From Chitinophagales bacterium (lineage in GTDB: Bacteria > Bacteroidota > Bacteroidia > Chitinophagales > UBA10324), in the NCBI GenBank assembly GCA_025057275.1, contig JANWXQ010000095.1:1-64000 (forward strand): a DNA stretch of 64,000 nt, read 5' to 3'. Below, in pieces: positions 1-64,000 of this stretch (position 1 is the first letter of the stretch; every line of letters starts with the position of its first letter). The notes under the pieces are model-generated. The model had not been told where the DNA came from, searched no databases, and saw nothing but the letters and a program-made list of their open reading frames with translations. The position numbers and the translations under genes were made by a program.

Positions 1-1
1 G

Positions 2-184
2 TCGGCCCGCGTGCAACTGCAATTCACCAGCGCCACCGGCGAAGTGCTGAGCACCGTTGATTTAGCTGCCGGTAAGGGCACCGTGACCGTTAAGGCTCAG
101 GACCTGCCCTCAGGCGCCTATCGCTACTCGTTGCTCGTGGATGGCAAGGTAGCAGACAGCAAGACGATGGTGAAGCAGAAGTAA
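2..184 (+). CDS. C-terminal end of a secreted protein with a T9SS-like sorting domain (partial)
   Basis: The gene begins upstream of the window; only its last 60 codons are present, in the frame starting at base 2 and ending with TAA at 182-184. The sequence reads as an alternating beta-strand module of the type found at the C-terminus of Bacteroidota surface proteins, with a core VQLQFTSATGEVLS, a turn of the form LPSGAYRYSLLVDGK and a basic final stretch ending MVKQK. This resembles the type A sorting domains recognised by the type IX secretion system, where the tail is removed and the protein is anchored or released outside. Function of the missing main part cannot be told. A strong terminator follows 28 bases later. 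Confidence 0.6.
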   Translation, partial: SARVQLQFTSATGEVLSTVDLAAGKGTVTVKAQDLPSGAYRYSLLVDGKVADSKTMVKQK

Positions 185-211
185 GCGGAAACTCTCAAGG
201 AGATAGACAAT

Positions 212-241
212 CCCCTGCCCCAGGCGGGGGCTTGTTTTTTA
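212..241 (+). terminator. Rho-independent terminator after the partial T9SS gene
   Basis: An 8-bp stem (CCCCTGCC at 212-219 with GGCGGGGG at 223-230, one G-T pair), a 3-base loop and a T-rich tail at 231-241. It closes the transcript of the partial gene at the window start. Confidence 0.85.
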
Positions 242-244
242 TTC

Positions 245-595
245 ATGACGACAAACAATTTTTTGTTTATACAAACGTGTCACCATTTCAGTAACACAGC
301 CATCATTCGTGCAGGGTGCGGCAGGGTGCTGTCGAAGATGACGCGCTGGTACACACCATATGAAGTATTGAAAATGGCCACCTTCGACAATGCGCAACTG
401 CTTGCTATGAGTGGTCTGCGCAATCCCTATCCGAAGGGCCGGCTGGGCGAAATAGCAGAGGGCGCCTATGCTGATCTGATCGTGGTGGACGGCAATCCGC
501 TGGAAAACATTGAGCTGATAACTGACCCCCGGAAAAACTTTTTGCTGATCATGAAAAATGGCGTCATTTATCAGGACCTGCTGAGCGGACAATAG
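245..595 (+). pseudogene. C-terminal remnant of an imidazolonepropionase-like amidohydrolase
   Basis: From about base 338 to the stop at 593-595 the frame encodes the last ~85 residues of a metal-dependent amidohydrolase: a helix of the type TPYEVLKMATFDNAQLLA, the segment SGLRNPYPKGRLGEI, then AEGAYADLIVVDGNPLENI and a final IMKNGVIYQ. These match the end of family members normally about 430-460 residues long. The metal-binding HxH, Lys, His and Asp positions and the whole catalytic barrel are absent. The upstream 30 codons show no family resemblance and sit directly behind a terminator, so there is no sign of a promoter or of the missing part in another frame. I read it as a decayed gene truncated at its 5' end; expression is not expected. 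Confidence 0.75.
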
Positions 596-638
596 CACAA
601 TGGCCGAGATGACAGGAGAGGCTAATCCTTTTTCCGTT

Positions 639-646
639 TAGTTTCG
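639..646 (+). promoter_or_regulatory. Possible -7 promoter box for dxr
   Basis: TAGTTTCG resembles the Bacteroidota -7 box TAnnTTTG with one mismatch and lies 14 bases before the dxr ATG. No clear -33 TTTG is present, so this is tentative. Confidence 0.4.
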
Positions 647-660
647 GCGCCAGGAGCAAG

Positions 661-1815
661 ATGCGCCGCATTGCGTTACTGGGAAGCACCGGTTCCATTG
701 GCCGGCAGGCCGTGGAAGTCATCACGGCATTTCCTGACACGCTGGCCGCGGAGGTTTTGGTGGCGCACAACAATGCAGATCTGCTTGTGCAGCAGGCATG
801 GCAATTGCGCCCCCGGCAGGTCGTCATCGTCAATCCGAAGCATCTTGCATCTGTTCGTGAGGCGCTTGCCGGTAGTGGTATTGCTGTTGCCTGCGGTGAA
901 CAGGCTGTGCAGGAAGCGGTTCAGCAGCAGCAGGTGGATGTGGTGCTGGCCGCCATGGTTGGTTATGCCGGTCTTCAACCGGTAGTGGCAGCCATCCGGG
1001 CCGGAAAGCGCATTGCACTGGCCAATAAAGAAACCCTGGTAGTGGCCGGTGAGCTGGTTACGGACCTTGCACGGGCTCATGGTGCCGAACTCATTCCCGT
1101 GGACAGCGAGCATTCCGCCATCTTCCAATGTCTGGTAGGGGAAGAAGAACGGACGGTAACGCGTCTGATACTCACCGCTTCGGGTGGCCCTTTTCGCGGC
1201 ATGACTAAGGAACAGCTCATGCACGTGAGCCGGCAGCAGGCGCTGCAACATCCCAACTGGAAAATGGGCGATAAGATCACCATTGATTCGGCTACCCTGA
1301 TGAACAAAGGGCTGGAAGTCATTGAAGCGCACTGGCTGTTTGGCCTGCCCTCCAATCGCATCGAAGTCGTCATTCATCCGCAATCCATTATTCATTCGGT
1401 AGTTGAATTTTTTGATGGCAGCATGAAGGCACAATTAGGGCTTCCCGACATGCGTCTGCCCATCCAATACGCCCTGACCTATCCCCAGCGGCTGGAATCG
1501 CCCTGGCCCCGACTGGATCTGACCCGCACCGGTACGCTCACCTTCGAAGTTCCCGATAGCGGGACTTTTCGTAATCTTGCGCTGGCCTATGAAGCATTGA
1601 ATCGCGGAGGAAATATGCCCTGCGTGCTGAATGCGGCCAATGAAGTGGCAGTGGAAGCTTTTCTGAACGACCGCATTTCGTTTCCGGCAATGACCACTCT
1701 CATTGAACACTGCCTCGATCGGGTGGATTTTATTGCTCATCCTTCCCTGGAAGATTATGTGGCCACCGATGCCCTTACCCGCCATCGTGCACAGGCTTTT
1801 CTGTCGTTCCGTTAA
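661..1815 (+). CDS. dxr: 1-deoxy-D-xylulose 5-phosphate reductoisomerase
   Basis: Cytoplasmic NADPH enzyme of the MEP isoprenoid pathway, converting 1-deoxy-D-xylulose 5-phosphate to 2-C-methyl-D-erythritol 4-phosphate. The 384-residue length is typical. Visible motifs are the N-terminal Rossmann loop GSTGSIGRQ (residues 8-16), ANKETLV (121-127), the metal-binding VDSEHSA (147-153), SGGPFRG (174-180), NKGLEVIEAHWLF (215-227) and HPQSIIHS (239-246). It opens a tight operon: rseP starts 12 bases after its stop and hscB follows. The same dxr-rseP linkage is common in bacteria because both were drawn into envelope/isoprenoid clusters. Start chosen because the Rossmann strand begins at residue 3. 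The type 1 idi at 56124-56642 acts later in the same isoprenoid supply. Confidence 0.96.
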   Translation: MRRIALLGSTGSIGRQAVEVITAFPDTLAAEVLVAHNNADLLVQQAWQLRPRQVVIVNPKHLASVREALAGSGIAVACGEQAVQEAVQQQQVDVVLAAMVGYAGLQPVVAAIRAGKRIALANKETLVVAGELVTDLARAHGAELIPVDSEHSAIFQCLVGEEERTVTRLILTASGGPFRGMTKEQLMHVSRQQALQHPNWKMGDKITIDSATLMNKGLEVIEAHWLFGLPSNRIEVVIHPQSIIHSVVEFFDGSMKAQLGLPDMRLPIQYALTYPQRLESPWPRLDLTRTGTLTFEVPDSGTFRNLALAYEALNRGGNMPCVLNAANEVAVEAFLNDRISFPAMTTLIEHCLDRVDFIAHPSLEDYVATDALTRHRAQAFLSFR

Positions 1816-1827
1816 GCCGCCTGATCC

Positions 1828-3156
1828 ATGAATGAAATCTTAATTAAAGGAGGGCAGTTGCTGCTGTCGCTTTCCATCCTGATCGTGCTGCACGAATTGG
1901 GCCATTACCTGACCGCACGCTGGTTTGGCGTGCGGGTGGAAAAATTTTATCTGTTTTTCAACCCGTGGTTCTCCCTGTTCCGGTTTCGCTATAAAGGCAC
2001 GGAATACGGGCTGGGCTGGCTTCCGCTGGGCGGTTACGTTAAAATCGCCGGCATGGTAGACGAAAGCCTGGACCGCGACCAGATGAAGCGACCGCCGCAG
2101 CCCCATGAGTTCCGCAGCAAACCGCCCTGGCAGCGACTTATCATCATGTTGGGGGGCATCATCATGAATGTGTTGCTCGGTATTTTTATTTACTGGATGC
2201 TGCTGCTGGCCCGCGGCGAGCAGTACCTGCCGGTGGCCAACATGAGGTACGGCATTGCCGTGGATTCGTTGGGAGCAGCTATGGGATTTCGCGATGGCGA
2301 TCGTATCCTTGCCATTGACGGTCAGCCCGCAAGCAGTTTTTCTACCGTTCCGGCCCGCATCGTGATTGACCGGGCACGAACGGTTACCGTAGAGCGGCAG
2401 GGCAGCACGGTTGACATTCCCATTAGCGATGCCGACATTGCCCGTGTGATTGATAGCCGCGATGCGGCTTCTTTCATTTCCGTGCGCTTTCCTTTTGTGG
2501 TGGAAGAGGTTTTGCCCGGCGGGCTGGCCGATCGGATGAACCTGCAACGCAACGACCTGGTGCTGGCCGTAAACGACTTGCCGGCCTTCTATTACCACGA
2601 AGTGCGCCGCTTGTTGTATCTGAGCCGCAATCAGCCGGTGTCGGTAACCATTTTGCGCAACGGTAGCCTGGTCAGGCTGGAAGGCACTTTGGGCTCCGAC
2701 GGATTGTTGGGTGTTCGCCCGTATTTCTACGATCGATTTCTGAAAACAGAAACCAAAAAATATAATGTGTTTTCAGCCCTTCCCGCCGGCATCCGGAAAG
2801 CATGGCTGACGGTGGAAGGATATGTCAAACAGTTTGCCCTGATCTTTTCTCCGGAAATTCAGGGATACAAGCATTTGGGTGGCTTCATCAGCATTGCCAA
2901 TGCCTTTTCCCCAGTATGGGATTGGGATGCCTTTTGGTCGTTTACGGGATTTTTGTCGCTGGTGTTGGCCTTTATGAACCTGCTGCCCATTCCGGCCCTG
3001 GATGGCGGGCACGTGCTTTTTACTTTGGTGGAAATGGTTTCACGCCGCAAGCCGGGTGAAAAGTTTCTGGAATATGCTCAGATTGCCGGAATGGTTTTTC
3101 TGCTGGCCCTAATTCTGTATGCTAACGGAAACGACATCCTGCGCATCTTTCGCTGA
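1828..3156 (+). CDS. rseP: RIP zinc metalloprotease RseP (site-2 protease)
   Basis: Inner-membrane metalloprotease that cuts transmembrane substrates (anti-sigma factors, signal peptides) within the bilayer. The catalytic HELGH is at residues 22-26 in the first membrane helix, and the third metal ligand is the Asp in the C-terminal LDGG (about residue 392, in NLLPIPALDGG). Between them lie two further membrane segments and a PDZ-type periplasmic region (roughly residues 140-310), with a GDRI turn and a second PDZ-like GGLADRM segment. Length of 442 residues fits the family. The stop codon is two bases from the hscB start, so the two are probably co-translated. No anti-sigma substrate gene is visible nearby. 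Confidence 0.95.
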   Translation: MNEILIKGGQLLLSLSILIVLHELGHYLTARWFGVRVEKFYLFFNPWFSLFRFRYKGTEYGLGWLPLGGYVKIAGMVDESLDRDQMKRPPQPHEFRSKPPWQRLIIMLGGIIMNVLLGIFIYWMLLLARGEQYLPVANMRYGIAVDSLGAAMGFRDGDRILAIDGQPASSFSTVPARIVIDRARTVTVERQGSTVDIPISDADIARVIDSRDAASFISVRFPFVVEEVLPGGLADRMNLQRNDLVLAVNDLPAFYYHEVRRLLYLSRNQPVSVTILRNGSLVRLEGTLGSDGLLGVRPYFYDRFLKTETKKYNVFSALPAGIRKAWLTVEGYVKQFALIFSPEIQGYKHLGGFISIANAFSPVWDWDAFWSFTGFLSLVLAFMNLLPIPALDGGHVLFTLVEMVSRRKPGEKFLEYAQIAGMVFLLALILYANGNDILRIFR

Positions 3157-3158
3157 TC

Positions 3159-3704
3159 ATGGCGGATCGGACCGATACCAACTTTTTTGAATGGTTTGAT
3201 TTGCCGGTTTCCTTCCTGTTGTCGGAAGCCGATTTGCGGGAGCGCTATCTGGAACGCAGCCGTCTTTATCATCCCGATTTCTTTGCCGGCCGCCCGCCGC
3301 AAGAGCAGCAGGAAGCGCTGCAGCGCGCTACTTTGAATACGCGGGCATACGAAACCCTTCGCGACAGCGACCGACGAATGCGCTACATACTGGAACAATT
3401 TGGCTTGCTGAAGGAGGAAGACCGCCAACAAATGCCTTCGGATTTTCTGATGGACATGATGGAGCTGAATGAAGCCGTGCAGGAAGCAGAGGGGGCAGCC
3501 CCGGAGCAACGTCAGGCGCTGCGCGATGAACTGAATCGACGCATGCAGCTTCTGGCCGCTGAAGTTGCAGACGACCTGCAGCAGTTTCGGGCTGACGACG
3601 AGCATACGCAACGCCTGTTGCGCATCCGCGATTACTACCTGAAGCGCCGCTATCTTTTGCGGCTGCAGCAAAGATTGGATAGTTTTGAAGCGACGCGGCA
3701 GTGA
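3159..3704 (+). CDS. hscB: Fe-S cluster assembly co-chaperone HscB
   Basis: J-domain co-chaperone that brings the scaffold IscU to the Hsp70 HscA during iron-sulfur cluster transfer. The 181-residue product has the invariant HPD at residues 38-40, the helix before it (LRERYLERSRLY), and a C-terminal three-helix region rich in Glu/Gln/Arg as in HSCB. It lacks the N-terminal zinc finger of the eukaryotic forms. It lies directly behind rseP, and a tRNA-Leu starts 5 bases after its stop. The likely partners fdx and iscX are in a separate operon at 16769-17360; hscA, iscU and iscS are not in the window. Confidence 0.92.
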   Translation: MADRTDTNFFEWFDLPVSFLLSEADLRERYLERSRLYHPDFFAGRPPQEQQEALQRATLNTRAYETLRDSDRRMRYILEQFGLLKEEDRQQMPSDFLMDMMELNEAVQEAEGAAPEQRQALRDELNRRMQLLAAEVADDLQQFRADDEHTQRLLRIRDYYLKRRYLLRLQQRLDSFEATRQ

Positions 3705-3709
3705 TACTT

Positions 3710-3796
3710 GCCCGGGTGACGGAACTGGTAGACGTACCAGACTCAAAATCTGGCGGTGGCAACACCGTGGGGGTTCGATTCCCTTCCCGGGCACCA
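3710..3796 (+). tRNA. tRNA-Leu (anticodon CAA, reads UUG)
   Basis: Acceptor stem GCCCGGG (3710-3716) pairs with CCCGGGC (3786-3792), followed by discriminator A and an encoded CCA at 3794-3796. The anticodon stem CCAGA/TCTGG encloses the loop CTCAAAA, giving CAA. The variable arm (GGTG-GCAA-CACC type) is long, as expected for a class II leucine tRNA, and the T-arm has GGTTCGA. It starts only 5 bases after the hscB stop with no promoter box of its own, so it is probably excised from the dxr-rseP-hscB transcript. Confidence 0.95.
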
Positions 3797-3807
3797 GAGG
3801 TTGTCTT

Positions 3808-3838
3808 TAGACGCTTTTATTGCTTGGCGTCTATTTTT
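3808..3838 (+). terminator. Terminator behind tRNA-Leu(CAA)
   Basis: A perfect 7-bp stem, TAGACGC (3808-3814) with GCGTCTA (3827-3833), a 12-base loop and TTTTT (3834-3838). It ends the dxr-rseP-hscB-tRNA unit. Its tail overlaps the promoter box of sucC. Confidence 0.8.
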
Positions 3839-3839
3839 G
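3832..3839 (+). promoter_or_regulatory. -7 promoter box for sucC, overlapping the upstream terminator
   Basis: TATTTTTG is an exact match to TAnnTTTG and lies 16 bases before the sucC ATG. It is built from the last stem bases and the T-tract of the preceding terminator. Confidence 0.6.
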
Positions 3840-3855
3840 ACGCCAATTCTCAAGA

Positions 3856-5049
3856 ATGAACCTTCATGAATATCAGGCCAAAACACTGCTCAAACGCTAT
3901 GGCGTAGTGGTGCAGGAAGGCATTGCCGTGGAAAGTGTGGACGCTGCAGTGGAAGCAGCTAAACAACTGAAAAACGAACGGCAGGCGCGTCTTTGGGTCA
4001 TTAAGGCGCAGATTCATGCCGGTGGCCGGGGAAAAAGCGGCGGAGTTAAGGTGGCCGATTCGCTCGAGGCCGTTCAGCAAAAAGCCTCTGCCATTCTGGG
4101 AATGACATTGATAACACCGCAAACCGGCCCCCAGGGAAAAAAAGTGAACAAGATTCTGGTGGCCGAAGATGTGTATGACGGCGATGCCAGCCAGCGGCAT
4201 GAGTATTATGTAAGCATTCTCCTGGATCGGGAAAAAAAGTGCAACGTCATCGTGTATTCGGCAGCGGGCGGAATGGACATTGAGGAAGTGGCCGAAAAAC
4301 ATCCGGAAGCGATCCACAAGGAATGGGTAGATCCCTTGCTGGGCCTGCAGCCGTACCAGGCCAGGAAAATTGCTTTTCGCCTCAACCTTACCGGCGATGT
4401 GCACAAAAACATGGTGCAGACCCTCACGGCGCTTTATCGGGCCTATACTGACCTGGATGCCTCGCTTATTGAAATCAACCCGTTGCTCAAAACGGCGGAC
4501 AACCGGATTGTGGCGGTGGATGCCAAGGTAAAGCTGGACGACAATGCCCTGTTTCGCCATAAGGAATACGCCGATCTGCGCGACCTGAGCGAGGAAGATC
4601 CGACGGAGGTGGAAGCCAGCCGCCACAACCTCAACTTCATCAAGCTCGATGGCAATGTGGGATGTATGGTCAACGGCGCCGGTCTGGCCATGGCCACCAT
4701 GGACATGATCAAGCTGGCCGGCGGCTCACCGGCGAACTTTCTGGATGTGGGGGGAACGGCCAATGCCCAGACCGTAGAAGCCGGATTCCGCATCATACTG
4801 GCTGATCCCAACGTCAAGGCTATTCTGGTGAACATTTTCGGAGGTATTGTGCGCTGCGACCGCGTGGCCCAGGGCATTATTGATGGTTACCGCAACATCG
4901 GGCAAATTCCTGTTCCTCTGATCGTACGGCTGCAAGGAACCAATGCCGATCTGGCCAAGGAGATGATCAACCAGTCGGGGCTGCAGGTGCAGGCTGCCGT
5001 CCAACTGCGCGAAGCTGCAGAACTGGTAAACCGGGTGCTAAGGCCATGA
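3856..5049 (+). CDS. sucC: Succinyl-CoA ligase (ADP/GDP-forming) subunit beta
   Basis: Beta subunit of the TCA-cycle enzyme that makes succinate and a nucleoside triphosphate from succinyl-CoA. The 397 residues begin with the characteristic MNLHEYQAKTLL, followed by an ATP-grasp domain (K50 and the glycine-rich GGRGKSGG at 56-63) and the C-terminal ligase domain containing the segments GGTANAQTVEAGF and NIFGGIVRCD. The length and order of motifs are standard. The partner subunit sucD is not in the window, which is not unusual in Bacteroidota. The TGA overlaps the ATG of the TonB-dependent receptor gene that follows (ATGA), suggesting co-translation of two functionally unrelated products. Confidence 0.95.
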   Translation: MNLHEYQAKTLLKRYGVVVQEGIAVESVDAAVEAAKQLKNERQARLWVIKAQIHAGGRGKSGGVKVADSLEAVQQKASAILGMTLITPQTGPQGKKVNKILVAEDVYDGDASQRHEYYVSILLDREKKCNVIVYSAAGGMDIEEVAEKHPEAIHKEWVDPLLGLQPYQARKIAFRLNLTGDVHKNMVQTLTALYRAYTDLDASLIEINPLLKTADNRIVAVDAKVKLDDNALFRHKEYADLRDLSEEDPTEVEASRHNLNFIKLDGNVGCMVNGAGLAMATMDMIKLAGGSPANFLDVGGTANAQTVEAGFRIILADPNVKAILVNIFGGIVRCDRVAQGIIDGYRNIGQIPVPLIVRLQGTNADLAKEMINQSGLQVQAAVQLREAAELVNRVLRP

Positions 5050-7331
5050 GCCGCTCAATCCTTCCGCGGTGGCTGTTCTGGGCTGTGCTGGCCCTGAGCA
5101 TGCACGGTCTGGCAGCGGCGCAGGGAGGCATCATCCGCGGTGTGGTTTACGACAAAGAAGATGGCGAGCCGTTGATCTACACCAACGTGGTGTTGCTGGG
5201 CACTTCATGGGGTGCACAAACCGACGAGCAGGGGGTGTACAACATTGCCAATGTTCCACCGGGAACCTACACCCTCTGGTGCACCCAGCTGGGCTACGAC
5301 ACCGTTGCGGTTTCGGTGACGGTGAAAGCCAACAGCATCGTCAATCAGAAAATCTTTCTGAGCCGTATCGGCATTCAACTGGAAAACATTGATGTAACGG
5401 CTACCAAAGAAGAAAAGCAGGAGGAAACCCAGATTTCCCTGACCAAGATAACCACCCGCGACATCGAACGGATTCCGGCCGTGGGAGGCACGGCCGACCT
5501 GGCCCAATACCTGCAGGTGCTGCCCGGCGTCATCTTCACCGGTGATCAGGGTGGCGAATTGTACATCCGGGGAGGTTCTCCCATTCAAAACAAAGTGCTA
5601 TTGGACGGGATGACCATTTACAATCCCTTTCACAGCATCGGATTGTTTTCGGTTTTTGAAACGGACATTATCCGCAGTGTGAATGTGTTTACCGGCGGCT
5701 TCAGTGCGGAATACGGCAACCGGCTCAGCGCCGTTCTGGACGTGGTTACCCGTGACGGCAACAAAAAGCGGTTTGCCGGGATGGCCGCAGCCAGCCCGTT
5801 TGTGGGAAGGCTGGTGCTGGAAGGGCCCATCAAAAAGCAGGATGAAACCGGAGCCGCTGCTTCCTTTCTGTTCACATCCAAAATTTCCTATTTGGATCAG
5901 ACCTCACCGGTCTTGTACGGCTATGTGGACTCTGCCGGCCTGCCTTACCGGTTTCAGGATTTCTACGGCAAAGCCTCGTTTTACAGCGCAGGGGGGAGCA
6001 AGTTTAGTCTGTTCGCATTTCATTTCGGCGACCAGGTGCGCTATCGCCAGGTGTCGGACTACGACTGGGAAGAATTCGGATTCGGATTCAATTACAATCT
6101 CGTTCCCCTGGGTTCCCGCGTGCTGATCGGCGGCACATTTTCCTATTCCGATTACGCCATTCAGCTTACGGAGGCCGATGACCTGCCCCGCGAAAGCAGC
6201 ATCGGCGGGTTTAACCTGATCAACGACTTTACCTATTTCATTCCGAATGGCGAAGTCAAATACGGGTTTGACATCAGCGGCGTTCGTACGCATTTGAAGT
6301 TTTTTAATGCATTAAATCTGATCATTGAACAGGACGATAACACCACTGAATTTGCCGGCTATGCGCTCGTGCGTTACGTGCTTCGGGAAAAGCTGGTGTT
6401 GGAACCCAGCCTCCGGCTCCAGTATTACTCGTCGTTGCCAGTGTTTTCTCCCGAACCCCGCCTGTCGCTGAAATACAACGTCAGCGACTGGTTGCGGGTA
6501 AAATGGGGAGCCGGCCTGTACAGCCAGAATCTGATCAGCACCAAATCGGATCAGGATGTGGTTAACCTGTTCACCGGTTATCTGACTTCGCCGCAGGGGC
6601 AATTGCTCGACCTCAACGGTGAAATCGCCAGCGATAACCTGCAACGGGCTTCACAATTGGTTTTGGGCATTGAAGCCGACCTGAACGACTACACCAATCT
6701 CACGCTGGAGCCTTATTACAAGCTGTTTTCGCGCCTGATCAACCTGAACCGCAACAAGCTCTTTCCCACCGATCCGGACTACGAAATTGAAGAGGGCAAA
6801 GCCTATGGTGTAGACGTGCTGCTGCGGTACCAGCAAAAACGCTACTACTTCTGGTTGGCTTACTCGTTAGGCTATGTTCGCCGCAACAACGGTGAACAGG
6901 AATACCCGCCGCATTACGACCGCCGCCACAACGCCAATGTCGTGGCGGCCTACAACTGGGGCAGGGAAATGAGTTGGGAATTTGCCCTGCGCTGGAATCT
7001 AGGGTCAGGCTTTCCGTTTACACTCACCCAGGGGTTTTATGAACAAATCAACTTCCTGCAGGGCATCAACACCGATTACCTCACCGCCAACGGATTGCTG
7101 GGCATTATTTACGACGACCAGCTCAACCGCGGCCGTTTGCCGTACTATCACCGGCTCGACGCCTCACTGAAAAAATCGTTTTCGCTGGGGCGGTTTACCC
7201 GCTTGGAGGCTAACGTCAGCGTAATCAATGTTTACAACCGACCCAATGTGTTTTACTTTGATCGCGTGCGGTATCAACGCGTGGATCAGTTGCCTATACT
7301 ACCGAGCGCCGGTTTGTCGTTAAACTTCTGA
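5046..7331 (+). CDS. TonB-dependent receptor with carboxypeptidase-regulatory-like N-terminal domain
   Basis: Outer-membrane receptor for active uptake of an unknown substrate. Residues 1-25 form a signal peptide ending in AAAQ. Residues about 28-106 are a CarboxypepD_reg-like beta domain (IIRGVVYDKEDGEPL, GVYNIANVPPGTYTL), next comes a plug (about 130-240) with LYIRGGSPIQNKVLLDG, and then a beta-barrel to the C-terminal Phe of LSLNF. At 761 residues it is shorter than SusC-type receptors and has no SusD-like lipoprotein beside it, so a glycan-uptake (PUL) role is unlikely. The start overlaps the sucC stop. The energising TonB-ExbD-ExbB set at 38620-40633 could serve it. Substrate cannot be told from the sequence. 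Confidence 0.88.
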   Translation: MSRSILPRWLFWAVLALSMHGLAAAQGGIIRGVVYDKEDGEPLIYTNVVLLGTSWGAQTDEQGVYNIANVPPGTYTLWCTQLGYDTVAVSVTVKANSIVNQKIFLSRIGIQLENIDVTATKEEKQEETQISLTKITTRDIERIPAVGGTADLAQYLQVLPGVIFTGDQGGELYIRGGSPIQNKVLLDGMTIYNPFHSIGLFSVFETDIIRSVNVFTGGFSAEYGNRLSAVLDVVTRDGNKKRFAGMAAASPFVGRLVLEGPIKKQDETGAAASFLFTSKISYLDQTSPVLYGYVDSAGLPYRFQDFYGKASFYSAGGSKFSLFAFHFGDQVRYRQVSDYDWEEFGFGFNYNLVPLGSRVLIGGTFSYSDYAIQLTEADDLPRESSIGGFNLINDFTYFIPNGEVKYGFDISGVRTHLKFFNALNLIIEQDDNTTEFAGYALVRYVLREKLVLEPSLRLQYYSSLPVFSPEPRLSLKYNVSDWLRVKWGAGLYSQNLISTKSDQDVVNLFTGYLTSPQGQLLDLNGEIASDNLQRASQLVLGIEADLNDYTNLTLEPYYKLFSRLINLNRNKLFPTDPDYEIEEGKAYGVDVLLRYQQKRYYFWLAYSLGYVRRNNGEQEYPPHYDRRHNANVVAAYNWGREMSWEFALRWNLGSGFPFTLTQGFYEQINFLQGINTDYLTANGLLGIIYDDQLNRGRLPYYHRLDASLKKSFSLGRFTRLEANVSVINVYNRPNVFYFDRVRYQRVDQLPILPSAGLSLNF

Positions 7332-7454
7332 ACAAACCCAAAAATCATCTTGTGCGAAAGTGGATACAGCACCGGTAGCTCCTGTGCATATCGTTGCTGA
7401 TTCACCTGCTGGGCTGCGACAAAACGAGAGATTTTTACCCGCATAAGTCTGCTC

Positions 7455-10400
7455 ATGAATCATTTTCTGGTGGCTGTTGCCTGGATGGCAGTTCTGCATC
7501 CGGCATTTGCCCAGCTTACGGCTATTGACACCGACCCGCACCGAAATGGGGAGCAGGCGGCTGAACTGTTCTGGTTGAAAAAATACGGAATTGCTGCCCC
7601 CCTGTTTCGGGAAACCCAGCGCCAGGCAGCAGTCAACAGCCCTGATGAAGATGAGCTGGCTTTGGCTGCCCAGTATTACCGGGCTGTTTGCGCCAGGCAG
7701 CTGCACCACCCCGATGCGGAACAGGAGCTGTTGCGTGTGGCGCGGAAAAACAAATCGCCGTTGACTCGTCGGGCTGCTTTCGAACTGGCCGATGTCTATT
7801 TCAGCCGCGGCAACTACTCCAAAGCCCTTTCCTGGCTGAAGAAAGTTCGTCCGGAGGATCTGGATGAAGACGAACAGGACCGATACCGCTTTCAGATGGC
7901 TATCGGCTTCTTTCACCAGAAAGATTTTCGACAGGCCCAGCCTTTGCTGGAAAGGTTACGCAGCAAACAAGGGCCATATTATTACCCGGCCAACTATTAC
8001 TATGGCTATTTGCAGTACCGGCAGGGCGCCTACAAGGAAGCAGTAGCCGCACTTCGCACAGCTGCTGAATCGCCCTATTATTCTCCTGTTGTTGCCTACT
8101 ACCTGGCGAACATCGCTTTTCTCCAGCGACGCTACGATGAAGTGCTGGCACTGGCCGAACAGGCCTCGGCTTCGCCGTATGCCCGTGAATTCAACCGGTT
8201 GAAAGGCAAAGCCTATTATGCAAAAAAAGAATATGAGCGGGCGCTGCCGCTGCTGCTGAACCACTACCAACAAACGCCCAAGCTTCCCGCTGCAGACATT
8301 TACGAAGTCGCCTACTGCCAATATCAGACGGGCGACTATGCTGCAGCCATTCAAACCCTGCAACAGTTGGCCGGACTGAGTGATTCCATCGGCCAACATG
8401 CCCTTTTTCTGATCGGAGACAGTCGCCGCGCCTTGGGGCAAAAGGCCGAAGCCCGGCTGGCCTTTGAGCGGGCGGCCTCCCTCAACTCCGACCGGCGCCT
8501 GCAGCAACAGGCCTTGCTGAATTTCGCCAAGTTGTCGTACGAATTACGCTATCCCGATGCAGCCATCCGCTCCTTGCAACACTACCTGCGCCAGCAGGGG
8601 CCGGAAAGGGAAGAAGCGCAACAGTTGCTCATTCAATCTTTCCTGGCCACGTTGAATTATGGTGCTGCACTGGACGTAGCCCGGGGCATCGATCAGAAAA
8701 CGGCGGAATGGCGGAAAATCTACCAGCGCATCGCTTATGCACGGGCGACGGAACTTTTTAATGAAGGGCAATACGAAGCGAGCATGGCCTTGCTGGATGA
8801 ATCCCTGGCGAATCCGGTGGATCCTGCGCTGGTGGCTGGAGCGCTGTTCTGGAAAGGGGAGTGCGCTTACCGCATGAAGCGGCCGCAGGAAGCCATTGCC
8901 CTGCAGGAAGAGTTTCTGGATCAGCTTACGCACAACAAGGCTCTGCCCGCCGGGGTAAGCGCCGCCGATGCGCATTATTCCCTGGGCTACAGCAACCTGA
9001 TGCTGTCGTCATACGCCAAAGCGCTTAATCATTTTCAACAGGCAACTGCACTGCTGTCGCAAAAGGCGGATGGCGCAGCCCGCTATGCCGATGCCCGCCT
9101 CCGGGTGGCCGATTGCGAGTTTGTGCTGTCACGATACGGCCAGGCACTCAATGCTTACGAACAGGTGGTGAGAGAAAAACTTCCCGGCAGCGATTATGCT
9201 TTGTTTCAGTCGGCTGTATTGCAGAGCCTGAACAACAACCGAACGGAACAAATCAGGTTATTGCGCCGGTTGATTCAAGATCACCCGAAAAGCGCCTATC
9301 TGGACGATGCCTGGTTTGAACTCGGTAATGCGCTGCTGACGGTGCCGGCCTATCAGGATGCCCTGGAAGCCTTTCAGACTGTGACCTCGAAGTATCCGCG
9401 CAGCCTTCATGTCGTGCAGTCGCGGCTCAAAATGGGATTGATTTATTTCAACATGAACCGCGAGCAGGAGGCACTGGAGCAATACCGATGGGTGTTGCAG
9501 CGCTATCCCAAGACGCCGGAAGGCAGTGCGGCCCTGAATGCCGTCAAAGAAATTTTTACCGAGCGCGCTGATGCCCAGGGTTACATGGCCTTTGTATCGT
9601 CGCTGCCGAATGTGCAGGTCAGCGATGCGGTACGCGACTCAGTAGTATATCTGTCGGCCGAAAACAAGTATTCGCGTGGCGATTGGGCCGCAGCCGTCAC
9701 GGAATTTGACGCGTATGTGCAGCAGTTTCCGGATGGTATTTTTTCCGTGCCGGCTCATTTTTACCGTGCCGAATGCCTTGCCCGTCAAAACAGGTTTGTG
9801 GAGGCATTACAGGATTATGAATACGTTATCAGCCAGCCTACCGGACGGTTCACCGAAAAAGCCTTATTACAGGCTGGCCGAATCAGTTACGTGCATCTCA
9901 AGGATTACCCGCGGGCCCTGCAGCATTTTCTGACCTTAAGCCGCAACAGCGAGTTTAAGGCTGCTGGTGCCGAAGCCTCACGCGGGGCTATGTATGCAGC
10001 CTGGCAGGTAGGGGATTGGGAGGAAGTAATCCGCAGCGCCGATCGTCTGTTGCTTTTGCCGCACCTGTCAACCGATGAACGCGCCGAAGCGTTTTTTTAC
10101 CGGGGTCGAGCCTATGAAAACCGGAATAACGATGCCCGTGCAGAGGAAGATTACCGCAGCGTCATGCAGCATACTTCATCCGCAACAGGGGCAGAGGCCG
10201 GCTATCGCATAGCAGAAATCTATTTCCGCAGGCAGCAACTGGAAACCGCAGAAGAACGTTGCTGGGACGTCATTCGGCTCAAACCCACCCACGATTACTG
10301 GGTGGCGCGTTCTTTTCTATTACTGGCGGCCATTTATGAGCAGCAGGGCGATCTGTTTCAGGCATCGGCAACCCTGCAAAGCCTGGTGGATCACTACAAA

Positions 10401-10526
10401 GGCAACGACGATATTGTGCCGGAAGCTCAGCTTCGGCTGCAGCGCATTACAGAGCGGCAGCAGCAAGGTTCCAAGCTGGACCAGGAACCGGAAATGGAAT
10501 CCGTGCAACCCAAACAACCCGAATGA
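7455..10526 (+). CDS. Large secreted tetratricopeptide-repeat protein
   Basis: A 1023-residue protein with an N-terminal signal peptide (hydrophobic residues 3-15, cut after PAFAQ) and, throughout the rest, tandem helical hairpins of about 34-36 residues. Many carry the TPR signature of small residues at positions 8 and 20, for example YSKALSWLKKV, YDEVLALAEQA, YGQALNAYEQVV and YPRALQHFLTL. No enzymatic motif is visible. It probably sits in the periplasm as a scaffold. Its stop overlaps the start of the barrel gene behind it (ATGA at 10523-10526). I recognise this arrangement of a ~1000-residue TPR protein followed by a ~500-residue barrel from other Bacteroidota, but not a demonstrated function. 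Confidence 0.85.
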   Translation: MNHFLVAVAWMAVLHPAFAQLTAIDTDPHRNGEQAAELFWLKKYGIAAPLFRETQRQAAVNSPDEDELALAAQYYRAVCARQLHHPDAEQELLRVARKNKSPLTRRAAFELADVYFSRGNYSKALSWLKKVRPEDLDEDEQDRYRFQMAIGFFHQKDFRQAQPLLERLRSKQGPYYYPANYYYGYLQYRQGAYKEAVAALRTAAESPYYSPVVAYYLANIAFLQRRYDEVLALAEQASASPYAREFNRLKGKAYYAKKEYERALPLLLNHYQQTPKLPAADIYEVAYCQYQTGDYAAAIQTLQQLAGLSDSIGQHALFLIGDSRRALGQKAEARLAFERAASLNSDRRLQQQALLNFAKLSYELRYPDAAIRSLQHYLRQQGPEREEAQQLLIQSFLATLNYGAALDVARGIDQKTAEWRKIYQRIAYARATELFNEGQYEASMALLDESLANPVDPALVAGALFWKGECAYRMKRPQEAIALQEEFLDQLTHNKALPAGVSAADAHYSLGYSNLMLSSYAKALNHFQQATALLSQKADGAARYADARLRVADCEFVLSRYGQALNAYEQVVREKLPGSDYALFQSAVLQSLNNNRTEQIRLLRRLIQDHPKSAYLDDAWFELGNALLTVPAYQDALEAFQTVTSKYPRSLHVVQSRLKMGLIYFNMNREQEALEQYRWVLQRYPKTPEGSAALNAVKEIFTERADAQGYMAFVSSLPNVQVSDAVRDSVVYLSAENKYSRGDWAAAVTEFDAYVQQFPDGIFSVPAHFYRAECLARQNRFVEALQDYEYVISQPTGRFTEKALLQAGRISYVHLKDYPRALQHFLTLSRNSEFKAAGAEASRGAMYAAWQVGDWEEVIRSADRLLLLPHLSTDERAEAFFYRGRAYENRNNDARAEEDYRSVMQHTSSATGAEAGYRIAEIYFRRQQLETAEERCWDVIRLKPTHDYWVARSFLLLAAIYEQQGDLFQASATLQSLVDHYKGNDDIVPEAQLRLQRITERQQQGSKLDQEPEMESVQPKQPE

Positions 10527-12187
10527 TGAAAGGCAGCACATTCTTGGCAACAGTCCTCTCGCTGGCGGTATTTTCCCTGTCGCTGTTCGGGCAAACACTG
10601 CCCGTGGAAGAAATTGATGTGGTCAAGCAATACCGTCCGCAATTGACGGAAGCCGAAAAGATTCAATCCAGGGCTGAAGCGCCTCCACGCGATACCACCT
10701 TATATCCGATAACGTACCCGCCCTTTTCGCTGCAGTTGCCATTGCCGTTTACCCCGGCAGACGTCAAACCGCTGGCTGTTCCCAAGCCCAAGGAGGAACC
10801 GTTGCAGAACCATTTGTTCGGAGCAGGTTTCGGCACGCAGCTATGGCCCCAGCTGGCGTTGTACCTGAGTAACGGGCGCTCCTCGTCCGTTCACTATGGC
10901 CTGCAAACCCGCTATGAATCCTCTACGGCCGCGCAGATGCCGCTGCAGAAATTCAGCCGCTGGGATGCACGCCTGCACGGCACCAGTTTTTTTCAGAAAG
11001 TGGCCTTATGGGGAGAGGTGGACTTTGACCGAAACGCCTATCGCTATTATGCCTTTCCTGCCAACTACGAACTGACGGCGGAATTTCCGGACGAGGACAG
11101 CCTGCGTTCGGTTTTGTTTGGAGCCGGAATCCGCCTTGGCGTGTATAACTCGGCGCCTACGGCTGCTGACCTGGATTACGACGTGCAACTGCGTTACCGG
11201 CATCTGGAACAGCAGGCCCGCTTGATGCAGAGCGACAGCCTGTTGTTCTCCTCCTGGGATCCTCGGGAAGATGAAGTGGATCTCCAGGCTACGATAAGAA
11301 AAAAAATCAGCGAGGAACAGGTGGTGCAGGTGCACGCAACTTATCAAAATGTGGGATACCGGATGCCCCAAACGGACACAGCCCTGAGCCTGCTCACCCT
11401 CACACCGGCTTATGTGCATGCGTTCCGGTCACTGAATCTTTTTGCCGGGCTGACGGCATTTGCAGGAAACGACCTGTTCACCGTATTTCCTGCTTTGGAG
11501 CTGTCCTACCGGATTGCCGGAGATATGCTGTCGGTTTTCGGCCGCTTGGAGCGCCGGATGGACGTGCAGACTTTTCAGAAAACCATGGAAGAAAATCCTT
11601 ATGTTATTTTCTTTAATCCGTTTACGTCCAAAAGCACGGATGCTGTGGCCGGAATTGCCGGTGTCTACGGCCAGCAGATGACGTACCGGCTGTTCGTGCG
11701 GCAAAGCTGGTGGAAGCATCAGGCCTTTTTCTATCCGTTCTATCAAGAACCTGTTTATTACCGCGTAGAGGCACATCCGGCGGGAAGCACGTTGGCCCTG
11801 GCCGGAGAAGTCACCTACCGCATGTCGCAGCGGCTGGCCGTTTTGTTGTCCGGAAACATCAGCCGGTGGAAGCCGGACAGCCTGGAGCATCCGGTGGGCA
11901 TCGCGCCTCAGTCGGGAAAGATTGGAGTAGAATACCAGATGAAAGATAAAATCCGGCTGGATGCCACGGTCTATGCTCAGACGGGAGCCTTTACGGTAAC
12001 TCCGGAAGGGGAATCCCTGCGTCTGAAGGGTTTTATTGATCCCAACCTGAAGATCACCTACAACTACCGGCCGCATCTGGCGTTTTGGGCCGCAGGATAT
12101 AACCTGGCCAACATGAAGCAGCGGCAATGGTATGGCTATACGTCATACGGCATCCGTGCTGCAGCTGGTGTTTGGATCAAATTCTGA
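10523..12187 (+). CDS. Outer-membrane beta-barrel protein paired with the TPR protein
   Basis: A 554-residue protein with a signal peptide (residues 1-23, ending SLFGQ), a short N-terminal segment EEIDVVKQYRPQLTEAEKI, a proline-rich linker (about 55-95) and then alternating aromatic beta-strands to the final WIKF, typical of an outer-membrane barrel. The EIDVVKxYxPxLxxAxKI motif and the following FxPA-type linker recur in a Bacteroidota family often annotated as TonB-dependent receptor-like, but here no plug domain and no carboxypeptidase-regulatory-like domain is visible. Translation is coupled to the upstream TPR gene, suggesting a two-part envelope complex. It ends one base away from the convergent ABC transporter ATPase gene. 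Confidence 0.72.
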   Translation: MMKGSTFLATVLSLAVFSLSLFGQTLPVEEIDVVKQYRPQLTEAEKIQSRAEAPPRDTTLYPITYPPFSLQLPLPFTPADVKPLAVPKPKEEPLQNHLFGAGFGTQLWPQLALYLSNGRSSSVHYGLQTRYESSTAAQMPLQKFSRWDARLHGTSFFQKVALWGEVDFDRNAYRYYAFPANYELTAEFPDEDSLRSVLFGAGIRLGVYNSAPTAADLDYDVQLRYRHLEQQARLMQSDSLLFSSWDPREDEVDLQATIRKKISEEQVVQVHATYQNVGYRMPQTDTALSLLTLTPAYVHAFRSLNLFAGLTAFAGNDLFTVFPALELSYRIAGDMLSVFGRLERRMDVQTFQKTMEENPYVIFFNPFTSKSTDAVAGIAGVYGQQMTYRLFVRQSWWKHQAFFYPFYQEPVYYRVEAHPAGSTLALAGEVTYRMSQRLAVLLSGNISRWKPDSLEHPVGIAPQSGKIGVEYQMKDKIRLDATVYAQTGAFTVTPEGESLRLKGFIDPNLKITYNYRPHLAFWAAGYNLANMKQRQWYGYTSYGIRAAAGVWIKF

Positions 12188-12188
12188 T

Positions 12189-12950
12189 TCAGTAAAACCA
12201 TTGCTGAAGATCGGCCATGGTGAGCTGCTGTTTTTGCTGGCCCGCATAATCGGCGGCGAGGGTGCCATTGCGCATGACCAGCAAGCGGTTACCATACTGA
12301 ACTGCATGCTTCAGGTTATGTGTTACCATCAGGGCCGTAAGCCGTTGCCGGCTGATCAATTGATCAGCCAACTGCATCACGCTTTCTGAGGTTCGGGGAT
12401 CCAAAGCCGCTGTGGGTTCATCGAGCAGCAGGAGGGTTGGTGGCGTTAACGTAGCCATCAGCAGGGAAATCGCCTGCCGCTGACCTCCGCTGAGCAGACG
12501 TACTTCCTTTTCCAGATTTTGCTCCATGCCCAACCCCAATGAGGCAACATAATCTCTGACCTCGGTGCGAAAGCCGGTCGTAATGCCCCAGCGCAGGGTT
12601 TTGGAGCGGGTTCTCAGGTAGCTGAGCCTGAAGTTATCCAGCACGGTAAGGTCGGGAGCTGTGCCCAGCAACGGATCCTGAAAGATGCGGGCAATGTAGC
12701 GGCTGCGTTTGTAATCGGGCCAGCGGGTGATGTCCTGCCCGTTAATCCGTATGCTGCCCATATGCGGCGTCAGACTTCCGGCAATCAGATTGAGCAAGGT
12801 GGTTTTTCCTGATCCGTTCGCGCCGATGAGCACTGCAAAGTCGCCAGTCCGAAGGGTCAAGCTGACCGCAGCGACAGCAAGCACCTCGGCGGGCTGATTC
12901 TTGTGAAACCAGCGGCTTAAGCGGTCAACTTCCAGCAGAGCGGTGCTCAT
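12189..12950 (-). CDS. ABC transporter ATP-binding protein (TrpXYZ-like family)
   Basis: Cytoplasmic ATPase of an importer. In 253 residues it shows Walker A GANGSGKT (43-50), the Q-loop in ARIFQDP, signature LSGGQ (153-157), Walker B LLLLDEP with the following ALDP D-loop, and the switch His in LMVTHN. The segment RIFQDPLLGTAPDLTVLDN is characteristic of the ATPases that work with PF04392-type binding proteins. I start it at the ATG at 12950, which places the first strand (ALLEVDRLSR) at the usual position; a longer frame runs upstream but would lie inside the permease gene. Third gene of the binding protein-permease-ATPase operon. Confidence 0.9.
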   Translation of the reverse strand: MSTALLEVDRLSRWFHKNQPAEVLAVAAVSLTLRTGDFAVLIGANGSGKTTLLNLIAGSLTPHMGSIRINGQDITRWPDYKRSRYIARIFQDPLLGTAPDLTVLDNFRLSYLRTRSKTLRWGITTGFRTEVRDYVASLGLGMEQNLEKEVRLLSGGQRQAISLLMATLTPPTLLLLDEPTAALDPRTSESVMQLADQLISRQRLTALMVTHNLKHAVQYGNRLLVMRNGTLAADYAGQQKQQLTMADLQQWFY

Positions 12951-12961
12951 ATCTTCAAAAT

Positions 12962-13828
12962 TTATAAATAAGATCGTTTTTGCAGTTGGGGGAGAGCGGC
13001 CACCAGCAAAACCAGCAAAGCAACAAGCGCTTTCAGCGCATTGGGATGAACGCCGGCCAGAAGGGCTCCTGCCACCAGCAGACGAAACAGCATACAGCCG
13101 CCCACGATCAGCAGCAATCGCCCCCACAGCGAAGAAGTGCCGGTGAGCCGAGCCAGGGCTTCACCGATAATGACTGAACCCAGGCCGAGAATAACTATAC
13201 CGATGCCCATGTTGATGTCGGCAAACTGCTGAAACTGGCAAATCAGAAATCCACTGGCAGCAGTGTAGGCATTGGCCAGTGCCAGACCGGCCGTTTTCAT
13301 AGCTGCGGTATTCACGCCGCAGGCACGCACCATGGTTTCGCTGTTTCCGGTGGCCCGCATGGCAATTCCGAAATCCGTTTTGAGCAACCACCACAGCAGC
13401 AACGTCAGCAGCAGAATAAAAATCAACATCACCAGAAACCAGTTGGTCGTTGCTACACCAGCAGTAAGCGAGTCGCTTACGGTGGGTACGTTTACCACGG
13501 GCAGATTGGAGCGCCCCATCAGCAGCAGGTTCACGGAATACAAAGCCGTCATAACCAGAATACCTGCCAGGAGGGGCTGTATGCCGAGGCGGGTATGAAT
13601 CACTCCGGTAGCCGTTCCCGCCAAACCGCCGGCCAGCAGGGACATCAGGAAAGCGGAAACCCAGCCCCAGCCGTTCAGCAGGCAAAGGGCCGTTACGGCA
13701 GCGCCCAGCGTAAAGCTGCCATCGGTAGTGATGTCGGGTAGTTGAAAGATGCGCAGCGACAGGTAAATGCCCAGACCCATGGCGGAGTACCCCAGTCCTT
13801 GCACCATGGCTGCAAGCAAAAAGTCCAT
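12962..13828 (-). CDS. ABC transporter permease (TrpXYZ-like family)
   Basis: Inner-membrane permease of 288 residues with about eight or nine hydrophobic segments, including the loop LPDITTDGSFTLGAA that is typical of this permease family and related to the branched-chain amino acid permeases. The product should form the channel with the ATPase gene 11 bases downstream. I chose the ATG at 13828 (MDFLLAAMVQGLG) because it starts just before the first membrane helix and lies one base past the stop of the binding protein gene. Substrate is unknown; the family includes a streptococcal system linked to tryptophan uptake. Confidence 0.88.
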   Translation of the reverse strand: MDFLLAAMVQGLGYSAMGLGIYLSLRIFQLPDITTDGSFTLGAAVTALCLLNGWGWVSAFLMSLLAGGLAGTATGVIHTRLGIQPLLAGILVMTALYSVNLLLMGRSNLPVVNVPTVSDSLTAGVATTNWFLVMLIFILLLTLLLWWLLKTDFGIAMRATGNSETMVRACGVNTAAMKTAGLALANAYTAASGFLICQFQQFADINMGIGIVILGLGSVIIGEALARLTGTSSLWGRLLLIVGGCMLFRLLVAGALLAGVHPNALKALVALLVLLVAALPQLQKRSYL

Positions 13829-13829
13829 A

Positions 13830-14777
13830 TCAGCGCAGCGGGATGAATTCGGGTGGAAATCCGAGATGATAGCGATGCGCCACATACGGATTATAGACCC
13901 GAACTCTTTTTGTCACAAGTTCCGGAGCAAGCCCCTGCAGGGAGCGGTTTCGGAGAAAGCGGGCAGCCTGCTGCCCGGCCTGATAGCCCCAGGCAAACAG
14001 GTCGGCACCGTAGGCAGCAACGGCGCCGGCACGAACCAGCCCGGCTTCGGAGGTGAATATGGGAACGCCGGCAGCATGGCATCGGCTGGCAATAGTGGGA
14101 AAGGAGGCGAAAACGGTATTGTCGGGCGGAGCAAAGAAGACCTGTATGCGTCTGGCCAGCAGGGCTTCCAACACCTGTTGCGTTTCTGATGAATTGTTGA
14201 CGGGAAGCGCTTCCAGCTCCAGACCGAGATGCATACAGGTTTTTCGTAATGCGTCCAGCGCGTCGCGCGATTGCGGCTCGGCCTGATTGAAAATGGCCCC
14301 CACGCGGGTTACCTGCGGCATCAGTTGCCGGATCAGGGCCACCGAGGTGTCAATGTACCAGGTTTCCTCATAAACGCCGAACAGATTGGCGGGCGGCTTG
14401 CCCTGAGCATCCAGCAGGCCGGCTTTGCCCGGGCTGGGCGACACCATCATGCATACCGGAATGGTTTTCGTTTTCTGGCAGGCGGCAATCGTAGCCACCG
14501 ACGGACAGGTAGCAATAAGGTCTACCTGCTGGGCGATCAGAAAATCCACGATTTGGGAGAGCGTGGGCAGATCGTTCTGGGCATTGCGGTAAATGACCCT
14601 CAAGGTTTTTTGCTGCTCACTAAAACCGCTGTCGGCCAAGGCCTGGAAGAATCCTTTTCGCGCTTCGGCCAGGGTTTCATCCACTAGGGCATCCACAAAA
14701 CCAATGACCGGAGCATCATGCTTTTCCGACTGACAGCCAATCAAAAAAAAGAATAGAGAAACAGCTAACCACCGCAT
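13830..14777 (-). CDS. ABC transporter substrate-binding lipoprotein (PF04392 family)
   Basis: A 315-residue lipoprotein with a type II signal peptide and lipobox Cys15 (FFLIGC). The mature part has the two-lobed periplasmic binding protein layout: IGFVDALVDETLAEARKGF near the start, VDLIATCPSVATIAA, GVYEETWYID, then TRVGAIFNQAEPQSRDAL for the second lobe. This is the COG2984-type ABC family paired elsewhere with the permease and ATPase types found next to it. It is the first gene of the operon, read from a TACCTTTG box just upstream. The ligand may be an aromatic amino acid or another small molecule; the sequence alone does not decide this. Confidence 0.88.
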   Translation of the reverse strand: MRWLAVSLFFFLIGCQSEKHDAPVIGFVDALVDETLAEARKGFFQALADSGFSEQQKTLRVIYRNAQNDLPTLSQIVDFLIAQQVDLIATCPSVATIAACQKTKTIPVCMMVSPSPGKAGLLDAQGKPPANLFGVYEETWYIDTSVALIRQLMPQVTRVGAIFNQAEPQSRDALDALRKTCMHLGLELEALPVNNSSETQQVLEALLARRIQVFFAPPDNTVFASFPTIASRCHAAGVPIFTSEAGLVRAGAVAAYGADLFAWGYQAGQQAARFLRNRSLQGLAPELVTKRVRVYNPYVAHRYHLGFPPEFIPLR

Positions 14778-14794
14778 TGCATGGGGCTATGGCC

Positions 14795-14802
14795 CAAAGG
14801 TA
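14795..14802 (-). promoter_or_regulatory. -7 promoter box for the ABC transporter operon
   Basis: On the minus strand TACCTTTG matches TAnnTTTG exactly. It lies 17 bases before the ATG of the binding-protein gene. Confidence 0.6.
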
Positions 14803-14821
14803 TACTGAAGGTATGGATGTC

Positions 14822-16567
14822 TTAAGGGGCCATCCGGCGACCCTGCCGGTCAATCACTATCGACTTGATCTGCGGCTCAGCTCCGTTTTTCTTTTCCTCT
14901 TTTACCATGACGCTGGCTTTGCCGTTGATGAACGGCAAGGCAAATTCATAGGCAGGAGCAATTACCCATTGGCCTTTTTTATCGATATAACCCCAACGCC
15001 CTTCTTCATCGGCGGCGGCAGCGAGCCCCTCACGAAAAGCTGCAGCGTCAGAGAATTTTGGGGATATGAGATATCGCCCCTGACGGTCAATGTATCCGAA
15101 GCGACCGGTTTGCGGGTCCTGTACGGCGGCCAGCCCATCGCTGAAGGTAGAGGCCTTGGCGTACTTACAGGGGATAACGACTTCTCCGCTCGCATTTACA
15201 AAACCATAATAGGAGTCTTTGACGAGAGCCAGACCTTCATGAACATTCTGGATTTCGGTATAGCGCGGGGGGATGATCCATTCGCCTGCATGATTGATGA
15301 GGCCGTAACGCAGATCGGCACCAGTGCCCAGAGCGGCAATGGCTCGACCATTGGAAAAATCTCCGACACGGGTCCAGGGATAGGTGTCGATAAGCCGGCC
15401 GCTCAGGGAAACGTAACCATAAGGGCAAGGCTCCTGGCTGCACGGAAGGCGCACGGCGGCCAATCCTTCGCTGAACAAGGCGCCCTCACGAAATCGGGCG
15501 CGGATGATGGTGTCGCGTTTTTGCAAGGAGATGTAGCCGATCAGGCCGTTGCGCTCATACTGGAAAAATTTCTGGCCCATCAGTCTGGCCTCCCGACGCA
15601 GTTCGGCGGCATAGGGGAAGTCACGATAGGTATTCAGAAAAAGCTCAATGGATTTGGGCTGCAATACAGGCACTTCAGTGGCAAGAATCTGGAGCCAGGC
15701 ACGTTTTACATGTCGGCTGGTAGGGTAAGTGCGGATGAAGTTCAGATAGCTGGAAACCTTGCCATCACGGGTAATCAGTCGGTAGAGGCTGTCTTCCGCA
15801 TCAGGTACATAGGGATTTTTCGGATAAGTCTTGATGAAGGCGGCATAAGCAGCAGCGTTTTTCTGCCGGACACATTCTTCAAAAAGCTTCTGTTCATAGC
15901 GTGCAGCTGCTTCAGCGGCATAAGGACTGGAAGGATAACGGTTGACAAATTCGGCCAGTGCGGCGGCAGTCTCTTGAGAGGTGTAGTGTTCGTAAAGCGA
16001 ACGTTCAAAGCGATCCCGAGCATATGCAACGGTCTTCAGCTGGGGGAAATCGGCTATGAGCTTTTCGTATTGTTCGTAGCGTTGCTGTTCCAGCAATTCC
16101 GTAAACAACGCTTCGTTGTGCATTTCCCTGGCCTGAACAGCCAGAGGACTATCGCCGAAGGTGTTTAGAAAACGGTTCCAGGCCTGCGTGGTGTTTTGTC
16201 GGCGGGCCTGTTCATAGGCTTCCTGAGTGAGCCGCTCCCGAAGGCGAATCAGGTGCTGGGCATCGCAACCTGCGGCCTGTAATTGGCGCAGGTCTTTTGA
16301 TTTCAAGGGCTGATGCAACAGCTTCAATGTGCGGTTCAGATAGAAGTAGGCAGAGTCCAGTTGCCTATTGTGCTGATTCAAAAAGCATAAGGTTTTTTCA
16401 TAAGAGACCAAGGGCTCCTTTTTCCCTTTTTCGGTCTTCAGCAAGGAGCAATCGGAGTGGGCTGCAGGAAGTTCCCGTTCAAGGGCACCAAGTGCTACGG
16501 AAGCGTCCTGAGCGGCCAACAGCTGCGCCAGGAGCAGCAGGAGCAGGTTGGACAGAAGCAAACGCAT
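14822..16567 (-). CDS. Secreted WG-repeat protein with helical N-terminal region
   Basis: A 581-residue protein with a signal peptide (residues 1-19, ending LLAAQ). The first half is helical, with repeated units of the form AYAAFIKTYPKNPYVPDAE that look like TPR-related hairpins. The second half contains at least five WG-type repeats, visible as YGYVSLSGRLID, YGLINHAGEWIIPPRY, YGFVNASGEVVIPCKY, FGYIDRQGRYLISPKF and WGYIDKKGQWVIAPAY. Each repeat alternates with a segment of the form F(S/R)EGLAAV. WG proteins are probably carbohydrate- or peptide-binding surface modules, but their role is not established. It lies 44 bases ahead of the ABC operon, which has its own promoter box. Confidence 0.85.
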   Translation of the reverse strand: MRLLLSNLLLLLLAQLLAAQDASVALGALERELPAAHSDCSLLKTEKGKKEPLVSYEKTLCFLNQHNRQLDSAYFYLNRTLKLLHQPLKSKDLRQLQAAGCDAQHLIRLRERLTQEAYEQARRQNTTQAWNRFLNTFGDSPLAVQAREMHNEALFTELLEQQRYEQYEKLIADFPQLKTVAYARDRFERSLYEHYTSQETAAALAEFVNRYPSSPYAAEAAARYEQKLFEECVRQKNAAAYAAFIKTYPKNPYVPDAEDSLYRLITRDGKVSSYLNFIRTYPTSRHVKRAWLQILATEVPVLQPKSIELFLNTYRDFPYAAELRREARLMGQKFFQYERNGLIGYISLQKRDTIIRARFREGALFSEGLAAVRLPCSQEPCPYGYVSLSGRLIDTYPWTRVGDFSNGRAIAALGTGADLRYGLINHAGEWIIPPRYTEIQNVHEGLALVKDSYYGFVNASGEVVIPCKYAKASTFSDGLAAVQDPQTGRFGYIDRQGRYLISPKFSDAAAFREGLAAAADEEGRWGYIDKKGQWVIAPAYEFALPFINGKASVMVKEEKKNGAEPQIKSIVIDRQGRRMAP

Positions 16568-16756
16568 CAGATTTCCCCGGAATTTTTCGGGGCCGAAGTT
16601 GCAAAAACCATAGTAGGCAAAAAAAAACGTTTTACACCGTGTGGAAAACTTTTCAGATATGGTAGGGCGTTTTTTCTGATTGCATTTTCTGACTCAACCG
16701 TTTGTATGAGCTTCATTGGCAGCCGTAGCGTTTGCTGCCTGCCAGCCCCCTGACGC

Positions 16757-16764
16757 TATCTTTG
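16757..16764 (+). promoter_or_regulatory. -7 box directly in front of the fdx start codon
   Basis: TATCTTTG matches TAnnTTTG exactly, with TTTG at 16731-16734 as a candidate -33 element (22-base spacer). Only 4 bases separate the box from the GTG start at 16769, so the transcript should be leaderless or nearly so. Confidence 0.7.
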
Positions 16765-16768
16765 CGCC

Positions 16769-17101
16769 GTGTACCGGATCAGTTTACGTTTTGAAGAGCC
16801 GCACAAGCAGCCGGTAGTTCTGGAAGGGCAGGTGGGAGAAACCCTGCTTGAGGTGATTCTGCGAAACGATATTGAACTGCATCACAATTGCGGCGGCGTA
16901 TGTGCATGCAGCACCTGCCACATCTATCTGGAAAAAGGGCAGGAACATGTGGAGGAAATGAGTGAGCGTGAGGAAGATTTTGTTGACCGGGCACGCAATC
17001 CTCGGCTGACCTCGCGATTGGCCTGCCAATGTGTATTGCAGGAAGGCAGCGGCGAACTGGCTGTCACCATTCCCGATCAGTCAGTGATTTTGGGTGAATG
17101 A
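16769..17101 (+). CDS. fdx: [2Fe-2S] ferredoxin of the ISC/adrenodoxin type
   Basis: Small electron carrier of 110 residues, probably supplying electrons for Fe-S cluster assembly. The cluster ligands are Cys41, Cys47, Cys50 (within CGGVCACSTC, which has an extra Cys45) and Cys86 (LACQC). The acidic helix EEMSEREEDFVD between the third and fourth ligands is typical of the vertebrate/ISC-type ferredoxins. Translation must begin at the GTG at 16769, since the first strand (YRISLRFEE) follows at once and no ATG is available. The next gene is iscX, whose family partners IscS, which strengthens the assignment. Expression starts from a TATCTTTG box only 4 bases upstream. Confidence 0.92.
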   Translation: MYRISLRFEEPHKQPVVLEGQVGETLLEVILRNDIELHHNCGGVCACSTCHIYLEKGQEHVEEMSEREEDFVDRARNPRLTSRLACQCVLQEGSGELAVTIPDQSVILGE

Positions 17102-17123
17102 TGAACAAATAAATGATGTGACT

Positions 17124-17360
17124 ATGCATGAACCTTCCATAAACTGGCCCGATTATGAAGATATCGCCATGAAGCTTTACGAACGCTTTGGCGATGAGTT
17201 CAATGAATCGCGCATATACCGCGTACGCTTTACGGACCTGATTCAATGGGTATTGGAAATTCCTTCGTTTGTCGGCAAGCGTGAGGAGTGCAATGAAGGC
17301 CATCTGGAACAGATTCAGTCGGCATGGGTATATGAGTGGCGGGCCAATCAAAAGCGCTGA
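17124..17360 (+). CDS. iscX: Fe-S cluster assembly protein IscX
   Basis: Small acidic protein that binds cysteine desulfurase IscS and may modulate or donate iron for cluster assembly. The core matches the family: INWPDYEDIAMKLYERF, the segment VRFTDLIQWVLEIPSF, and NEGHLEQIQSAWVYEW near the end. Starting at the ATG at 17124 gives 78 residues, close to the usual 66; an alternative GTG at 17094 overlaps the fdx stop and adds ten unmatched residues. kdsC starts on the base after its stop. hscB at 3159-3704 belongs to the same process. Confidence 0.88.
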   Translation: MHEPSINWPDYEDIAMKLYERFGDEFNESRIYRVRFTDLIQWVLEIPSFVGKREECNEGHLEQIQSAWVYEWRANQKR

Positions 17361-17885
17361 ATGACTGTTGCTGAACCTGCCTCCAACGTGCTGGAATTGT
17401 TGCGCCAAACCACGGCTGCCGTGTTTGACATGGACGGGGTGCTGACGGATGGAACAGTGCTCGTTACCGAAAGCGGCGAAGAATGGCGGCGCATGCATGT
17501 GCACGACGGCTATGCCCTGCAAGCAGCCCTACAGGGGGGCATGCCTGTGTTTGTTGTATCCGGAGGACATTCCGTCGGGGCAGAACTCAGGTTGCAGCGC
17601 CTGGGGATTACCGCCTGCCGAATGGGGGTTGCGGACAAAGGCCAGGCCTTGCGTGAACTGGCGCAAGCCTACAACCTGAATCTGTCCACTACGTTATACA
17701 TGGGAGATGACCTGCCCGATGCCGCTGCCCTGCGGCTTTGCGGCATTCCCTGTTGTCCGGCTGATGCCGCACCGCAGATCCAGCGACTTTGCATTTATGT
17801 TTCCCGATTCAAGGGCGGGCAGGGTTGCGTTCGCGACGTGCTGGAAAAGGTGCTTACGCTGCAACACCGCTGGGCGGAACTGTAA
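17361..17885 (+). CDS. kdsC: HAD-family KDO 8-phosphate phosphatase
   Basis: Cytoplasmic phosphatase that releases 3-deoxy-D-manno-octulosonate for lipopolysaccharide core synthesis. The 174 residues contain the HAD nucleophile and acid in VFDMDGVLTDG (Asp23, Asp25), the SGG motif at 67-69 in place of the usual SGR, Lys93 in the region ADKGQAL, and the metal-binding GDD at 115-117 (LYMGDDLPD). No cap domain is present, as expected for the tetrameric KdsC class. It starts immediately after iscX and is followed 11 bases later by a UbiA-type prenyltransferase. Related cap-less phosphatases with other substrates exist, so the substrate is inferred from family similarity. Confidence 0.85.
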   Translation: MTVAEPASNVLELLRQTTAAVFDMDGVLTDGTVLVTESGEEWRRMHVHDGYALQAALQGGMPVFVVSGGHSVGAELRLQRLGITACRMGVADKGQALRELAQAYNLNLSTTLYMGDDLPDAAALRLCGIPCCPADAAPQIQRLCIYVSRFKGGQGCVRDVLEKVLTLQHRWAEL

Positions 17886-17896
17886 TCCGCACCCAT

Positions 17897-18844
17897 ATGG
17901 CTGTCCGGAAATGGTTTCGGCTGGTGCGTGGCAACAACCTGCTCCTTATTGCATTAACCCAGTTGCTGGTTCATTACACCCTGATTGTGCCCATCTTGAA
18001 GATGGCCGGTCTGTCGCCAACGTTGGCCAACGGTTGGGTGGCCGTTCTTGTGCTGGCTACAGTATTGGTTGCTGCCGGAGGATACATCATTAACGACTAC
18101 TTTGATGTTAAAACCGATACGATCAACCGGCCCGGCCGCGTAGTCATTGACCGAAGCATTCCCAGACGTCATGCGTTGCTCTTGCATCAGATCACAACAT
18201 GGGCAGGCATCGTTCTGGCCGTCGGCGTCAGCTGGAAGGTGGCTAATCTGAAGCTGGCAGGAGTATTTCTGCTGGCAGCCGCCATGCTTTGGCTGTATTC
18301 AGCCGCGTACAAACGAAAGGCGTTGGCCGGCAACATTGTTGTGGCCCTGCTCACCGCTCTGGTGGTCATTCTGCCGCCATTATACGAGCGCCAGCTTTTT
18401 CAGCCAGCCGGCGGACCGGCCATGCAGGCAGCGCGTACCATACTGATTGTGGTGTTCTGTTATTTCGTTTTTGCTTTTCTGCTTTCGCTGGTTCGCGAAT
18501 GGGTTAAGGATCTACAGGACATGGAGGGCGATCGTCGCTCGGGCAGGCGTACGCTTCCGTTACTGTGGGGGCAGGTGCGGGTGCGCCAACTGAGCGTCTT
18601 GCTGCTTCTGCTTATCATGCTATTGATCGGCATTGTCCAGGGGTATCAGCTTTCCGGACGCGATTATGTTTCGGTATTTACCTTAATTGTCATGCTGCAA
18701 CTGCCTCTGGCTGCTTCCGTTTATTTCCTGCTTTGGCCGCAGCGCAGCGAGCCTTACCGCCTGGTCAGTCATTTGCTCAAGTGGACCATGCTCATGGGCA
18801 TTCTGACCATGCTGTATTTCTATCTGGTTACTTTGCCGAGATAG
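17897..18844 (+). CDS. UbiA-family prenyltransferase, (di)geranylgeranylglyceryl-phosphate synthase-like
   Basis: Membrane prenyltransferase of 315 residues with about nine hydrophobic helices. The two Asp-rich motifs are NDYFDVKTD (66-74), followed by TINRPGR, and DLQDMEGD after the helix REWVK. The pattern around them (INRPGR, RRTLPLLWG) is that of enzymes adding a second geranylgeranyl group to geranylgeranylglyceryl phosphate, and differs from the DAxNPRT pattern expected of menaquinone MqnP/UbiA. The ATG at 17897 precedes the first helix; a longer frame would run inside kdsC. Its 3' end overlaps the convergent mqnB by 17 bases. A quinone-related role cannot be excluded. Confidence 0.75.
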   Translation: MAVRKWFRLVRGNNLLLIALTQLLVHYTLIVPILKMAGLSPTLANGWVAVLVLATVLVAAGGYIINDYFDVKTDTINRPGRVVIDRSIPRRHALLLHQITTWAGIVLAVGVSWKVANLKLAGVFLLAAAMLWLYSAAYKRKALAGNIVVALLTALVVILPPLYERQLFQPAGGPAMQAARTILIVVFCYFVFAFLLSLVREWVKDLQDMEGDRRSGRRTLPLLWGQVRVRQLSVLLLLLIMLLIGIVQGYQLSGRDYVSVFTLIVMLQLPLAASVYFLLWPQRSEPYRLVSHLLKWTMLMGILTMLYFYLVTLPR

Positions 18845-19508
18845 GGCTTTCGAATTCAAACAGCCGATCCAGCCAGTTCACTAAAAATGCGTTCAGTTCG
18901 CGAATGGCGCGTTCGGTTTTCCACTTGTGGCGTTGCCGGCGGCGTACACGATTGGAAACTGCACGAAGGCTCAGAAAAGGAATGCCCTCCCTGAGGCAAC
19001 AATAAAAAAAAGCGGCCCCTTCCATGCTTTCCACATCGGCGTTGTATTTTTTTTTCAATAGGCTTATGGTGGACTTTTTTCCTGACGTGCGGCTAACAGT
19101 TAATCCACGCACCTGAGGCAGCCGTTGCAACAACACATCAGCAGAGTAGGGGTTGTACATCCAGCCGCCCCGAAACGGAAAGCCATCGGGATCGGCCAAT
19201 TGGAGGTCAAAAACATCCAGAAAGCGACGACCGTCTTCAGCGCCCCAATCGCCATAGCGTTCGGCGATGACCTGAACGACGGAACCGGCCTTGAGCTGCC
19301 GATGAAAGGCACCGCAAATTCCTGCCTGAACCATCAGCTCGGGCGATTGTTGCAAAAGGCGCATGACCGTATAGGCTGTTGCTGTAGGACCCACTCCACT
19401 GATGTGCACCGAAACCTGCTTGCTCCAGGCCGGAGGATTGTTGCTGTTCAGATGATTCAGCAACGGGCTTACTTCAGTCTGTGTGGCGGCAATAATGCAG
19501 ACCTTCAT
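18828..19508 (-). CDS. mqnB: Futalosine hydrolase
   Basis: Nucleoside hydrolase of the futalosine menaquinone pathway, releasing hypoxanthine from futalosine to give dehypoxanthine futalosine. The 226 residues have the nucleosidase fold: N-terminal VCIIAATQTEVSPLL, the glycine-rich HISGVGPTATAY, GICGAFHRQLKAGSVVQV, and the catalytic VESMEGAAFFYCC. An unusually basic run, NRVRRRQRHKWK, precedes the C-terminal helix, as in related family members. It is transcribed toward the UbiA gene and away from queD. mqnE at 47578-48774 supplies an earlier step, although hydrolase use implies deamination of aminofutalosine first. Confidence 0.88.
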   Translation of the reverse strand: MKVCIIAATQTEVSPLLNHLNSNNPPAWSKQVSVHISGVGPTATAYTVMRLLQQSPELMVQAGICGAFHRQLKAGSVVQVIAERYGDWGAEDGRRFLDVFDLQLADPDGFPFRGGWMYNPYSADVLLQRLPQVRGLTVSRTSGKKSTISLLKKKYNADVESMEGAAFFYCCLREGIPFLSLRAVSNRVRRRQRHKWKTERAIRELNAFLVNWLDRLFEFESPISAK

Positions 19509-19550
19509 GCAACCCTGTCAAGCGCAAATATCTGCTTGACTGCCATAGCG

Positions 19551-19558
19551 TACTTTAG
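19551..19558 (+). promoter_or_regulatory. -7 box in front of queD
   Basis: TACTTTAG matches TAnnTTTG except for one base and ends 6 bases before the ATG at 19565 (3 bases before an in-frame GTG at 19562). A leaderless transcript is expected. On the opposite strand the 56-base spacer also carries GATATTTG, a poorer candidate for mqnB. Confidence 0.5.
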
Positions 19559-19564
19559 CCGGTG

Positions 19565-19972
19565 ATGATATACCTGACGCGTCGCGAACGGTTCAATGCA
19601 GCCCATCGCCTCTTTCAGCCGGCATTGAGCGAGGAGGAAAACCAGCGGCTGTTCGGCGTTTGCGCCAATCCGAACTATCATGGCCATAATTACCAGCTTC
19701 TGGTAACCGTACGGGGCATCCCCGATGCTCGCACCGGTCTGGTGATGAACCTGAAGGAACTCAGCCAGTTGATTCGCAGCGAAATCATTGACCATCTGGA
19801 TCATAAAAACCTGAACCTGGAGGTCCCTTTTCTTCAGGGCATGGTACCCAGTTGCGAAAATGTGGCGAAGGCCATTTTTCACCGGCTCCGGCCGCACCTG
19901 AAAGGATGCGAGCTGCATTGCGTCAAGCTGATTGAAACCGAAAACAACTACGTGGAATACTTTGGCGATTAG
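19565..19972 (+). CDS. queD: 6-carboxytetrahydropterin synthase / PTPS family
   Basis: Zinc enzyme acting on dihydroneopterin triphosphate; in bacteria this usually yields 6-carboxy-5,6,7,8-tetrahydropterin for preQ0 and queuosine. The 135 residues show the zinc ligands His in FNAAHRLF and HGH in NPNYHGHNY, the catalytic Cys in FGVCANPN, an active-site DH pair in IDHLDHKNL and the substrate Glu in ETENNYVEY. folE, which makes its substrate from GTP, follows 53 bases later, forming a logical two-gene unit. The ATG at 19565 and an in-frame GTG three bases earlier differ by one residue. A biopterin-forming PTPS role is the alternative. Confidence 0.88.
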   Translation: MIYLTRRERFNAAHRLFQPALSEEENQRLFGVCANPNYHGHNYQLLVTVRGIPDARTGLVMNLKELSQLIRSEIIDHLDHKNLNLEVPFLQGMVPSCENVAKAIFHRLRPHLKGCELHCVKLIETENNYVEYFGD

Positions 19973-20025
19973 CCTGAGTCCGCAATTTTCAATGCATGGC
20001 CTTAACATATTAACCGTAAACAATC

Positions 20026-20634
20026 ATGAGTACCATCCGATACAGCAAATCCGAACATTTTGACGATCAGCACATCAGCCGCCTGCAGTCGGACTACGAA
20101 GACATTTTGCTTGCCCTGGGGGAAGATCCGCGCAGGGAGGGCCTGGAAAAATCGCCACTGAGGGCAGCCCGGGCCCTGAGCTTCCTCACTCAGGGGTATC
20201 AAATGGATGCCGAAGCCATCCTGCGGTCGGCCATGTTTCAGGAGGAATACAGCGAAATGGTAATCATAAAAGATATTGAAATGTATTCGCTGTGTGAGCA
20301 CCATTTGCTTCCGTTTTTCGGTCGCGCTCATGTGGCCTACATACCCGATCGCTACATCTGCGGGCTGAGCAAGATCTGTCGGGTGGTGGATGCATACTCC
20401 CGCCGGCTGCAGGTCCAGGAACGGCTGACGATTCAAATTCGGGACTGCATTCAGAATACCCTGCGCCCTTTGGGAGTCGCCGTGGTTATTGAGGCCAAGC
20501 ACCTGTGCATGATGATGCGCGGGGTGCAAAAGCAGAACTCGGTAGCCACCACTTCAGCTTTTACGGGCGCCTTTGATCAGGAACCTACCCGGGGAGAGTT
20601 TTTGCGCCTGATTGCAGCAGACACCCTGGCCTGA
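20026..20634 (+). CDS. folE: GTP cyclohydrolase I
   Basis: Converts GTP to 7,8-dihydroneopterin triphosphate, the entry to folate and to the queuosine/preQ0 precursor made by QueD. The 202-residue protein has an N-terminal helical region (about 1-65), then [20 protein letters not shown] with the zinc Cys and His, [20 protein letters not shown], and the third zinc ligand in [14 protein letters not shown]. Length and motifs are canonical for FolE type IA. It lies directly downstream of queD. The 53-base gap between them has no recognisable promoter box, so the pair is probably one transcript. Confidence 0.95.
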
Positions 20635-20659
20635 TGCCCGAAATTGGCCGTTGGCGCGG

Positions 20660-20691
20660 TTTGGGCGACGGCCCGGTGCAACCTATCTTTG
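20660..20691 (+). promoter_or_regulatory. Promoter of the fabD pair
   Basis: TTTG (20660-20663), a 20-base spacer and TATCTTTG (20684-20691) form a complete Bacteroidota-type promoter. The box ends 39 bases before the fabD ATG at 20731, which argues against the longer upstream start of that frame. Confidence 0.75.
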
Positions 20692-20730
20692 CAGCGGCCT
20701 ACCAGGCGGCAAAAATCAAGGAAAGTTTTA

Positions 20731-21609
20731 ATGCGTACGGCATTCGTTTTTCCCGGGCAGGGTGCACAGTTTCCGGGAATGGGCAAAGACCTGTTTGAAC
20801 AATCGGAACAGGCCGCCACGTTGTTTCGTCAGGCCGATGCCGTTCTTGGCTTTCCGTTAAGCCGGATCATGTTCGAGGGCAGCGAAGAAGACCTGCGGCA
20901 AACCAACGTTACGCAGCCGGCCATCTTTGTTCACTCTGTGGTCAAGGCCTGGACAGCAGGTGCGGATTTTTTACCGGATATGGTGGCGGGTCATTCGCTA
21001 GGCGAATTTTCCGCCTTGGTAACTGCTGGCAGTCTCTCTTTTGATGAGGGCCTTTTGCTCGTAAAGCGGCGGGCAGAAGCCATGCAGACCGCCTGTGAGG
21101 CAGTTCCTTCCACGATGGCCGCCATCATCGGCCTGCCTGACGAGAAGGTAGAGGCCATCTGCGCAGAAATCGAAGGCGTGGTGGTGCCGGCCAACTACAA
21201 TTGTCCGGGTCAGCTGGTCATCAGCGGAGAATTGGAAAGTGTACGCAAAGCATGCGAACGCCTTAAGGCTGCAGGCGCGAAGCGGGCCTTGCTGTTGTCG
21301 GTCGGCGGAGCTTTTCACAGTCCGCTGATGGAGCCGGCCCGCAGGGAACTGGAAGCAGCGTTGATGACCGCCACCATTCATGCACCGCGATGCCCGGTTT
21401 ATCAAAACGTGACGGCCCGTGCAGAAACGGATCCGCAGCGCATCAGAGAGAACCTCACCGCCCAGCTGACGGCACCGGTGCGCTGGACGCAGTCGGTTCA
21501 GTCCATGATTGCCGATGGCGCGTTGCGGTTTGTGGAATGCGGTCCCGGCAACGTTTTGCAGGGGCTGATTCGTAAAATTGATCCATCCGTTACCACCAGT
21601 TCGTTGTAA
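20731..21609 (+). CDS. fabD: Malonyl-CoA:ACP transacylase, first copy
   Basis: Loads malonyl groups from CoA onto acyl carrier protein for fatty acid synthesis. The 292 residues carry the N-terminal FPGQGAQFPGMG, the nucleophile Ser89 in GHSLGE, the substrate Arg in KRRAEAMQ, the catalytic His195 in GAFHSPLM and the C-terminal ECGPGNVLQGLIRKI. I start it at the ATG at 20731, which fits the family and follows the promoter; an in-frame codon at 20644 would put the promoter inside the gene. A second, diverged copy follows 34 bases after the stop. Confidence 0.93.
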   Translation: MRTAFVFPGQGAQFPGMGKDLFEQSEQAATLFRQADAVLGFPLSRIMFEGSEEDLRQTNVTQPAIFVHSVVKAWTAGADFLPDMVAGHSLGEFSALVTAGSLSFDEGLLLVKRRAEAMQTACEAVPSTMAAIIGLPDEKVEAICAEIEGVVVPANYNCPGQLVISGELESVRKACERLKAAGAKRALLLSVGGAFHSPLMEPARRELEAALMTATIHAPRCPVYQNVTARAETDPQRIRENLTAQLTAPVRWTQSVQSMIADGALRFVECGPGNVLQGLIRKIDPSVTTSSL

Positions 21610-21643
21610 CCGGTTTTAATCCCTGACGTATAGCAAAACCATA

Positions 21644-22528
21644 ATGAAAGCATATCTGTATCCGGGCCAGGGTTTTCAGTACGTCGGTATGGGAAAAAGG
21701 CTGTACGACGAGCATCCGGCAGCGCGCGATCTGTTTGAATACGCCAACGAGCTGCTGGGCTTTCGCATCACCGACATCATGTTCCAGGGCCCGGAGGAAA
21801 AGCTTCTGGAAACCACTATAACCCAGAATGCCATTTTTCTGGTTTCATTGCTGCAGTCGCTGAAAGATGGTAGCCGGTTTCAGCCCGACTGCGTTGCCGG
21901 CCACAGCCTCGGGGAAACAACTGCCCTGGTGGCGTGCCAGGCGCTCAGTTTTGAGGATGGCCTTTTGCTGATGGCCGAGCGGTCGGTGGAAATGGAAAAG
22001 GCTTTTCGTGCCAAACCGGCCAAAATGGTGGCTATTCTGGGTATGAGCGATGAGCAGGTCGTGATGTGCCTGCGTCAGGTGGAGGGGCTGGTAGTTCCGG
22101 CCAACTACAATTGCCCCGGCCAACTGGTGATTGCCGGTGAAAAAGAAGCGGTTGAAGAAGCGTGCGAAATTCTCCGCCAGCACGGGGCGCGCCGACTGGT
22201 AGAGCTTAAAGTAGGTGGGGCGGTGCATTCGCCGCTCATGCAGCCAGTGGCAGACTATCTGGAAAAGAAGTTGCGGACTATTGAATTTCGCCCACCCGTT
22301 TGCCCGATTTATCCCAACGTTACCGGAAAAGCCACTACGGATGTGGAGGAAATTCGAAACTGTCTGATCCTGCAGCAGGTGAAACCGCTGTTGTGGCAAC
22401 CCACCATTGAAAACATGATTTACGACGGGGTTACGGAATTTGTGGATTGCGGTCCGCCTCACGTCATCAGCGGTATGGTGCGCCGCATCAATGCCGAAGT
22501 AGCGGTTACCTCATCGGTATATGTCTGA
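21644..22528 (+). CDS. FabD paralogue, tandem second copy
   Basis: A 294-residue acyltransferase of the FabD family, diverged from the first copy but collinear with it. It keeps the nucleophile Ser88 in GHSLGE, the Arg in MAERSVEME (position 113), His195 in GAVHSPLM and the stretch VVPANYNCPGQLVI that is shared with copy one. Differences fall at substrate-facing places: GQGFQ for GQGAQ, GHSLGET for GHSLGEF, and the C-terminal ECGPGN region reads DCGPPHVISGMV. The copy may be a second malonyl transferase or one with another acyl-CoA preference. It sits 34 bases behind fabD and 11 bases ahead of a thioesterase gene. Confidence 0.88.
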   Translation: MKAYLYPGQGFQYVGMGKRLYDEHPAARDLFEYANELLGFRITDIMFQGPEEKLLETTITQNAIFLVSLLQSLKDGSRFQPDCVAGHSLGETTALVACQALSFEDGLLLMAERSVEMEKAFRAKPAKMVAILGMSDEQVVMCLRQVEGLVVPANYNCPGQLVIAGEKEAVEEACEILRQHGARRLVELKVGGAVHSPLMQPVADYLEKKLRTIEFRPPVCPIYPNVTGKATTDVEEIRNCLILQQVKPLLWQPTIENMIYDGVTEFVDCGPPHVISGMVRRINAEVAVTSSVYV

Positions 22529-22539
22529 ATGGGCTGATT

Positions 22540-23067
22540 ATGGCTTCTCCGGCAGATAGCGAAACCTGGATGACGTTGGTCGTGCAACCCAACGATACCA
22601 ACCCCCTGGGAACGCTGCATGGGGGGCGGTTGATGTACTGGATGGACGAATGTTCGGCCATTGCTGCCACCAAACACAGTCGTGCGGTGGTGGTTACCGT
22701 TTCGGTAGATGGTGTTTCCTTCAAGCATGCTATTGAACTGGGCAGCGTGGTTACCATTCGTGCCCGTGTAACGCGCACCTTCCGTACTTCCATGGAGGTT
22801 TTTGTGGAAGTATGGTCGGAACACATTCCCCGAAATCTGCGCATGAAATGCAACGAGGCCTATTACACGTTTGTGGCCCTGGATGAAGCCAAACGTCCGC
22901 TGCCGGTACCTGACCTGCTGCCCACCACCGCTGAGGAACAGCGCCTGTACGATGGAGCCCTGCGACGCAGGCAGGTGCGCCTGATTCTTGCGGGTAAAAT
23001 GAAAGCCGAAGATGCCAATGAATTAAAAGCGCTGTTTTTGCCGGAGAACAACACGGCAGAGCCGTAA
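22540..23067 (+). CDS. Hotdog-fold acyl-CoA thioesterase
   Basis: Cytoplasmic thioesterase of 175 residues that hydrolyses acyl-CoA. The hotdog helix and its surroundings are clear: NPLGTLHGGRLMYWMDECSA (family pattern N..G..hGG.lm.wmD), then VVVTVSVDGVSFKHAIELG with the strand that follows the helix, and a C-terminal helical tail ending in the acidic FLPENNTAEP. This is the YciA/BACH-like class. I chose the ATG at 22540, which lies 11 bases after the fabD paralogue stop; the frame continues upstream inside that gene without similarity. The grouping with two fabD genes suggests a role in controlling acyl-CoA pools. Confidence 0.87.
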   Translation: MASPADSETWMTLVVQPNDTNPLGTLHGGRLMYWMDECSAIAATKHSRAVVVTVSVDGVSFKHAIELGSVVTIRARVTRTFRTSMEVFVEVWSEHIPRNLRMKCNEAYYTFVALDEAKRPLPVPDLLPTTAEEQRLYDGALRRRQVRLILAGKMKAEDANELKALFLPENNTAEP

Positions 23068-23087
23068 TGCGTTTCCGGACGTAACCG

Positions 23088-23852
23088 CTAGTAGTAAAAA
23101 GTAACGTGTTTTCTTCCTGAAGCCTGCGGTTGGAAAAACAGCCATCCCATTCGGAACAAATCCACACTTTGTTTAACTGCATCGTGAGCACTTAGCATCT
23201 TCCAGGCTTGTTGCATATCTGCCGACCAGTTGATGTCGTCTACTACCAGAATGGCCCTGGGATCTAAATGGGGAAGCATCAGGTGATAATAGTCCAAGAG
23301 GCGTTCGCTGCGGTGATCACCATCCATGAACACCAGATCGGGAACGAACGATTGAAGCACTCCGGGAAGTACTTCGCTAAACGTTCCGTTGATCATGTGA
23401 ATGTTTTCTGTTTTCATCATCCGGAAGTGTTCCGATGCCAGAGCTGCAAGCTGTGGATTTCCCTCAACGGTAACGATGCGAATTCCGGAACGGACTGCGG
23501 CCAGGTAGAGGGTGGTTAAGCCGAGTGAAGTACCCAGTTCCAGAACGCGTTCACAGCGATAGTGCAGGCACAGCCGAAACAACAGCCGGGCATAGCGGGG
23601 AGGAAGTAAGCTGGTGCGCGCCACTTTGGCGACCGTCATTTTTCTTCCGGGGACGCGGCTGCCGGCACCCCAGCCCTCTGCTTCTATGGGCCGATGGTCG
23701 TTTAACAGCTGATGCCGGAGCTGCTCAATGGGTTCAAAGGCGTAAAAATGCCGGTCGTCGAAAATCTGGTGTCTGATGGCTGGCGGCCATGCTGAAGCCG
23801 ATGACCTTTGGCAGATGCATCGAAACAAGTAGTCCAGGTAGCGAAACCACAT
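23088..23852 (-). CDS. Class I SAM-dependent O-methyltransferase-like protein
   Basis: A 254-residue methyltransferase with the Rossmann motif VLELGTSLGLTTLYLA, the second strand acid in IVTVEGNPQ, FVPDLVFMDGDHRSERLLDYY in which the metal-binding Asp of O-methyltransferase family 3 would lie, and AILVVDDINWS. The N-terminal ~85 residues are helical and basic. I set the start at the ATG at 23852 because a minus-strand TAAGTTTG box lies 17 bases ahead of it; the frame extends further upstream, across the divergent promoter. The substrate is unknown, and the adjacent T9SS cargo genes give no hint. Confidence 0.78.
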   Translation of the reverse strand: MWFRYLDYLFRCICQRSSASAWPPAIRHQIFDDRHFYAFEPIEQLRHQLLNDHRPIEAEGWGAGSRVPGRKMTVAKVARTSLLPPRYARLLFRLCLHYRCERVLELGTSLGLTTLYLAAVRSGIRIVTVEGNPQLAALASEHFRMMKTENIHMINGTFSEVLPGVLQSFVPDLVFMDGDHRSERLLDYYHLMLPHLDPRAILVVDDINWSADMQQAWKMLSAHDAVKQSVDLFRMGWLFFQPQASGRKHVTFYY

Positions 23853-23869
23853 GATCGCCTCAAAACAAT

Positions 23870-23877
23870 CAAACTTA
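23870..23877 (-). promoter_or_regulatory. -7 box for the methyltransferase gene
   Basis: Minus-strand TAAGTTTG is an exact TAnnTTTG match, 17 bases before the chosen ATG at 23852. It is one half of a divergent promoter pair. Confidence 0.6.
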
Positions 23878-23896
23878 GGCAATGGCTTCAACCCAA

Positions 23897-23904
23897 TACC
23901 TTTG
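23897..23904 (+). promoter_or_regulatory. -7 box for the divergent T9SS gene
   Basis: Plus-strand TACCTTTG is an exact TAnnTTTG match, 24 bases before the ATG at 23929. The two divergent boxes are only 19 bases apart, so their -33 regions overlap the opposite box. Confidence 0.6.
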
Positions 23905-23928
23905 CTGCGCTCCTTTCGAGGGTTGATC

Positions 23929-24888
23929 ATGATTTCCATCCAGTCCACAACGCACCTGCTTCTGGGCACCTGGTTTTTGTTTGCCCACCCAGCCGAAGCG
24001 AGAGGTTTGAGTTCGTATGCATTTTTCTCGCATGATTCCGATGATGACACGCTGCTGCTGAAAAGTTTTATGCCGGTTCAGCAGGGAGGGTTGGGTTGTT
24101 TTACCGGCTATTACCCCATTGCAGGAGGAGGCTATGTCAGCGGCAACAACAACTACGGCGATAAAGAAAAAGCCCAGTTTTTTTCCCTGAAGGCCATGGA
24201 AAAGGCTCCGCCTGCAATGCTTAACGGCGTGCTGGCGCGCATCGCCTACAAGACGGTGGCACAGGCCGATGCAACGGCCCGTATCCTCGTGTACCGGCCG
24301 GACAGCAGCGGGTTTTCTCCGGGTGAGCTGATGGGGGCCTCCGATCCGGTCCTATTGAGCGAACTCCCCACCGATGGGCAACTCAGCAGCTTTCTCTTTG
24401 GTCAGGGATTACCCCTAAACGGGGATTCTTTTTTTGTCAGTCTGGAATTACCCACCCAGGCCGGTGATACGTTGGTGCTGCAATCCACAAACGACCTGTG
24501 CCGGCAACAGCCCCACTGGTCATGGGAACGCTGGGCTGACGGCACCTGGCATTCCTTGTTGAACTCATGGATGTTGGATATTGACCTGGCCTTGTTTCCG
24601 TTCGGAATGTTTAACCCGTTGATCGGAATGGAAGAAGCTGGTCTGTCTGTAGCGTTCCATGTCAGCTACCTGCCTGCCGCTGCTGCCGCCTTCGTTCACC
24701 TACAGCAACCCGAACCCAACGCTGAGGTTTGCGTTTTGGATGCTGCGGGTCGGTCAGTAGTGCCTGAACAAAGGCTAACCGGTCCGCTTCATGTCATAGA
24801 TTGCCGAGCACTGCCGAACGGACTTTACCTGGTTAGGTTACGCAGTGCCGCCAGTCAGCAATGCCGCCCGTTAGTCATTCTGCGCTGA
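23929..24888 (+). CDS. Secreted protein with T9SS C-terminal sorting domain
   Basis: A 319-residue exported protein with a signal peptide (hydrophobic HLLLGTWFLFA, cut near residue 22-25). The middle contains a beta-rich domain with an aromatic and Asp/Ser-rich composition and no recognisable catalytic motif. The last ~75 residues match a type A sorting domain: AEVCVLDAAGRSVVP, then LPNGLYLVRLRS and the terminal PLVILR. The start at 23929 is supported by the upstream TACCTTTG box and by the signal peptide. A second T9SS cargo gene follows 72 bases later under its own promoter. Function unknown. Confidence 0.78.
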   Translation: MISIQSTTHLLLGTWFLFAHPAEARGLSSYAFFSHDSDDDTLLLKSFMPVQQGGLGCFTGYYPIAGGGYVSGNNNYGDKEKAQFFSLKAMEKAPPAMLNGVLARIAYKTVAQADATARILVYRPDSSGFSPGELMGASDPVLLSELPTDGQLSSFLFGQGLPLNGDSFFVSLELPTQAGDTLVLQSTNDLCRQQPHWSWERWADGTWHSLLNSWMLDIDLALFPFGMFNPLIGMEEAGLSVAFHVSYLPAAAAAFVHLQQPEPNAEVCVLDAAGRSVVPEQRLTGPLHVIDCRALPNGLYLVRLRSAASQQCRPLVILR

Positions 24889-24908
24889 TGGAAATTTTGG
24901 ATGCTTTG

Positions 24909-24939
24909 TTTGCTGATTTCTACGCTTTTCCTACATTAG
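24909..24939 (+). promoter_or_regulatory. Promoter of the second T9SS cargo gene
   Basis: TTTG (24909-24912), a 19-base spacer and TACATTAG (24932-24939) give a promoter with one or two mismatches in the -7 box, 21 bases before the ATG at 24961. Confidence 0.6.
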
Positions 24940-24960
24940 CTCACCTAACCGAAAAAAATC

Positions 24961-26268
24961 ATGAAGAAATTTACTCTGCTCCTTGTTGCAGCATGGATGG
25001 TTTACGACGTTGGCTTTTCCCAGCAGGCTATGGCGCCGGTAGGTATGCCGCTGCACCGTTTGCCGCAAGTGAAATCCAGTAAGGAACAGTTGTTCCGGGA
25101 ATACAGAGAACGCTTTCATTCTCCTGTTCGGGACGTCAACTGGTGGCTTTGCTATGCCTTTGACATGGATAGCCTGAACGGCTTTACGGCATCGTTAAGC
25201 GGTAATTATTTGTTTAGCGACAGCAATGTGCTCGTCAATTTTGGTGATGGTTACGGCGGAACGATTGAAGGGAATCCCTGGGTACACATGCTGGGTGATG
25301 TGCACGACCCCTTGGCCTTTGCCTTTTACGAAATCAGCGACGTCACGCTAACCAGCTCCGATCCTTATTATGTGGACAGCGGAGGCATTGTCATCGCATA
25401 TTACCGAAATACCGATGCGTCCGTAGTGGACACCCTGCTGGTGTATTTCTTTGAAAGTCCGGTGGGGGGCAGCAACCTGCCGCTCTACTATTACAGCGGC
25501 AGCTTTTTCCAGCAGAACTACGGCGTTGATACCGTTTACGTTCCTTTCATTAAATACAACAAGTCGGCACACCGGCCTTCAGCAGGCAGCGCACTAAAAA
25601 CGGTGAAGGTTCCGTTGTATGAAGAAGACTCCAGCTCGTTTTTCTTTTTCAAACTTTTTGACTTAAATGACCTGTTTGTTCCCGCCGACCGTAAAGTGGT
25701 AATGGCCGTTGCCTTTAAGCCCGGCTACTCGTATACAGCTTTTCAGAACATTGCCAACCAATACAATTATGTAATTTTTGCTTCATACGAAGAAAACGGC
25801 CCCCAAACCTACCAGACCTATATTCCGCAGGAATACAATGTGTCCAGCATCATTACCACCTCGGTGCGTTACGGCATAGACCCGTACGGGTACAACGGGT
25901 TGTATGTGCCATCGTATGCTTTTTATGATACCTATGGTTTTGAACGGCATCTGATTCTGTACAATGTAACCGACGAAGTAACCGGCATTGCCGATGCTTT
26001 TGACGGAGCATTAGCCGACATGCGATTGATACCCAATCCGGCATCCGGATCTACCGAATTGTATTACACCCTGCAGCATCCGGCCGCTATGCGTCTGGAG
26101 ATCAGCGACGTTACGGGCCGTGTGCTGCATCAGGAAATACCAGGAACGATGGGTAAAGGCATCCAGCGCCATAATCTGTCGGTCAGTCGTTTTCCGGCCG
26201 GCATGTACTGGATCAGCCTGTATGCCGACGGCCAGCGCACGACCTTGCCGCTGGTAGTTAATCCCTGA
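24961..26268 (+). CDS. Secreted T9SS cargo protein, function unknown
   Basis: A 435-residue protein with a signal peptide (MKKFTLLLVAAWMVYDVGFSQ). The body is a Tyr/Ser/Asp-rich beta protein resembling extracellular jelly-roll or lectin-like modules; I recognise no specific family. The C-terminal ~75 residues are a clear type A sorting domain starting at RLIPNPASGSTELYYTL and ending FPAGMYWISLYADGQ and PLVVNP. It has its own promoter, and a short A-rich leader precedes the ATG. The gene ends 9 bases from the convergent ilvE. Confidence 0.82.
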   Translation: MKKFTLLLVAAWMVYDVGFSQQAMAPVGMPLHRLPQVKSSKEQLFREYRERFHSPVRDVNWWLCYAFDMDSLNGFTASLSGNYLFSDSNVLVNFGDGYGGTIEGNPWVHMLGDVHDPLAFAFYEISDVTLTSSDPYYVDSGGIVIAYYRNTDASVVDTLLVYFFESPVGGSNLPLYYYSGSFFQQNYGVDTVYVPFIKYNKSAHRPSAGSALKTVKVPLYEEDSSSFFFFKLFDLNDLFVPADRKVVMAVAFKPGYSYTAFQNIANQYNYVIFASYEENGPQTYQTYIPQEYNVSSIITTSVRYGIDPYGYNGLYVPSYAFYDTYGFERHLILYNVTDEVTGIADAFDGALADMRLIPNPASGSTELYYTLQHPAAMRLEISDVTGRVLHQEIPGTMGKGIQRHNLSVSRFPAGMYWISLYADGQRTTLPLVVNP

Positions 26269-26277
26269 GCTGCTGCT

Positions 26278-27366
26278 TTAATTCAGGACGGCAGCCACCA
26301 GCTTGCTTTGAACCGGAACCCGCCAGCCATAAGGATCTGGGCGGGTTCCGTATTTTATGCCGTCCAATTCGGCTTTTAATTGTTTCCACCAGGAGCGTTC
26401 CTCCACAGGAGGCAACTGCACCGTGTTCTGCCGGTGGCGGATTTCGGAAATGGCCACCACGCTGGCTGCCGTGCCAGTGCCAAAGGCGTCCTGCAGCCGA
26501 CCTTCACGGCCGGCCTGAATCAATTCGTTGATATCAATTTTTCGCTCTTCTACCCGAATGCCTTTGTCCTTCAGCAAGGTAATCAGCGAGTCGCGGGTGA
26601 CGCCCTCCAGAATAGTGCCGTCCAGTTCGGGTGTCAGAACGGTTTCGTCGATGACAAAGAACACATTCATGGTACCGATTTCCTGCACGTACCGGCGTTC
26701 GATGCCATCGAGCCAGAGCACCTGATCGTAGCCTTGTTGCAGGGCTTCCCGCAGCGGCAGCATGGTGGCTCCGTAGTTGCCGGCGGCCTTGGCATAACCG
26801 ACGCCTCCGGGAAAAGCCCGCACATAGTGTTCCATTGTAAGCACCTTAACCGGACGCGAGTAATACAATCCTGCCGGTGAGGTAATGATGATGAACTTAA
26901 AAAATTCCGTTGGCCGGATGCCGATAAACCGGTCGGTGGCAAACATGAAGGGGCGCACGTACAGCGAAGCGCCTTCCTGCTGGGGAATCCAGCGTCGGTC
27001 CAGCCAGATCAACTCGTTCAAAGCATCGTGCCAGAGCGCTTCCGGAACTGTAGGCATGCCCATGCGTTCTGCCGATAGGTTAAAGCGCAGACGGTTCATT
27101 TCCGGTCGAAACAGCAGGGGAGTGCCATCGGGTCCGCGAAAGGCCTTCATGCCCTCAAAAATGATCTGACCATAATGCAGGGCAGAAGAAGCGGGACTAA
27201 ACGGTAGGTTGCCGAACGGAATAATGTGACAATCCACCCAGCGGCCGTGCCGCCATTCGGCAACAAACATGTGGTCGCTGTACCATTTGCCAAACTGCAA
27301 CTGATTGAAATCCACTTCGTGCAAATGGCTGACCTCGGTACGTTCAATATGAATGGGAAATTTCAT
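26278..27366 (-). CDS. ilvE: Branched-chain amino acid aminotransferase (class IV PLP)
   Basis: Cytoplasmic enzyme interconverting Leu, Ile and Val with their 2-oxo acids. The 362-residue length and extended N-terminus mark the BCAT2/eukaryote-like class. Visible are ALHYGQIIFEGMKAF, the substrate Tyr/Arg region ASLYVRPFMFATD, the PLP lysine Lys193 in GVGYAKAAGNYG, the segment EIGTMNVFFV and the phosphate-binding GVTRDSLI and GTGTAASVV loops. It reads from a TACTTTAG box 15 bases upstream and is divergent from the HolD-like gene. No other branched-chain biosynthesis gene is in the window. Confidence 0.95.
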   Translation of the reverse strand: MKFPIHIERTEVSHLHEVDFNQLQFGKWYSDHMFVAEWRHGRWVDCHIIPFGNLPFSPASSALHYGQIIFEGMKAFRGPDGTPLLFRPEMNRLRFNLSAERMGMPTVPEALWHDALNELIWLDRRWIPQQEGASLYVRPFMFATDRFIGIRPTEFFKFIIITSPAGLYYSRPVKVLTMEHYVRAFPGGVGYAKAAGNYGATMLPLREALQQGYDQVLWLDGIERRYVQEIGTMNVFFVIDETVLTPELDGTILEGVTRDSLITLLKDKGIRVEERKIDINELIQAGREGRLQDAFGTGTAASVVAISEIRHRQNTVQLPPVEERSWWKQLKAELDGIKYGTRPDPYGWRVPVQSKLVAAVLN

Positions 27367-27381
27367 GCAATGGGAGTAAGG

Positions 27382-27389
27382 CTAAAGTA
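27382..27389 (-). promoter_or_regulatory. -7 box for ilvE
   Basis: Minus-strand TACTTTAG, one mismatch from TAnnTTTG, 15 bases before the ilvE ATG. It forms a divergent pair with the box at 27418-27425. Confidence 0.55.
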
Positions 27390-27417
27390 GGAAACCTTTT
27401 TCAGGCAAGCGGCCTGT

Positions 27418-27425
27418 TATCTTTG
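27418..27425 (+). promoter_or_regulatory. -7 box for the HolD-like gene
   Basis: TATCTTTG matches TAnnTTTG exactly and ends 8 bases before the ATG at 27434. The expected transcript would have at most about 5 leader bases. Confidence 0.65.
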
Positions 27426-27433
27426 AGGCCTGC

Positions 27434-27913
27434 ATGAAGCCGCTCTTCCCTGAACCCTGGCCGCTTTTTTCTCCCGGCAAAGTTTTCATGGTTCAGGAAT
27501 CGGAGCCGACGCTGCTGCAAAGATTGATGCCTGGTGAAGGGCCACTGCAACTGGCCATTTTGCTTGCCATCCCAAAAGGGCAGCAGTTGCCGGAAGAAGA
27601 CCGCAACCTGTTAATCAAGACGGTGGAATGGAAAGAAGTGGCAGTAAGTGCCGCTTCCGTGCTGGTAGTAGGTATACCGTTAACAGGCGTGCGCTTTCCT
27701 ACGCTTCAGCGACAGGTTCAGGCACCGCGGTGGCTGGCTTTTGGCCTCAGCCCGCTTCAGCTCGGGCTTCAGGTGCACACTCCCGGCCAGGCGCCCATTG
27801 TTTTTCGGGGAATTAAAATGGCGTTCAGCCCATCGCTGAAAGAGCTGCGTGCCCATGATCAACTGAAACGAACGTTTTTCTGGCAATGCCTGAAGCCCCT
27901 TATGCAAAGCTGA
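27434..27913 (+). CDS. Small protein resembling DNA polymerase III psi subunit (HolD-like), tentative
   Basis: A 159-residue cytoplasmic protein without signal peptide or membrane segment. I do not recognise it as an annotated family with certainty. Its layout recalls E. coli HolD (137 residues): a helix beginning at LPEEDRNLLIKTV, a strand VAVSAASVLVV, then APRWLAFGLSPLQLGL, and the segment FRGIKMAFSPSLKELRAHDQ followed by KRTFFWQCLKP. The last part lines up with HolD LEGAQVASPALTDLRANPTA...ALWQQI. HolD links the clamp loader to single-strand binding protein. The next gene, rdgB, overlaps its end by 28 bases. Remote homology is an inference by eye. Confidence 0.45.
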   Translation: MKPLFPEPWPLFSPGKVFMVQESEPTLLQRLMPGEGPLQLAILLAIPKGQQLPEEDRNLLIKTVEWKEVAVSAASVLVVGIPLTGVRFPTLQRQVQAPRWLAFGLSPLQLGLQVHTPGQAPIVFRGIKMAFSPSLKELRAHDQLKRTFFWQCLKPLMQS

Positions 27914-28482
27914 ACCTTGTTTTTGCCAGCCGCAACCCGCATAAGCTTGCCGAATACCGCCTGATGGCTCCCGAGTGGCTGCATCTTCGGGCGTTGGAAA
28001 AAACAAATGCAGATATTCCGGAACCACATCATTCACTGGAAGAAAATGCCCTGGCCAAGGCTCGATTGGTGTACAATCTGATTGGGGCTGATTGTTTTGC
28101 AGACGATAGCGGCCTGGAAGTAGAAGCACTGGGAGGTGCACCCGGATATCTTTCAGCGCGTTATGCAGGAGACCATGCCACGGATCAGGAGAATTTGGAT
28201 CGGCTGCTTCGGGAATTAGGACCAAATCCCAACCGCCGTGCCCGTTTTCGCACGGTTATCGCGCTGATTTGGAAGGGCAGAGAATATCAGTTTACCGGCA
28301 TCCTCCCGGGATCCATTGCGCTGCGCCCTGCTGGCAGCCAGGGCTTCGGATACGATCCGGTTTTTATTCCGGAAGGACATAGTCGCACCCTTGCGCAGAT
28401 GACGGTGGCAGAAAAAAATGCGCTAAGCCATCGCAGGCTATGTTTTGATCAGATGGTCATGGCTTTGCGGCAGCTGGCCTGA
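27886..28482 (+). CDS. rdgB: Non-canonical purine NTP diphosphatase (RdgB/HAM1)
   Basis: House-cleaning pyrophosphatase that removes ITP, dITP and XTP from the nucleotide pool. The 198 residues contain the N-terminal LVFASRNPHKLAEYR, the metal site SLEENALAKARLVY, FADDSGLEVEALGGAPGYLSARYAG, GYDPVFIPEGHSRTLAQM and the final LSHRRLCFDQM. The length is normal. The chosen ATG at 27886 lies inside the end of the HolD-like gene, an overlap of 28 bases that suggests co-translation. The SHR motif and the GYDPVF loop are both intact. Confidence 0.94.
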   Translation: MPEAPYAKLNLVFASRNPHKLAEYRLMAPEWLHLRALEKTNADIPEPHHSLEENALAKARLVYNLIGADCFADDSGLEVEALGGAPGYLSARYAGDHATDQENLDRLLRELGPNPNRRARFRTVIALIWKGREYQFTGILPGSIALRPAGSQGFGYDPVFIPEGHSRTLAQMTVAEKNALSHRRLCFDQMVMALRQLA

Positions 28483-28556
28483 AGCGTTACAACATTTTTA
28501 GTATACTACCGGTTACTAAGGGATGAAAGTGGTTTCTCCTGGCCGTTTCATTCGCC

Positions 28557-28564
28557 TAATTTAG
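28557..28564 (+). promoter_or_regulatory. -7 box for the FG-GAP protein gene
   Basis: TAATTTAG, one mismatch from TAnnTTTG, ends 6 bases before the ATG at 28571. It suggests a leaderless transcript. Confidence 0.5.
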
Positions 28565-28570
28565 CACCGG

Positions 28571-30784
28571 ATGAAACGGCCTCTTGTTCTGGCGGGTTTG
28601 TTGCAAGCGATGGCTTTTTCAGCACCAGCCCAGCACGTAGCCAATCATCAGATTCCCGTTACCAGAAGCAACAATCAGGCCTTTGCCTTTCCCTGGGTGG
28701 GCGGCCTGAACAATGCGCAGTTTTCTGAGGGCGACCTGAACAACGACGGCATCGCCGATTTATTCGTCTTTGATCGTACCGGTAACAAGGTGTTGACCTT
28801 TCTCAATGGAGGCACAGTGGGAAAAACGGATTATCAGTATGCTCCCGCTTATGAAGCAGGTTTCCCCACAATGACCGATTGGGCGTTGCTGGAAGATTAT
28901 AACTGCGATAACATACCTGACATCTGGTGCTTTACCCGCGGGCCACTATCTGATCCGGGATTTGGCATTCAGGTTTATCAAGGCTATTACGACAGCAACA
29001 ACCGCATTCAGTTCGTTAATGCCGACAGCCTGCTGAAGTATCCGGTAAATAGCCTGGAGGTGAATTTGTTTGTCAGCCCGATCGACATACCCGCCATTGT
29101 GGATGTCAACAACGATGGTGATAAAGACGTTTTGACCTTCCAGATCACCGGAGGCTTTTTGATGTACTTTGAAAATCTCAGCAAGGAGGGGGGGCAGGGT
29201 TGCGACACCTTGCGGTTTGTAAAAAAAGACGATTGTTGGGGTGATTTCTACGAAAGCGGCTTTTACCGGGAAGTGTCGTTGAATGAACCGTGTCCGTTCC
29301 AGCTTGGTGGCGGGGGAGGAGAGGCGGAAGCTTCCACGCGCCTGCATGCCGGCTCTACCGTCCTTGCCTGGGATTTTGATTCCAATGGCACAAAAGACGT
29401 AGTGCTCGGCGACATTTCGTTTACCAATCTGGTGTTTCTGGACAATTGCGGCACCCCTGCTGATGCCAATATGTGTGCGCAGGATACGTTATTCCCTTCG
29501 TATGATGTTTCCGCTGATGTTTTTGTATTTCCTGCTGCTTTTCTTGCCGATGTGAACAACGACGGGCTTAAAGACCTGCTGGTAACACCCAATGCAGCCG
29601 GAGGATCGGAAAACTATCACTGCGTATGGCATTACCGGAATCAGGGAACTTCCGCTAATGCCAACTTCACTTTTCAGAGCGATACCTTTTTGGTCGGCGA
29701 CATGCTGGACTTTGGCGAGGGTTGTTATGCGGTATTTTTTGATGCCAACGCCGATGGATTGCTGGATATCATTGCAGCAAATCGCGGATACTTTCGTCCG
29801 GACCTTTTTCAACTGTACAGCGGCCAGATAGCATATCTGCAAAATACCGGCACCGCGCAGCAACCGGCGTTCCGCCTCGTTACCACAGACTACAGTCAGA
29901 TCAGCGATTTGGGCATCACGGCTCTGGTGCCGACGTTCGGTGACCTGGATGGTGACGGCGACGCCGACCTGCTTACCGGCAAGGAAGACGGAACACTATT
30001 GTACTTTAAGAATACAGCCCAGCCCGGCGCAGCGCCCAAGTTTACTTTTCACAGCGCCATGTATGGCAACATCGATGTAGGCAATTTTAGCGCTCCCCAG
30101 CTGGTGGACGTTAATCGCGATGGTCTGCTGGATCTGGTCATAGGAGAGGAAAGCGGCAATCTGAACTATTACGAAAACACCGGTTCGGCCAGCCAACCCA
30201 AATTCACGTTGAAGACCAATTTCTTCGGTGCAGTGAAGGTTAACCTGCCCGGTTATCCCACCGGATACTCCGTGCCTTTTTTATTTGACCACAACGATGG
30301 CAATGGCTGGCAATTGCTTGTAGGAGGGGAACGGGGCACCTTGATGCACTACAAGAACATCGACGGCAATCTGGACGGTGCCTTTACTTTGGTTGACAGC
30401 GTGTATGCAGGCATTCGTGCAGGATATCGCTCCACCGTTTCTGGAGCCGATGTCAACGCCGATGGGTTGGTTGACCTGCTGGTGGGCAATTACCGCGGCG
30501 GAATGACCTTTTACGACAGCAAAATCGTATCGGTACCATTGGAGGAGGCGCCGGCTTCCGTTAAGGTTTTCCCCAATCCGGCCGGCCATCAGATTCAGAT
30601 TCAGATGCCCTACTCGAACGCCCGCGTACTGCTGATGGATGCTTTAGGCAGACAGCGAAAGGAACAACTGTCGCCGGGCCAATCGCTCGGGATCGACGTT
30701 ACCGACCTTCCACAGGGCTGGTACACCGTTCACGTTGTATATCCCACACAACGGTTGGTAGCTAACCTTTTGCTGGTCAAATAG
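28571..30784 (+). CDS. FG-GAP/VCBS beta-propeller protein secreted by T9SS
   Basis: A 737-residue extracellular protein. A signal peptide (cut after FSAPAQ, near residue 20) is followed by repeated calcium-binding blade motifs of the FG-GAP/VCBS type: DLNNDGIADLFVFD, DVNNDGDKDVLTF, DFDSNGTKDVVLGD, DVNNDGLKDLLVTPN, DLDGDGDADLLTGKEDG, DVNRDGLLDLVIGEESG and DVNADGLVDLLVGNY. Together they would make an integrin-like propeller. The last ~80 residues form a type A sorting domain (VFPNPAGHQIQIQM, LPQGWYTVHVV). It precedes two large PKD surface proteins and may join them in adhesion; ligand unknown. Confidence 0.85.
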   Translation: MKRPLVLAGLLQAMAFSAPAQHVANHQIPVTRSNNQAFAFPWVGGLNNAQFSEGDLNNDGIADLFVFDRTGNKVLTFLNGGTVGKTDYQYAPAYEAGFPTMTDWALLEDYNCDNIPDIWCFTRGPLSDPGFGIQVYQGYYDSNNRIQFVNADSLLKYPVNSLEVNLFVSPIDIPAIVDVNNDGDKDVLTFQITGGFLMYFENLSKEGGQGCDTLRFVKKDDCWGDFYESGFYREVSLNEPCPFQLGGGGGEAEASTRLHAGSTVLAWDFDSNGTKDVVLGDISFTNLVFLDNCGTPADANMCAQDTLFPSYDVSADVFVFPAAFLADVNNDGLKDLLVTPNAAGGSENYHCVWHYRNQGTSANANFTFQSDTFLVGDMLDFGEGCYAVFFDANADGLLDIIAANRGYFRPDLFQLYSGQIAYLQNTGTAQQPAFRLVTTDYSQISDLGITALVPTFGDLDGDGDADLLTGKEDGTLLYFKNTAQPGAAPKFTFHSAMYGNIDVGNFSAPQLVDVNRDGLLDLVIGEESGNLNYYENTGSASQPKFTLKTNFFGAVKVNLPGYPTGYSVPFLFDHNDGNGWQLLVGGERGTLMHYKNIDGNLDGAFTLVDSVYAGIRAGYRSTVSGADVNADGLVDLLVGNYRGGMTFYDSKIVSVPLEEAPASVKVFPNPAGHQIQIQMPYSNARVLLMDALGRQRKEQLSPGQSLGIDVTDLPQGWYTVHVVYPTQRLVANLLLVK

Positions 30785-30802
30785 CTCCTGTTGGTTTTTT
30801 TC

Positions 30803-30810
30803 TATCTTTA
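30803..30810 (+). promoter_or_regulatory. -7 box for the first PKD protein gene
   Basis: TATCTTTA, one mismatch from TAnnTTTG, 29 bases before the ATG at 30840. No box is visible in the 21-base gap to the second PKD gene, so both are probably read from here. Confidence 0.5.
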
Positions 30811-30839
30811 AACGCAGGTCTGTTCTGCGTACTGCGCAC

Positions 30840-33389
30840 ATGCAAAGGCCGCTGTTCCTTCTGGCGCTGTTTTTTTTGACATCGCCCATCACCTCTGCCA
30901 CGCATATTGTAGGGGGAGAAATGTCTTATGAATGCCTGGGAAACAATAACTACCTGATCACGCTAAAGGTTTACCGCGACTGTTACCTCGGCCAGGCGCC
31001 GTTTGACAATCCTACCTACGTGTTTATCTACGATGGCAACGGAACGCAATATACCTACCTGAGTATTCCCTTTCCCGGGTCGGACACGTTGCCCAACAAT
31101 GCCAACAATCCATGCATTATCGTTCCGCCCAACATCTGTGTGGAAGAAGCGGTCTTTCAATGGCAGGTCAACCTTCCTGCCAATGGCACCGGCTACAAGA
31201 TGATTTATCAGCGTTGCTGCCGCAACAACACCATCGTTAACCTGATCAATCCGGGTGCTACCGGAGCAACGTATGAAGCTACCATGCCCGGCTCTTCATT
31301 GGCAACGTGCAACAGCAGTCCGTATTTCAACAATTTTCCCCCAACAGTCATCTGTGCCAATTATCCTTTTGTATTTGATCATTCGGCCAGCGACCCTGAC
31401 GGCGATTCCCTGGTGTATGAATTGTGCTCCCCCTACGATGGAGCCACGTCGTTAAATCCATATCCCTTTCCTCCAATGGCCTATTCGTTTGTCAATTTTG
31501 CCGCTCCTTATTCGGCTACGAACCCCATGGGAGGAGCGCCTGCCATGTCTATTGATCCGGTTACCGGCTTGCTCACGGTAACCCCTACAACAATCGGTCA
31601 GTTTGTGGTGGGCGTATGCGTTTCCGAATATCGGAACGGCGTCTTGCTCAGTAAAAAGCGAAGAGATTTTCAGTTTAACGTGGCGGCCTGCACGTTGCCG
31701 GCCGTGGCCTCCATCCCTTCAGTAGCCAATACCTGCGACGATTACACATTTACGTTCCCGAACTTAAGTACGGGAGCCAACAGTTATTTCTGGGACTTTG
31801 GCGTGCCCGGTATCAACAGCGACACGTCCAACCTGTTCAGTCCCACCTTTACATATCCGGATACCGGACTTTATTACGTCACCCTAATAGCGAATCCGAA
31901 CTCGCCCTGCAGCGATACGGCCACCATGAAGGTGCTGGTGTATCCCACCTTTGACGGCAACATCGTTTTTGATGACGGCTGTGTTGGTGAACCCATACAG
32001 TTTTACGATTCGTCCACGACCACCTTCGGATCGGTAACGTCATGGCTCTGGACGTTTGGCAATCTGGGAAACAGCTTTCAGCAAAACCCTGTGTTTACTT
32101 TTCCTGCCACCGGCTCCTATCAGGTAACACTGCAGGTGCAGAATTCGCTCGGATGCGTGGATACCGTAAATGCAACTATAAATATTTATCCTAAACCCGG
32201 TGCCTGGGCCGCTCCGGACACAACGATTTGCTACCTGGACACGATTCAGTTAAGCGCCAGCGGAAACGGTAATTATCAATGGTCACCTGCTTACGGACTC
32301 AGCAGTGCAACAGCAGCCCAACCGCTGGCCTCGCCGGATGTGAGCACCACCTATACGCTAACGGTTACCAATCAGTGGGGTTGTTCCGACAAGGATAGCA
32401 TTTCCATTAATGTGGCAGGTCCGTTTGTTTTGCAAGTCAGCGGCGACACCGTGATTTGTCCGGGTGGAACAGCTCAGTTGACCGTATCGGGCGGAGGAAC
32501 GTATTGGTGGCAGCCGGCTACAGGTTTATCGGATCCGTTTTCTGCTCATCCCACGGCAACTCCCAGCCAAACCACCATCTACCAGGTGACCACCCAATTG
32601 GGCTCCTGTGCCGATACCGCTTATGTGGCTGTGGTGATCAAACCCTTTCCCAACATAGCCGCAGGCGATGATCAGAAAATTTGTTATGGAGACAGTGTGC
32701 AAATAGAAGCCTGTTGTGCCACCCATTATCAATGGTCACCCGCCAATTGGCTCACGCAAAGCACCATTGCTGATCCGGTGGCGTTTCCGCCCATTACCAC
32801 GTGGTTTTACGTGTCGGCAAAGGATACGAACAGCTGCCCGCTGACGGTAAAAGATTCGCTGCTGGTTACGGTCATCTATCCGCCGCCATTGAACAGCACG
32901 CCGGATACCGTCATGTTTCTGGGCACCTCAGCGCAGTTGTATTCCTGGGGAGCAGAATACTATGAATGGTTTCCGCCCACCTACCTGAGCGACACGGACA
33001 TTCCCAACCCTTCGGTAACGCCCCTGGAATCCATTACCTACTACGTGTCGGCCATCACCGCTGACGGTTGCCGCTTGTGGGATACAATTTCCATTACCGT
33101 TTTTGAAGATCCGTATGTGGTGCTTCCCAACGCATTCACACCCAATGGCGATGGCATCAACGACCGCTTTATGCCTATCATCCTGGGCTTGTTTGAGCTG
33201 GAAGAATTCAGTGTATTCAACCGATGGGGCATACTGTTGTATTCCACCAACGATCCCAAAACAGGTTGGGATGGCACCTTTCAGGGACGAGAGGAGGAAA
33301 TAGGCACCTATGTTTGTCTGGTTAAAGGCCGTTCATTGAGTACGGGCAGGCCTTATTTCTTAAAAGGAAATGTGATCTTGATCCGTTAA
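30840..33389 (+). CDS. Gliding-motility-type surface protein with PKD domains, first paralogue
   Basis: An 849-residue secreted protein. After the signal peptide the mature part begins THIVGGEMSYECLG, the start of a conserved Cys-rich N-terminal module of about 260 residues (YQRCCRN, NNFPPTVICA, FDHSASDPDGDSLVYELC). PKD-like domains follow (YFWDFG, TFTYPDTGLYYVTL, WLWTFGNLG), then about four repeats of a module with consensus YxWxPxxxL...P...P..TxxYxV, and last the gliding-motility-associated C-terminal sorting domain (LPNAFTPNGDGINDRFMP, FNRWGILLY). It is exported by T9SS and is probably an adhesin. The second paralogue begins 21 bases after its stop. Confidence 0.88.
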   Translation: MQRPLFLLALFFLTSPITSATHIVGGEMSYECLGNNNYLITLKVYRDCYLGQAPFDNPTYVFIYDGNGTQYTYLSIPFPGSDTLPNNANNPCIIVPPNICVEEAVFQWQVNLPANGTGYKMIYQRCCRNNTIVNLINPGATGATYEATMPGSSLATCNSSPYFNNFPPTVICANYPFVFDHSASDPDGDSLVYELCSPYDGATSLNPYPFPPMAYSFVNFAAPYSATNPMGGAPAMSIDPVTGLLTVTPTTIGQFVVGVCVSEYRNGVLLSKKRRDFQFNVAACTLPAVASIPSVANTCDDYTFTFPNLSTGANSYFWDFGVPGINSDTSNLFSPTFTYPDTGLYYVTLIANPNSPCSDTATMKVLVYPTFDGNIVFDDGCVGEPIQFYDSSTTTFGSVTSWLWTFGNLGNSFQQNPVFTFPATGSYQVTLQVQNSLGCVDTVNATINIYPKPGAWAAPDTTICYLDTIQLSASGNGNYQWSPAYGLSSATAAQPLASPDVSTTYTLTVTNQWGCSDKDSISINVAGPFVLQVSGDTVICPGGTAQLTVSGGGTYWWQPATGLSDPFSAHPTATPSQTTIYQVTTQLGSCADTAYVAVVIKPFPNIAAGDDQKICYGDSVQIEACCATHYQWSPANWLTQSTIADPVAFPPITTWFYVSAKDTNSCPLTVKDSLLVTVIYPPPLNSTPDTVMFLGTSAQLYSWGAEYYEWFPPTYLSDTDIPNPSVTPLESITYYVSAITADGCRLWDTISITVFEDPYVVLPNAFTPNGDGINDRFMPIILGLFELEEFSVFNRWGILLYSTNDPKTGWDGTFQGREEEIGTYVCLVKGRSLSTGRPYFLKGNVILIR

Positions 33390-33410
33390 AACCCAATCCG
33401 AACGTTTTAC

Positions 33411-36023
33411 ATGAAAAAAAACCTTACGCTTTTCCTGCTGTCAGTAGCGGTTTTTGCAACGATGCTTCAACCGGCTGCCGCTACCCACATTGTCGGCGGT
33501 GAAATGATCTACACCTGCCTGGGGAACAATCAGTATCAGCTTACCCTTAAGGTGTACCGCGACTGTTACAACGGTCTGGCTGCTTACGACAATCCGGCAT
33601 ACATATTCATTTTTAATTCATCGGGCGGTCTTGTTCAAACGCTTTCCGTTCAGTTTCCCGGCTCAGATACATTGGACAACAATCCCGGTAACCCCTGCCT
33701 GATCGTACCGCCGGGCATCTGCGTGGAGGAAGCCGTTTACCAAACCACCGTTACGCTTCAACCCTCAACGGGTGGTTACTGGCTGGTGTATCAGCGTTGT
33801 TGCCGCAACGGCGCTTTAATTACTAACCTGATCAATCCGGGTAGTACAGGCGCCACCTATCTGGAAACCTTACCTGATCCCAATGTCGCCAGTTGCAACA
33901 ACAGTCCGTACTTCAACAATTTTCCCCCGACGGTCATTTGCGCCAACACCGACTTTGTATTTGACCATTCGGCAACCGACCCCGACGGCGACTCACTGGT
34001 ATATTCCCTGTGCGCACCGTTTGAAGGAGCCAGCACGGCCAATCCACAGCCTAGTCCGTTCAACCCGCCCGTTCCTCCCCCTTACGGTCCGGTGGTGTTT
34101 TCCAGCCCCTACAGCGCCACCAATCCGCTGGGTGGCAGCCCGCCGCTGAGTATTGATCCGGTAACCGGGCTGATGACGGGGCATCCGCAAACCGTGGGCA
34201 ATTTTGTGGTGGGCGTCTGTGCCCAGGAATATCGTAATGGCGTTCTGATCGGAGAACACAAACGCGATTTTCAGTTCAATGTAACCACCTGCACTCCGGC
34301 CGTACTTGCTTCCACCCCGCCGGTGGTCAACAACTGCGCAGGCTATACAGTGACCTTCCAAAACAACAGCATTGGCGGAAACGTGTATCACTGGGACTTC
34401 GGTGTGCCGGGCATCAGCAACGACACCTCTAACCTGTTTCAGCCCACATTCACCTTTCCGGATACCGGCGTTTATACCGTTACGCTCATGGTGAATCCGG
34501 GCGCTCCCTGTGGTGACACCACCACGGCTACAGTCTATATCTATCCGACCCTGACCGGTGCCATGATTGCGCCCGATGCCTGCCAGGGCAAGTCCATTCA
34601 GTTCAGCGATGCATCGGTGGCTACTTATGGCACCATCTCTGACTGGAAATGGACCTTTGGCGATGGCAACAGTTCTTCGGTGAAAAATCCGAGTCACACC
34701 TATGCCAGTCCGGGTACTTACACGGTAACCCTGATCGTAACCACCTCCTTTGGCTGTGTGGATACGGTGAAGGAAACGGTAACCGTTTATCCCTCTCCGC
34801 AAACGAGCATTACTCCGGGGGATACGCTGATTTGTTACCTGGATGAGGTTCAGTTGTTTGCCAGTGGCAGCGGCAACTTCGTCTGGCAGCCCAACTACAA
34901 CTTGACCAATCCGAATATTCCCAATCCCATCGCTTCTCCAGACGTCACCACCACGTACTATGTGATTGTTTCCAATAGCTACGGCTGCTCCGATACCGCC
35001 TCGGTAACCATCGGGGTGGTGGACACCGTTATCGTGGATGCAGGCCCTGATGTGGTGATTTGTCCCGGCGATACGGCCCAGTTGCTGGCCACGGGGCCGG
35101 GCGGCTCCTTTCAGTGGACGCCAACCTCATCCCTGAGCAATCCCAACATGGCTAATCCGCAGGCCTGGCCTTCAGTTACCACCACCTACATCGTGACCAA
35201 CAAGGTAGGCTCCTGTGTCGGGTCCGATGCCGTAACGGTGTTCGTAAAGCCGCTGCCCAACATCACCGCCGGTCCCGATCAGGAAATCTGCGAGGGCGAC
35301 ACCGTACAGATTACCGCCCAGGGAGGTACCAGCTATTTGTGGTCGCCTGCTGCCTCGCTTTCTGACCCTACGGCAGAAAGTCCCCTGGCCTTTCCTTCGG
35401 TAACCACCACCTATGTTTTCCAGGCCACAGACTCCAATTCCTGCTACAAGGTTGTAGTTGATTCTCTTACCGTAACCGTTATTCCCGAGCCCGAGATCAC
35501 CCTTACGGCCGACACCACCATTATTCTGGGAACCTGTGTGCAGCTTACTGTTTCCGGAGGAAACAGCTACCAATGGACCCCTGTTGCCGGCTTGAGCGAT
35601 CCGAACATCGCCGATCCGCTGGCCTGTCCGGAAACGAGTACCACCTACTGCGTGGATGTCACCACCGGCCTGGGTTGTGTGTACCGGAAGTGTGTGGACA
35701 TTACCGTGAAAAACGACCCGATAGTCACGTTTCCTTCAGCTTTTTCTCCCAACAACGACAACCGCAACGACGTCTTCCGCCCCATTGTTGTGGGGCTGGC
35801 CCGCGTTGATGCGTTTCGTGTGTACAACCGGTGGGGTGAATTGATCTGGGAGGCAGAAGGCATTGACGTCGGCGGCGGTCCTTTCCCGGCACAATACGGC
35901 TGGAATGGAACGTACAAGGGCAAGGAGCAGCCGGTGGGCGTTTATGTGTACTACCTGAAGGGATCGGCCAAAGCCACCGGAGCCCCGATTGAACTAAAGG
36001 GAAATGTGACTCTGGTGCGGTAA
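33411..36023 (+). CDS. Gliding-motility-type surface protein with PKD domains, second paralogue
   Basis: An 870-residue tandem copy of the preceding protein with the same module order: signal peptide (about 24 residues), THIVGGEMIYTCLG Cys-rich N-terminal module, PKD-like domains (HWDFGVPG, WKWTFGDGNS, HTYASPGTYTVTL), four YxWxPxxxLxxP repeats and a C-terminal sorting domain with FPSAFSPNNDNRNDVFRP and VYNRWGELIWEA. Stretches such as NNFPPTVICAN and YRNGVL are identical between copies. It differs by a Pro-rich insert near residue 220 and by longer repeats. Gene duplication is the simplest origin. A tRNA-Leu begins 30 bases after its stop. Confidence 0.88.
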   Translation: MKKNLTLFLLSVAVFATMLQPAAATHIVGGEMIYTCLGNNQYQLTLKVYRDCYNGLAAYDNPAYIFIFNSSGGLVQTLSVQFPGSDTLDNNPGNPCLIVPPGICVEEAVYQTTVTLQPSTGGYWLVYQRCCRNGALITNLINPGSTGATYLETLPDPNVASCNNSPYFNNFPPTVICANTDFVFDHSATDPDGDSLVYSLCAPFEGASTANPQPSPFNPPVPPPYGPVVFSSPYSATNPLGGSPPLSIDPVTGLMTGHPQTVGNFVVGVCAQEYRNGVLIGEHKRDFQFNVTTCTPAVLASTPPVVNNCAGYTVTFQNNSIGGNVYHWDFGVPGISNDTSNLFQPTFTFPDTGVYTVTLMVNPGAPCGDTTTATVYIYPTLTGAMIAPDACQGKSIQFSDASVATYGTISDWKWTFGDGNSSSVKNPSHTYASPGTYTVTLIVTTSFGCVDTVKETVTVYPSPQTSITPGDTLICYLDEVQLFASGSGNFVWQPNYNLTNPNIPNPIASPDVTTTYYVIVSNSYGCSDTASVTIGVVDTVIVDAGPDVVICPGDTAQLLATGPGGSFQWTPTSSLSNPNMANPQAWPSVTTTYIVTNKVGSCVGSDAVTVFVKPLPNITAGPDQEICEGDTVQITAQGGTSYLWSPAASLSDPTAESPLAFPSVTTTYVFQATDSNSCYKVVVDSLTVTVIPEPEITLTADTTIILGTCVQLTVSGGNSYQWTPVAGLSDPNIADPLACPETSTTYCVDVTTGLGCVYRKCVDITVKNDPIVTFPSAFSPNNDNRNDVFRPIVVGLARVDAFRVYNRWGELIWEAEGIDVGGGPFPAQYGWNGTYKGKEQPVGVYVYYLKGSAKATGAPIELKGNVTLVR

Positions 36024-36034
36024 GCGCAGCACAG

Positions 36035-36042
36035 TACCTTTG
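36035..36042 (+). promoter_or_regulatory. -7 box for tRNA-Leu(GAG)
   Basis: TACCTTTG matches TAnnTTTG exactly, 11 bases before the mature 5' end of the tRNA. Confidence 0.65.
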
Positions 36043-36053
36043 CAGCCAGGCAG

Positions 36054-36135
36054 GCCCGGGTGGTGGAATTGGTAGACACACCATCTTGAGGGGGTGGCGC
36101 CGCGAGGCGTGCTGGTTCGAATCCAGTCCCGGGCA
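36054..36135 (+). tRNA. tRNA-Leu (anticodon GAG, reads CUC/CUU)
   Basis: Acceptor stem GCCCGGG (36054-36060) pairs with CCCGGGC (36128-36134), discriminator A at 36135. The anticodon stem CCATC/GGTGG encloses TTGAGGG, giving GAG. A long variable arm (GCGCCGCGAGGCGT region) and GGTTCGAAT T-loop are present. CCA is not encoded, unlike the CAA isoacceptor at 3710-3796. It has its own -7 box upstream. Confidence 0.94.
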
Positions 36136-36140
36136 CAACA

Positions 36141-36155
36141 GCAGGCTCTCCCTGC
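36141..36155. terminator. Small hairpin between tRNA-Leu and the convergent GT2 gene
   Basis: GCAGG (36141-36145) and CCTGC (36151-36155) around a 5-base loop, with a short AT-rich flank on each side. A 5-bp stem without a T-tract is weak evidence for termination. Confidence 0.3.
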
Positions 36156-36158
36156 GAT

Positions 36159-36959
36159 TTACGACCTGCGGTAGGAACGAAACAGACTCTGCCACCGCAT
36201 GCGGAGCACGCCCAGCGCCGCTTCCTTTACGATGCCTTTGTTCATTTTAGACAGGCCCTCCATGCGGTCAACAAACGTTATAGGTATTTCTTTAATACGA
36301 AATCCCAGACACCAGGCGGCATATTTCATTTCAATCTGAAACGCATATCCGACAAAACGGATGCGGTTCAGATCCAACGTGTCCAATACCTGACGACGGT
36401 AGCAAACGAATCCGGCCGTAGCATCCTGAACCGGCATCCAGGTGATGAGCCGCACGTACACGGAGGCATAGTAGGAAAGCAGCACGCGATCCACCGGCCA
36501 GTTCAAAACACGGCCGCCTTTAACGTAGCGGCTGCCGATGGCCACATCATATCCGTCGCGGGCGCAGGCCTGATACAAATCGGCAACGGAACGCACGGGA
36601 TGAGAAAAGTCGGCATCCATTTCAAAAATGTAATCGTAACTGCGTTCCAATGCCCAGCGGAATCCTGCAATGTAGGCGGTGCCCAATCCCTGCTTGCCGC
36701 TACGCTGCATCAGAAACAACTGATTGACATAGGTAGCCTGCAACTCCTGTACGCATAGAGCCGTCTGATCGGGCGAATCGTCATCCACTACCAAAACATG
36801 GACATCGGGGTAGCTGGCAAACAATTCCGGCAACAGCCGCCCGATGTTTTCCCGTTCGTTGTAGGTAGGAATGATGATCAGCGTGTTGGCAGCAGTCAAG
36901 TGATTTTGATTAGGGTCTGAACATGTTTGGCCGGAAGGTACAGCGCAGCAGGCTTCCAC
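36159..36959 (-). CDS. Polyprenol monophosphomannose synthase-like glycosyltransferase (GT2)
   Basis: Membrane-associated glycosyltransferase that would transfer mannose (or glucose) from a nucleotide sugar to a polyprenyl phosphate. Core motifs are LIIIPTYNERENIGRLL, VLVVDDDSPDQTA, GLGTAYIAGFRWALE, the metal-binding FEMDADFSHP, and AIGSRYVKGG. The frame ends in a basic RSYRRS, with no membrane helices after the catalytic domain, which points to a DPM1-like synthase rather than an ArnC/GtrB flippase-linked type. No ATG precedes the first strand: the start is either GTG at 36959 (used here) or TTG at 36899. It follows mpl by 23 bases. A mannosyl carrier could feed the TMTC-like enzyme at 59118-60809. 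Confidence 0.78.
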   Translation of the reverse strand: MEACCAVPSGQTCSDPNQNHLTAANTLIIIPTYNERENIGRLLPELFASYPDVHVLVVDDDSPDQTALCVQELQATYVNQLFLMQRSGKQGLGTAYIAGFRWALERSYDYIFEMDADFSHPVRSVADLYQACARDGYDVAIGSRYVKGGRVLNWPVDRVLLSYYASVYVRLITWMPVQDATAGFVCYRRQVLDTLDLNRIRFVGYAFQIEMKYAAWCLGFRIKEIPITFVDRMEGLSKMNKGIVKEAALGVLRMRWQSLFRSYRRS

Positions 36960-36982
36960 GCTGCGGGGCAGCAGGAGGGTGA

Positions 36983-38350
36983 TTACTGCGGAAGACTGAC
37001 AAATTTAGCGATGGCCTGCACATCCATACCGCCCCAGTTGCCGGAGCTCATCAGCAGAAGCACATGATGTTGCCACTGCTGTGCATGCAACAGGCTGCGC
37101 AATGCTTCGGCATCGTAAGCCACCTGCAGCCGCTCGTCAGCAAATGCCTGGCGCAGGCGCTGCAGTGAAAAGAGGGCATGGCCCTTTTTTTCCACCGTCT
37201 TGCGATCCAATAACACCACAGGGATATCGGCAGCAAGAAGGCTTTGGCCATACCGGTCAATAAACCGCTCATCCAGGCTGCTGAACGTATGCAATTCCAG
37301 ACAGGCAACGAGTGTGCGGTCGGGATGCGTGTCGCGAACGGCCTGCAGCGTGGCGGCAACCTTGGAGGGGGCATGGGCAAAATCGTTATACACGATGCAG
37401 CGGCCGGAATGCGCCAATTGCTGCAGTCGTCGCTGGGCTCCGCTGAAACGCTGCAGCGATTCCAGCGCTTGGGCCAACGGTATGCCTGCAGCTACGTTAC
37501 ACAGCGTGGCAGCACCTAGCAGGTTTTGCATGTTGTGCTTTCCGAGCAATTGAGTGGTATAGGTTTTTCCCTCTGCGAGCAGTTTCCAGCCCGGCCAGCC
37601 CGGAACATAATCGGGAGTGTGATAAGCCTGTACGCTCAGTCGTGCAGCTTGACGTTTTGCCATGGGTTCCAGCTGCTCATCATCGGCGCAATACACCAAA
37701 TGGCCGCTATCCGGTATGCTGTCCATCAGCGAAACGAAGGCGCTGCGATACGACTCCTCTGTAGGAAAAACATTCACGTGATCCCAGGATAAACCGCTGA
37801 TCAGGGCGGCATGAGGGCGATAAACGAGAAACTTGGGCTGCAGGTTCACCACCGAATCCGGATATTCGTCGCCTTCAAAGATCATCCAGTCCGCATCGTC
37901 GCTGATCTGCACGGTATGCTCAAAACCGGGTACGGAAGCGCCGATCAGGTAATCAAATTTCAATCCTGCTGAGCGGAACACCTCCATGACCATGGCCGTG
38001 ATCGTGGTCTTTCCATGGCTGCCGGCCACCACCAGGCGCTTTTTGTCACGGGCATGTTCATACAGAAACTGCGGATACGAAAACAGCGGAAGTCCGAGCG
38101 CTTGTGCATGCAGCAACTCCGGATTGTCTTTTTTGGCATGCATGCCTACGATGACGGCATCCAGCTGGCGGTGAATCCGCTCGGCACACCAGCCTTCGCA
38201 TGCCGGCAGCAGGCCATGAGCCTGAAGCCGGGAGCGCGCCGGATCGTTTATCGCATCGTCCGATCCGCTTACCGTATGTCCTGCCCGGTGAAGAGCAATA
38301 GCCAGGCTGTGCATAACGCTCCCCCCGATAGCGATGAAGTGTACCTTCAT
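36983..38350 (-). CDS. mpl: UDP-N-acetylmuramate:tripeptide ligase (murein peptide recycling)
   Basis: Mur-ligase family enzyme of 455 residues that reuses cell-wall peptides by joining L-Ala-D-Glu-meso-Dap to UDP-MurNAc. The N-terminal Rossmann loop HFIAIGGSVMHSLA and SGSDD, the ATP loop GSHGKTTITAMV (about residues 109-120), the central HVNVFPTEESYRSAF region and the C-terminal VYNDFAHAPSKVAATL and SSGNWGG are visible. The segment ILSK found in MurC is not present, and the DFAHAP block favours Mpl over MurC. It lies upstream of the GT2 gene on the same strand; a small lipoprotein gene is divergent from it. Confidence 0.92.
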   Translation of the reverse strand: MKVHFIAIGGSVMHSLAIALHRAGHTVSGSDDAINDPARSRLQAHGLLPACEGWCAERIHRQLDAVIVGMHAKKDNPELLHAQALGLPLFSYPQFLYEHARDKKRLVVAGSHGKTTITAMVMEVFRSAGLKFDYLIGASVPGFEHTVQISDDADWMIFEGDEYPDSVVNLQPKFLVYRPHAALISGLSWDHVNVFPTEESYRSAFVSLMDSIPDSGHLVYCADDEQLEPMAKRQAARLSVQAYHTPDYVPGWPGWKLLAEGKTYTTQLLGKHNMQNLLGAATLCNVAAGIPLAQALESLQRFSGAQRRLQQLAHSGRCIVYNDFAHAPSKVAATLQAVRDTHPDRTLVACLELHTFSSLDERFIDRYGQSLLAADIPVVLLDRKTVEKKGHALFSLQRLRQAFADERLQVAYDAEALRSLLHAQQWQHHVLLLMSSGNWGGMDVQAIAKFVSLPQ

Positions 38351-38379
38351 TTTCCTCTCTTTGCCTCAGTAAAATGTTT

Positions 38380-38387
38380 TAGTTTTG
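38380..38387 (+). promoter_or_regulatory. -7 box for the 45-residue lipoprotein gene
   Basis: TAGTTTTG matches TAnnTTTG exactly, with a TTTG at 38360-38363 (16-base spacer). It ends 48 bases before the ATG at 38436. Confidence 0.55.
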
Positions 38388-38435
38388 GTAAAAATCAAAG
38401 AGGCCATTCAGCGCCTGTTCCAATTGTTCCGAACC

Positions 38436-38573
38436 ATGAAACGAAATCAGTTCATCGTGCTTGCCGTGGCGGTTTTATTAGTTGCCTCATTGACTTCTTG
38501 TGGCACCACCAATAAGATGGGTTGCCCGGGGCAAATCAGCCAGGAGCACGTACAGCAGGACAACCGTAGTTAA
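38436..38573 (+). CDS. Small lipoprotein, 45 residues
   Basis: Starting at the ATG at 38436 the product has a basic head (MKRNQ), a hydrophobic core FIVLAVAVLLVASL and a lipobox LTSC (Cys21), followed by a short mature tail of 24 residues rich in Gly, Thr and Gln with a further Cys in MGCPG. It should be lipidated and tethered to a membrane. Short lipoproteins with a GCPG-like tail occur in other Bacteroidota, but I cannot assign a function. The gene stands alone, divergent from mpl, with its own promoter. A longer frame from 38385 would overlap the promoter box. Confidence 0.7.
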   Translation: MKRNQFIVLAVAVLLVASLTSCGTTNKMGCPGQISQEHVQQDNRS

Positions 38574-38619
38574 GGGCGCATCTGGGGCAACGTGGGGTTG
38601 CCGCGACGGTTGCTCAGGG

Positions 38620-39519
38620 CTATTTGAGCCGGAAGGTGTAGGTAATGGTTCCGAATTGTTCTTCCGCTGCTTCAGGATCAGGATTAATACGCGTTTGAAG
38701 GGCGGCTTCTTCTGCCAGACGAAACAGATAGGCATCGGTAGTGGTGGATCCCCGTTGCGTGGCCTTGGCAAAAATGACAGTGCCACTGCGGTCTACCTTG
38801 ATGTTGACTACCACCCGGCCGGTTTTCTGTGATTCATCCTCGATGGGTGGAAAATAAATGATGCGGCGGCCGCTCATGCCCAGCTGGGGCCCCCCGCCAG
38901 TTCCGCCTGCACCGGGTCCGCCCATGCCGGGTTGACCGCTGTAGTCGGTTCCGAACGGACTTCCTTCAGGTCGTCCCTGATCGCCGGCCTGATTGCCGGT
39001 GCCTTCCCCGGCAGAGGTAACCTGCTGGCTACCGGGATACAAAGCCTTGGGTTTGGGCGGAGTAGGTACATGACTAATTTCCTGTTGCTGCTTCGAGGCA
39101 ACAGGCCTGTTTTCTTCAGGCGTTGTCGGGCGGGCCGCCTTTTTCGGCGCGGTAAGCACAGGGGCATCCTCCACGTCCTGCGTTATAGCTTCCTGCCGGT
39201 CAGGTTGCCGCACCGGAGGAGCGGCCGCCGGAGCTGACGGCGCCTGCAGCACCGCTGCCGTGCCCTGAGGCTGCACATCGCCCATTCCCACATCCACCAA
39301 ACCCAGATTCAGAAAGACTCCCGATGCACTGAGCGGAGGGAACGGGGGCTTGATGATGATATACAAGAAAACCAAAAAGATGACTGCATGGACAAACAAG
39401 GCAACGGCCAGACCCAGCCAGCGCGCCCGGCGTTCGGAAGCGGCATTCGCTGCCTCGAAGGCAGGATTGATGTCCACCTGATGCTTGAGAAAATTGAAGG
39501 GATTGTAGGGGATGGCCAT
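38620..39519 (-). CDS. tonB: TonB-family energy transducer
   Basis: Inner-membrane protein that passes proton-motive energy to outer-membrane receptors. Its 299 residues contain a short cytoplasmic N-terminus, one membrane anchor (LGLAVALFVHAVIFLVFLYI, about 36-56), a long Pro/Gln/Gly-rich periplasmic linker (about 85-220) with GGPGAGGTGGG, and a C-terminal TonB domain with GRVVVNIKVDRSGTVIFAK and TITYTFRLK. It is the last gene of exbB-exbD-tonB and starts 8 bases after exbD. The domain is of the AgmX/TonB_C type common in Bacteroidota. It may serve the receptor at 5046-7331. Confidence 0.88.
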   Translation of the reverse strand: MAIPYNPFNFLKHQVDINPAFEAANAASERRARWLGLAVALFVHAVIFLVFLYIIIKPPFPPLSASGVFLNLGLVDVGMGDVQPQGTAAVLQAPSAPAAAPPVRQPDRQEAITQDVEDAPVLTAPKKAARPTTPEENRPVASKQQQEISHVPTPPKPKALYPGSQQVTSAGEGTGNQAGDQGRPEGSPFGTDYSGQPGMGGPGAGGTGGGPQLGMSGRRIIYFPPIEDESQKTGRVVVNIKVDRSGTVIFAKATQRGSTTTDAYLFRLAEEAALQTRINPDPEAAEEQFGTITYTFRLK

Positions 39520-39527
39520 ATAGCAGC

Positions 39528-39929
39528 TTAGCGCTTGGGCTGAGTGGCCAGCACCATTTTGGCTTTGAGCCTGGTGCCGATGTCGATGACATCCACCACA
39601 TCCTGAATGGTGAGCAGGTGGTCCACCCGCAAAACAATGGTGGGGTCGGCCATACCGGCCAGTTTGGCGGCCAACCGGCTTTCCAGCTCCGGATAGGGCA
39701 CCGGCTCGTCGTCAACGGCATAATTCAGGTTGCGGTCCACCGAGAGGGTGATCATTTTCTTGGCTACCGTTTGCTGCGTATGCTTGGCGCGCGGCAAGGT
39801 CAGCCGGATTACCGACGGGTTGATCATGGTGCTGACAATCAGAAAAAACAGCAGCAGCATGAACATGATGTCGTTCAGCGATGAAGTGGCCACTTCGGCC
39901 CGATGGCGACCGTTACGACGAAATCTCAT
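39528..39929 (-). CDS. exbD: Biopolymer transport protein ExbD
   Basis: Proton-channel partner of ExbB with 133 residues: a cytoplasmic basic head (MRFRRNGRHRAEV), one membrane helix (IMFMLLLFFLIVSTM, containing the Asp just before at NDIMF as the conserved acidic residue), and a periplasmic domain with the pattern ITLSVDRNLNYAVDDEPV and IVLRVDHLLTIQDVVDV. Its start overlaps the exbB stop by 4 bases (ATGA), so the two are co-translated. Confidence 0.92.
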   Translation of the reverse strand: MRFRRNGRHRAEVATSSLNDIMFMLLLFFLIVSTMINPSVIRLTLPRAKHTQQTVAKKMITLSVDRNLNYAVDDEPVPYPELESRLAAKLAGMADPTIVLRVDHLLTIQDVVDVIDIGTRLKAKMVLATQPKR

Positions 39930-40633
39930 GCGGCGGGTTCCTGAATAAGATCAACAAAGTCCACGGCGGTTTGCTCCAGGGTGTAGCTGACCCGGTCGAT
40001 CATGCTGTTGAGCACCTGGTGCATGATGAAAGCAAAGATGCCGACAATAAGCCCGGCAGCTGAAGTGATCATTTTTTCATATAGACCGCCGGCAATGGCA
40101 TCGATGCTGATGTTGGCTTCAACCGATATATTGTAAAAAATCCGTATTACTCCGCTGATGGTACCCACAAAACCCATCATAGGGGCCACCCCGGCAATGA
40201 TGCTCAGATATTGCAGGTTTCGTTCCAGTTTGTAGATCTCCAGCCGCCCTTCATTTTCTACGGCTGACTCTACTTCCTTGATCGGCCGTCCGATGCGTTT
40301 GATCCCTTTCAGCAGCAACCGGGCAAAGGGTGAATTGGTGCTTCGGCATAAGGCTAATGCCGATTCCATTTTTCCGTTTAGCAACTGATCGCGCAAAGTG
40401 AGCATGAAATGCCGGTCAATGCGGCTGGCCCTGCTGATTACAATGTAGCGTTCAATGCTGAAGTAAACGGCCAGTATCGAAAAGATGCCGATGGGAATCA
40501 TGATCCAGCCGCCTTTTACCAGCAGGCTGAGCAGGCTAAGGGAGTCCTGGGCGGGCGCGGTATTCTGAAATACGTTGGACGACAAGGTCAGACTATCTAC
40601 CGCAGCCTGGGTAATTTGCAGCAACAACGTCAT
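39926..40633 (-). CDS. exbB: MotA/TolQ/ExbB proton channel protein
   Basis: Inner-membrane channel subunit of 235 residues. It has an N-terminal periplasmic part with a membrane helix (GGWIMIPIGIFSILAVYFSI, about 41-60), a large cytoplasmic loop (about 65-145) with RIGRPIKEVESAVENEGRLEI, and the two conserved C-terminal helices (YLSIIAGVAPMMGFVGTISG and MITSAAGLIVGIFAFIMHQV). It is the first gene of the energy-transducing operon and has a TATTTTTG box upstream. Confidence 0.93.
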   Translation of the reverse strand: MTLLLQITQAAVDSLTLSSNVFQNTAPAQDSLSLLSLLVKGGWIMIPIGIFSILAVYFSIERYIVISRASRIDRHFMLTLRDQLLNGKMESALALCRSTNSPFARLLLKGIKRIGRPIKEVESAVENEGRLEIYKLERNLQYLSIIAGVAPMMGFVGTISGVIRIFYNISVEANISIDAIAGGLYEKMITSAAGLIVGIFAFIMHQVLNSMIDRVSYTLEQTAVDFVDLIQEPAA

Positions 40634-40688
40634 AAGCGGGCTTCTGAGTACAAGTGAACGTGAACCGGGGGCAGTTATTTTACCTGTT

Positions 40689-40696
40689 CAAAAATA
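40689..40696 (-). promoter_or_regulatory. -7 box for exbB-exbD-tonB
   Basis: Minus-strand TATTTTTG matches TAnnTTTG exactly, 55 bases before the exbB ATG. No clear -33 element is present. Confidence 0.5.
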
Positions 40697-40746
40697 CCGG
40701 TAGGCCGATGGCTGATGCGGTTAACTATTCACCAAGCGGGCAGGCG

Positions 40747-40766
40747 GTGTAGGCATTAGCCTACAC
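40747..40766 (-). terminator. Perfect 8-bp hairpin at the trmN6 stop
   Basis: GTGTAGGC (40747-40754), loop ATTA and GCCTACAC (40759-40766) form a perfect hairpin that starts on the last base of the trmN6 stop codon. There is no T-tract on either strand, so it is a candidate transcript-end structure rather than a classical terminator. Confidence 0.45.
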
Positions 40767-41473
40767 TACCATTTCACATAATAGGCTGCCAGCAACTGAT
40801 GCATTTCGGAGGAAAACCGGCCGGGCTGGTCGTGGATGGCTATAGTTTGGGTTTGTATTTCCTGAGGTTTGCGACAGAACATACAGGCTATGCGGTGTGG
40901 TGGACGCCCGTGAATTGAGGCGATGAAAAGAAGGTGTTCGGCAAAGAATTGGTTGCGTGCAGCCAGGTTCATCAGTTGTTGCCGTTCATCGGCAGGCCAC
41001 AACACCGCCAGCTTGCCTGATTGCGGCTGCAACAAACGGTTTGCCGCAGCAAATAATTCCTGCGGAAGAAGCGAAACCCTGTGGCGGGCCTGACGTCGCG
41101 CCGGATCAGGAGCTGCCAGGCGATGCACAAAAAACGGCGGATTGCTGATCATCAGGCTGTAGGTGCAATCAGAAGTAAACGTGCGGATGTCCGCACAATG
41201 GAGGCGAAGGCGCTCGCCCCATGGACTGTTTCGGAAATTCTCCGCTGCTTCAGCGGCGCATGGCTCATGCAACTCCACGGCATCAACAGGCAACGGACAA
41301 CGTTGGGCAACCATCAGGGCCAGCAGGCCGGTGCCCGTTCCTGCATCCAGAACAGCGCCCTGACGGGGAACATCCACCCATGCTCCAAACACGCAGGCAT
41401 CGGTGGTGACCTTCATGGCACAGCGTTCCTGCCTGATTGAAAATTGCTTGAAGTGAAAGACAGAGCTTCCCAT
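40766..41473 (-). CDS. tRNA1(Val) adenine-N6-methyltransferase TrmN6-like
   Basis: A 235-residue SAM-dependent methyltransferase that would modify A37 of a valine tRNA. Motifs: N-terminal FHFKQFSIRQ, the SAM loop LDAGTGTGLL (42-51), and the catalytic NPPF at 111-114, diagnostic of methyltransferases acting on exocyclic nitrogen. The opening FxFKQFxIxQ-x-CAMKV(T/G)TD segment is specific to the YfiC/TrmN6 family. It is last in a minus-strand cluster behind the response regulator, 19 bases from its stop. Confidence 0.88.
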   Translation of the reverse strand: MGSSVFHFKQFSIRQERCAMKVTTDACVFGAWVDVPRQGAVLDAGTGTGLLALMVAQRCPLPVDAVELHEPCAAEAAENFRNSPWGERLRLHCADIRTFTSDCTYSLMISNPPFFVHRLAAPDPARRQARHRVSLLPQELFAAANRLLQPQSGKLAVLWPADERQQLMNLAARNQFFAEHLLFIASIHGRPPHRIACMFCRKPQEIQTQTIAIHDQPGRFSSEMHQLLAAYYVKW

Positions 41474-41492
41474 GCGCTGCGGCGATCGGTTG

Positions 41493-42551
41493 TCAGTTCA
41501 GCATGCGCCGCAGTTTGTTTTCGTTGAGGATATGGATTTTGTTGTCTTTTACTTCAATGAGCTTTTCCGACTTGAAATCACTGAGCGTGCGAATGAGAGA
41601 TTCCGTGGCAGTTCCTGCAATATGAGCCAGATCGTCGCGCGATATGGATAAAGCCGGGCGATCGGTATCGGAAGCGCGGCTTCTGTCGTAAATCAGCAAT
41701 AAAGCATCGGCCACACGTTTGCGTACGGAATTATAGGCCAGCCGAAGCAGCTCTTCTTCTTTATCTGCCAGTTTACTGGCCAGCAGATGGATGAAGGTGC
41801 GGCTGATGGACGCATCGGCATAGATGAGTTGCTGAAATTCCTGACGCGGAATAAGCATCACTTCAGCCTCTTCAAGGGTTTCCGCACTTTCATCGTACGG
41901 TTTGTCTTCCAGCAAAGCCACCACACCAAAAAACTCGCCCGGAGTCAGCAAATGGGTAATGTATTCCTTGCCGTCTTCGTTCTGGCGATAAAGTTTTACC
42001 GTTCCCTTATTCAGGTAGTACAGATAATGAGGGCGCTGGCCGGCCTCAAAAATGGTTTGCCGCTTTTTGTATTCGCGCACTTCCCGATCGGAATGGATCA
42101 ATTGATCGCCGCGCAGCGCTGAAGCCTGATTGAGAAATTCCTGTATACCTTGTTTACCGCCAGCTATTGGTCTGACAGCCATTTCGGCCTTGCGCAGCCG
42201 TGTTTCTATGGCCTGAAGCAATTCGTGCTCGGAAAATGGTTTGGTCAGGTAATCGTCGGCCCCGAGTTCCATGCCCTTGCGCATGTCAGCCTTGTCGGTT
42301 TTGGCAGTTAGGAATATGAACGGGATGGTAGCTGTTTTCGGGTTGCGGCTGAGCATGTGCAACACACCGTAGCCGTCAAGCGCCGGCATCATGATGTCGC
42401 AGACGATCAGATCGGGCTGCTCGCGCAGAGCCAGATCAACTCCCTGTTTGCCGTTTTCTGCGGTGAGCACGCGGTAATGGGCCAGCTCCAGAATCTCTGC
42501 CGTGTTCTCGCGCACTTCCTGGTTGTCCTCAATAATCAGAATGGTTTTCAT
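41493..42551 (-). CDS. Response regulator with REC, cyclic-nucleotide-binding-like and CRP-type HTH domains
   Basis: A 352-residue transcription factor. The N-terminal receiver (about 1-120) has the phospho-acceptor Asp52 and Lys104 (YLTKPF). A cNMP-binding-like beta-roll (about 155-270: KKRQTIFEAGQRPHYLYYLNKG, LLTPGEFFGVVALLEDKP) and a C-terminal winged helix of the CRP/FNR type (about 295-350: ISRDDLAHIAGTATESLIRTL) follow. No Cys cluster typical of FNR iron-sulfur sensing is visible. It therefore joins two-component input to a CRP-type output. The start is one base from the stop of the histidine kinase, its evident partner. The target genes are unknown. Confidence 0.9.
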   Translation of the reverse strand: MKTILIIEDNQEVRENTAEILELAHYRVLTAENGKQGVDLALREQPDLIVCDIMMPALDGYGVLHMLSRNPKTATIPFIFLTAKTDKADMRKGMELGADDYLTKPFSEHELLQAIETRLRKAEMAVRPIAGGKQGIQEFLNQASALRGDQLIHSDREVREYKKRQTIFEAGQRPHYLYYLNKGTVKLYRQNEDGKEYITHLLTPGEFFGVVALLEDKPYDESAETLEEAEVMLIPRQEFQQLIYADASISRTFIHLLASKLADKEEELLRLAYNSVRKRVADALLLIYDRSRASDTDRPALSISRDDLAHIAGTATESLIRTLSDFKSEKLIEVKDNKIHILNENKLRRMLN

Positions 42552-42552
42552 T

Positions 42553-44169
42553 TCAGTTTATAGGAATGGTGATGATGAATTCACTGCCTTTGCCTAACTG
42601 GCTGTGCACCTGAAGGGTGCCGCCCAATAGCTCAAGATATTTCTGTACGATGTGCAGACCCAAACCGGTTCCTTTGATGTGCAACACATTGGTGCCGCGG
42701 AAAAAGCGATCGCCCAGATGGGCCAAGTCCTGTTCGGAAATGCCCACGCCGGTATCGCGCACACTGACTCTGGCCTGGCTGTCGTTGACCGTGCTGCACA
42801 CCGTGATGGTACCACCGGCCGGTGTGTATTTGACGGCATTACCCAACAGATTGAGCAAAACATTTTTCAGCAGGTTTACATCGGTAATTACCTGTTCAGG
42901 ACCCTGATGACTGCTTTGTATGGCGGGGCCTTCTTTTGCGCTTTCCTGCAGGTCTTCAACAAGTCCGTTGATCAGCTCGCGGATATTCATAGGTTGCCGG
43001 TGGGCCGTCACACGTCCTTCTTCCAGGCGGTCAACAGAAAGAAAGTCTTCCAGCATGGCCGTCAGATGGCGAACGTTTTCGTGGATCCGCCGGATGTGTC
43101 GTAACTGCTTGTCGCGCTCGCTGGTGTTGACGTATTTCTCCAGTAATTCAATAGAGGATTGTATGGTACTCAGAGGCGTCCGGAATTCGTGGGAAGCCAT
43201 GCTGATAAACCGCGACTTTAAGTCGGAGAGTTCCTTTTCCTTTTTTAGGGCTTCGGCCAGTTCCTGGCGCGACTGTTCCACCTGGTGCATAGCTTCCGTC
43301 AGTTGCTGGGTCCGTTCCTCTACCCGTTGTTCCAGTTGGGCATTGAGCCTTTGGACTTCATCGGCATACTTGCGCAAAACCTGTTGCTGATGCAGGAGGG
43401 CCTCTTCATTTTTCTTTCGGATACTGATGTCGCTGACAAAAGCCACAATGTGCGGACCATTGGGCGTCTGGTAATGCCCGAGGCTGATTTCCACAGGAAA
43501 TACGGAGTTGTCTTTCCGGCGACCATAAAGATCCAAGCCGATACCCATGGGTCGGTCCTGAATGTTTTGCATGAAGTGTTGACGGTGCTTCTGATGGCGA
43601 CTGATTTGCTCGTGCGGAACCAATACTTCTACAGGCTGACCTTCCAATTCCCCTTCGTTGTAGCAAAACTGTTCGCGCGCAAAACGGTTGGTAAGCAGAA
43701 TGGTCCCTGAAGCATCGCAAACGATTATGCCAATGGTGGCATGATCAATAGCTGTTTTGTAGTAAGCGCTGAACCGGGCTATTTCCTGCAGCCGCTCATC
43801 CAGGTCGGCCAGAGGCAGCAACAGAACAGGAATGCGGCCATCGGTTCGGTTGGCTTCGGCCACCAGGAGAAGGGCCGGCCACGAGTCCCCGTTCAAGGCA
43901 GTGACCTGCAACACCTGCAGCGTAACATCGCGTACAAAATCTGCAGGCGATTGCACAGGTTGACTGAAAACGTGTTGCAGCGCGAAATGCTTTTCCGGAT
44001 TTACCTGTTCGGCCCGGGCTTCCGGCGCATAACCCAGCAAGCGCAGACCGGCGGGGTTGATGTAATCAAACGCCTGCCGATGCAGGTCGTACCATCCGAA
44101 GAAACACCTCAACTGCCCGGAGGCAAGGCGACTGATGCCGGCAGTAAGCAGTGATGAGCTCGGCTCCAT
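42553..44169 (-). CDS. PAS-domain sensor histidine kinase
   Basis: A 538-residue kinase with no clear membrane segment, so probably cytosolic. An N-terminal PAS-like region (about 1-120), a second PAS (about 128-250, FSAYYKTAIDHATIGIIVCDASG) with a coiled coil (about 255-315), the HisKA box with His327 in SMASHEFRTPL, and the HATPase with N-box LLNLLGNAVKYTPAG, DTGVGI and GTGLGLHIV follow in order. The ATG at 44169 is preferred over a GTG at 44208 because a TAACTTTA promoter box lies between them. It is translationally linked to the response regulator behind it. Confidence 0.9.
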   Translation of the reverse strand: MEPSSSLLTAGISRLASGQLRCFFGWYDLHRQAFDYINPAGLRLLGYAPEARAEQVNPEKHFALQHVFSQPVQSPADFVRDVTLQVLQVTALNGDSWPALLLVAEANRTDGRIPVLLLPLADLDERLQEIARFSAYYKTAIDHATIGIIVCDASGTILLTNRFAREQFCYNEGELEGQPVEVLVPHEQISRHQKHRQHFMQNIQDRPMGIGLDLYGRRKDNSVFPVEISLGHYQTPNGPHIVAFVSDISIRKKNEEALLHQQQVLRKYADEVQRLNAQLEQRVEERTQQLTEAMHQVEQSRQELAEALKKEKELSDLKSRFISMASHEFRTPLSTIQSSIELLEKYVNTSERDKQLRHIRRIHENVRHLTAMLEDFLSVDRLEEGRVTAHRQPMNIRELINGLVEDLQESAKEGPAIQSSHQGPEQVITDVNLLKNVLLNLLGNAVKYTPAGGTITVCSTVNDSQARVSVRDTGVGISEQDLAHLGDRFFRGTNVLHIKGTGLGLHIVQKYLELLGGTLQVHSQLGKGSEFIITIPIN

Positions 44170-44193
44170 GAACAGAGGTGCTACAGGTTTGCA

Positions 44194-44201
44194 TAAAGTT
44201 A
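44194..44201 (-). promoter_or_regulatory. -7 box for the kinase/response-regulator operon
   Basis: Minus-strand TAACTTTA, one mismatch from TAnnTTTG, 24 bases before the chosen ATG. It lies downstream of the alternative GTG start, which that start would not survive. Confidence 0.4.
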
Positions 44202-44216
44202 GCTGCACCGGCGTTG

Positions 44217-44675
44217 TCAGGAACCTTGGCTTTTGCTGCGGCGACGATGCCGGCGTTCAAACCGGCCGGTAATGTCAAACAGTTTGATGCGGAACAGAAT
44301 ATCGCGGTAGGGTCCGTTTGTGTTCTGACCCGTCTGTTCCATGGGTTCGGGCTGCAGATCGCCCAACGTACGGCTAAGCAAGTTAAACGCCTTGGTGCTT
44401 TCGGGTCCCTTCAGTTCTTCAAAGTTGCCCCAGGCAATGACGCTTTTCCAGTTGTGCAGATCTTTCACTTCATCCACCTCAAAACACACCAGCGGGTTGC
44501 GTCGCATCATCTGAATTTTCATTCCTTCCTTGCTTCGGCTGTACACGTATCCTTCCTGAAAAACGTAGCTGACGGGCACCACATAGGTAATGCCGTTGTA
44601 ATGGCAGCCGATACGCCCCACGCGCTGGCTGCGCAATAACGAGTCTTGTTCGGACTGACTCAGGTCGCCTATCAT
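44217..44675 (-). CDS. Pyridoxamine 5'-phosphate oxidase-family flavin-binding protein
   Basis: A 152-residue protein of the small PNPOx-like split-barrel class, which binds FMN or a related cofactor. The core is MIGDLSQSEQDSLLRSQRVG, RIGCHYNGITYVVPVSY, YVYSRSKEGMKIQMMRRNP, VCFEVDEVKDLHNWKSVIAWG and FEELKGPE. I start it at the ATG at 44675, which fits the family; the frame extends another 34 codons upstream without similarity. It ends in a basic stretch RRHRRRSKSQGS. It lies 47 bases upstream of the histidine kinase start. Role unknown, perhaps stress or redox related. Confidence 0.84.
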   Translation of the reverse strand: MIGDLSQSEQDSLLRSQRVGRIGCHYNGITYVVPVSYVFQEGYVYSRSKEGMKIQMMRRNPLVCFEVDEVKDLHNWKSVIAWGNFEELKGPESTKAFNLLSRTLGDLQPEPMEQTGQNTNGPYRDILFRIKLFDITGRFERRHRRRSKSQGS

Positions 44676-44877
44676 GCCATTGCCGCTTAGCGAAAAAACA
44701 GCTCTGAGCGGGGCCGGTGGATGAGCATCGTCAGGCGCCGGACTGATTGTTGGGGTGGCGGAATAAGAGCTCCTCACCGGGTAAGCCGGTCATTTCGGGC
44801 GCTGCTTGTTGATAACTTTATTAAATAAGTGTTGCCAAAAGGTTTCCCGCCATACTACTTTTTCGCTCTGTAAATGC

Positions 44878-44885
44878 TACATTTA
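44878..44885 (+). promoter_or_regulatory. -7 box for the SWIB gene
   Basis: TACATTTA is one base from TAnnTTTG and lies 23 bases before the GTG start at 44909. Confidence 0.45.
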
Positions 44886-44908
44886 CTCACTCAAAAAACC
44901 TTTTAACT

Positions 44909-45241
44909 GTGGCTACAAAAAAGAAACCCGCAAAGAAAAAAGCAGCACCCAAAAAGAAAGCTGCTGCCAAGCCTAAGGCTAAAGCCAAACGCAAGCCGAA
45001 TCCTGAGTTCATGAAGGCCATGACGCCATCTCCTTCGCTGGCCGCCATTGTAGGCAACAAGCCCTTGCCGCGCACGGAAGTGACCAAGCGCATTTGGGCC
45101 TACATTAAGAAAAACAAGCTTCAGGACAGCAAGAACAAGCGGCAGATCAATGCCGACGCTGCCCTGCAGGCGCTATTTGGCGGCAAGCGCTCCGTGAACA
45201 TGTTCGAAATGACCAAACTGGTCAACAAGCATTTGTCTTAA
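44909..45241 (+). CDS. SWIB/MDM2-domain protein with a lysine/alanine-rich N-terminus
   Basis: A 110-residue basic protein. The first ~33 residues are almost only Lys, Ala and Pro (KKKPAKKKAAPKKKAAAK), a histone-H1-like tail that should bind DNA. The rest is a SWIB domain: FMKAMTPSPSLAAIVGNKPL, PRTEVTKRIWAYIKKNKLQD, NKRQINADAALQALFGGKRSV, NMFEMTKLVNKHL. In eukaryotes SWIB is part of chromatin complexes; bacterial copies are known from chlamydiae and Bacteroidota. Start is a GTG (VATKKK) with no upstream ATG. It has its own promoter and terminator, so it is a single-gene unit, probably a nucleoid-associated protein. Confidence 0.86.
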   Translation: MATKKKPAKKKAAPKKKAAAKPKAKAKRKPNPEFMKAMTPSPSLAAIVGNKPLPRTEVTKRIWAYIKKNKLQDSKNKRQINADAALQALFGGKRSVNMFEMTKLVNKHLS

Positions 45242-45258
45242 CAGCATTTTCCCTGAGG

Positions 45259-45293
45259 AAAAAGACGGACCTGACGGTTCGTCTTTTTCTTTT
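45259..45293 (+). terminator. Terminator behind the SWIB gene
   Basis: A 9-bp stem AAAAAGACG (45259-45267) with CGTCTTTTT (45280-45288) and a T-rich tail. The A- and T-tracts on both sides would allow termination in either direction. Confidence 0.75.
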
Positions 45294-45324
45294 TCTGTAA
45301 GCTGGCTGCCAATTCATCAGCCAG

Positions 45325-45332
45325 TAATTTCG
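45325..45332 (+). promoter_or_regulatory. -7 box directly in front of purL
   Basis: TAATTTCG, one mismatch from TAnnTTTG, ends 4 bases before the purL ATG. The same spacing is seen at fdx. Leaderless transcription is expected. Confidence 0.5.
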
Positions 45333-45336
45333 CCGC

Positions 45337-47568
45337 ATGGCGGTCGCACAACAGAAACTGCCGGAACCTTCGTTGCAAACGGCGGAGGAGTTGGGACTTT
45401 CAGCAGAGGAATTCGAACGAATCCGTCAGCTTATGGGCCGTATGCCCAACTTCACCGAGCTGAGCATGTTTTCAGCGATGTGGAGCGAACATTGTTCCTA
45501 CAAGAATTCCATTCTCTGGCTGAAGACGTTGCCCCGGGAAGGAGAGAGCCTCCTCACCAAGGCAGGCGATGAAAATGCCGGACTGGTGGACATCGGCGAT
45601 GGCTGGGCCTGCGCTTTCAAGATCGAATCGCATAACCATCCCTCAGCTATTGAGCCCTATCAGGGCGCTGCCACAGGCGTAGGGGGCATTCACCGGGATA
45701 TTTTCACCATGGGGGCTCGACCTATTGCCGCTCTTAATTCGTTGCGCTTTGGTCTGCTGACGGAAGCGCGCACGCGTTTTCTGCTTCGCGGTGTCGTTAA
45801 AGGCATAGGCGATTACGGTAATGCGTTCGGTGTGCCTACCGTTGCCGGCGAGGTGTACTTTGAACCGTGCTACCATACCAATCCGCTGGTCAATGCAATG
45901 AGCGTAGGTATAGTGCGCATCGGCCAAACGGTGTCGGCAGCGGCCAAAGGGCCGGGCAATGCCGTGTTCATCGTGGGAAGCGCTACCGGAAAAGACGGCA
46001 TTCACGGCGCCAGCTTCGCCTCGCAGGACATCGGAGCGGATGCTCATGAAGATTTACCCAGCGTGCAGGTGGGTGATCCTTTCGCCGAAAAACTGCTGCT
46101 GGAAGCCAGTCTGGAGGCCATACAGACTGGAGCCATCCTTGGGATGCAGGACATGGGCGCTGCCGGCATTACCTGTTCCACATGTGAAATGAGCGCGCGT
46201 GCCGGCACCGGCATGGACATTCATTTGGACCGTGTGCCGCTCCGGCAGGCTAACATGCTTCCGTGGGAGATTCTGCTTTCCGAATCGCAGGAACGCATGC
46301 TGCTGGTGGTGCACAGCGGCAGGGAAGATGAAGTGCTGCGCATTTACGAAAAGTGGGACGTTCCCTGTGTGAAAATCGGTGAAGTGACTGACAGCGGCCG
46401 CGTCCGTTGTTTCATGCATGGCGACCTGGTGGCCGATCTGCACGCTTCCTGGCTGGTGGTAGGCGGTGGCGCTCCGCAATACGAGCGGCCGTACCATCCG
46501 GCAGCTTATCGGGAAAAACAGCAACTCTTCCGGCTGGATGCTTTACCAGTTCCGGATGATCTTAGAGCTGTTGCCATGCAGCTTGCCGCATTGCCCAACA
46601 TGGCCTCCAAGCGATGGATCCGTGAGCAATACGATGACATGGTGGGTCTGGCTCATAGCAAACAAAAGGTTTGCGATGCGGCCGTATTGCGGCTTCCTGA
46701 CTCGCGTCGGGGTCTTGCCGTTACTGTGGATTGCAATGCGCGCTACGTTTATGCCGATCCCTACCTGGGTGCTCAGATAGCAGTTGCCGAAGCCGCCCGT
46801 AATCTGGTATGCTCCGGAGCCAGGCCGCTGGCCATCACCAATTGCTTAAACTTTGGCAACCCGTATGATCCTGAGGTGTACTGGCAGTTTGTAGAAGCTG
46901 TTCGCGGTATGGGTGACGCCTGCCGCGCATTCCGCACACCGGTTACAGGAGGCAACGTCAGTTTCTACAACCAGTCGGAGAGCGGGCCGGTTTTCCCTAC
47001 GCCCACCATAGGCATGATCGGCGTATTGGAAGATGCCGAGCGCTCCGTTCCGGCAGCATTTCAGTGCCAGAATGATCTGATTTATCTCATCGGAGAAAAT
47101 CGTAACGATCTGAACTGTTCGCAGTATCTCAGCGCCATCTGTGGCGTGGAGCATTCCCCTGCGCCGTATTTTGATCTGGAGCAGGAGCTACGGGTGCAGC
47201 AAGCCGTAGCCACGTTGATTCGGAAAGACCTGCTGGCTTCGGCACACGATGTTTCGGAGGGCGGCTTGTTTGCATGCCTGCTGGAGTCTGCTTTGTGGGG
47301 AAATAAAGGTTTTGACGTGTCCACTGATCCGGAGTTGCGGCCTGATGCTTTTCTGTTTGGTGAAGCTCAGGGCCGAATCATCGTTACCGTTCGGCCCGAT
47401 AAGGAGAATGAGTTTTTGCGATGTATCATGGACCTGCATGTGGAGTTTAGTTGTCTGGGGCAGGTAACGGAAGAGGCCTTAGTCATCGACCAGGTGCACT
47501 GGGGGAGCCTGCAGGAATGGCGAGATGCCTACGAAAACAGCCTGCAACGCTTGTTGGAAGCTTCTTAG
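45337..47568 (+). CDS. purL: Phosphoribosylformylglycinamidine synthase II
   Basis: Cytoplasmic enzyme of purine synthesis that converts FGAR to FGAM with ammonia from PurQ. The 743-residue length is that of the small PurL form, which works with PurQ and PurS, and not the ~1300-residue single-chain form. Motifs: [53 protein letters not shown] (read in parts), [48 protein letters not shown], and [16 protein letters not shown]. purQ and purS are not in the window. It starts right behind a -7 box. mqnE follows 9 bases after its stop. Confidence 0.95.
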
Positions 47569-47577
47569 TTTCGTGTT

Positions 47578-48774
47578 ATGGGCGTGAAACCTTCTTTCGA
47601 GGGTTCTTATGGGATCGGTAACGGGAACGGCCGGGCCTTGTACCAGATGCTCAGCCTTCCGGATGCCGTGCGCCGGGTTGCGGATAAAGTGTGGGAAGGA
47701 AAACGCATCACCGTCGAAGAAGGCTTGTTGTTGTACAGCGAGGCCCCGCTGGCCGTGCTGGGAACGCTGGCAAACCACCTGCGGGAAAAACGCTTTGGAA
47801 AGAAAACCTTTTTTAACCGCAATTTTCATCTGGAACCCACCAACCGTTGCGTTTTTGACTGCAAGTTTTGTTCTTATGCCCGCAACTTTCAGCCGGCTGA
47901 GGATGCCTGGGAATTGACCGCAGAGCAGATGCTTCATGAGGTGTTGCGCCGGAAAGATCAAGGCTTTACCGAGGTGCACATCGTGGGTGGCGTTCATCCC
48001 AAAATGAGTCTGGCCTTTTTTGAGGAACTGATCAAAAACATCCGCTTGCATTGGCCGGAGTTGCATATCAAAGCCTTTACCGCCGTGGAACTGGAGTATA
48101 TGTTCCGCAAGGCCAGGGTCAGCGAGGATGAAGGATTACGCAGGCTTCAGGCTGCCGGCGTGAATTCTCTGCCCGGCGGTGGGGCAGAGATTTTTCACCC
48201 CGACATCCGCAACCAGATCTGCGCCGACAAGGCCGATGCGGTGCAGTGGCTGCAGATTCACGAAACGGCGCATCGGTTGGGTATGCCGTCCAATTGCACT
48301 ATGTTGTACGGTCATGTTGAAACCTATTACCACCGGCTGCATCACATGGAGCTGCTCCGGCAACTGCAGGATCGGACGGGCGGATTCAATTGTTTCATCC
48401 CGCTGAAATTCCGTAACCAGAACAATGAGATGAGCGCAGTGGCTGAAGTGCCGGTTACCGAAGATCTGCGGTGCTATGCCATGGCGCGCATATTTCTGGA
48501 CAACATTCCCCACCTGAAAGCCTACTGGCCCATGATCGGCCGTCATAAGGCGCAGTTGTTGTTGTCGTTTGGCGTGGATGATCTGGACGGCACCATTGAC
48601 GACACCACGCGTATTTACAGCATGGCCGGGGCCGAAGAGCAGCATCCTGCCTTGTCCACTGATGAGCTCGTAGCCCTCATCAGCGAGGCCGGATTTGAAG
48701 CCGTAGAGCGCGATTCGTTATACGGCGAATTGCGCCGGTTTGCTGCGCCGGTTAGGCCAAAGGCATATGCCTAA
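47578..48774 (+). CDS. mqnE: Aminofutalosine synthase (radical SAM)
   Basis: Radical-SAM enzyme making aminofutalosine, an early menaquinone precursor of the futalosine pathway. The 4Fe-4S cysteines are C91, C95 and C98 in CVFDCKFCSYAR. Other family marks are GFTEVHIVGGVHPK, the GGGAEIF loop after LQAAGVNSLP, SNCTMLYGHVETYYHR and FNCFIPLKFRNQNN. The 398-residue length fits MqnE and the GGGAEIF block separates it from MqnC. The first ~23 residues are poorly conserved, and an in-frame ATG at 47647 is a possible start. It is read behind purL. mqnB is at 18828-19508; mqnA, mqnC and mqnD are absent from the window. Confidence 0.92.
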   Translation: MGVKPSFEGSYGIGNGNGRALYQMLSLPDAVRRVADKVWEGKRITVEEGLLLYSEAPLAVLGTLANHLREKRFGKKTFFNRNFHLEPTNRCVFDCKFCSYARNFQPAEDAWELTAEQMLHEVLRRKDQGFTEVHIVGGVHPKMSLAFFEELIKNIRLHWPELHIKAFTAVELEYMFRKARVSEDEGLRRLQAAGVNSLPGGGAEIFHPDIRNQICADKADAVQWLQIHETAHRLGMPSNCTMLYGHVETYYHRLHHMELLRQLQDRTGGFNCFIPLKFRNQNNEMSAVAEVPVTEDLRCYAMARIFLDNIPHLKAYWPMIGRHKAQLLLSFGVDDLDGTIDDTTRIYSMAGAEEQHPALSTDELVALISEAGFEAVERDSLYGELRRFAAPVRPKAYA

Positions 48775-48785
48775 TCACTCATGCC

Positions 48786-49256
48786 ATGGGGCTCAAACAG
48801 GCCTTACGCAAGCTGAAGCTGCATACCATAGGCCGTGTTGACCGTGTGGATTTTCCCGAGCTTGGCTTGTACGATGTCCCTGCCAAAATTGACAGCGGCG
48901 CATACACTTCTTCCATACATTGCGAATCATTGGAAGCCTATTACGAATCCGGTGAACACCGGATCGCTTTTCGTTTGCCGGGAAGTAACCGATTGTACAG
49001 CGCAGCGGTGTATGCCAGCCGACGGGTGCGCAATAGCTTCGGACAAACCGCATATCGCTACACGATAAAAACCCCGGTGGTGCTTTTTGGCAAAGAGTAT
49101 CCGGTGGAACTGGCACTGACAGACCGCTCGGCCATGAAGTATCCGGTGCTGTTGGGTCGGCAGTTGTTGAGAAACCGGTTTATCATTGATGTTACGCGCA
49201 TCAATCTGTCTTTCCGCGAAAAAAGCCGCGGAAGCAACAAAAAAAAGAAGAACTGA
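48786..49256 (+). CDS. RimK-associated retropepsin-like aspartic (ATP-dependent zinc) protease
   Basis: A 156-residue protein of the small family found beside rimK. The catalytic Asp36 lies in PAKIDSGAYTSSIH, a DSGA motif as in retropepsins, followed by the strand VRNSFGQTAYRYTIKTPVVL and MKYPVLLGRQLL. It was named a zinc protease by annotation pipelines, but the active site is of the aspartic type and the enzyme is expected to act as a dimer. The C-terminus is lysine-rich (SRGSNKKKKN). Its gene is 4 bases ahead of rimK and 11 bases behind mqnE, so the two are probably one operon. The substrate may be RimK-added glutamate tails. Confidence 0.87.
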   Translation: MGLKQALRKLKLHTIGRVDRVDFPELGLYDVPAKIDSGAYTSSIHCESLEAYYESGEHRIAFRLPGSNRLYSAAVYASRRVRNSFGQTAYRYTIKTPVVLFGKEYPVELALTDRSAMKYPVLLGRQLLRNRFIIDVTRINLSFREKSRGSNKKKKN

Positions 49257-49260
49257 ACCC

Positions 49261-50166
49261 ATGCGCATAGCTATTCTGTCGCGAAGCGATCGCATATACA
49301 GTACGTCGCGGTTGGTTGAAACCTGCCGGGTGAAAGGCCACGAGCCTCTGGTGCTGGATTACCGGCACTGCTATATGGCAATAGAAAAAGGCAATCCGCA
49401 GATTTTTTATCGCAGTCAGGAAGTGAAGGGAGTGGATGCCGTCATTCCGCGGATTGGTGCCTCCTTCACGTTTTACGGCACCGCTGTTGTGCGCCAATTT
49501 GAAATGCAACGGGTTTTTTCCGTTAATGAATCACAGGCCATAACGCGCAGCCGCGATAAGCTGCGTTCGCTGCAGTTGTTATCGCGTGCCGGGTTGAGCA
49601 TTCCCAAAACCGTTTTTGCGCATGAAGCCCGCAATGCCGACGAGCTGATTGACCGGGTAGGTGGTCCGCCGGTAGTAGTAAAAGTGGTGCAAGGAACCCA
49701 GGGCAAGGGCGTGATCTTGGCGGAAACGCTGGCGGTGGCCCGCTCTACGATTGAAGCGCTGCGGGGGCAAAACATTGACATACTCGTTCAGCAGTTTATT
49801 CAGGATGCCCAGGGTGCTGACATTCGGGTGCTCGTGGTTGGCGGGTGCATGGTGGCCGCCATGCGGCGGGTTGGCCGTGAAGGAGAATTTCGTTCCAATC
49901 TGCACCGGGGCGGCAGGGGCGAGGCTGTGCAACTGACGGATGAGGAACGACAGTATGCCGTACAGGCTGCGGCTACTTTAGGATTGGGAGTGGCCGGCGT
50001 GGATCTGATTCGCTCGGCTCAGGGCCCGCTGGTGCTGGAAGTGAATTCCTCCCCCGGCTTAAAAGGCATTGAAGCGGCCAGCGGGGTGAACGTAGCTTCC
50101 GCCATTGTCGATTTTGCAGTGGCCAGTGCGCCGGCTGCCGATGTGCGCGATCCGATAGGGGTATAA
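49261..50166 (+). CDS. rimK: RimK-family alpha-L-glutamate ligase
   Basis: ATP-grasp ligase that adds glutamate residues to the C-terminus of ribosomal protein S6 or makes related polyglutamates. The 301-residue length and motifs match E. coli RimK: MRIAILSRSDRIYSTSRLVETC, AVIPRIGASFTFYGTAVVRQFEM, NESQAITRSRDKLRSLQLL, GTQGKGVILAET, FRSNLHRGG, and VLEVNSSPGLKGIE (catalytic acid and Asn). The ATG at 49261 fits the family and lies 4 bases after the protease stop; a longer frame would run inside that gene. It ends at the terminator of the convergent T9SS gene. Confidence 0.93.
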   Translation: MRIAILSRSDRIYSTSRLVETCRVKGHEPLVLDYRHCYMAIEKGNPQIFYRSQEVKGVDAVIPRIGASFTFYGTAVVRQFEMQRVFSVNESQAITRSRDKLRSLQLLSRAGLSIPKTVFAHEARNADELIDRVGGPPVVVKVVQGTQGKGVILAETLAVARSTIEALRGQNIDILVQQFIQDAQGADIRVLVVGGCMVAAMRRVGREGEFRSNLHRGGRGEAVQLTDEERQYAVQAAATLGLGVAGVDLIRSAQGPLVLEVNSSPGLKGIEAASGVNVASAIVDFAVASAPAADVRDPIGV

Positions 50167-50199
50167 AAAACCCGGGGCGACCCATCAGGCCGCCCCGGG
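50165..50199 (-). terminator. Terminator of the convergent T9SS gene
   Basis: A perfect 9-bp stem, CCCGGGGCG (50171-50179) with CGCCCCGGG (50191-50199), followed on the minus strand by a run of six T (50170-50165). The tract overlaps the TAA of rimK. No T-tract exists on the plus strand, so it serves the minus-strand gene. Confidence 0.8.
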
Positions 50200-50219
50200 A
50201 ACCATGAAACACCAAATGA

Positions 50220-52169
50220 TTATTTGGAGGCTACCACCAGATTGCAGGTGTGCACGGTGTTGCCGTCAATAACCTGAACCACATAAACGCCGTTGGTCAG
50301 ATTTCCGCTATGCAGGCGGATCCGATTGCCACTGACGCTCACATCGTTCAGCTTCTGAACCACCTGGCCGCTTACCGAACTGATTGTTACATCCACCTGG
50401 GCTGAGGTGGTGTTGAATTTCACCTCATAGGCTCCGTTTACCGGATTGGGATAAACTTCTGCCTTCATAGGTGCAGCAACAACCTCGCTGATGCCGATCG
50501 GGAAATCGGTGTCACTAAACTCGATACCTTGTACGTAGTAATGTGTATGCGAGGTAACTCCATCAAACTGGCCGGAAGTGGAGAATGAAGTTGTTACCGG
50601 CACTTTGTATTTGCTGCCGTCATACAAGGCATAGTTGCCCACAAACATCCAGTAGTTATTGGCATCCAGACTGGTTCCTTCCGTGAAGTTGCGGCGGGCT
50701 GTGGTATCGCCTTTGCCTGCGCTGGTGCGCCATCCTTTGCCCCAGATGTCGGGATACAAATTGTAGGTTTCAAAATCGGGCCGCGTATCCATCCACATCA
50801 GGAAATAGGTGTCGCGATCCGGGCTTAATGCTACATTGATGCGGGCGTCCCACGTAAGCTGGTCGGCATAGGGCGTAACCGACGTAGTTACCGGACTGGC
50901 CTGAATGGTGGTCAGGTACTGCGCGTCCCAGCCGGTAGCGGTTTCGTACACATCAAAAATATGCTGCGGGTAGGTTCCGGTGTTGGCATCAACCAGGTAA
51001 AAGAGCACGGAATCGGGATGGTTGGTGTACTGACTGATGACCTGGCAAACAATGTGCAGGCGGTTGTCCTTATCCAGAAACATATCCACGGCATTGCTGG
51101 GCAGGAAGAACGGACGGTAGCTGCCGTCGGTAGAGGCAAACAGGTATTCTTCCCAGGCCGGAATGCTGCTGAAGTCTGCATTCACTTTTGTCCAAGAGTT
51201 GCCGCCATCAGTGGTTTTCATCAGAATAGGCCAGATGGGGTAGTTGCCCTGGGCCACTTGGTCGTTATCGCAGCCAATGACCATTACATAGCCGATCTGC
51301 CCATCGGGCGACCAGGCCTGATTGCCCAACGTATAAAACAACTCACCGTTTACGCCGTCATCAAATACACTGTAATCCACATCAATGATTTGATAGCTGA
51401 ACGAATTGGTATTTGCGTTCCAGGTTCCTTTCATGACGAAAGCACCTCCGAAGGGTCCGCCGCTGGCATCAAAATCGTACTGGGCACCAATAGCATAAAC
51501 GTTGTTGGTTGCGGTGTGAAAGTCCAGGCGGGCCATATCGTAGGCTCCGTCAAGGTGTATGTTGGCACTAACGCCGCTGATATCGGTGTTGCCGGTTTTG
51601 GCAGAGGAAAGGTAATTGGCTACCCATGCGCTTCCATCCGTAATGGGCCCTGACACGACCGCATAAGTACCCAATGGGTCGGTGTTACCGGCAGGATTGA
51701 AAATCCCGCCCTGAGGATAACGCCCACGGGGGTAAGTGGAGTTCTTGTAGGCCAAAGTCCATTTGTTGGTGGAATCCCAGGTCATGCCTCCATCGGTAGA
51801 GTAGGTCATAACGATGTCACCGCTGTTGGTGCTCTTGCTGACGTTAATGCGGTGAACAAAACCCACCATGTTCAGTTCAGGCCGGGCAACCAGGCACTGC
51901 TGTTCGGAAACCAGCAGGGTGTAGGCATTAAAGGAGCTTCCAATGGGAACCCGGTCAACCGTGCGTGTGCCAGCTGTGGCAATGCTCCCTTTGGGGTGCG
52001 ACCAGTAGATCCTGTCAGTGTTTAGGGGAACCGTACGCTCCGGATCCTTAAGTCCATATTTCTGCGCAAAATCCGGTAAAGGCATTTTCATCGGAACGGT
52101 GTTGGGCGCCTGCGCCAAAACGGCACCGGCCACCACGAGGCATGAAACGGCAAGTAATAGTTTTTTCAT
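50220..52169 (-). CDS. Secreted T9SS protein with a sialidase/BNR-like repeat region
   Basis: A 649-residue exported protein with a signal peptide (MKKLLLAVSCLVVAGAVLAQ). The body has repeated beta-propeller-like strands with Asp-box-like turns such as STDGGMTWDSTNKW and KTTDGGNSWTKV, a pattern of sialidase/BNR repeats, though no catalytic residues can be confirmed. The final ~80 residues are a type A sorting domain (EVYPNPVNGAYEVKF, LTNGVYVVQVIDG, NLVVASK). The ATG at 52169 follows a TACTTTTG box by 37 bases; a frame from 52277 lacks a signal peptide at its beginning. It is probably surface-bound or released. Function unknown. Confidence 0.8.
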   Translation of the reverse strand: MKKLLLAVSCLVVAGAVLAQAPNTVPMKMPLPDFAQKYGLKDPERTVPLNTDRIYWSHPKGSIATAGTRTVDRVPIGSSFNAYTLLVSEQQCLVARPELNMVGFVHRINVSKSTNSGDIVMTYSTDGGMTWDSTNKWTLAYKNSTYPRGRYPQGGIFNPAGNTDPLGTYAVVSGPITDGSAWVANYLSSAKTGNTDISGVSANIHLDGAYDMARLDFHTATNNVYAIGAQYDFDASGGPFGGAFVMKGTWNANTNSFSYQIIDVDYSVFDDGVNGELFYTLGNQAWSPDGQIGYVMVIGCDNDQVAQGNYPIWPILMKTTDGGNSWTKVNADFSSIPAWEEYLFASTDGSYRPFFLPSNAVDMFLDKDNRLHIVCQVISQYTNHPDSVLFYLVDANTGTYPQHIFDVYETATGWDAQYLTTIQASPVTTSVTPYADQLTWDARINVALSPDRDTYFLMWMDTRPDFETYNLYPDIWGKGWRTSAGKGDTTARRNFTEGTSLDANNYWMFVGNYALYDGSKYKVPVTTSFSTSGQFDGVTSHTHYYVQGIEFSDTDFPIGISEVVAAPMKAEVYPNPVNGAYEVKFNTTSAQVDVTISSVSGQVVQKLNDVSVSGNRIRLHSGNLTNGVYVVQVIDGNTVHTCNLVVASK

Positions 52170-52206
52170 GGTTTGGTCATTTAAATTAAACATGAGGCTA
52201 TTAAGG

Positions 52207-52214
52207 CAAAAGTA
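52207..52214 (-). promoter_or_regulatory. -7 box for the T9SS gene
   Basis: Minus-strand TACTTTTG matches TAnnTTTG exactly, 37 bases before the ATG at 52169. Confidence 0.55.
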
Positions 52215-52306
52215 AAACGGAATCGTTGAATCGGGAAAAAATTTCAGCGGGGGCGCCGTGATTTTTGGCATATCCATGCAACATGTTTCTTCCGCAACAT
52301 AAAGAT

Positions 52307-54154
52307 TTATTTGCGGCTGCGTTGTTTTTGTTTTTGCTTCATGCGTTGCTGTTGTTGCTTCTGCAAATGTTCCAGACGCTCCTGCCAGCGCGATTTTTTC
52401 AGCGGCCGTTTCTTGTTTTCCTGGATTTTGCGGTGGATGGCCTCTTCGTCAATAAACCAGGTTTTGATGACAAATTGCTGACCAAAAGCAAAAATGTTGC
52501 TGAGCGAGTAGTAGTAGGTGAGTCCGGCCGGAAGCGAATTAAAAAATCCCAGCAGCATGATGGGCATCAGATAGGCCATCCACTTCATGGGGCCCTGCAC
52601 TCCGGCCAACTGGTTGTTGTAAACGGCGAAGGCAACCGAAGTAATCGTCATGATGATGGTAAACAGACTGACGTGGCTCCCGTAAAACGGAATGGAAAAT
52701 CCCAGATCCAAAATGGAATCGTAGGTGGACAAGTCATCAGCCCACCACAGCTTTTGCTGCCGCAATTCAACAGAAAGCGGGAAGAACGTGTACATCGCCG
52801 CCAGAATGGGAAGCTGCAGCAGCAGCGGAATGCAGCCCCCGAATGGATTGACGCCGGCGCGCCGGAATAAATTCATCTGCTCCTGACCGAAGCGCGTCTG
52901 GTCATCCTTGTATTTCTCCCTGAGCTCATCTATTTCGGGCTTGAGCACCTTCATTTTGGCAGCGGAAACAAAAGAGCGATAGGTGAGGGGAAATAACAGG
53001 ATCCGCAGGATAAGTGTCATGATGAGAATAATCACGCCATAATGCAGGTGATAGTTGTCCAGCCAGTTAAACAACGGAATAATGAAGAACTTGTTTAAGG
53101 GCAGGGAGATGGCACCGAACAATCCGGCTCCCAGAGGGATGATGCGTTCCAGACCCAGTCCGGTACGCTTCAGCGCCTGGTAGTTGTTGGGACCTGCATA
53201 AAAAGAAAAATCGTAGTGGACTTCAGGGGCGGGGTCGAGCGGCAGGATGAGTTCGGCACGAAGGTCTTTGACAAAGGTGTCGGTTTCGGCAAAGTTGGAG
53301 GAAATGGTTGCTTCATCACTGGGCGCATCGGTGATCAGCGTAACGTTAAAAAAGTGCGTTTTAGCCGATACCCATTGAAATTTTCCGGGCATCTGTTTTT
53401 CGCCGGTCGACCGTTCGCTGATGCCATCCACATCGCCTTCACGGGTTCGCAGATAAATCGTGCTGTTGTTGCGTTCGGTTAGCAGATCCTTTTCGGTGTG
53501 GTTGAAGCGCACCATCCAGTTGAGTTGCAGGTAAGGACTGGGGGTGCGGATCAGACTGTCCAGGCCGGACAACGTCATGCGGTACTGTACCTGCGAGCTG
53601 CCGCTGGCCAGTGAATAGCGATGCTCTATGTAACTACCGGAGGGGCCATAAGCCCGGAAGCGCACCCAGGCGCTGTCGGTGGCGGTGGCTGTCTGTGGGC
53701 CGGCCTGAATATCGTACAGCAGATCACCGGTCTGCACATTCTGATTGCCGGCCGGCAGCGTAAAACTCAGTTGGCTGTTAGGTGCTGTGAACAGAAGCAG
53801 CGGGCGCTGATCGTAGGTCTTGTAATTTTTAATTTCTACGGATACCGGATAGGCGCCCTGACTGGATAGCTGCATGCGAAGCAGCTCGTTTTCCAGTGTA
53901 ACCAGACGGGGCGGTTGCATCGTATCGCCACTAAACAAAAAGGAGGCAGCGGGCTTTCGCTGCTGAGCTGCCGGTGCCGTTGTCGCCTGCTTTTGCTGTT
54001 CAAGCAATTTCTTCTCCGTGGCCTGTGCTGCTGCTATGGAGTCGGCTATGCGTTGCTGCCGTTCCAATTCTTCCGCGGAAGGAATATTGTAAAGGGTGTA
54101 TGCAATAATGAGTAAGGTGATAAGCAAGAAGCCAATCACCGTATTTCTGTCCAC
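52307..54154 (-). CDS. yidC: Membrane protein insertase YidC
   Basis: Inner-membrane insertase for Sec-dependent and independent membrane proteins. The 615-residue protein has an N-terminal anchor (TVIGFLLITLLIIAYTLY), a large periplasmic beta domain (about 60-330) and the C-terminal catalytic core with five membrane helices (for example YGVIILIMTLILRILLFPL, PILAAMYTFFP, MKWMAYLMPIMLLGFFNSLP, GLTYYYSLSNIFAFGQQF). The C-terminus is a highly basic Lys/Gln/Arg tail. The start is a GTG at 54154. A TAAGTTTG box lies 22 bases ahead; pyrG is 62 bases upstream on the same strand. Confidence 0.94.
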   Translation of the reverse strand: MDRNTVIGFLLITLLIIAYTLYNIPSAEELERQQRIADSIAAAQATEKKLLEQQKQATTAPAAQQRKPAASFLFSGDTMQPPRLVTLENELLRMQLSSQGAYPVSVEIKNYKTYDQRPLLLFTAPNSQLSFTLPAGNQNVQTGDLLYDIQAGPQTATATDSAWVRFRAYGPSGSYIEHRYSLASGSSQVQYRMTLSGLDSLIRTPSPYLQLNWMVRFNHTEKDLLTERNNSTIYLRTREGDVDGISERSTGEKQMPGKFQWVSAKTHFFNVTLITDAPSDEATISSNFAETDTFVKDLRAELILPLDPAPEVHYDFSFYAGPNNYQALKRTGLGLERIIPLGAGLFGAISLPLNKFFIIPLFNWLDNYHLHYGVIILIMTLILRILLFPLTYRSFVSAAKMKVLKPEIDELREKYKDDQTRFGQEQMNLFRRAGVNPFGGCIPLLLQLPILAAMYTFFPLSVELRQQKLWWADDLSTYDSILDLGFSIPFYGSHVSLFTIIMTITSVAFAVYNNQLAGVQGPMKWMAYLMPIMLLGFFNSLPAGLTYYYSLSNIFAFGQQFVIKTWFIDEEAIHRKIQENKKRPLKKSRWQERLEHLQKQQQQRMKQKQKQRSRK

Positions 54155-54176
54155 AGCCGTTGCCAGATTAAGGCCG

Positions 54177-54184
54177 CAAACTTA
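54177..54184 (-). promoter_or_regulatory. -7 box for yidC
   Basis: Minus-strand TAAGTTTG matches TAnnTTTG exactly, 22 bases before the GTG start of yidC. Confidence 0.55.
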
Positions 54185-54216
54185 GGTAATGCAGCGCATC
54201 TGCAGCCAAAGGAGAA

Positions 54217-55938
<1,722 letters not shown>

Positions 55939-56020
55939 TTAGCATTAGGGCAACAGATCGTTACTGACACATGGCAGGCACACTGTCTGTTCGTTGGGTA
56001 AACAGGCCCTGCAGCTACGC

Positions 56021-56028
56021 TATCTTTG
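56021..56028 (+). promoter_or_regulatory. -7 box directly in front of tRNA-Ser
   Basis: TATCTTTG matches TAnnTTTG exactly and ends only 4 bases before the mature tRNA 5' end at 56033. TTGG at 55994 is a weak -33 candidate with a longer spacer. Confidence 0.65.
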
Positions 56029-56032
56029 CGCC

Positions 56033-56123
<91 letters not shown>

Positions 56124-56642
56124 TTACCCATTCCAAACAGGAAACACTTTCATAATGTGGCGAAACCACGGAGTAAACCGTCCGGGGTAACATTCTATTT
56201 CCTGCTTCAGCTCCTCCAAGGATAACCAGCGCAGTTCACTAATTTGCAGGGGGTCAGGATGCAGCGGTCCGTCGGTGCAGCCCGTAAGCACGTAATCCAG
56301 TTCGTGTTCCGTTAATCCACTGACCGGATCATAAAACCGGTAAATGACATTGCCACGCAACTGTAAAGGCACGGAGATTCCCAGTTCTTCTGTCAGGCGG
56401 CGGGCAGCACCTGCGAGCAGCGCTTCGCCCGGCTTGGGGTGGCTGCAGCAGGCATTGGTCCATAACCCGGGAAAATGGTATTTCTGCTCTGATCGCCGTT
56501 GCAACAACATTTTCCCATGGGTGTCGAACAAAAAGATGCTGAACGCCCGATGCAGCCGTCCCTGACGGTGGGCTTCCATCTTTTCCATAACCCCCAGTTC
56601 TTCATCCAGCGGGGTAACCAGCACCACCTGTTCTTCCGTCAT
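56124..56642 (-). CDS. idi: Isopentenyl-diphosphate delta-isomerase, type 1
   Basis: Nudix-fold enzyme interconverting isopentenyl and dimethylallyl diphosphate, downstream of dxr in the MEP route. From the ATG at 56642 the 172 residues match the family: VVLVTPLDEELGVMEKMEAH, GRLHRAFSIFLFD, FPGLWTNACCSHPKPGE with the active-site Cys66 in CCSHP, the Nudix RRLTEELG and HELDYVLTG. The frame extends to an ATG at 56726, which shares CATG with the divergent bshB1 start; I reject that extension because the first ~28 residues have no counterpart. It ends one base from tRNA-Ser. Confidence 0.9.
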   Translation of the reverse strand: MTEEQVVLVTPLDEELGVMEKMEAHRQGRLHRAFSIFLFDTHGKMLLQRRSEQKYHFPGLWTNACCSHPKPGEALLAGAARRLTEELGISVPLQLRGNVIYRFYDPVSGLTEHELDYVLTGCTDGPLHPDPLQISELRWLSLEELKQEIECYPGRFTPWFRHIMKVFPVWNG

Positions 56643-56724
56643 CAGCGGCAAAGAACGGTCGTTTGGCTTTTTCTCTGGCCCGGTGGTTTTCACAGTTGCC
56701 GACATCATCCTTTTTTTGTTCTGC

Positions 56725-57447
56725 ATGAAACTGGACCTGTTAGCGTTTGGAGCTCATCCTGACGATGTGGAATTGTCCTGCGGAGGCACATTGCTCCGTC
56801 ATCTCAGCGCCGGCTACACAGTAGGCATCGTTGACCTGACTGCAGGGGAAATGGGAACCCGCGGTTCGGCAGATCAACGCCTCCAAGAAGCGGCTGCAGC
56901 AGCCAGCGTGCTCGGCATTACGGTGAGAAAGCATCTTTCGCTGCCGGATGGCCGGCTTCAATCGTCCAGTCAGGAGCAGAGAGAAGCGGTCATCCGCACG
57001 ATCCGCCTGTTTCGCCCGGAAATCGTTCTGTGCAATGCGCCTGAAGACCGTCACCCGGACCATGGCCATGCTGCCGCTCTGGTGCAAGAAGCCTGTTTTC
57101 TGGCCGGCCTCCACCGGCTATCCACTGTGGATGAGCGGCATCAGCATCAGGAGCCCTGGCGCCCACGAGCCGTGTATCATTATATTCAGGATCAATGGCT
57201 GGAGCCGAACCTGCTGGTGGATGTCAGCCCGTTCTGGAAGCAGCGTATGGATGCAGTCCGATGCTATGCTTCTCAGTTTTATAACCCCAAATCGCAGGAG
57301 CCTTCAACCTACATTTCGCAGCCTGAGTTTCTCGATTCCCTGGAGTGGCGTGCCCGCCTGTTGGGCAGGCGCATAGGCGTTAGCCATGCGGAAGGTTTTA
57401 TCACCCGGCGCATTCCGGCTGTGGAGCATTTCTTTGTGCTCCGGTAA
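56725..57447 (+). CDS. bshB1: Bacillithiol biosynthesis deacetylase BshB1
   Basis: Zinc deacetylase removing the acetyl group from GlcNAc-malate in bacillithiol synthesis. The 240 residues contain the metal motif AHPDDVEL (10-17), [26 protein letters not shown], the second His motif [11 protein letters not shown], and AVYHYIQDQ. This LmbE-type arrangement with SQFYNP at the end is characteristic of BshB1 in Bacteroidota and Bacillota. The ATG at 56725 is the natural start and lies in the CATG that also forms the distal idi ATG on the other strand. glnS follows 14 bases after the stop. Bacillithiol is the probable main thiol of the cell. Confidence 0.9.
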
Positions 57448-57461
57448 TATCAGCCAACCCG

Positions 57462-59123
57462 ATGAGCGCCAAGAATTTTCTGGAAGAAATTATAGAAGCC
57501 GATCTGAAAAGCGGCAGGCATCAGCGCATTGTAACCCGTTTTCCCCCGGAACCCAACGGCTATCTGCACATTGGCCATGCCAAAAGCATACACCTCAATT
57601 TCGGACTGGCGGATAAATACGGCGGCATCACCAACCTGCGTTTTGACGACACCAATCCCACCACAGAGGAAACCGAATATGTTGAAAGCATCAAAAGAGA
57701 CATCCGCTGGCTGGGGTATGAATGGGAAAATGAGTTTTATGCTTCCGATTATTTTGAACGATTGTATGAATTTGCCGAAAAGCTGATTCGCAAGGGGCTG
57801 GCGTATGTAGATGATTCCACCAGCGAAGAAATCGCTGCCATGAAGGGCACGCCCACGTCTCCGGGCATTAACAGTCCATACCGCAACCGCAGCGTGGAAG
57901 AAAATCTGGATCTGTTTCGCCGCATGCGGGCCGGCGAATTTCCGGATGGCATGCGGGTGCTCAGAGCGAAGATTGACATGGCTTCGCCCAACATGCACCT
58001 GCGGGATCCCGTCATGTACCGGATTAAGCACGAAGCCCATCACCGCACTGGCACCGATTGGTGCATTTATCCGATGTATGACTTTGCCCATGGCCAATGC
58101 GATTCGCTGGAGGGCATTACGCACAGCATCTGTACGATGGAGTTTGAAGTGCACCGTCCGTTGTATGAGTGGTTTATAGAGCAGTTGGAAATTTTTCCGT
58201 CACGTCAGTACGAATTCGCCCGATTGAATCTTTCCTACACCGTTTTGAGCAAGCGCAAGCTGCTCCAACTGGTTAATGAAGGTCATGTGAGCGGATGGGA
58301 CGATCCGCGCATGCCCACTCTTTCCGGATTGCGGCGGCGCGGCTATACGCCCGAAGCCATCCGCGAGTTTTGCGAGCGGATCGGCGTGGCGCGACGCGAT
58401 AATGTGGTGGATGTCGGGCTGCTGGAGTATTGCATCCGGGAAGACCTGAACCGCCGGGCCCAGCGCCGCATGGTGGTGCTTTCACCCCTGAAGCTCATTC
58501 TGACCAATTATCCGGAAGGCCAAACCGAGTGGCTGCCATTGGAAAACAACCCCGAAGATGCTTCAGCCGGCATGCGAGAGGTGCCGTTTTCCCGGGAGCT
58601 CTACATGGAACAGGAAGATTTTATGGAAATGCCGGTAAAAGGATTTCTGCGCATGGCTCCCGGGCGTTTGGTGCGACTGAAAGGAGCCTATGTGGTGCGT
58701 TGCGATGATGTGGTAAAAGACGAAAAGGGTGCAGTGGTGGCTGTGCGGGCCACTTATTTACCGGAAACCCGCAGCGGCGGCGCTTCCGAAGTGAAGGTTA
58801 AGTCCACGCTGCACTGGGTTTGCGCAGCTCATGCCGTGCCGGTAAAGGTGCTGCTGTACGATCGCTTGTTCCAGGTGGAGCATCCTGCAGCGCAGGACGA
58901 ACCGTTGCATACTTTGCTGAATCCGCAGAGCCTGGCCATTGTGGAGCAAGCAATGGCAGAGCCTTCGTTACGTCAGGCAGCGCCGGGTGAGTATTTCCAG
59001 TTTCTGCGCAAAGGATACTTTACCCCTGACCTGACGACTACACCCGACAGACCAGTGTTTAACCGTACCGTTACGCTGAAAGATCACTGGGCAGCAAAGC
59101 AACCGGCCGGAGCCGGCTCATGA
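57462..59123 (+). CDS. glnS: Glutaminyl-tRNA synthetase
   Basis: Class I aminoacyl-tRNA synthetase charging tRNA-Gln, so the organism does not depend only on the amidation route. The 553-residue chain has HIGH (36-39, in [11 protein letters not shown]), the acceptor-binding region [10 protein letters not shown], and a KMSKS-like VLSKRKL, followed by a C-terminal anticodon-binding beta-barrel. Length matches the bacterial GlnS. It is read behind bshB1 and overlaps the 3' end of the convergent TMTC-like gene by 6 bases. Confidence 0.95.
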
Positions 59124-60809
59124 GTCTGCGGCCTTGGCAATGACATCGGGCACCGGCAGGCCCAACTGCCGCATGCGCTTTACCTGCTGTTTCAGTTTTA
59201 CCGTATCGCCTGCCTCGTAGTACAATAAAAGCAGATTGTGGTTGCCCTGGCCATCTGCAGGATTGCGGCGCAGGTATTCCTGCAGCCATTCCATGGCCTG
59301 ATTCCGGTCTTGCTTTTCAAAGGCTACATGCGCCAAATGAAAATAGCAATGGCTGTAATCGGATTTTTGGAGTTCACGAAGGAAATAAGGTTCCGATTCC
59401 AGTACCGAATCTCTGTGCTGCAGCAGCACACCCATGTAATAGTTGATGTATTTCATGGAAGAATCCATACGATAGGCGAGCCGCATCAATGAATCGGCGC
59501 GGTGCGGATCTTTTTTGTCCAGACGCGAAGCCAGCATCATTTTGGCATAAGGTTCACTGGGACTATCGGCTACGGCCTTTTCCCAGAAGGTGATCGGATC
59601 GTTGAAATAGCGGTGTCTGCTCAGGTTTACGGTAATTAAAACAGCCAGAACCACAAGCACCGTTGCAGCCGCCAGCCGGTGTCGGACCCACCGGGGCTGC
59701 AGGGCTGCAAGCGCCATCAAAATCCCGATGAGAGGAACGTACAGCCGGTGCTCCAGATCCTGATCGTTAAAGCTGAGGGGCACCAGCAGCGCCGGTATTA
59801 AAAAAATCACATAGATCATCAGACCTCCTGCTAACTGGTGCCAAAGCACCTGGCCATACTTTAGGGTCAGATACATCAGAACGGTTATCAAACCCAGTGT
59901 AATCCAGAAAGGCACCCAACTGGTGTCCTCCTGAACAGGGAATACGTTGAGCTGCACCGGAAAAAACACCTTGCCCAGGTAATGAAACAGAACCGGAAGC
60001 CGATACTGAAACGACTGCATCATCTCTGCCCAATGCATTTGCTGCGATGCCAGTGTAGCCTGCGAACGCAATCCAAACCAAATGAGTGCCGCAACCAGAC
60101 CCATAGCACCGACACTCCAGGTGGTGCGATGTATGATCGGTCTTCGTAATACCAGCAACCACAATACACCTCCGGCGAGCGGCGTCAGCACCCCGCTTTC
60201 CTTGGTGAAAAAACCACCGAGCAACAGCAAAAACTGACCTGCTGCATTCAGCACCGTTGGTTTCTGCGCAAAGCGGGTAAGCAGCAACAGGTAACTAAAC
60301 ACAAAAACACCAAGCAGCGAATCGTTGCGGCCCGGAATCCATACCACGGCCTGAACCAATACCGGATGAACGGCAAAAACAGCAGCCAGAATCGCTGCGC
60401 CTTTAGCTCCGGCATTCACTTGAAGCAGCAACCGATAAACCAAGACCACATTAAGGGCATGAAGGACTATATTCACCCATCGCCAGCCGGCAATATCCTC
60501 TCCGGAAAGCTTGTAGTTGATCAAAAAGGAATTGAGCAGCAGGGGCCGGTAGTAGATGTCCTGGGTTTCGTGAAAAACACCGCGGCGGAAGGAGGTGATC
60601 AGATTATTCCAGCTTTGATAGTAATGGCTGATTTCTTTGATGAAAATGGAATCATCCAGCTCCGTAAAACCCAGCTTGATCGAAGGCAGATAGAGAACCA
60701 CGGCCAGTGCTGCCAGTATCCATTGCATTCGGGCAGGTGACCACAGCGCCTGGTGTTGGGGCGTTTGCTGCAATGGCTTTTTTTCTTGCTTTCTTTTGGC
60801 GGCCTTCAC
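59118..60809 (-). CDS. TMTC-like polytopic glycosyltransferase with C-terminal TPR repeats
   Basis: A membrane protein of about 560 residues with roughly ten to eleven helices and then TPR-type repeats ([41 protein letters not shown]). The first periplasmic loop has the acidic pair in [13 protein letters not shown] and [16 protein letters not shown], and [12 protein letters not shown] follows, as in GT-C transferases such as TMTC O-mannosyltransferases. It would use a polyprenyl-phosphate sugar. The start is uncertain: TTG 60833, GTG 60809 (used) or ATG 60728, which directly precedes the first helix. The TTG is part of a TTTCTTTG promoter-like sequence. It ends 6 bases inside glnS. Confidence 0.72.
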
Positions 60810-60833
60810 AACAGCCCTTCGATTGCCGCACAA

Positions 60834-61270
60834 AGAAATAAGCTTTTTTTGCTATCATCTTCCGCAGGGAAGCTTTGCTTGCCCTGACTCAAAGGCCTGT
60901 TGCGATGCAGGATTTCTTCCTGCTGTTTTCCATGCACTATGGTTTTATCAGCTCTTGATGAACCGCCACTTAACCTCTGACCTGTTACCCTCCTGCACCG
61001 ACCTGATGGAAGGAGCCATGGTGATATGGAAATGGACGATCGCTACGCAAGAAGCAAATCCCTGCTTTGTCGCAAATTCATGGTGCCGGAAAGAGATGAT
61101 AATCCGATTTGCTGAGGTCCGCATGAAGCAAGTCCCGGAAAACAGCTTTGGTGTGGCAACCGCTCAAACCGTTGCCGATGAGCCATCAGGAACTCCCTAC
61201 GAATTTGTTTTTTTCCTTCTAACTTTTGCCATGAAATAATCGCTTCATCGCCATTCCTAAAACCGTAAAT
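60834..61270. other. Intergenic region without a convincing gene
   Basis: This 437-base stretch between the divergent TMTC-like and OmpA genes holds one plus-strand frame of 147 codons (from 60796) that has no recognisable motif, a low-complexity Cys-rich start and overlap with the TMTC 5' end. I see no RNA structure or repeat. The OmpA promoter is near the right end: TAACTTTTG at 61220-61228, similar to the -7 box with one extra base. Confidence 0.5.
61220..61228 (+). promoter_or_regulatory. Possible -7 box for the OmpA-family gene
   Basis: TAACTTTTG has the TA and TTTG parts of the box with a spacer of three instead of two bases, 42 bases before the ATG at 61271. Confidence 0.35.
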
Positions 61271-62704
61271 ATGAAAAAAACACTCACTCTGTTGCTGACC
61301 GGTAGCATCCTGCTGCCAGCACCGTGGCTGCATGCACAAAACGAAAATGCCCCCTGGTTGCTGGGCGCCGGCTTAAATGTGGTGGATCTTCATGCGGCAA
61401 ACGGCGGCGGACTGCTAAACACCGATAATTGGAATGCTACGCCTGCCATTTCCCATCTCATGCTCGGTCGGCACCTCAATGACTTTCTTGCCGCGGACCT
61501 GCAGCTGGGGCTGGGCCGTATCGAAACCAATGCCGACGGCAACAACATTGCCGGAGAAGGTTTTTACAACGCCGATCTGAACCTGCGCCTCAAAATGGAC
61601 AACGGAAAGCTGCTTAAAACCGACAGCCGCATAGGTCCCTATCTGCTGGCCGGCGTGGGAGCCAGCCAGTTGAGTGGAACCAGCCTGCGACCCAACGTGA
61701 ACGGCGGACTTGGGCTGAACATCTGGCCCTGGCGCGATTTGGGTATCTACGCCCAGTCGGCTTACAACTGGGCACCGGATGCCGACGACCAGTCTATGAG
61801 CTTTTTTCAGCACTCCGCAGGCCTTAACGTACGCTTTGGCGTGAAAGACAGCGATGGTGATGGCATTGCCGATAAAGACGATGCCTGCCCACAGGAAGCG
61901 GGCCCTGTGGCCACTGCCGGTTGCCCGGATTCCGACAGCGACGGCCTGGCCGATAAATCCGACGACTGTCCCACTGCTGCCGGTCTGGCTGAGCTGAAAG
62001 GCTGCCCCGATGCCGATAAAGACGGCATCGCCGACAAGGAGGATGAATGTCCGAACAATGCCGGATCCAAAGCCTTGAAAGGATGCCCTGACCGCGATGG
62101 CGATGGCATCGCCGATAAAAACGATGCCTGCCCCGATGTGAAAGGGCTTGCAGCCTTCCGCGGCTGCCCCGACACCGATGGCGATGGCATCACCGACGCC
62201 GAAGACAAATGCCCCACCCGACGCGGAACTACAGCCCTAAAAGGCTGCCCTGATCAGGACAACGACGGTGTGGCCGATGACGATGACCGCTGCCCCACTG
62301 AACCGGGCCCAGCTTCCAATGCGGGATGTCCTGTTCCCAAAAAGGAAGAAATGGAAAAACTGACCATTGCCGCTAAAGCCATCAATTTTGAAACCGGCAG
62401 CGACAAAATCCGATCCACCTCCTTTAAGGTACTGGACGAAATCGTAGAGCTGATGAATCGTTATCCGAACACCAGGTGGAGCATAGAAGGACATACGGAC
62501 AATGTGGGAGATGATGCCCGCAACCTGGATCTGTCCACGCGCAGGGCAGCATCCGTGAAGAATTACTTCATCAGCAAAGGCGTGGCTGCTGACCGTCTGC
62601 AGTCAGCCGGTTACGGTGAAACCCGACCCATAGCCGACAACAAGACGGCAGAAGGCCGTGCCCAAAACCGCCGCACGGAAATCAAGCTCATAGAACAACA
62701 ATAA
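61271..62704 (+). CDS. OmpA-family protein with thrombospondin type 3 repeats
   Basis: Outer-membrane protein of 477 residues tying the membrane to peptidoglycan. Signal peptide (MKKTLTLLLTGSILLPAPWLHAQ) and an N-terminal beta-barrel (about 24-190) are followed by six calcium-binding type 3 repeats of 27 residues (193-354, consensus DxDxDGIADKxDxCP...GCP) and a C-terminal OmpA domain (about 360-477) with INFETGSDKIRSTSF, IEGHTDNVGDDARNLDLSTRRAASV and GETRPIADNKTAEGRAQNRRTEI. The Asp and Arg of the DAP-binding site are present. It is a stand-alone gene with a strong terminator. This architecture is typical of Bacteroidota. Confidence 0.93.
   Translation: MKKTLTLLLTGSILLPAPWLHAQNENAPWLLGAGLNVVDLHAANGGGLLNTDNWNATPAISHLMLGRHLNDFLAADLQLGLGRIETNADGNNIAGEGFYNADLNLRLKMDNGKLLKTDSRIGPYLLAGVGASQLSGTSLRPNVNGGLGLNIWPWRDLGIYAQSAYNWAPDADDQSMSFFQHSAGLNVRFGVKDSDGDGIADKDDACPQEAGPVATAGCPDSDSDGLADKSDDCPTAAGLAELKGCPDADKDGIADKEDECPNNAGSKALKGCPDRDGDGIADKNDACPDVKGLAAFRGCPDTDGDGITDAEDKCPTRRGTTALKGCPDQDNDGVADDDDRCPTEPGPASNAGCPVPKKEEMEKLTIAAKAINFETGSDKIRSTSFKVLDEIVELMNRYPNTRWSIEGHTDNVGDDARNLDLSTRRAASVKNYFISKGVAADRLQSAGYGETRPIADNKTAEGRAQNRRTEIKLIEQQ
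61847..62332 (+). repeat. Six tandem 81-bp units encoding thrombospondin type 3 repeats
   Basis: Six in-frame units of exactly 27 codons run without spacer; each ends in GCP. Neighbouring units keep Asp, Gly and Cys positions while the spacer residues vary, so this is an old protein repeat rather than a recent slippage array. Confidence 0.85.
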
Positions 62705-62741
62705 TTGCAAACGCTGTTTTAGCGGTACATGCAAAATCACG

Positions 62742-62780
62742 CTCTGCAGGCTGCCCATAAGGGGTGGTCTGCAGAGTTTG
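62742..62780 (+). terminator. Terminator behind the OmpA-family gene
   Basis: A 15-bp stem: CTCTGCAG (62742-62749) with CTGCAGAG (62769-62776) outside and GCTGCCC with GGGTGGT inside (three G-T pairs), loop ATAAG, then TTTG. The T-tract is short but the stem is strong. Confidence 0.7.
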
Positions 62781-62855
62781 CTTTGATGCGTTTTTAATGA
62801 CCAACTTTTGGCATGTGAAAGCTGAATGCGGTCCTGACGTCCTGTGCTATAGGCT

Positions 62856-63623
62856 TTGCGCCGGTTAGCTGAAGCTTCACTTGCAGGCGCAACATGTGAT
62901 AGATTCGCATCTTGCTGTTTTCCATTGGCCGAACAACCGCACTTAGCCGATTCACTGAAAAATACGGATGCTGCCCAATGGCTGCACCAAGCTGCTCCCG
63001 CACAGGCACTGCTCGTACTGCGGCCCGGGGCCACGCAGCACGAACTGTTGAAGTTTATGCTGGCCGATCTTTTTTTTCGGGAAGAGCTTGCATTAACCAA
63101 TTACGAGGTCAGTCGCATTCATCCCGCCCGCCTGGCTTTTGCCCGTGTGGTAATCGGTAAGCAGTTTCAAAGCCGCAAAGCGCGACTCCATGAAATGGTA
63201 GGCCTTTTTCCTTTCTATAAGCGACCCGAAAAACGCATCGTTTTCCGCCATTGGCTGCAAATGGTGCTGCAGACGGCACGCAGTGAGGCCAACCTGAAAT
63301 GGAAGCTGATGATGGATGATGCGTACATGAAAGGACTTTTCGAAAAATCGTTTTTCAACCGCTTGTTCGGTGGCATGCGTCTGTCTAAAGCGGGCAAAAT
63401 GTTGCAGCAGGATATCATTCGATTGTTTAACGAAGTGGATCAGCGCCTGGCCCAGCAACTCAAAAATGACCGGCAACAGGCATTGGAGGCGTATCGTTCC
63501 CTGGGGGGCAATCTGCTGTTGTTGAATTCATTTCGTTTTGAACTGGTGGCGTTGATCGGCTCCGAATTGTCGCGTCTGGATGAAGCGCTGGAGACCGGTA
63601 CTTCTGTGGTTCCGGGAACCTGA
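62856..63623 (+). CDS. Conserved hypothetical protein of Bacteroidota
   Basis: Up to 255 residues, helical and basic, without signal peptide or membrane segment. It resembles Bacteroidota hypothetical proteins with a segment like ATQHELLKFMLADLFFREEL followed by VSRIHPARL and a helix region NLKWKLMMDDAYMKGLFEKSFF, but I cannot assign a function. No ATG precedes the conserved part: possible starts are TTG at 62856, which overlaps a TAGGCTTTG promoter-like sequence, or TTG at 62925; the first ATG, at 63057, lies inside the conserved region. The gene is convergent with a LuxE-like gene 22 bases away. Confidence 0.6.
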   Translation: MRRLAEASLAGATCDRFASCCFPLAEQPHLADSLKNTDAAQWLHQAAPAQALLVLRPGATQHELLKFMLADLFFREELALTNYEVSRIHPARLAFARVVIGKQFQSRKARLHEMVGLFPFYKRPEKRIVFRHWLQMVLQTARSEANLKWKLMMDDAYMKGLFEKSFFNRLFGGMRLSKAGKMLQQDIIRLFNEVDQRLAQQLKNDRQQALEAYRSLGGNLLLLNSFRFELVALIGSELSRLDEALETGTSVVPGT

Positions 63624-63645
63624 AACCTGAAATAAGAACAAAGTT

Positions 63646-64000
63646 TTACCCCGTATCGGAAAGCAAGAGACTGCAACCGCGCAGTTCGGCATGGTCAAGG
63701 CGCCCCCATACTTCAAAGCTGCCGTCAGCATGCAGGCAGCCGGCATCATCGGTAGCCAGAAAGCAGCAGGAATCCACATTGGCCAGATCAATGATATTTA
63801 AAGCTCCATCAGAAGGACCTTGCATGACGCGCAACGGATCGGCGGGGTCGCGGACGAGCACCTTCATCCACGGCGGGCAATAAAATCTGCCGTCCCGGAT
63901 GGCATAGGCCTGCGACAATAGCTCCGTCATTCCGTATTCGCTCATGATGTATGGCAGACCAAATGCCTGCATGAGGCGCTCGTGCAATTCGGTACGGCTC
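63646..64000 (-). CDS. LuxE-like acyltransferase/acyl-protein synthetase, C-terminal part (partial)
   Basis: The frame stays open through the right edge of the window; the N-terminal part lies beyond 64000. The visible ~118 residues include ERLMQAFGLPYIMSEYGMTE with LLSQAYAIRDGRFYCPPWM and the C-terminal VWGRLDHAELRGCSLLL. This is the adenylate-forming fold of LuxE and phenylacetate-CoA ligase relatives, with the SEYGMTE adenylation motif intact. In Bacteroidota such genes are common and of unknown substrate. The stop is at 63646-63648, 22 bases from the convergent hypothetical gene. Confidence 0.75.
   Translation of the reverse strand, partial: SRTELHERLMQAFGLPYIMSEYGMTELLSQAYAIRDGRFYCPPWMKVLVRDPADPLRVMQGPSDGALNIIDLANVDSCCFLATDDAGCLHADGSFEVWGRLDHAELRGCSLLLSDTG

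Follow-up and report, generated by a model that had tools for sequence, protein, structure and literature searches.

The ubiA gene of the window (the whole stretch of 64,000 nucleotides of Chitinophagales DNA that was analysed) lies at positions 17897-18844 of the forward strand and codes for a 315-residue UbiA-family prenyltransferase of the DGGGP synthase (DGGGPS) type, here called P0001. We consider P0001 to be a membrane (S)-2,3-di-O-geranylgeranylglyceryl phosphate synthase, with a probability of about 0.8. This reading is supported by the sequence type of the protein, its catalytic residues and predicted fold, by the presence in the same genome of a partner gene for GGGP synthase (GGGPS), by the strict co-occurrence of the two genes across genomes and by their paired absences. 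The reaction, the C20 chain length (from the type of the GGGPS), the stereochemistry and the downstream steps are what we infer for it.

Sequence type, catalytic motifs and predicted fold

The reading frame at 17897-18844 comprises 315 codons and a terminal stop, with no internal stops (frame 1 of the reverse complement has 7), and the gene is real and intact. The ATG at 17897 is preferred as the start over the upstream TTG at 17789, because the latter falls within kdsC; a scan for promoters and terminators returned sites no more numerous than in shuffled sequences. P0001 matches the Pfam UbiA profile (PF01040) with 105.9 bits (E 2.7e-30; cut-off 34.2), far beyond chance, and this profile together with the match of its model to UbiA structures places it in the UbiA superfamily. 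The family assignment of the initial annotation, and the two motifs quoted with it, are borne out by the translation and by the Pfam match: NDYFDVKTDTINRPGR begins at residue 66 (base 18092), and the last residue of DLQDMEGD is 212 (base 18532). The best NCBIfam model for P0001 is NF009513 ('prenyltransferase'; 249.9 bits, below the curated cut-off of 288), followed by NF009512 (geranylgeranylglycerol-phosphate geranylgeranyltransferase; 201.2 bits, below the curated cut-off of 278); these cut-offs are annotation thresholds and not biochemical criteria, and that of NF009513 is passed by only 14 of 296 Bacteroidota genomes. Further matches are to NF009523 (prenyltransferase; 125.1 bits), to two GGGP geranylgeranyltransferase models (107.2 and 91) and, more weakly, to ChlG (61.8), EboC (51.4) and a MenA model (NF004749; 30.5, cut-off 277). 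All 15 NCBIfam matches at E <= 0.01 lie below their own cut-offs, and no MqnP model is among them. The closest PDB entry by sequence is 6m31 (4e-14), the DGGGPS of M. jannaschii (MjDGGGPS).

Three motifs carry the residues shared with MjDGGGPS. In the first (NDYFDVKTD; 18092-18118, forward strand), N66, D70 and D74 align with N62, D66 and D70 of the archaeal enzyme; in the second (YSAAYKRKALAGN; 18296-18334, forward strand), which is followed by GN, Y134 and K139 align with Y125 and K130; and in the third (REWVKDLQDMEGD, of the RExxKD form; 18494-18532, forward strand), D205, D208 and D212 correspond to D180, D183 and D187. All eight MjDGGGPS residues are therefore identical in P0001, and their roles are discussed as important in the literature on these enzymes (PMC9385802). 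RExxKD and NDxxDxxxD were found in none of the five MqnP, six MenA and single CtaB sequences compared. The analysis as a whole supports the earlier view that the motifs are typical of DGGGPS rather than of menaquinone enzymes. RExxKD alone is no mark of DGGGPS, since it occurs in 9 of 16 archaeal sequences (drawn from the best 80 of at least 512 confirmed loci) and also in 13 of the 14 sequences of the Flavo_mev group, which is called mevalonate-linked and includes one protein (L146 of genome G041) whose neighbour is Maf.

The AlphaFold model of P0001, built with 31 sequences, has a mean pLDDT of 93.8 and a pTM of 0.91. Its top structural matches are the two DGGGPS entries 7bpu and 6m31 (Z 26.0, rmsd 3.8, 276 residues aligned), followed by the Aeropyrum UbiA (Z 22.5), with other UbiA proteins lower, in a ranking that covers Foldseek candidates only and in which UbiA subfamilies without a solved structure cannot show up. 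The predicted fold appears to be DGGGPS-like, and likeness of fold is by itself no proof of function.

Gene context and separation from the quinone enzymes

In the window, ubiA closes a tight string of forward-strand genes, fdx-iscX-kdsC-ubiA, joined by an 8-bp overlap and then by gaps of 0 and 11 bp. The first gene codes for a 2Fe-2S ferredoxin (16769-17101; PF00111, 44.8 bits, cut-off 21; TIGR02007, 86.1, below the cut-off of 132.1), the second for IscX (17094-17360; TIGR03412, 63.9, cut-off 40.4) and the third, which ends 11 bp before ubiA, for a KdsC-family HAD phosphatase (17361-17885; TIGR01670, 108.1, cut-off 106.95). The gene for the futalosine hydrolase MqnB (18828-19508, reverse strand; TIGR03664, 138.8, cut-off 124.7) is convergent and shares 17 bp with the 3' end of ubiA. 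The initial annotation had placed ubiA with kdsC and next to mqnB; kdsC is indeed directly upstream and mqnB adjacent, but mqnB, on the opposite strand, stands outside the string. Elsewhere in the window, on the forward strand, a gene of the 6-pyruvoyl-tetrahydropterin synthase family is followed by an open reading frame that by eye resembles GTP cyclohydrolase I (19562-20634), and two tandem open reading frames resemble, again by eye, the malonyl-CoA:ACP transacylase FabD (20644-22528); on the reverse strand, three overlapping genes look by eye like those of an ABC transporter (substrate-binding protein, permease and ATPase; 12189-14777).

Around the UbiA genes of relatives (tblastn at 1e-4, within 3 kb of UbiA), the 15 loci of the same order have Maf in 13, KdsC in 10, ferredoxin in 8 and DUF2520 and IscX in 7 each; the 7 loci of families f8-f11 have DUF2520, ferredoxin and IscX in 2 each, KdsC in 1 and Maf in none; and the 5 Maf-linked loci of family f6 have Maf in 5 and KdsC and DUF2520 in 4 each. 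MqnB was found at none of these 27 loci. A further 7 loci, of the mevalonate-linked kind, have none of Maf, KdsC, ferredoxin, DUF2520, IscX and MqnB.

That P0001 serves as a quinone prenyltransferase, in the role of MqnP or MenA and together with the neighbouring mqnB, seems very improbable; a quinone role had been raised in the initial annotation. The futalosine route requires a UbiA-type enzyme, which, with the adjacency of mqnB, lends the idea some appeal, as does the MqnP-type gene found 3.3 kb downstream of UbiA in one relative (G269). The genome, however, has its own MqnP-type gene on another contig (C40; TIGR01475, 295.3 bits, cut-off 180.8; three MqnP models at 247-275, below their own cut-offs). 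In addition, a MenA search (TIGR00751) gave no match in the genome, and mqnB is convergent and is not a conserved neighbour; on these grounds a quinone role was ruled out as the main reading. The distribution of UbiA across genomes, described below, follows that of GGGPS, which again speaks against such a role. Two further UbiA proteins bring the total in the genome to four: CtaB (C17; TIGR01473, 240.9, cut-off 210.3), whose gene adjoins others that by eye resemble cytochrome oxidase subunits, and a very divergent UbiA-like protein (C57:10418-10954; 298 aa, 35.7 bits to Pfam) encoded downstream of a gene resembling, by eye, a carboxyltransferase. There are two polyprenyl synthases.

Phylogenetic trees were built from hand-chosen sequences, 117 of the 210 proteins extracted from loci and 3 from the genome itself, 120 in all. 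In a quick tree of these 120 rows, P0001 falls inside a set of 29 Bacteroidia rows (SH-aLRT 95), and the MqnP (5 rows) and MenA (6 rows) proteins form supported groups of their own. Rows of family f2, from the same order as the window, group there with contigs named as Chitinophagaceae, from which the organism probably belongs to the order Chitinophagales. In a careful tree of 55 rows, P0001 belongs to a 19-row Bacteroidia clade (92/91) nested in a 24-row Bacteroidia clade (100/100), the rest of which is the clade of mevalonate-linked paralogues (100/99), and MqnP (100/99) and MenA (100/100) again stand apart from it; chlorophyll synthase is represented in neither tree. The deep order of the careful tree is weak, with no settled link between the Bacteroidia and archaeal rows: two Cloacimonadota rows group with other FCB rows in the quick tree and among euryarchaeal rows in the careful one. 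In the careful tree, five rows of family f18 (L254-L258) fall with Thermoproteota. These f18 proteins are NF009523 prenyltransferases (above the cut-off of that model in 5 of 5), and since they nest there and come from genomes without GGGPS, a position near archaeal DGGGPS is no proof of function. In an AU test on the 55 rows, forcing P0001 together with MqnP was 21.8 log units worse and was not rejected at the 5% level (p 0.076). The UbiA tree that the initial annotation had proposed as a check thus gives a divided answer: P0001 groups with GGGPS-associated Bacteroidia proteins, outside MqnP and MenA, in both trees, but the AU test still allows a join with MqnP.

The pairwise phmmer scores separate P0001 from the quinone enzymes more clearly than the trees do. 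They reach 187 bits against relatives of the order, 69 bits against the two Cloacimonadota rows, 48-81 bits against the 16 archaeal rows (taken, as above, from the best 80 of at least 512 loci) and 45-52 bits against the five f18 rows, and they do not exceed 13.2 bits against the six MenA rows and 4.8 bits against the five MqnP rows, with a score below 0 against CtaB. P0001 is accordingly not counted among the MqnP proteins, as it matches neither TIGR01475 nor another MqnP profile at E <= 0.01 (the AU test alone does not exclude MqnP), nor among the MenA proteins, given its 30.5 bits to NF004749 and their separate clade.

Co-occurrence with GGGP synthase and the KdsC-Maf locus

A search of the genome (2.48 Mb in 108 contigs, completeness 99.44) for GGGP synthase, as the initial annotation had suggested, was successful: the gene lies on a contig other than that of ubiA (C59:12175-12843, reverse strand) and its product scores 179.9 bits to TIGR01769 (cut-off 161.55) and 272.7 to NF003198 (cut-off 247). 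Its best PDB match is 4jej (9e-56), which we take to be the structure of the Flavobacterium johnsoniae GGGPS. Such a structure has been reported from that organism (PMC9385802).

To place this pair in a wider frame, one set of 296 Bacteroidota genomes was screened both with NF009513 (at E <= 1e-20) and with the GGGPS profile PcrB, a match of at least 97 bits counting as presence of the latter. By this measure 105 genomes have PcrB (the Pfam cut-off of 23.9 bits would count 114); weak matches in 61 of the 166 genomes at E <= 0.001, none above 27.9 bits and, among the matches listed, all close to the profile end, were taken to be other TIM barrels and not counted. An NF009513-type UbiA is present in all 105 genomes with full-length PcrB, and the UbiA proteins of these 105 (50 tree rows and 55 more) have RExxKD in every case and KDxxDxxGD in 104. 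Conversely, PcrB is missing from 21 genomes that reach E <= 1e-20 with NF009513, namely 7 of family f18, 6 of f5, 6 of f6, G041 and G231 (G225, at 1.6e-20, falls outside the set). In the 19 of these that were read, the motif-bearing UbiA type occurs in two. RExxKD is absent from the five f18 proteins read (of 7 genomes), and the motifs are absent from all six of f5, each of which adjoins a GHMP-kinase-like gene, and the six f6 genomes have only the mevalonate-linked UbiA paralogue. The two that carry a DGGGPS-type, motif-bearing UbiA without a full-length GGGPS, G041 (L146, beside Maf) and G231 (L341), are real exceptions to the pairing. Co-occurrence of GGGPS with motif-bearing UbiA is strict in the direction from PcrB to UbiA (105/105). 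The f18 proteins, which are related to archaeal DGGGPS, have EEIAADxxDxEGD in place of RExxKD.

The strongest evidence added by this analysis is the paired absence of the unlinked GGGPS and UbiA genes. Family f6, which we would guess to be the Flavobacteriaceae, has two UbiA copies, one beside Maf, in most cases preceded by DUF2520 and KdsC, and a second that is clustered with genes for mevalonate decarboxylase and GHMP kinase. PcrB is present in 23 of 29 f6 genomes, and the Maf-linked UbiA in all 23 of these and in none of the 6 that lack PcrB (Fisher 2e-6, ignoring relatedness). The two genes are far from each other: in the f6 genomes that consist of a single contig (G029, G103, G118, G206 and G226), more than 1 Mb separates PcrB from the Maf-linked UbiA. 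The KdsC locus was read in 8 genomes without PcrB (6 of f6 and 2 of f5), and the Maf-linked UbiA copy is absent from all 8, their relatives having the order KdsC-UbiA-Maf. In 7 of the 8, KdsC and Maf adjoin each other, with a spacing (from overlap to 293 bp) too small for a UbiA gene to lie between them; in the eighth (G088), KdsC and DUF2520 are present, with no Maf within the 1.5 kb viewed. On a tree of the mevalonate-linked UbiA paralogue, which took the place of a species tree, PcrB status requires 3 changes and yields 3 independent pairs, every one pointing the same way; p in the sign test is 0.25 and cannot be significant with so few pairs, because fewer than 6 cannot reach 0.05. No published description of the KdsC-Maf locus with and without UbiA, or of the paired absence, was found in the titles, abstract openings and parts of papers covered. 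The mevalonate-linked f6 proteins form a clade (L095, L097, L099, L101, L103-L105, L113, L139 and L142-L145) whose genes stand beside mevalonate-pathway and pseudouridine-synthase genes; their third motif reads KDxEN, for KDxED in DGGGPS, in 11 of 13 rows, and they are retained where GGGPS is absent.

The same loci bear on the place of kdsC. The phosphatase might be specific to the pathway and dephosphorylate its ether-lipid phosphate, kdsC and ubiA then being a functional unit, and the 11-bp spacing in the window and the presence of kdsC within 3 kb of UbiA at 10 of the 15 loci of the order and 4 of the 5 of f6 would fit such an arrangement. Against it, no kdsC lies within 3 kb at 6 of the 7 loci of families f8-f11. 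Moreover, no other gene of the genome matches TIGR01670 at E <= 0.001, and each of the 8 GGGPS-lacking genomes tested has a TIGR01670 match above the cut-off, a retention that speaks against a lipid-phosphate phosphatase; we read the protein from these two observations as an enzyme of LPS synthesis. We regard the partnership as highly improbable. KdsC is probably a Kdo-8-P phosphatase and, since it is kept where the GGGPS/UbiA pair is absent, a bystander.

Proposed reaction and relation to known systems

As a DGGGPS, P0001 would act after GGGPS, which would join geranylgeranyl diphosphate (GGPP) and glycerol phosphate to give GGGP; P0001 would then attach a second prenyl group, donated by GGPP, at the C-2 hydroxyl of GGGP, yielding a diether lipid phosphate, with its two aspartate-rich motifs expected to hold Mg2+ and the diphosphate. 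By profile searches, the genome appears not to hold a full archaeal ether-lipid pathway. At E <= 0.001 it has no match to the G1P dehydrogenase EgsA/AraM (PF13685; the same search was positive in 13 of 14 control genomes) and none to CarS (PF01864; positive in 7 of 14), and the geranylgeranyl reductase (GGR) that the initial annotation proposed to look for did not turn up, the best TIGR02032 score being 35.7 bits against a cut-off of 158.8. This and five other weak matches to the GGR superfamily were taken as other FAD proteins. Since CarS, G1P dehydrogenase and a clear GGR were not found, activation of the product may fall to the bacterial CDP-diacylglycerol route, or the product may be dephosphorylated; in the absence of some unrecognised reductase it would remain mostly unsaturated, and the diether would probably be a minor lipid alongside ordinary ester lipids. 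Among 36 chosen genomes, TIGR02032 is over its cut-off in 10: both Cloacimonadota, 4 of the 24 Bacteroidia that carry GGGPS, and all 4 genomes with GGGPS that belong to the phylum but not to the class, with none of 4 Bacteroidia without GGGPS and neither of 2 family relatives of undefined GGGPS status. A divergent GGR in Bacteroidia is conceivable, because in some of them sub-cut-off TIGR02032 matches reach 133 bits.

The same gaps in the pathway would suit a different GGGP-dependent enzyme, one with a chain other than C20, with a GGGP based on G3P, or with a neutral or otherwise modified lipid as its product and no membrane phospholipid. The scarcity of GGR in GGGPS-bearing Bacteroidia, compared with the phylum outside the class and with Cloacimonadota, points the same way, and the related monoether of Bacillus is dephosphorylated and acetylated (PMC9179154). 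On the other side, the GGGPS and DGGGPS of Ca. Cloacimonetes yield unsaturated archaeol-PG in E. coli (PMC7852524), from which it follows that bacterial head-group enzymes can suffice. We hold such an enzyme to be unlikely, if less so than a quinone role, and DGGGPS remains the preferred reading.

By extension, many ordinary Bacteroidia (relatives of the order, families that group with Chitinophagaceae, Cyclobacteriaceae, Hymenobacteraceae and Spirosomataceae contigs, and f6) may make an archaeal-type C20,20 diether lipid that has so far gone unreported, using no more than two dedicated enzymes, with neither G1P dehydrogenase nor CarS and mostly without a recognisable GGR, and lineages that cease to do so may lose both unlinked genes. 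We give this wider proposal an even chance, and put at about the same level the prospect that Bacteroidia really accumulate the C20,20 diether. Whether there are bacteria with mixed archaeal and bacterial membranes bears on the origin of the lipid divide. Should the pair prove active in ordinary Bacteroidia, the lipid question becomes open to laboratory strains, in which the natural losses are built-in negative controls. Moreover, the pair seems to work with fewer companion enzymes than in Cloacimonadota, and where the glycerol-1-phosphate comes from and what becomes of the diether are then concrete questions.

Previous work bears out the remark in the initial annotation that FCB bacteria have been proposed to carry genes for archaeal ether lipids. 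A survey of 12 FCB phyla reported GGGPS and DGGGPS orthologues in all of them and called it unclear how these serve where G1P dehydrogenase is lacking (PMC6431249). For Ca. Cloacimonetes, activity of GGGPS and DGGGPS in E. coli has been shown, and other FCB bacteria likewise have both homologues (PMC7852524). A DGGGPS-like cluster, G3, is described in marine Flavobacteria (PMC9235831), bacterial GGGPS in Bacteroidetes is cited elsewhere (PMC9179154) and the Ca. Cloacimonetes case is repeated in a later paper (PMC10821996). With such homologues in print (PMC6431249; PMC7852524; PMC9235831), the presence of these genes in Bacteroidetes is not new. Functional evidence in print comes from Ca. Cloacimonetes, for which cultivation was not achieved (PMC7852524), and among titles and abstract openings we found no report of ether lipids measured in a Bacteroidia strain. 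A link to Ubi-297 was ruled out, this being EboC of the ebo cluster, with a different gene context (PMC9235831).

Compared with known systems, P0001 shares with the M. jannaschii enzyme (6m31, 7bpu) the predicted fold, at 21-22% identity over the 276 structurally aligned residues, and the eight residues listed above, and differs from it in sequence, with 27% identity over an aligned fragment of 224 residues. It differs also in its host, a bacterium in which G1P dehydrogenase and CarS gave no matches and GGR no clear one. MqnP, MenA and CtaB resemble it in belonging to the UbiA superfamily and in having aspartate-rich motifs, but they form separate clades and lack RExxKD and NDxxDxxxD. Candidatus Cloacimonadota, represented in our set by, among others, the MAG NIOZ-UU3 (L201) named in the original work (PMC7852524), have the same UbiA motifs and the same pairing with GGGPS, and CarS and G1P dehydrogenase are reported missing there as well (PMC7852524). 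The differences are that GGGPS and DGGGPS are co-localised in those bacteria (PMC7852524) and lie on different contigs here, that GGR is over the cut-off in both Cloacimonadota genomes and none passes it here, and that their rows stand apart from the Bacteroidia in the careful tree. FCB-group orthologues of GGGPS and DGGGPS (PMC6431249), among them cluster G3 (PMC9235831), are already in print, and the ubiA gene of the window belongs to that reported kind.
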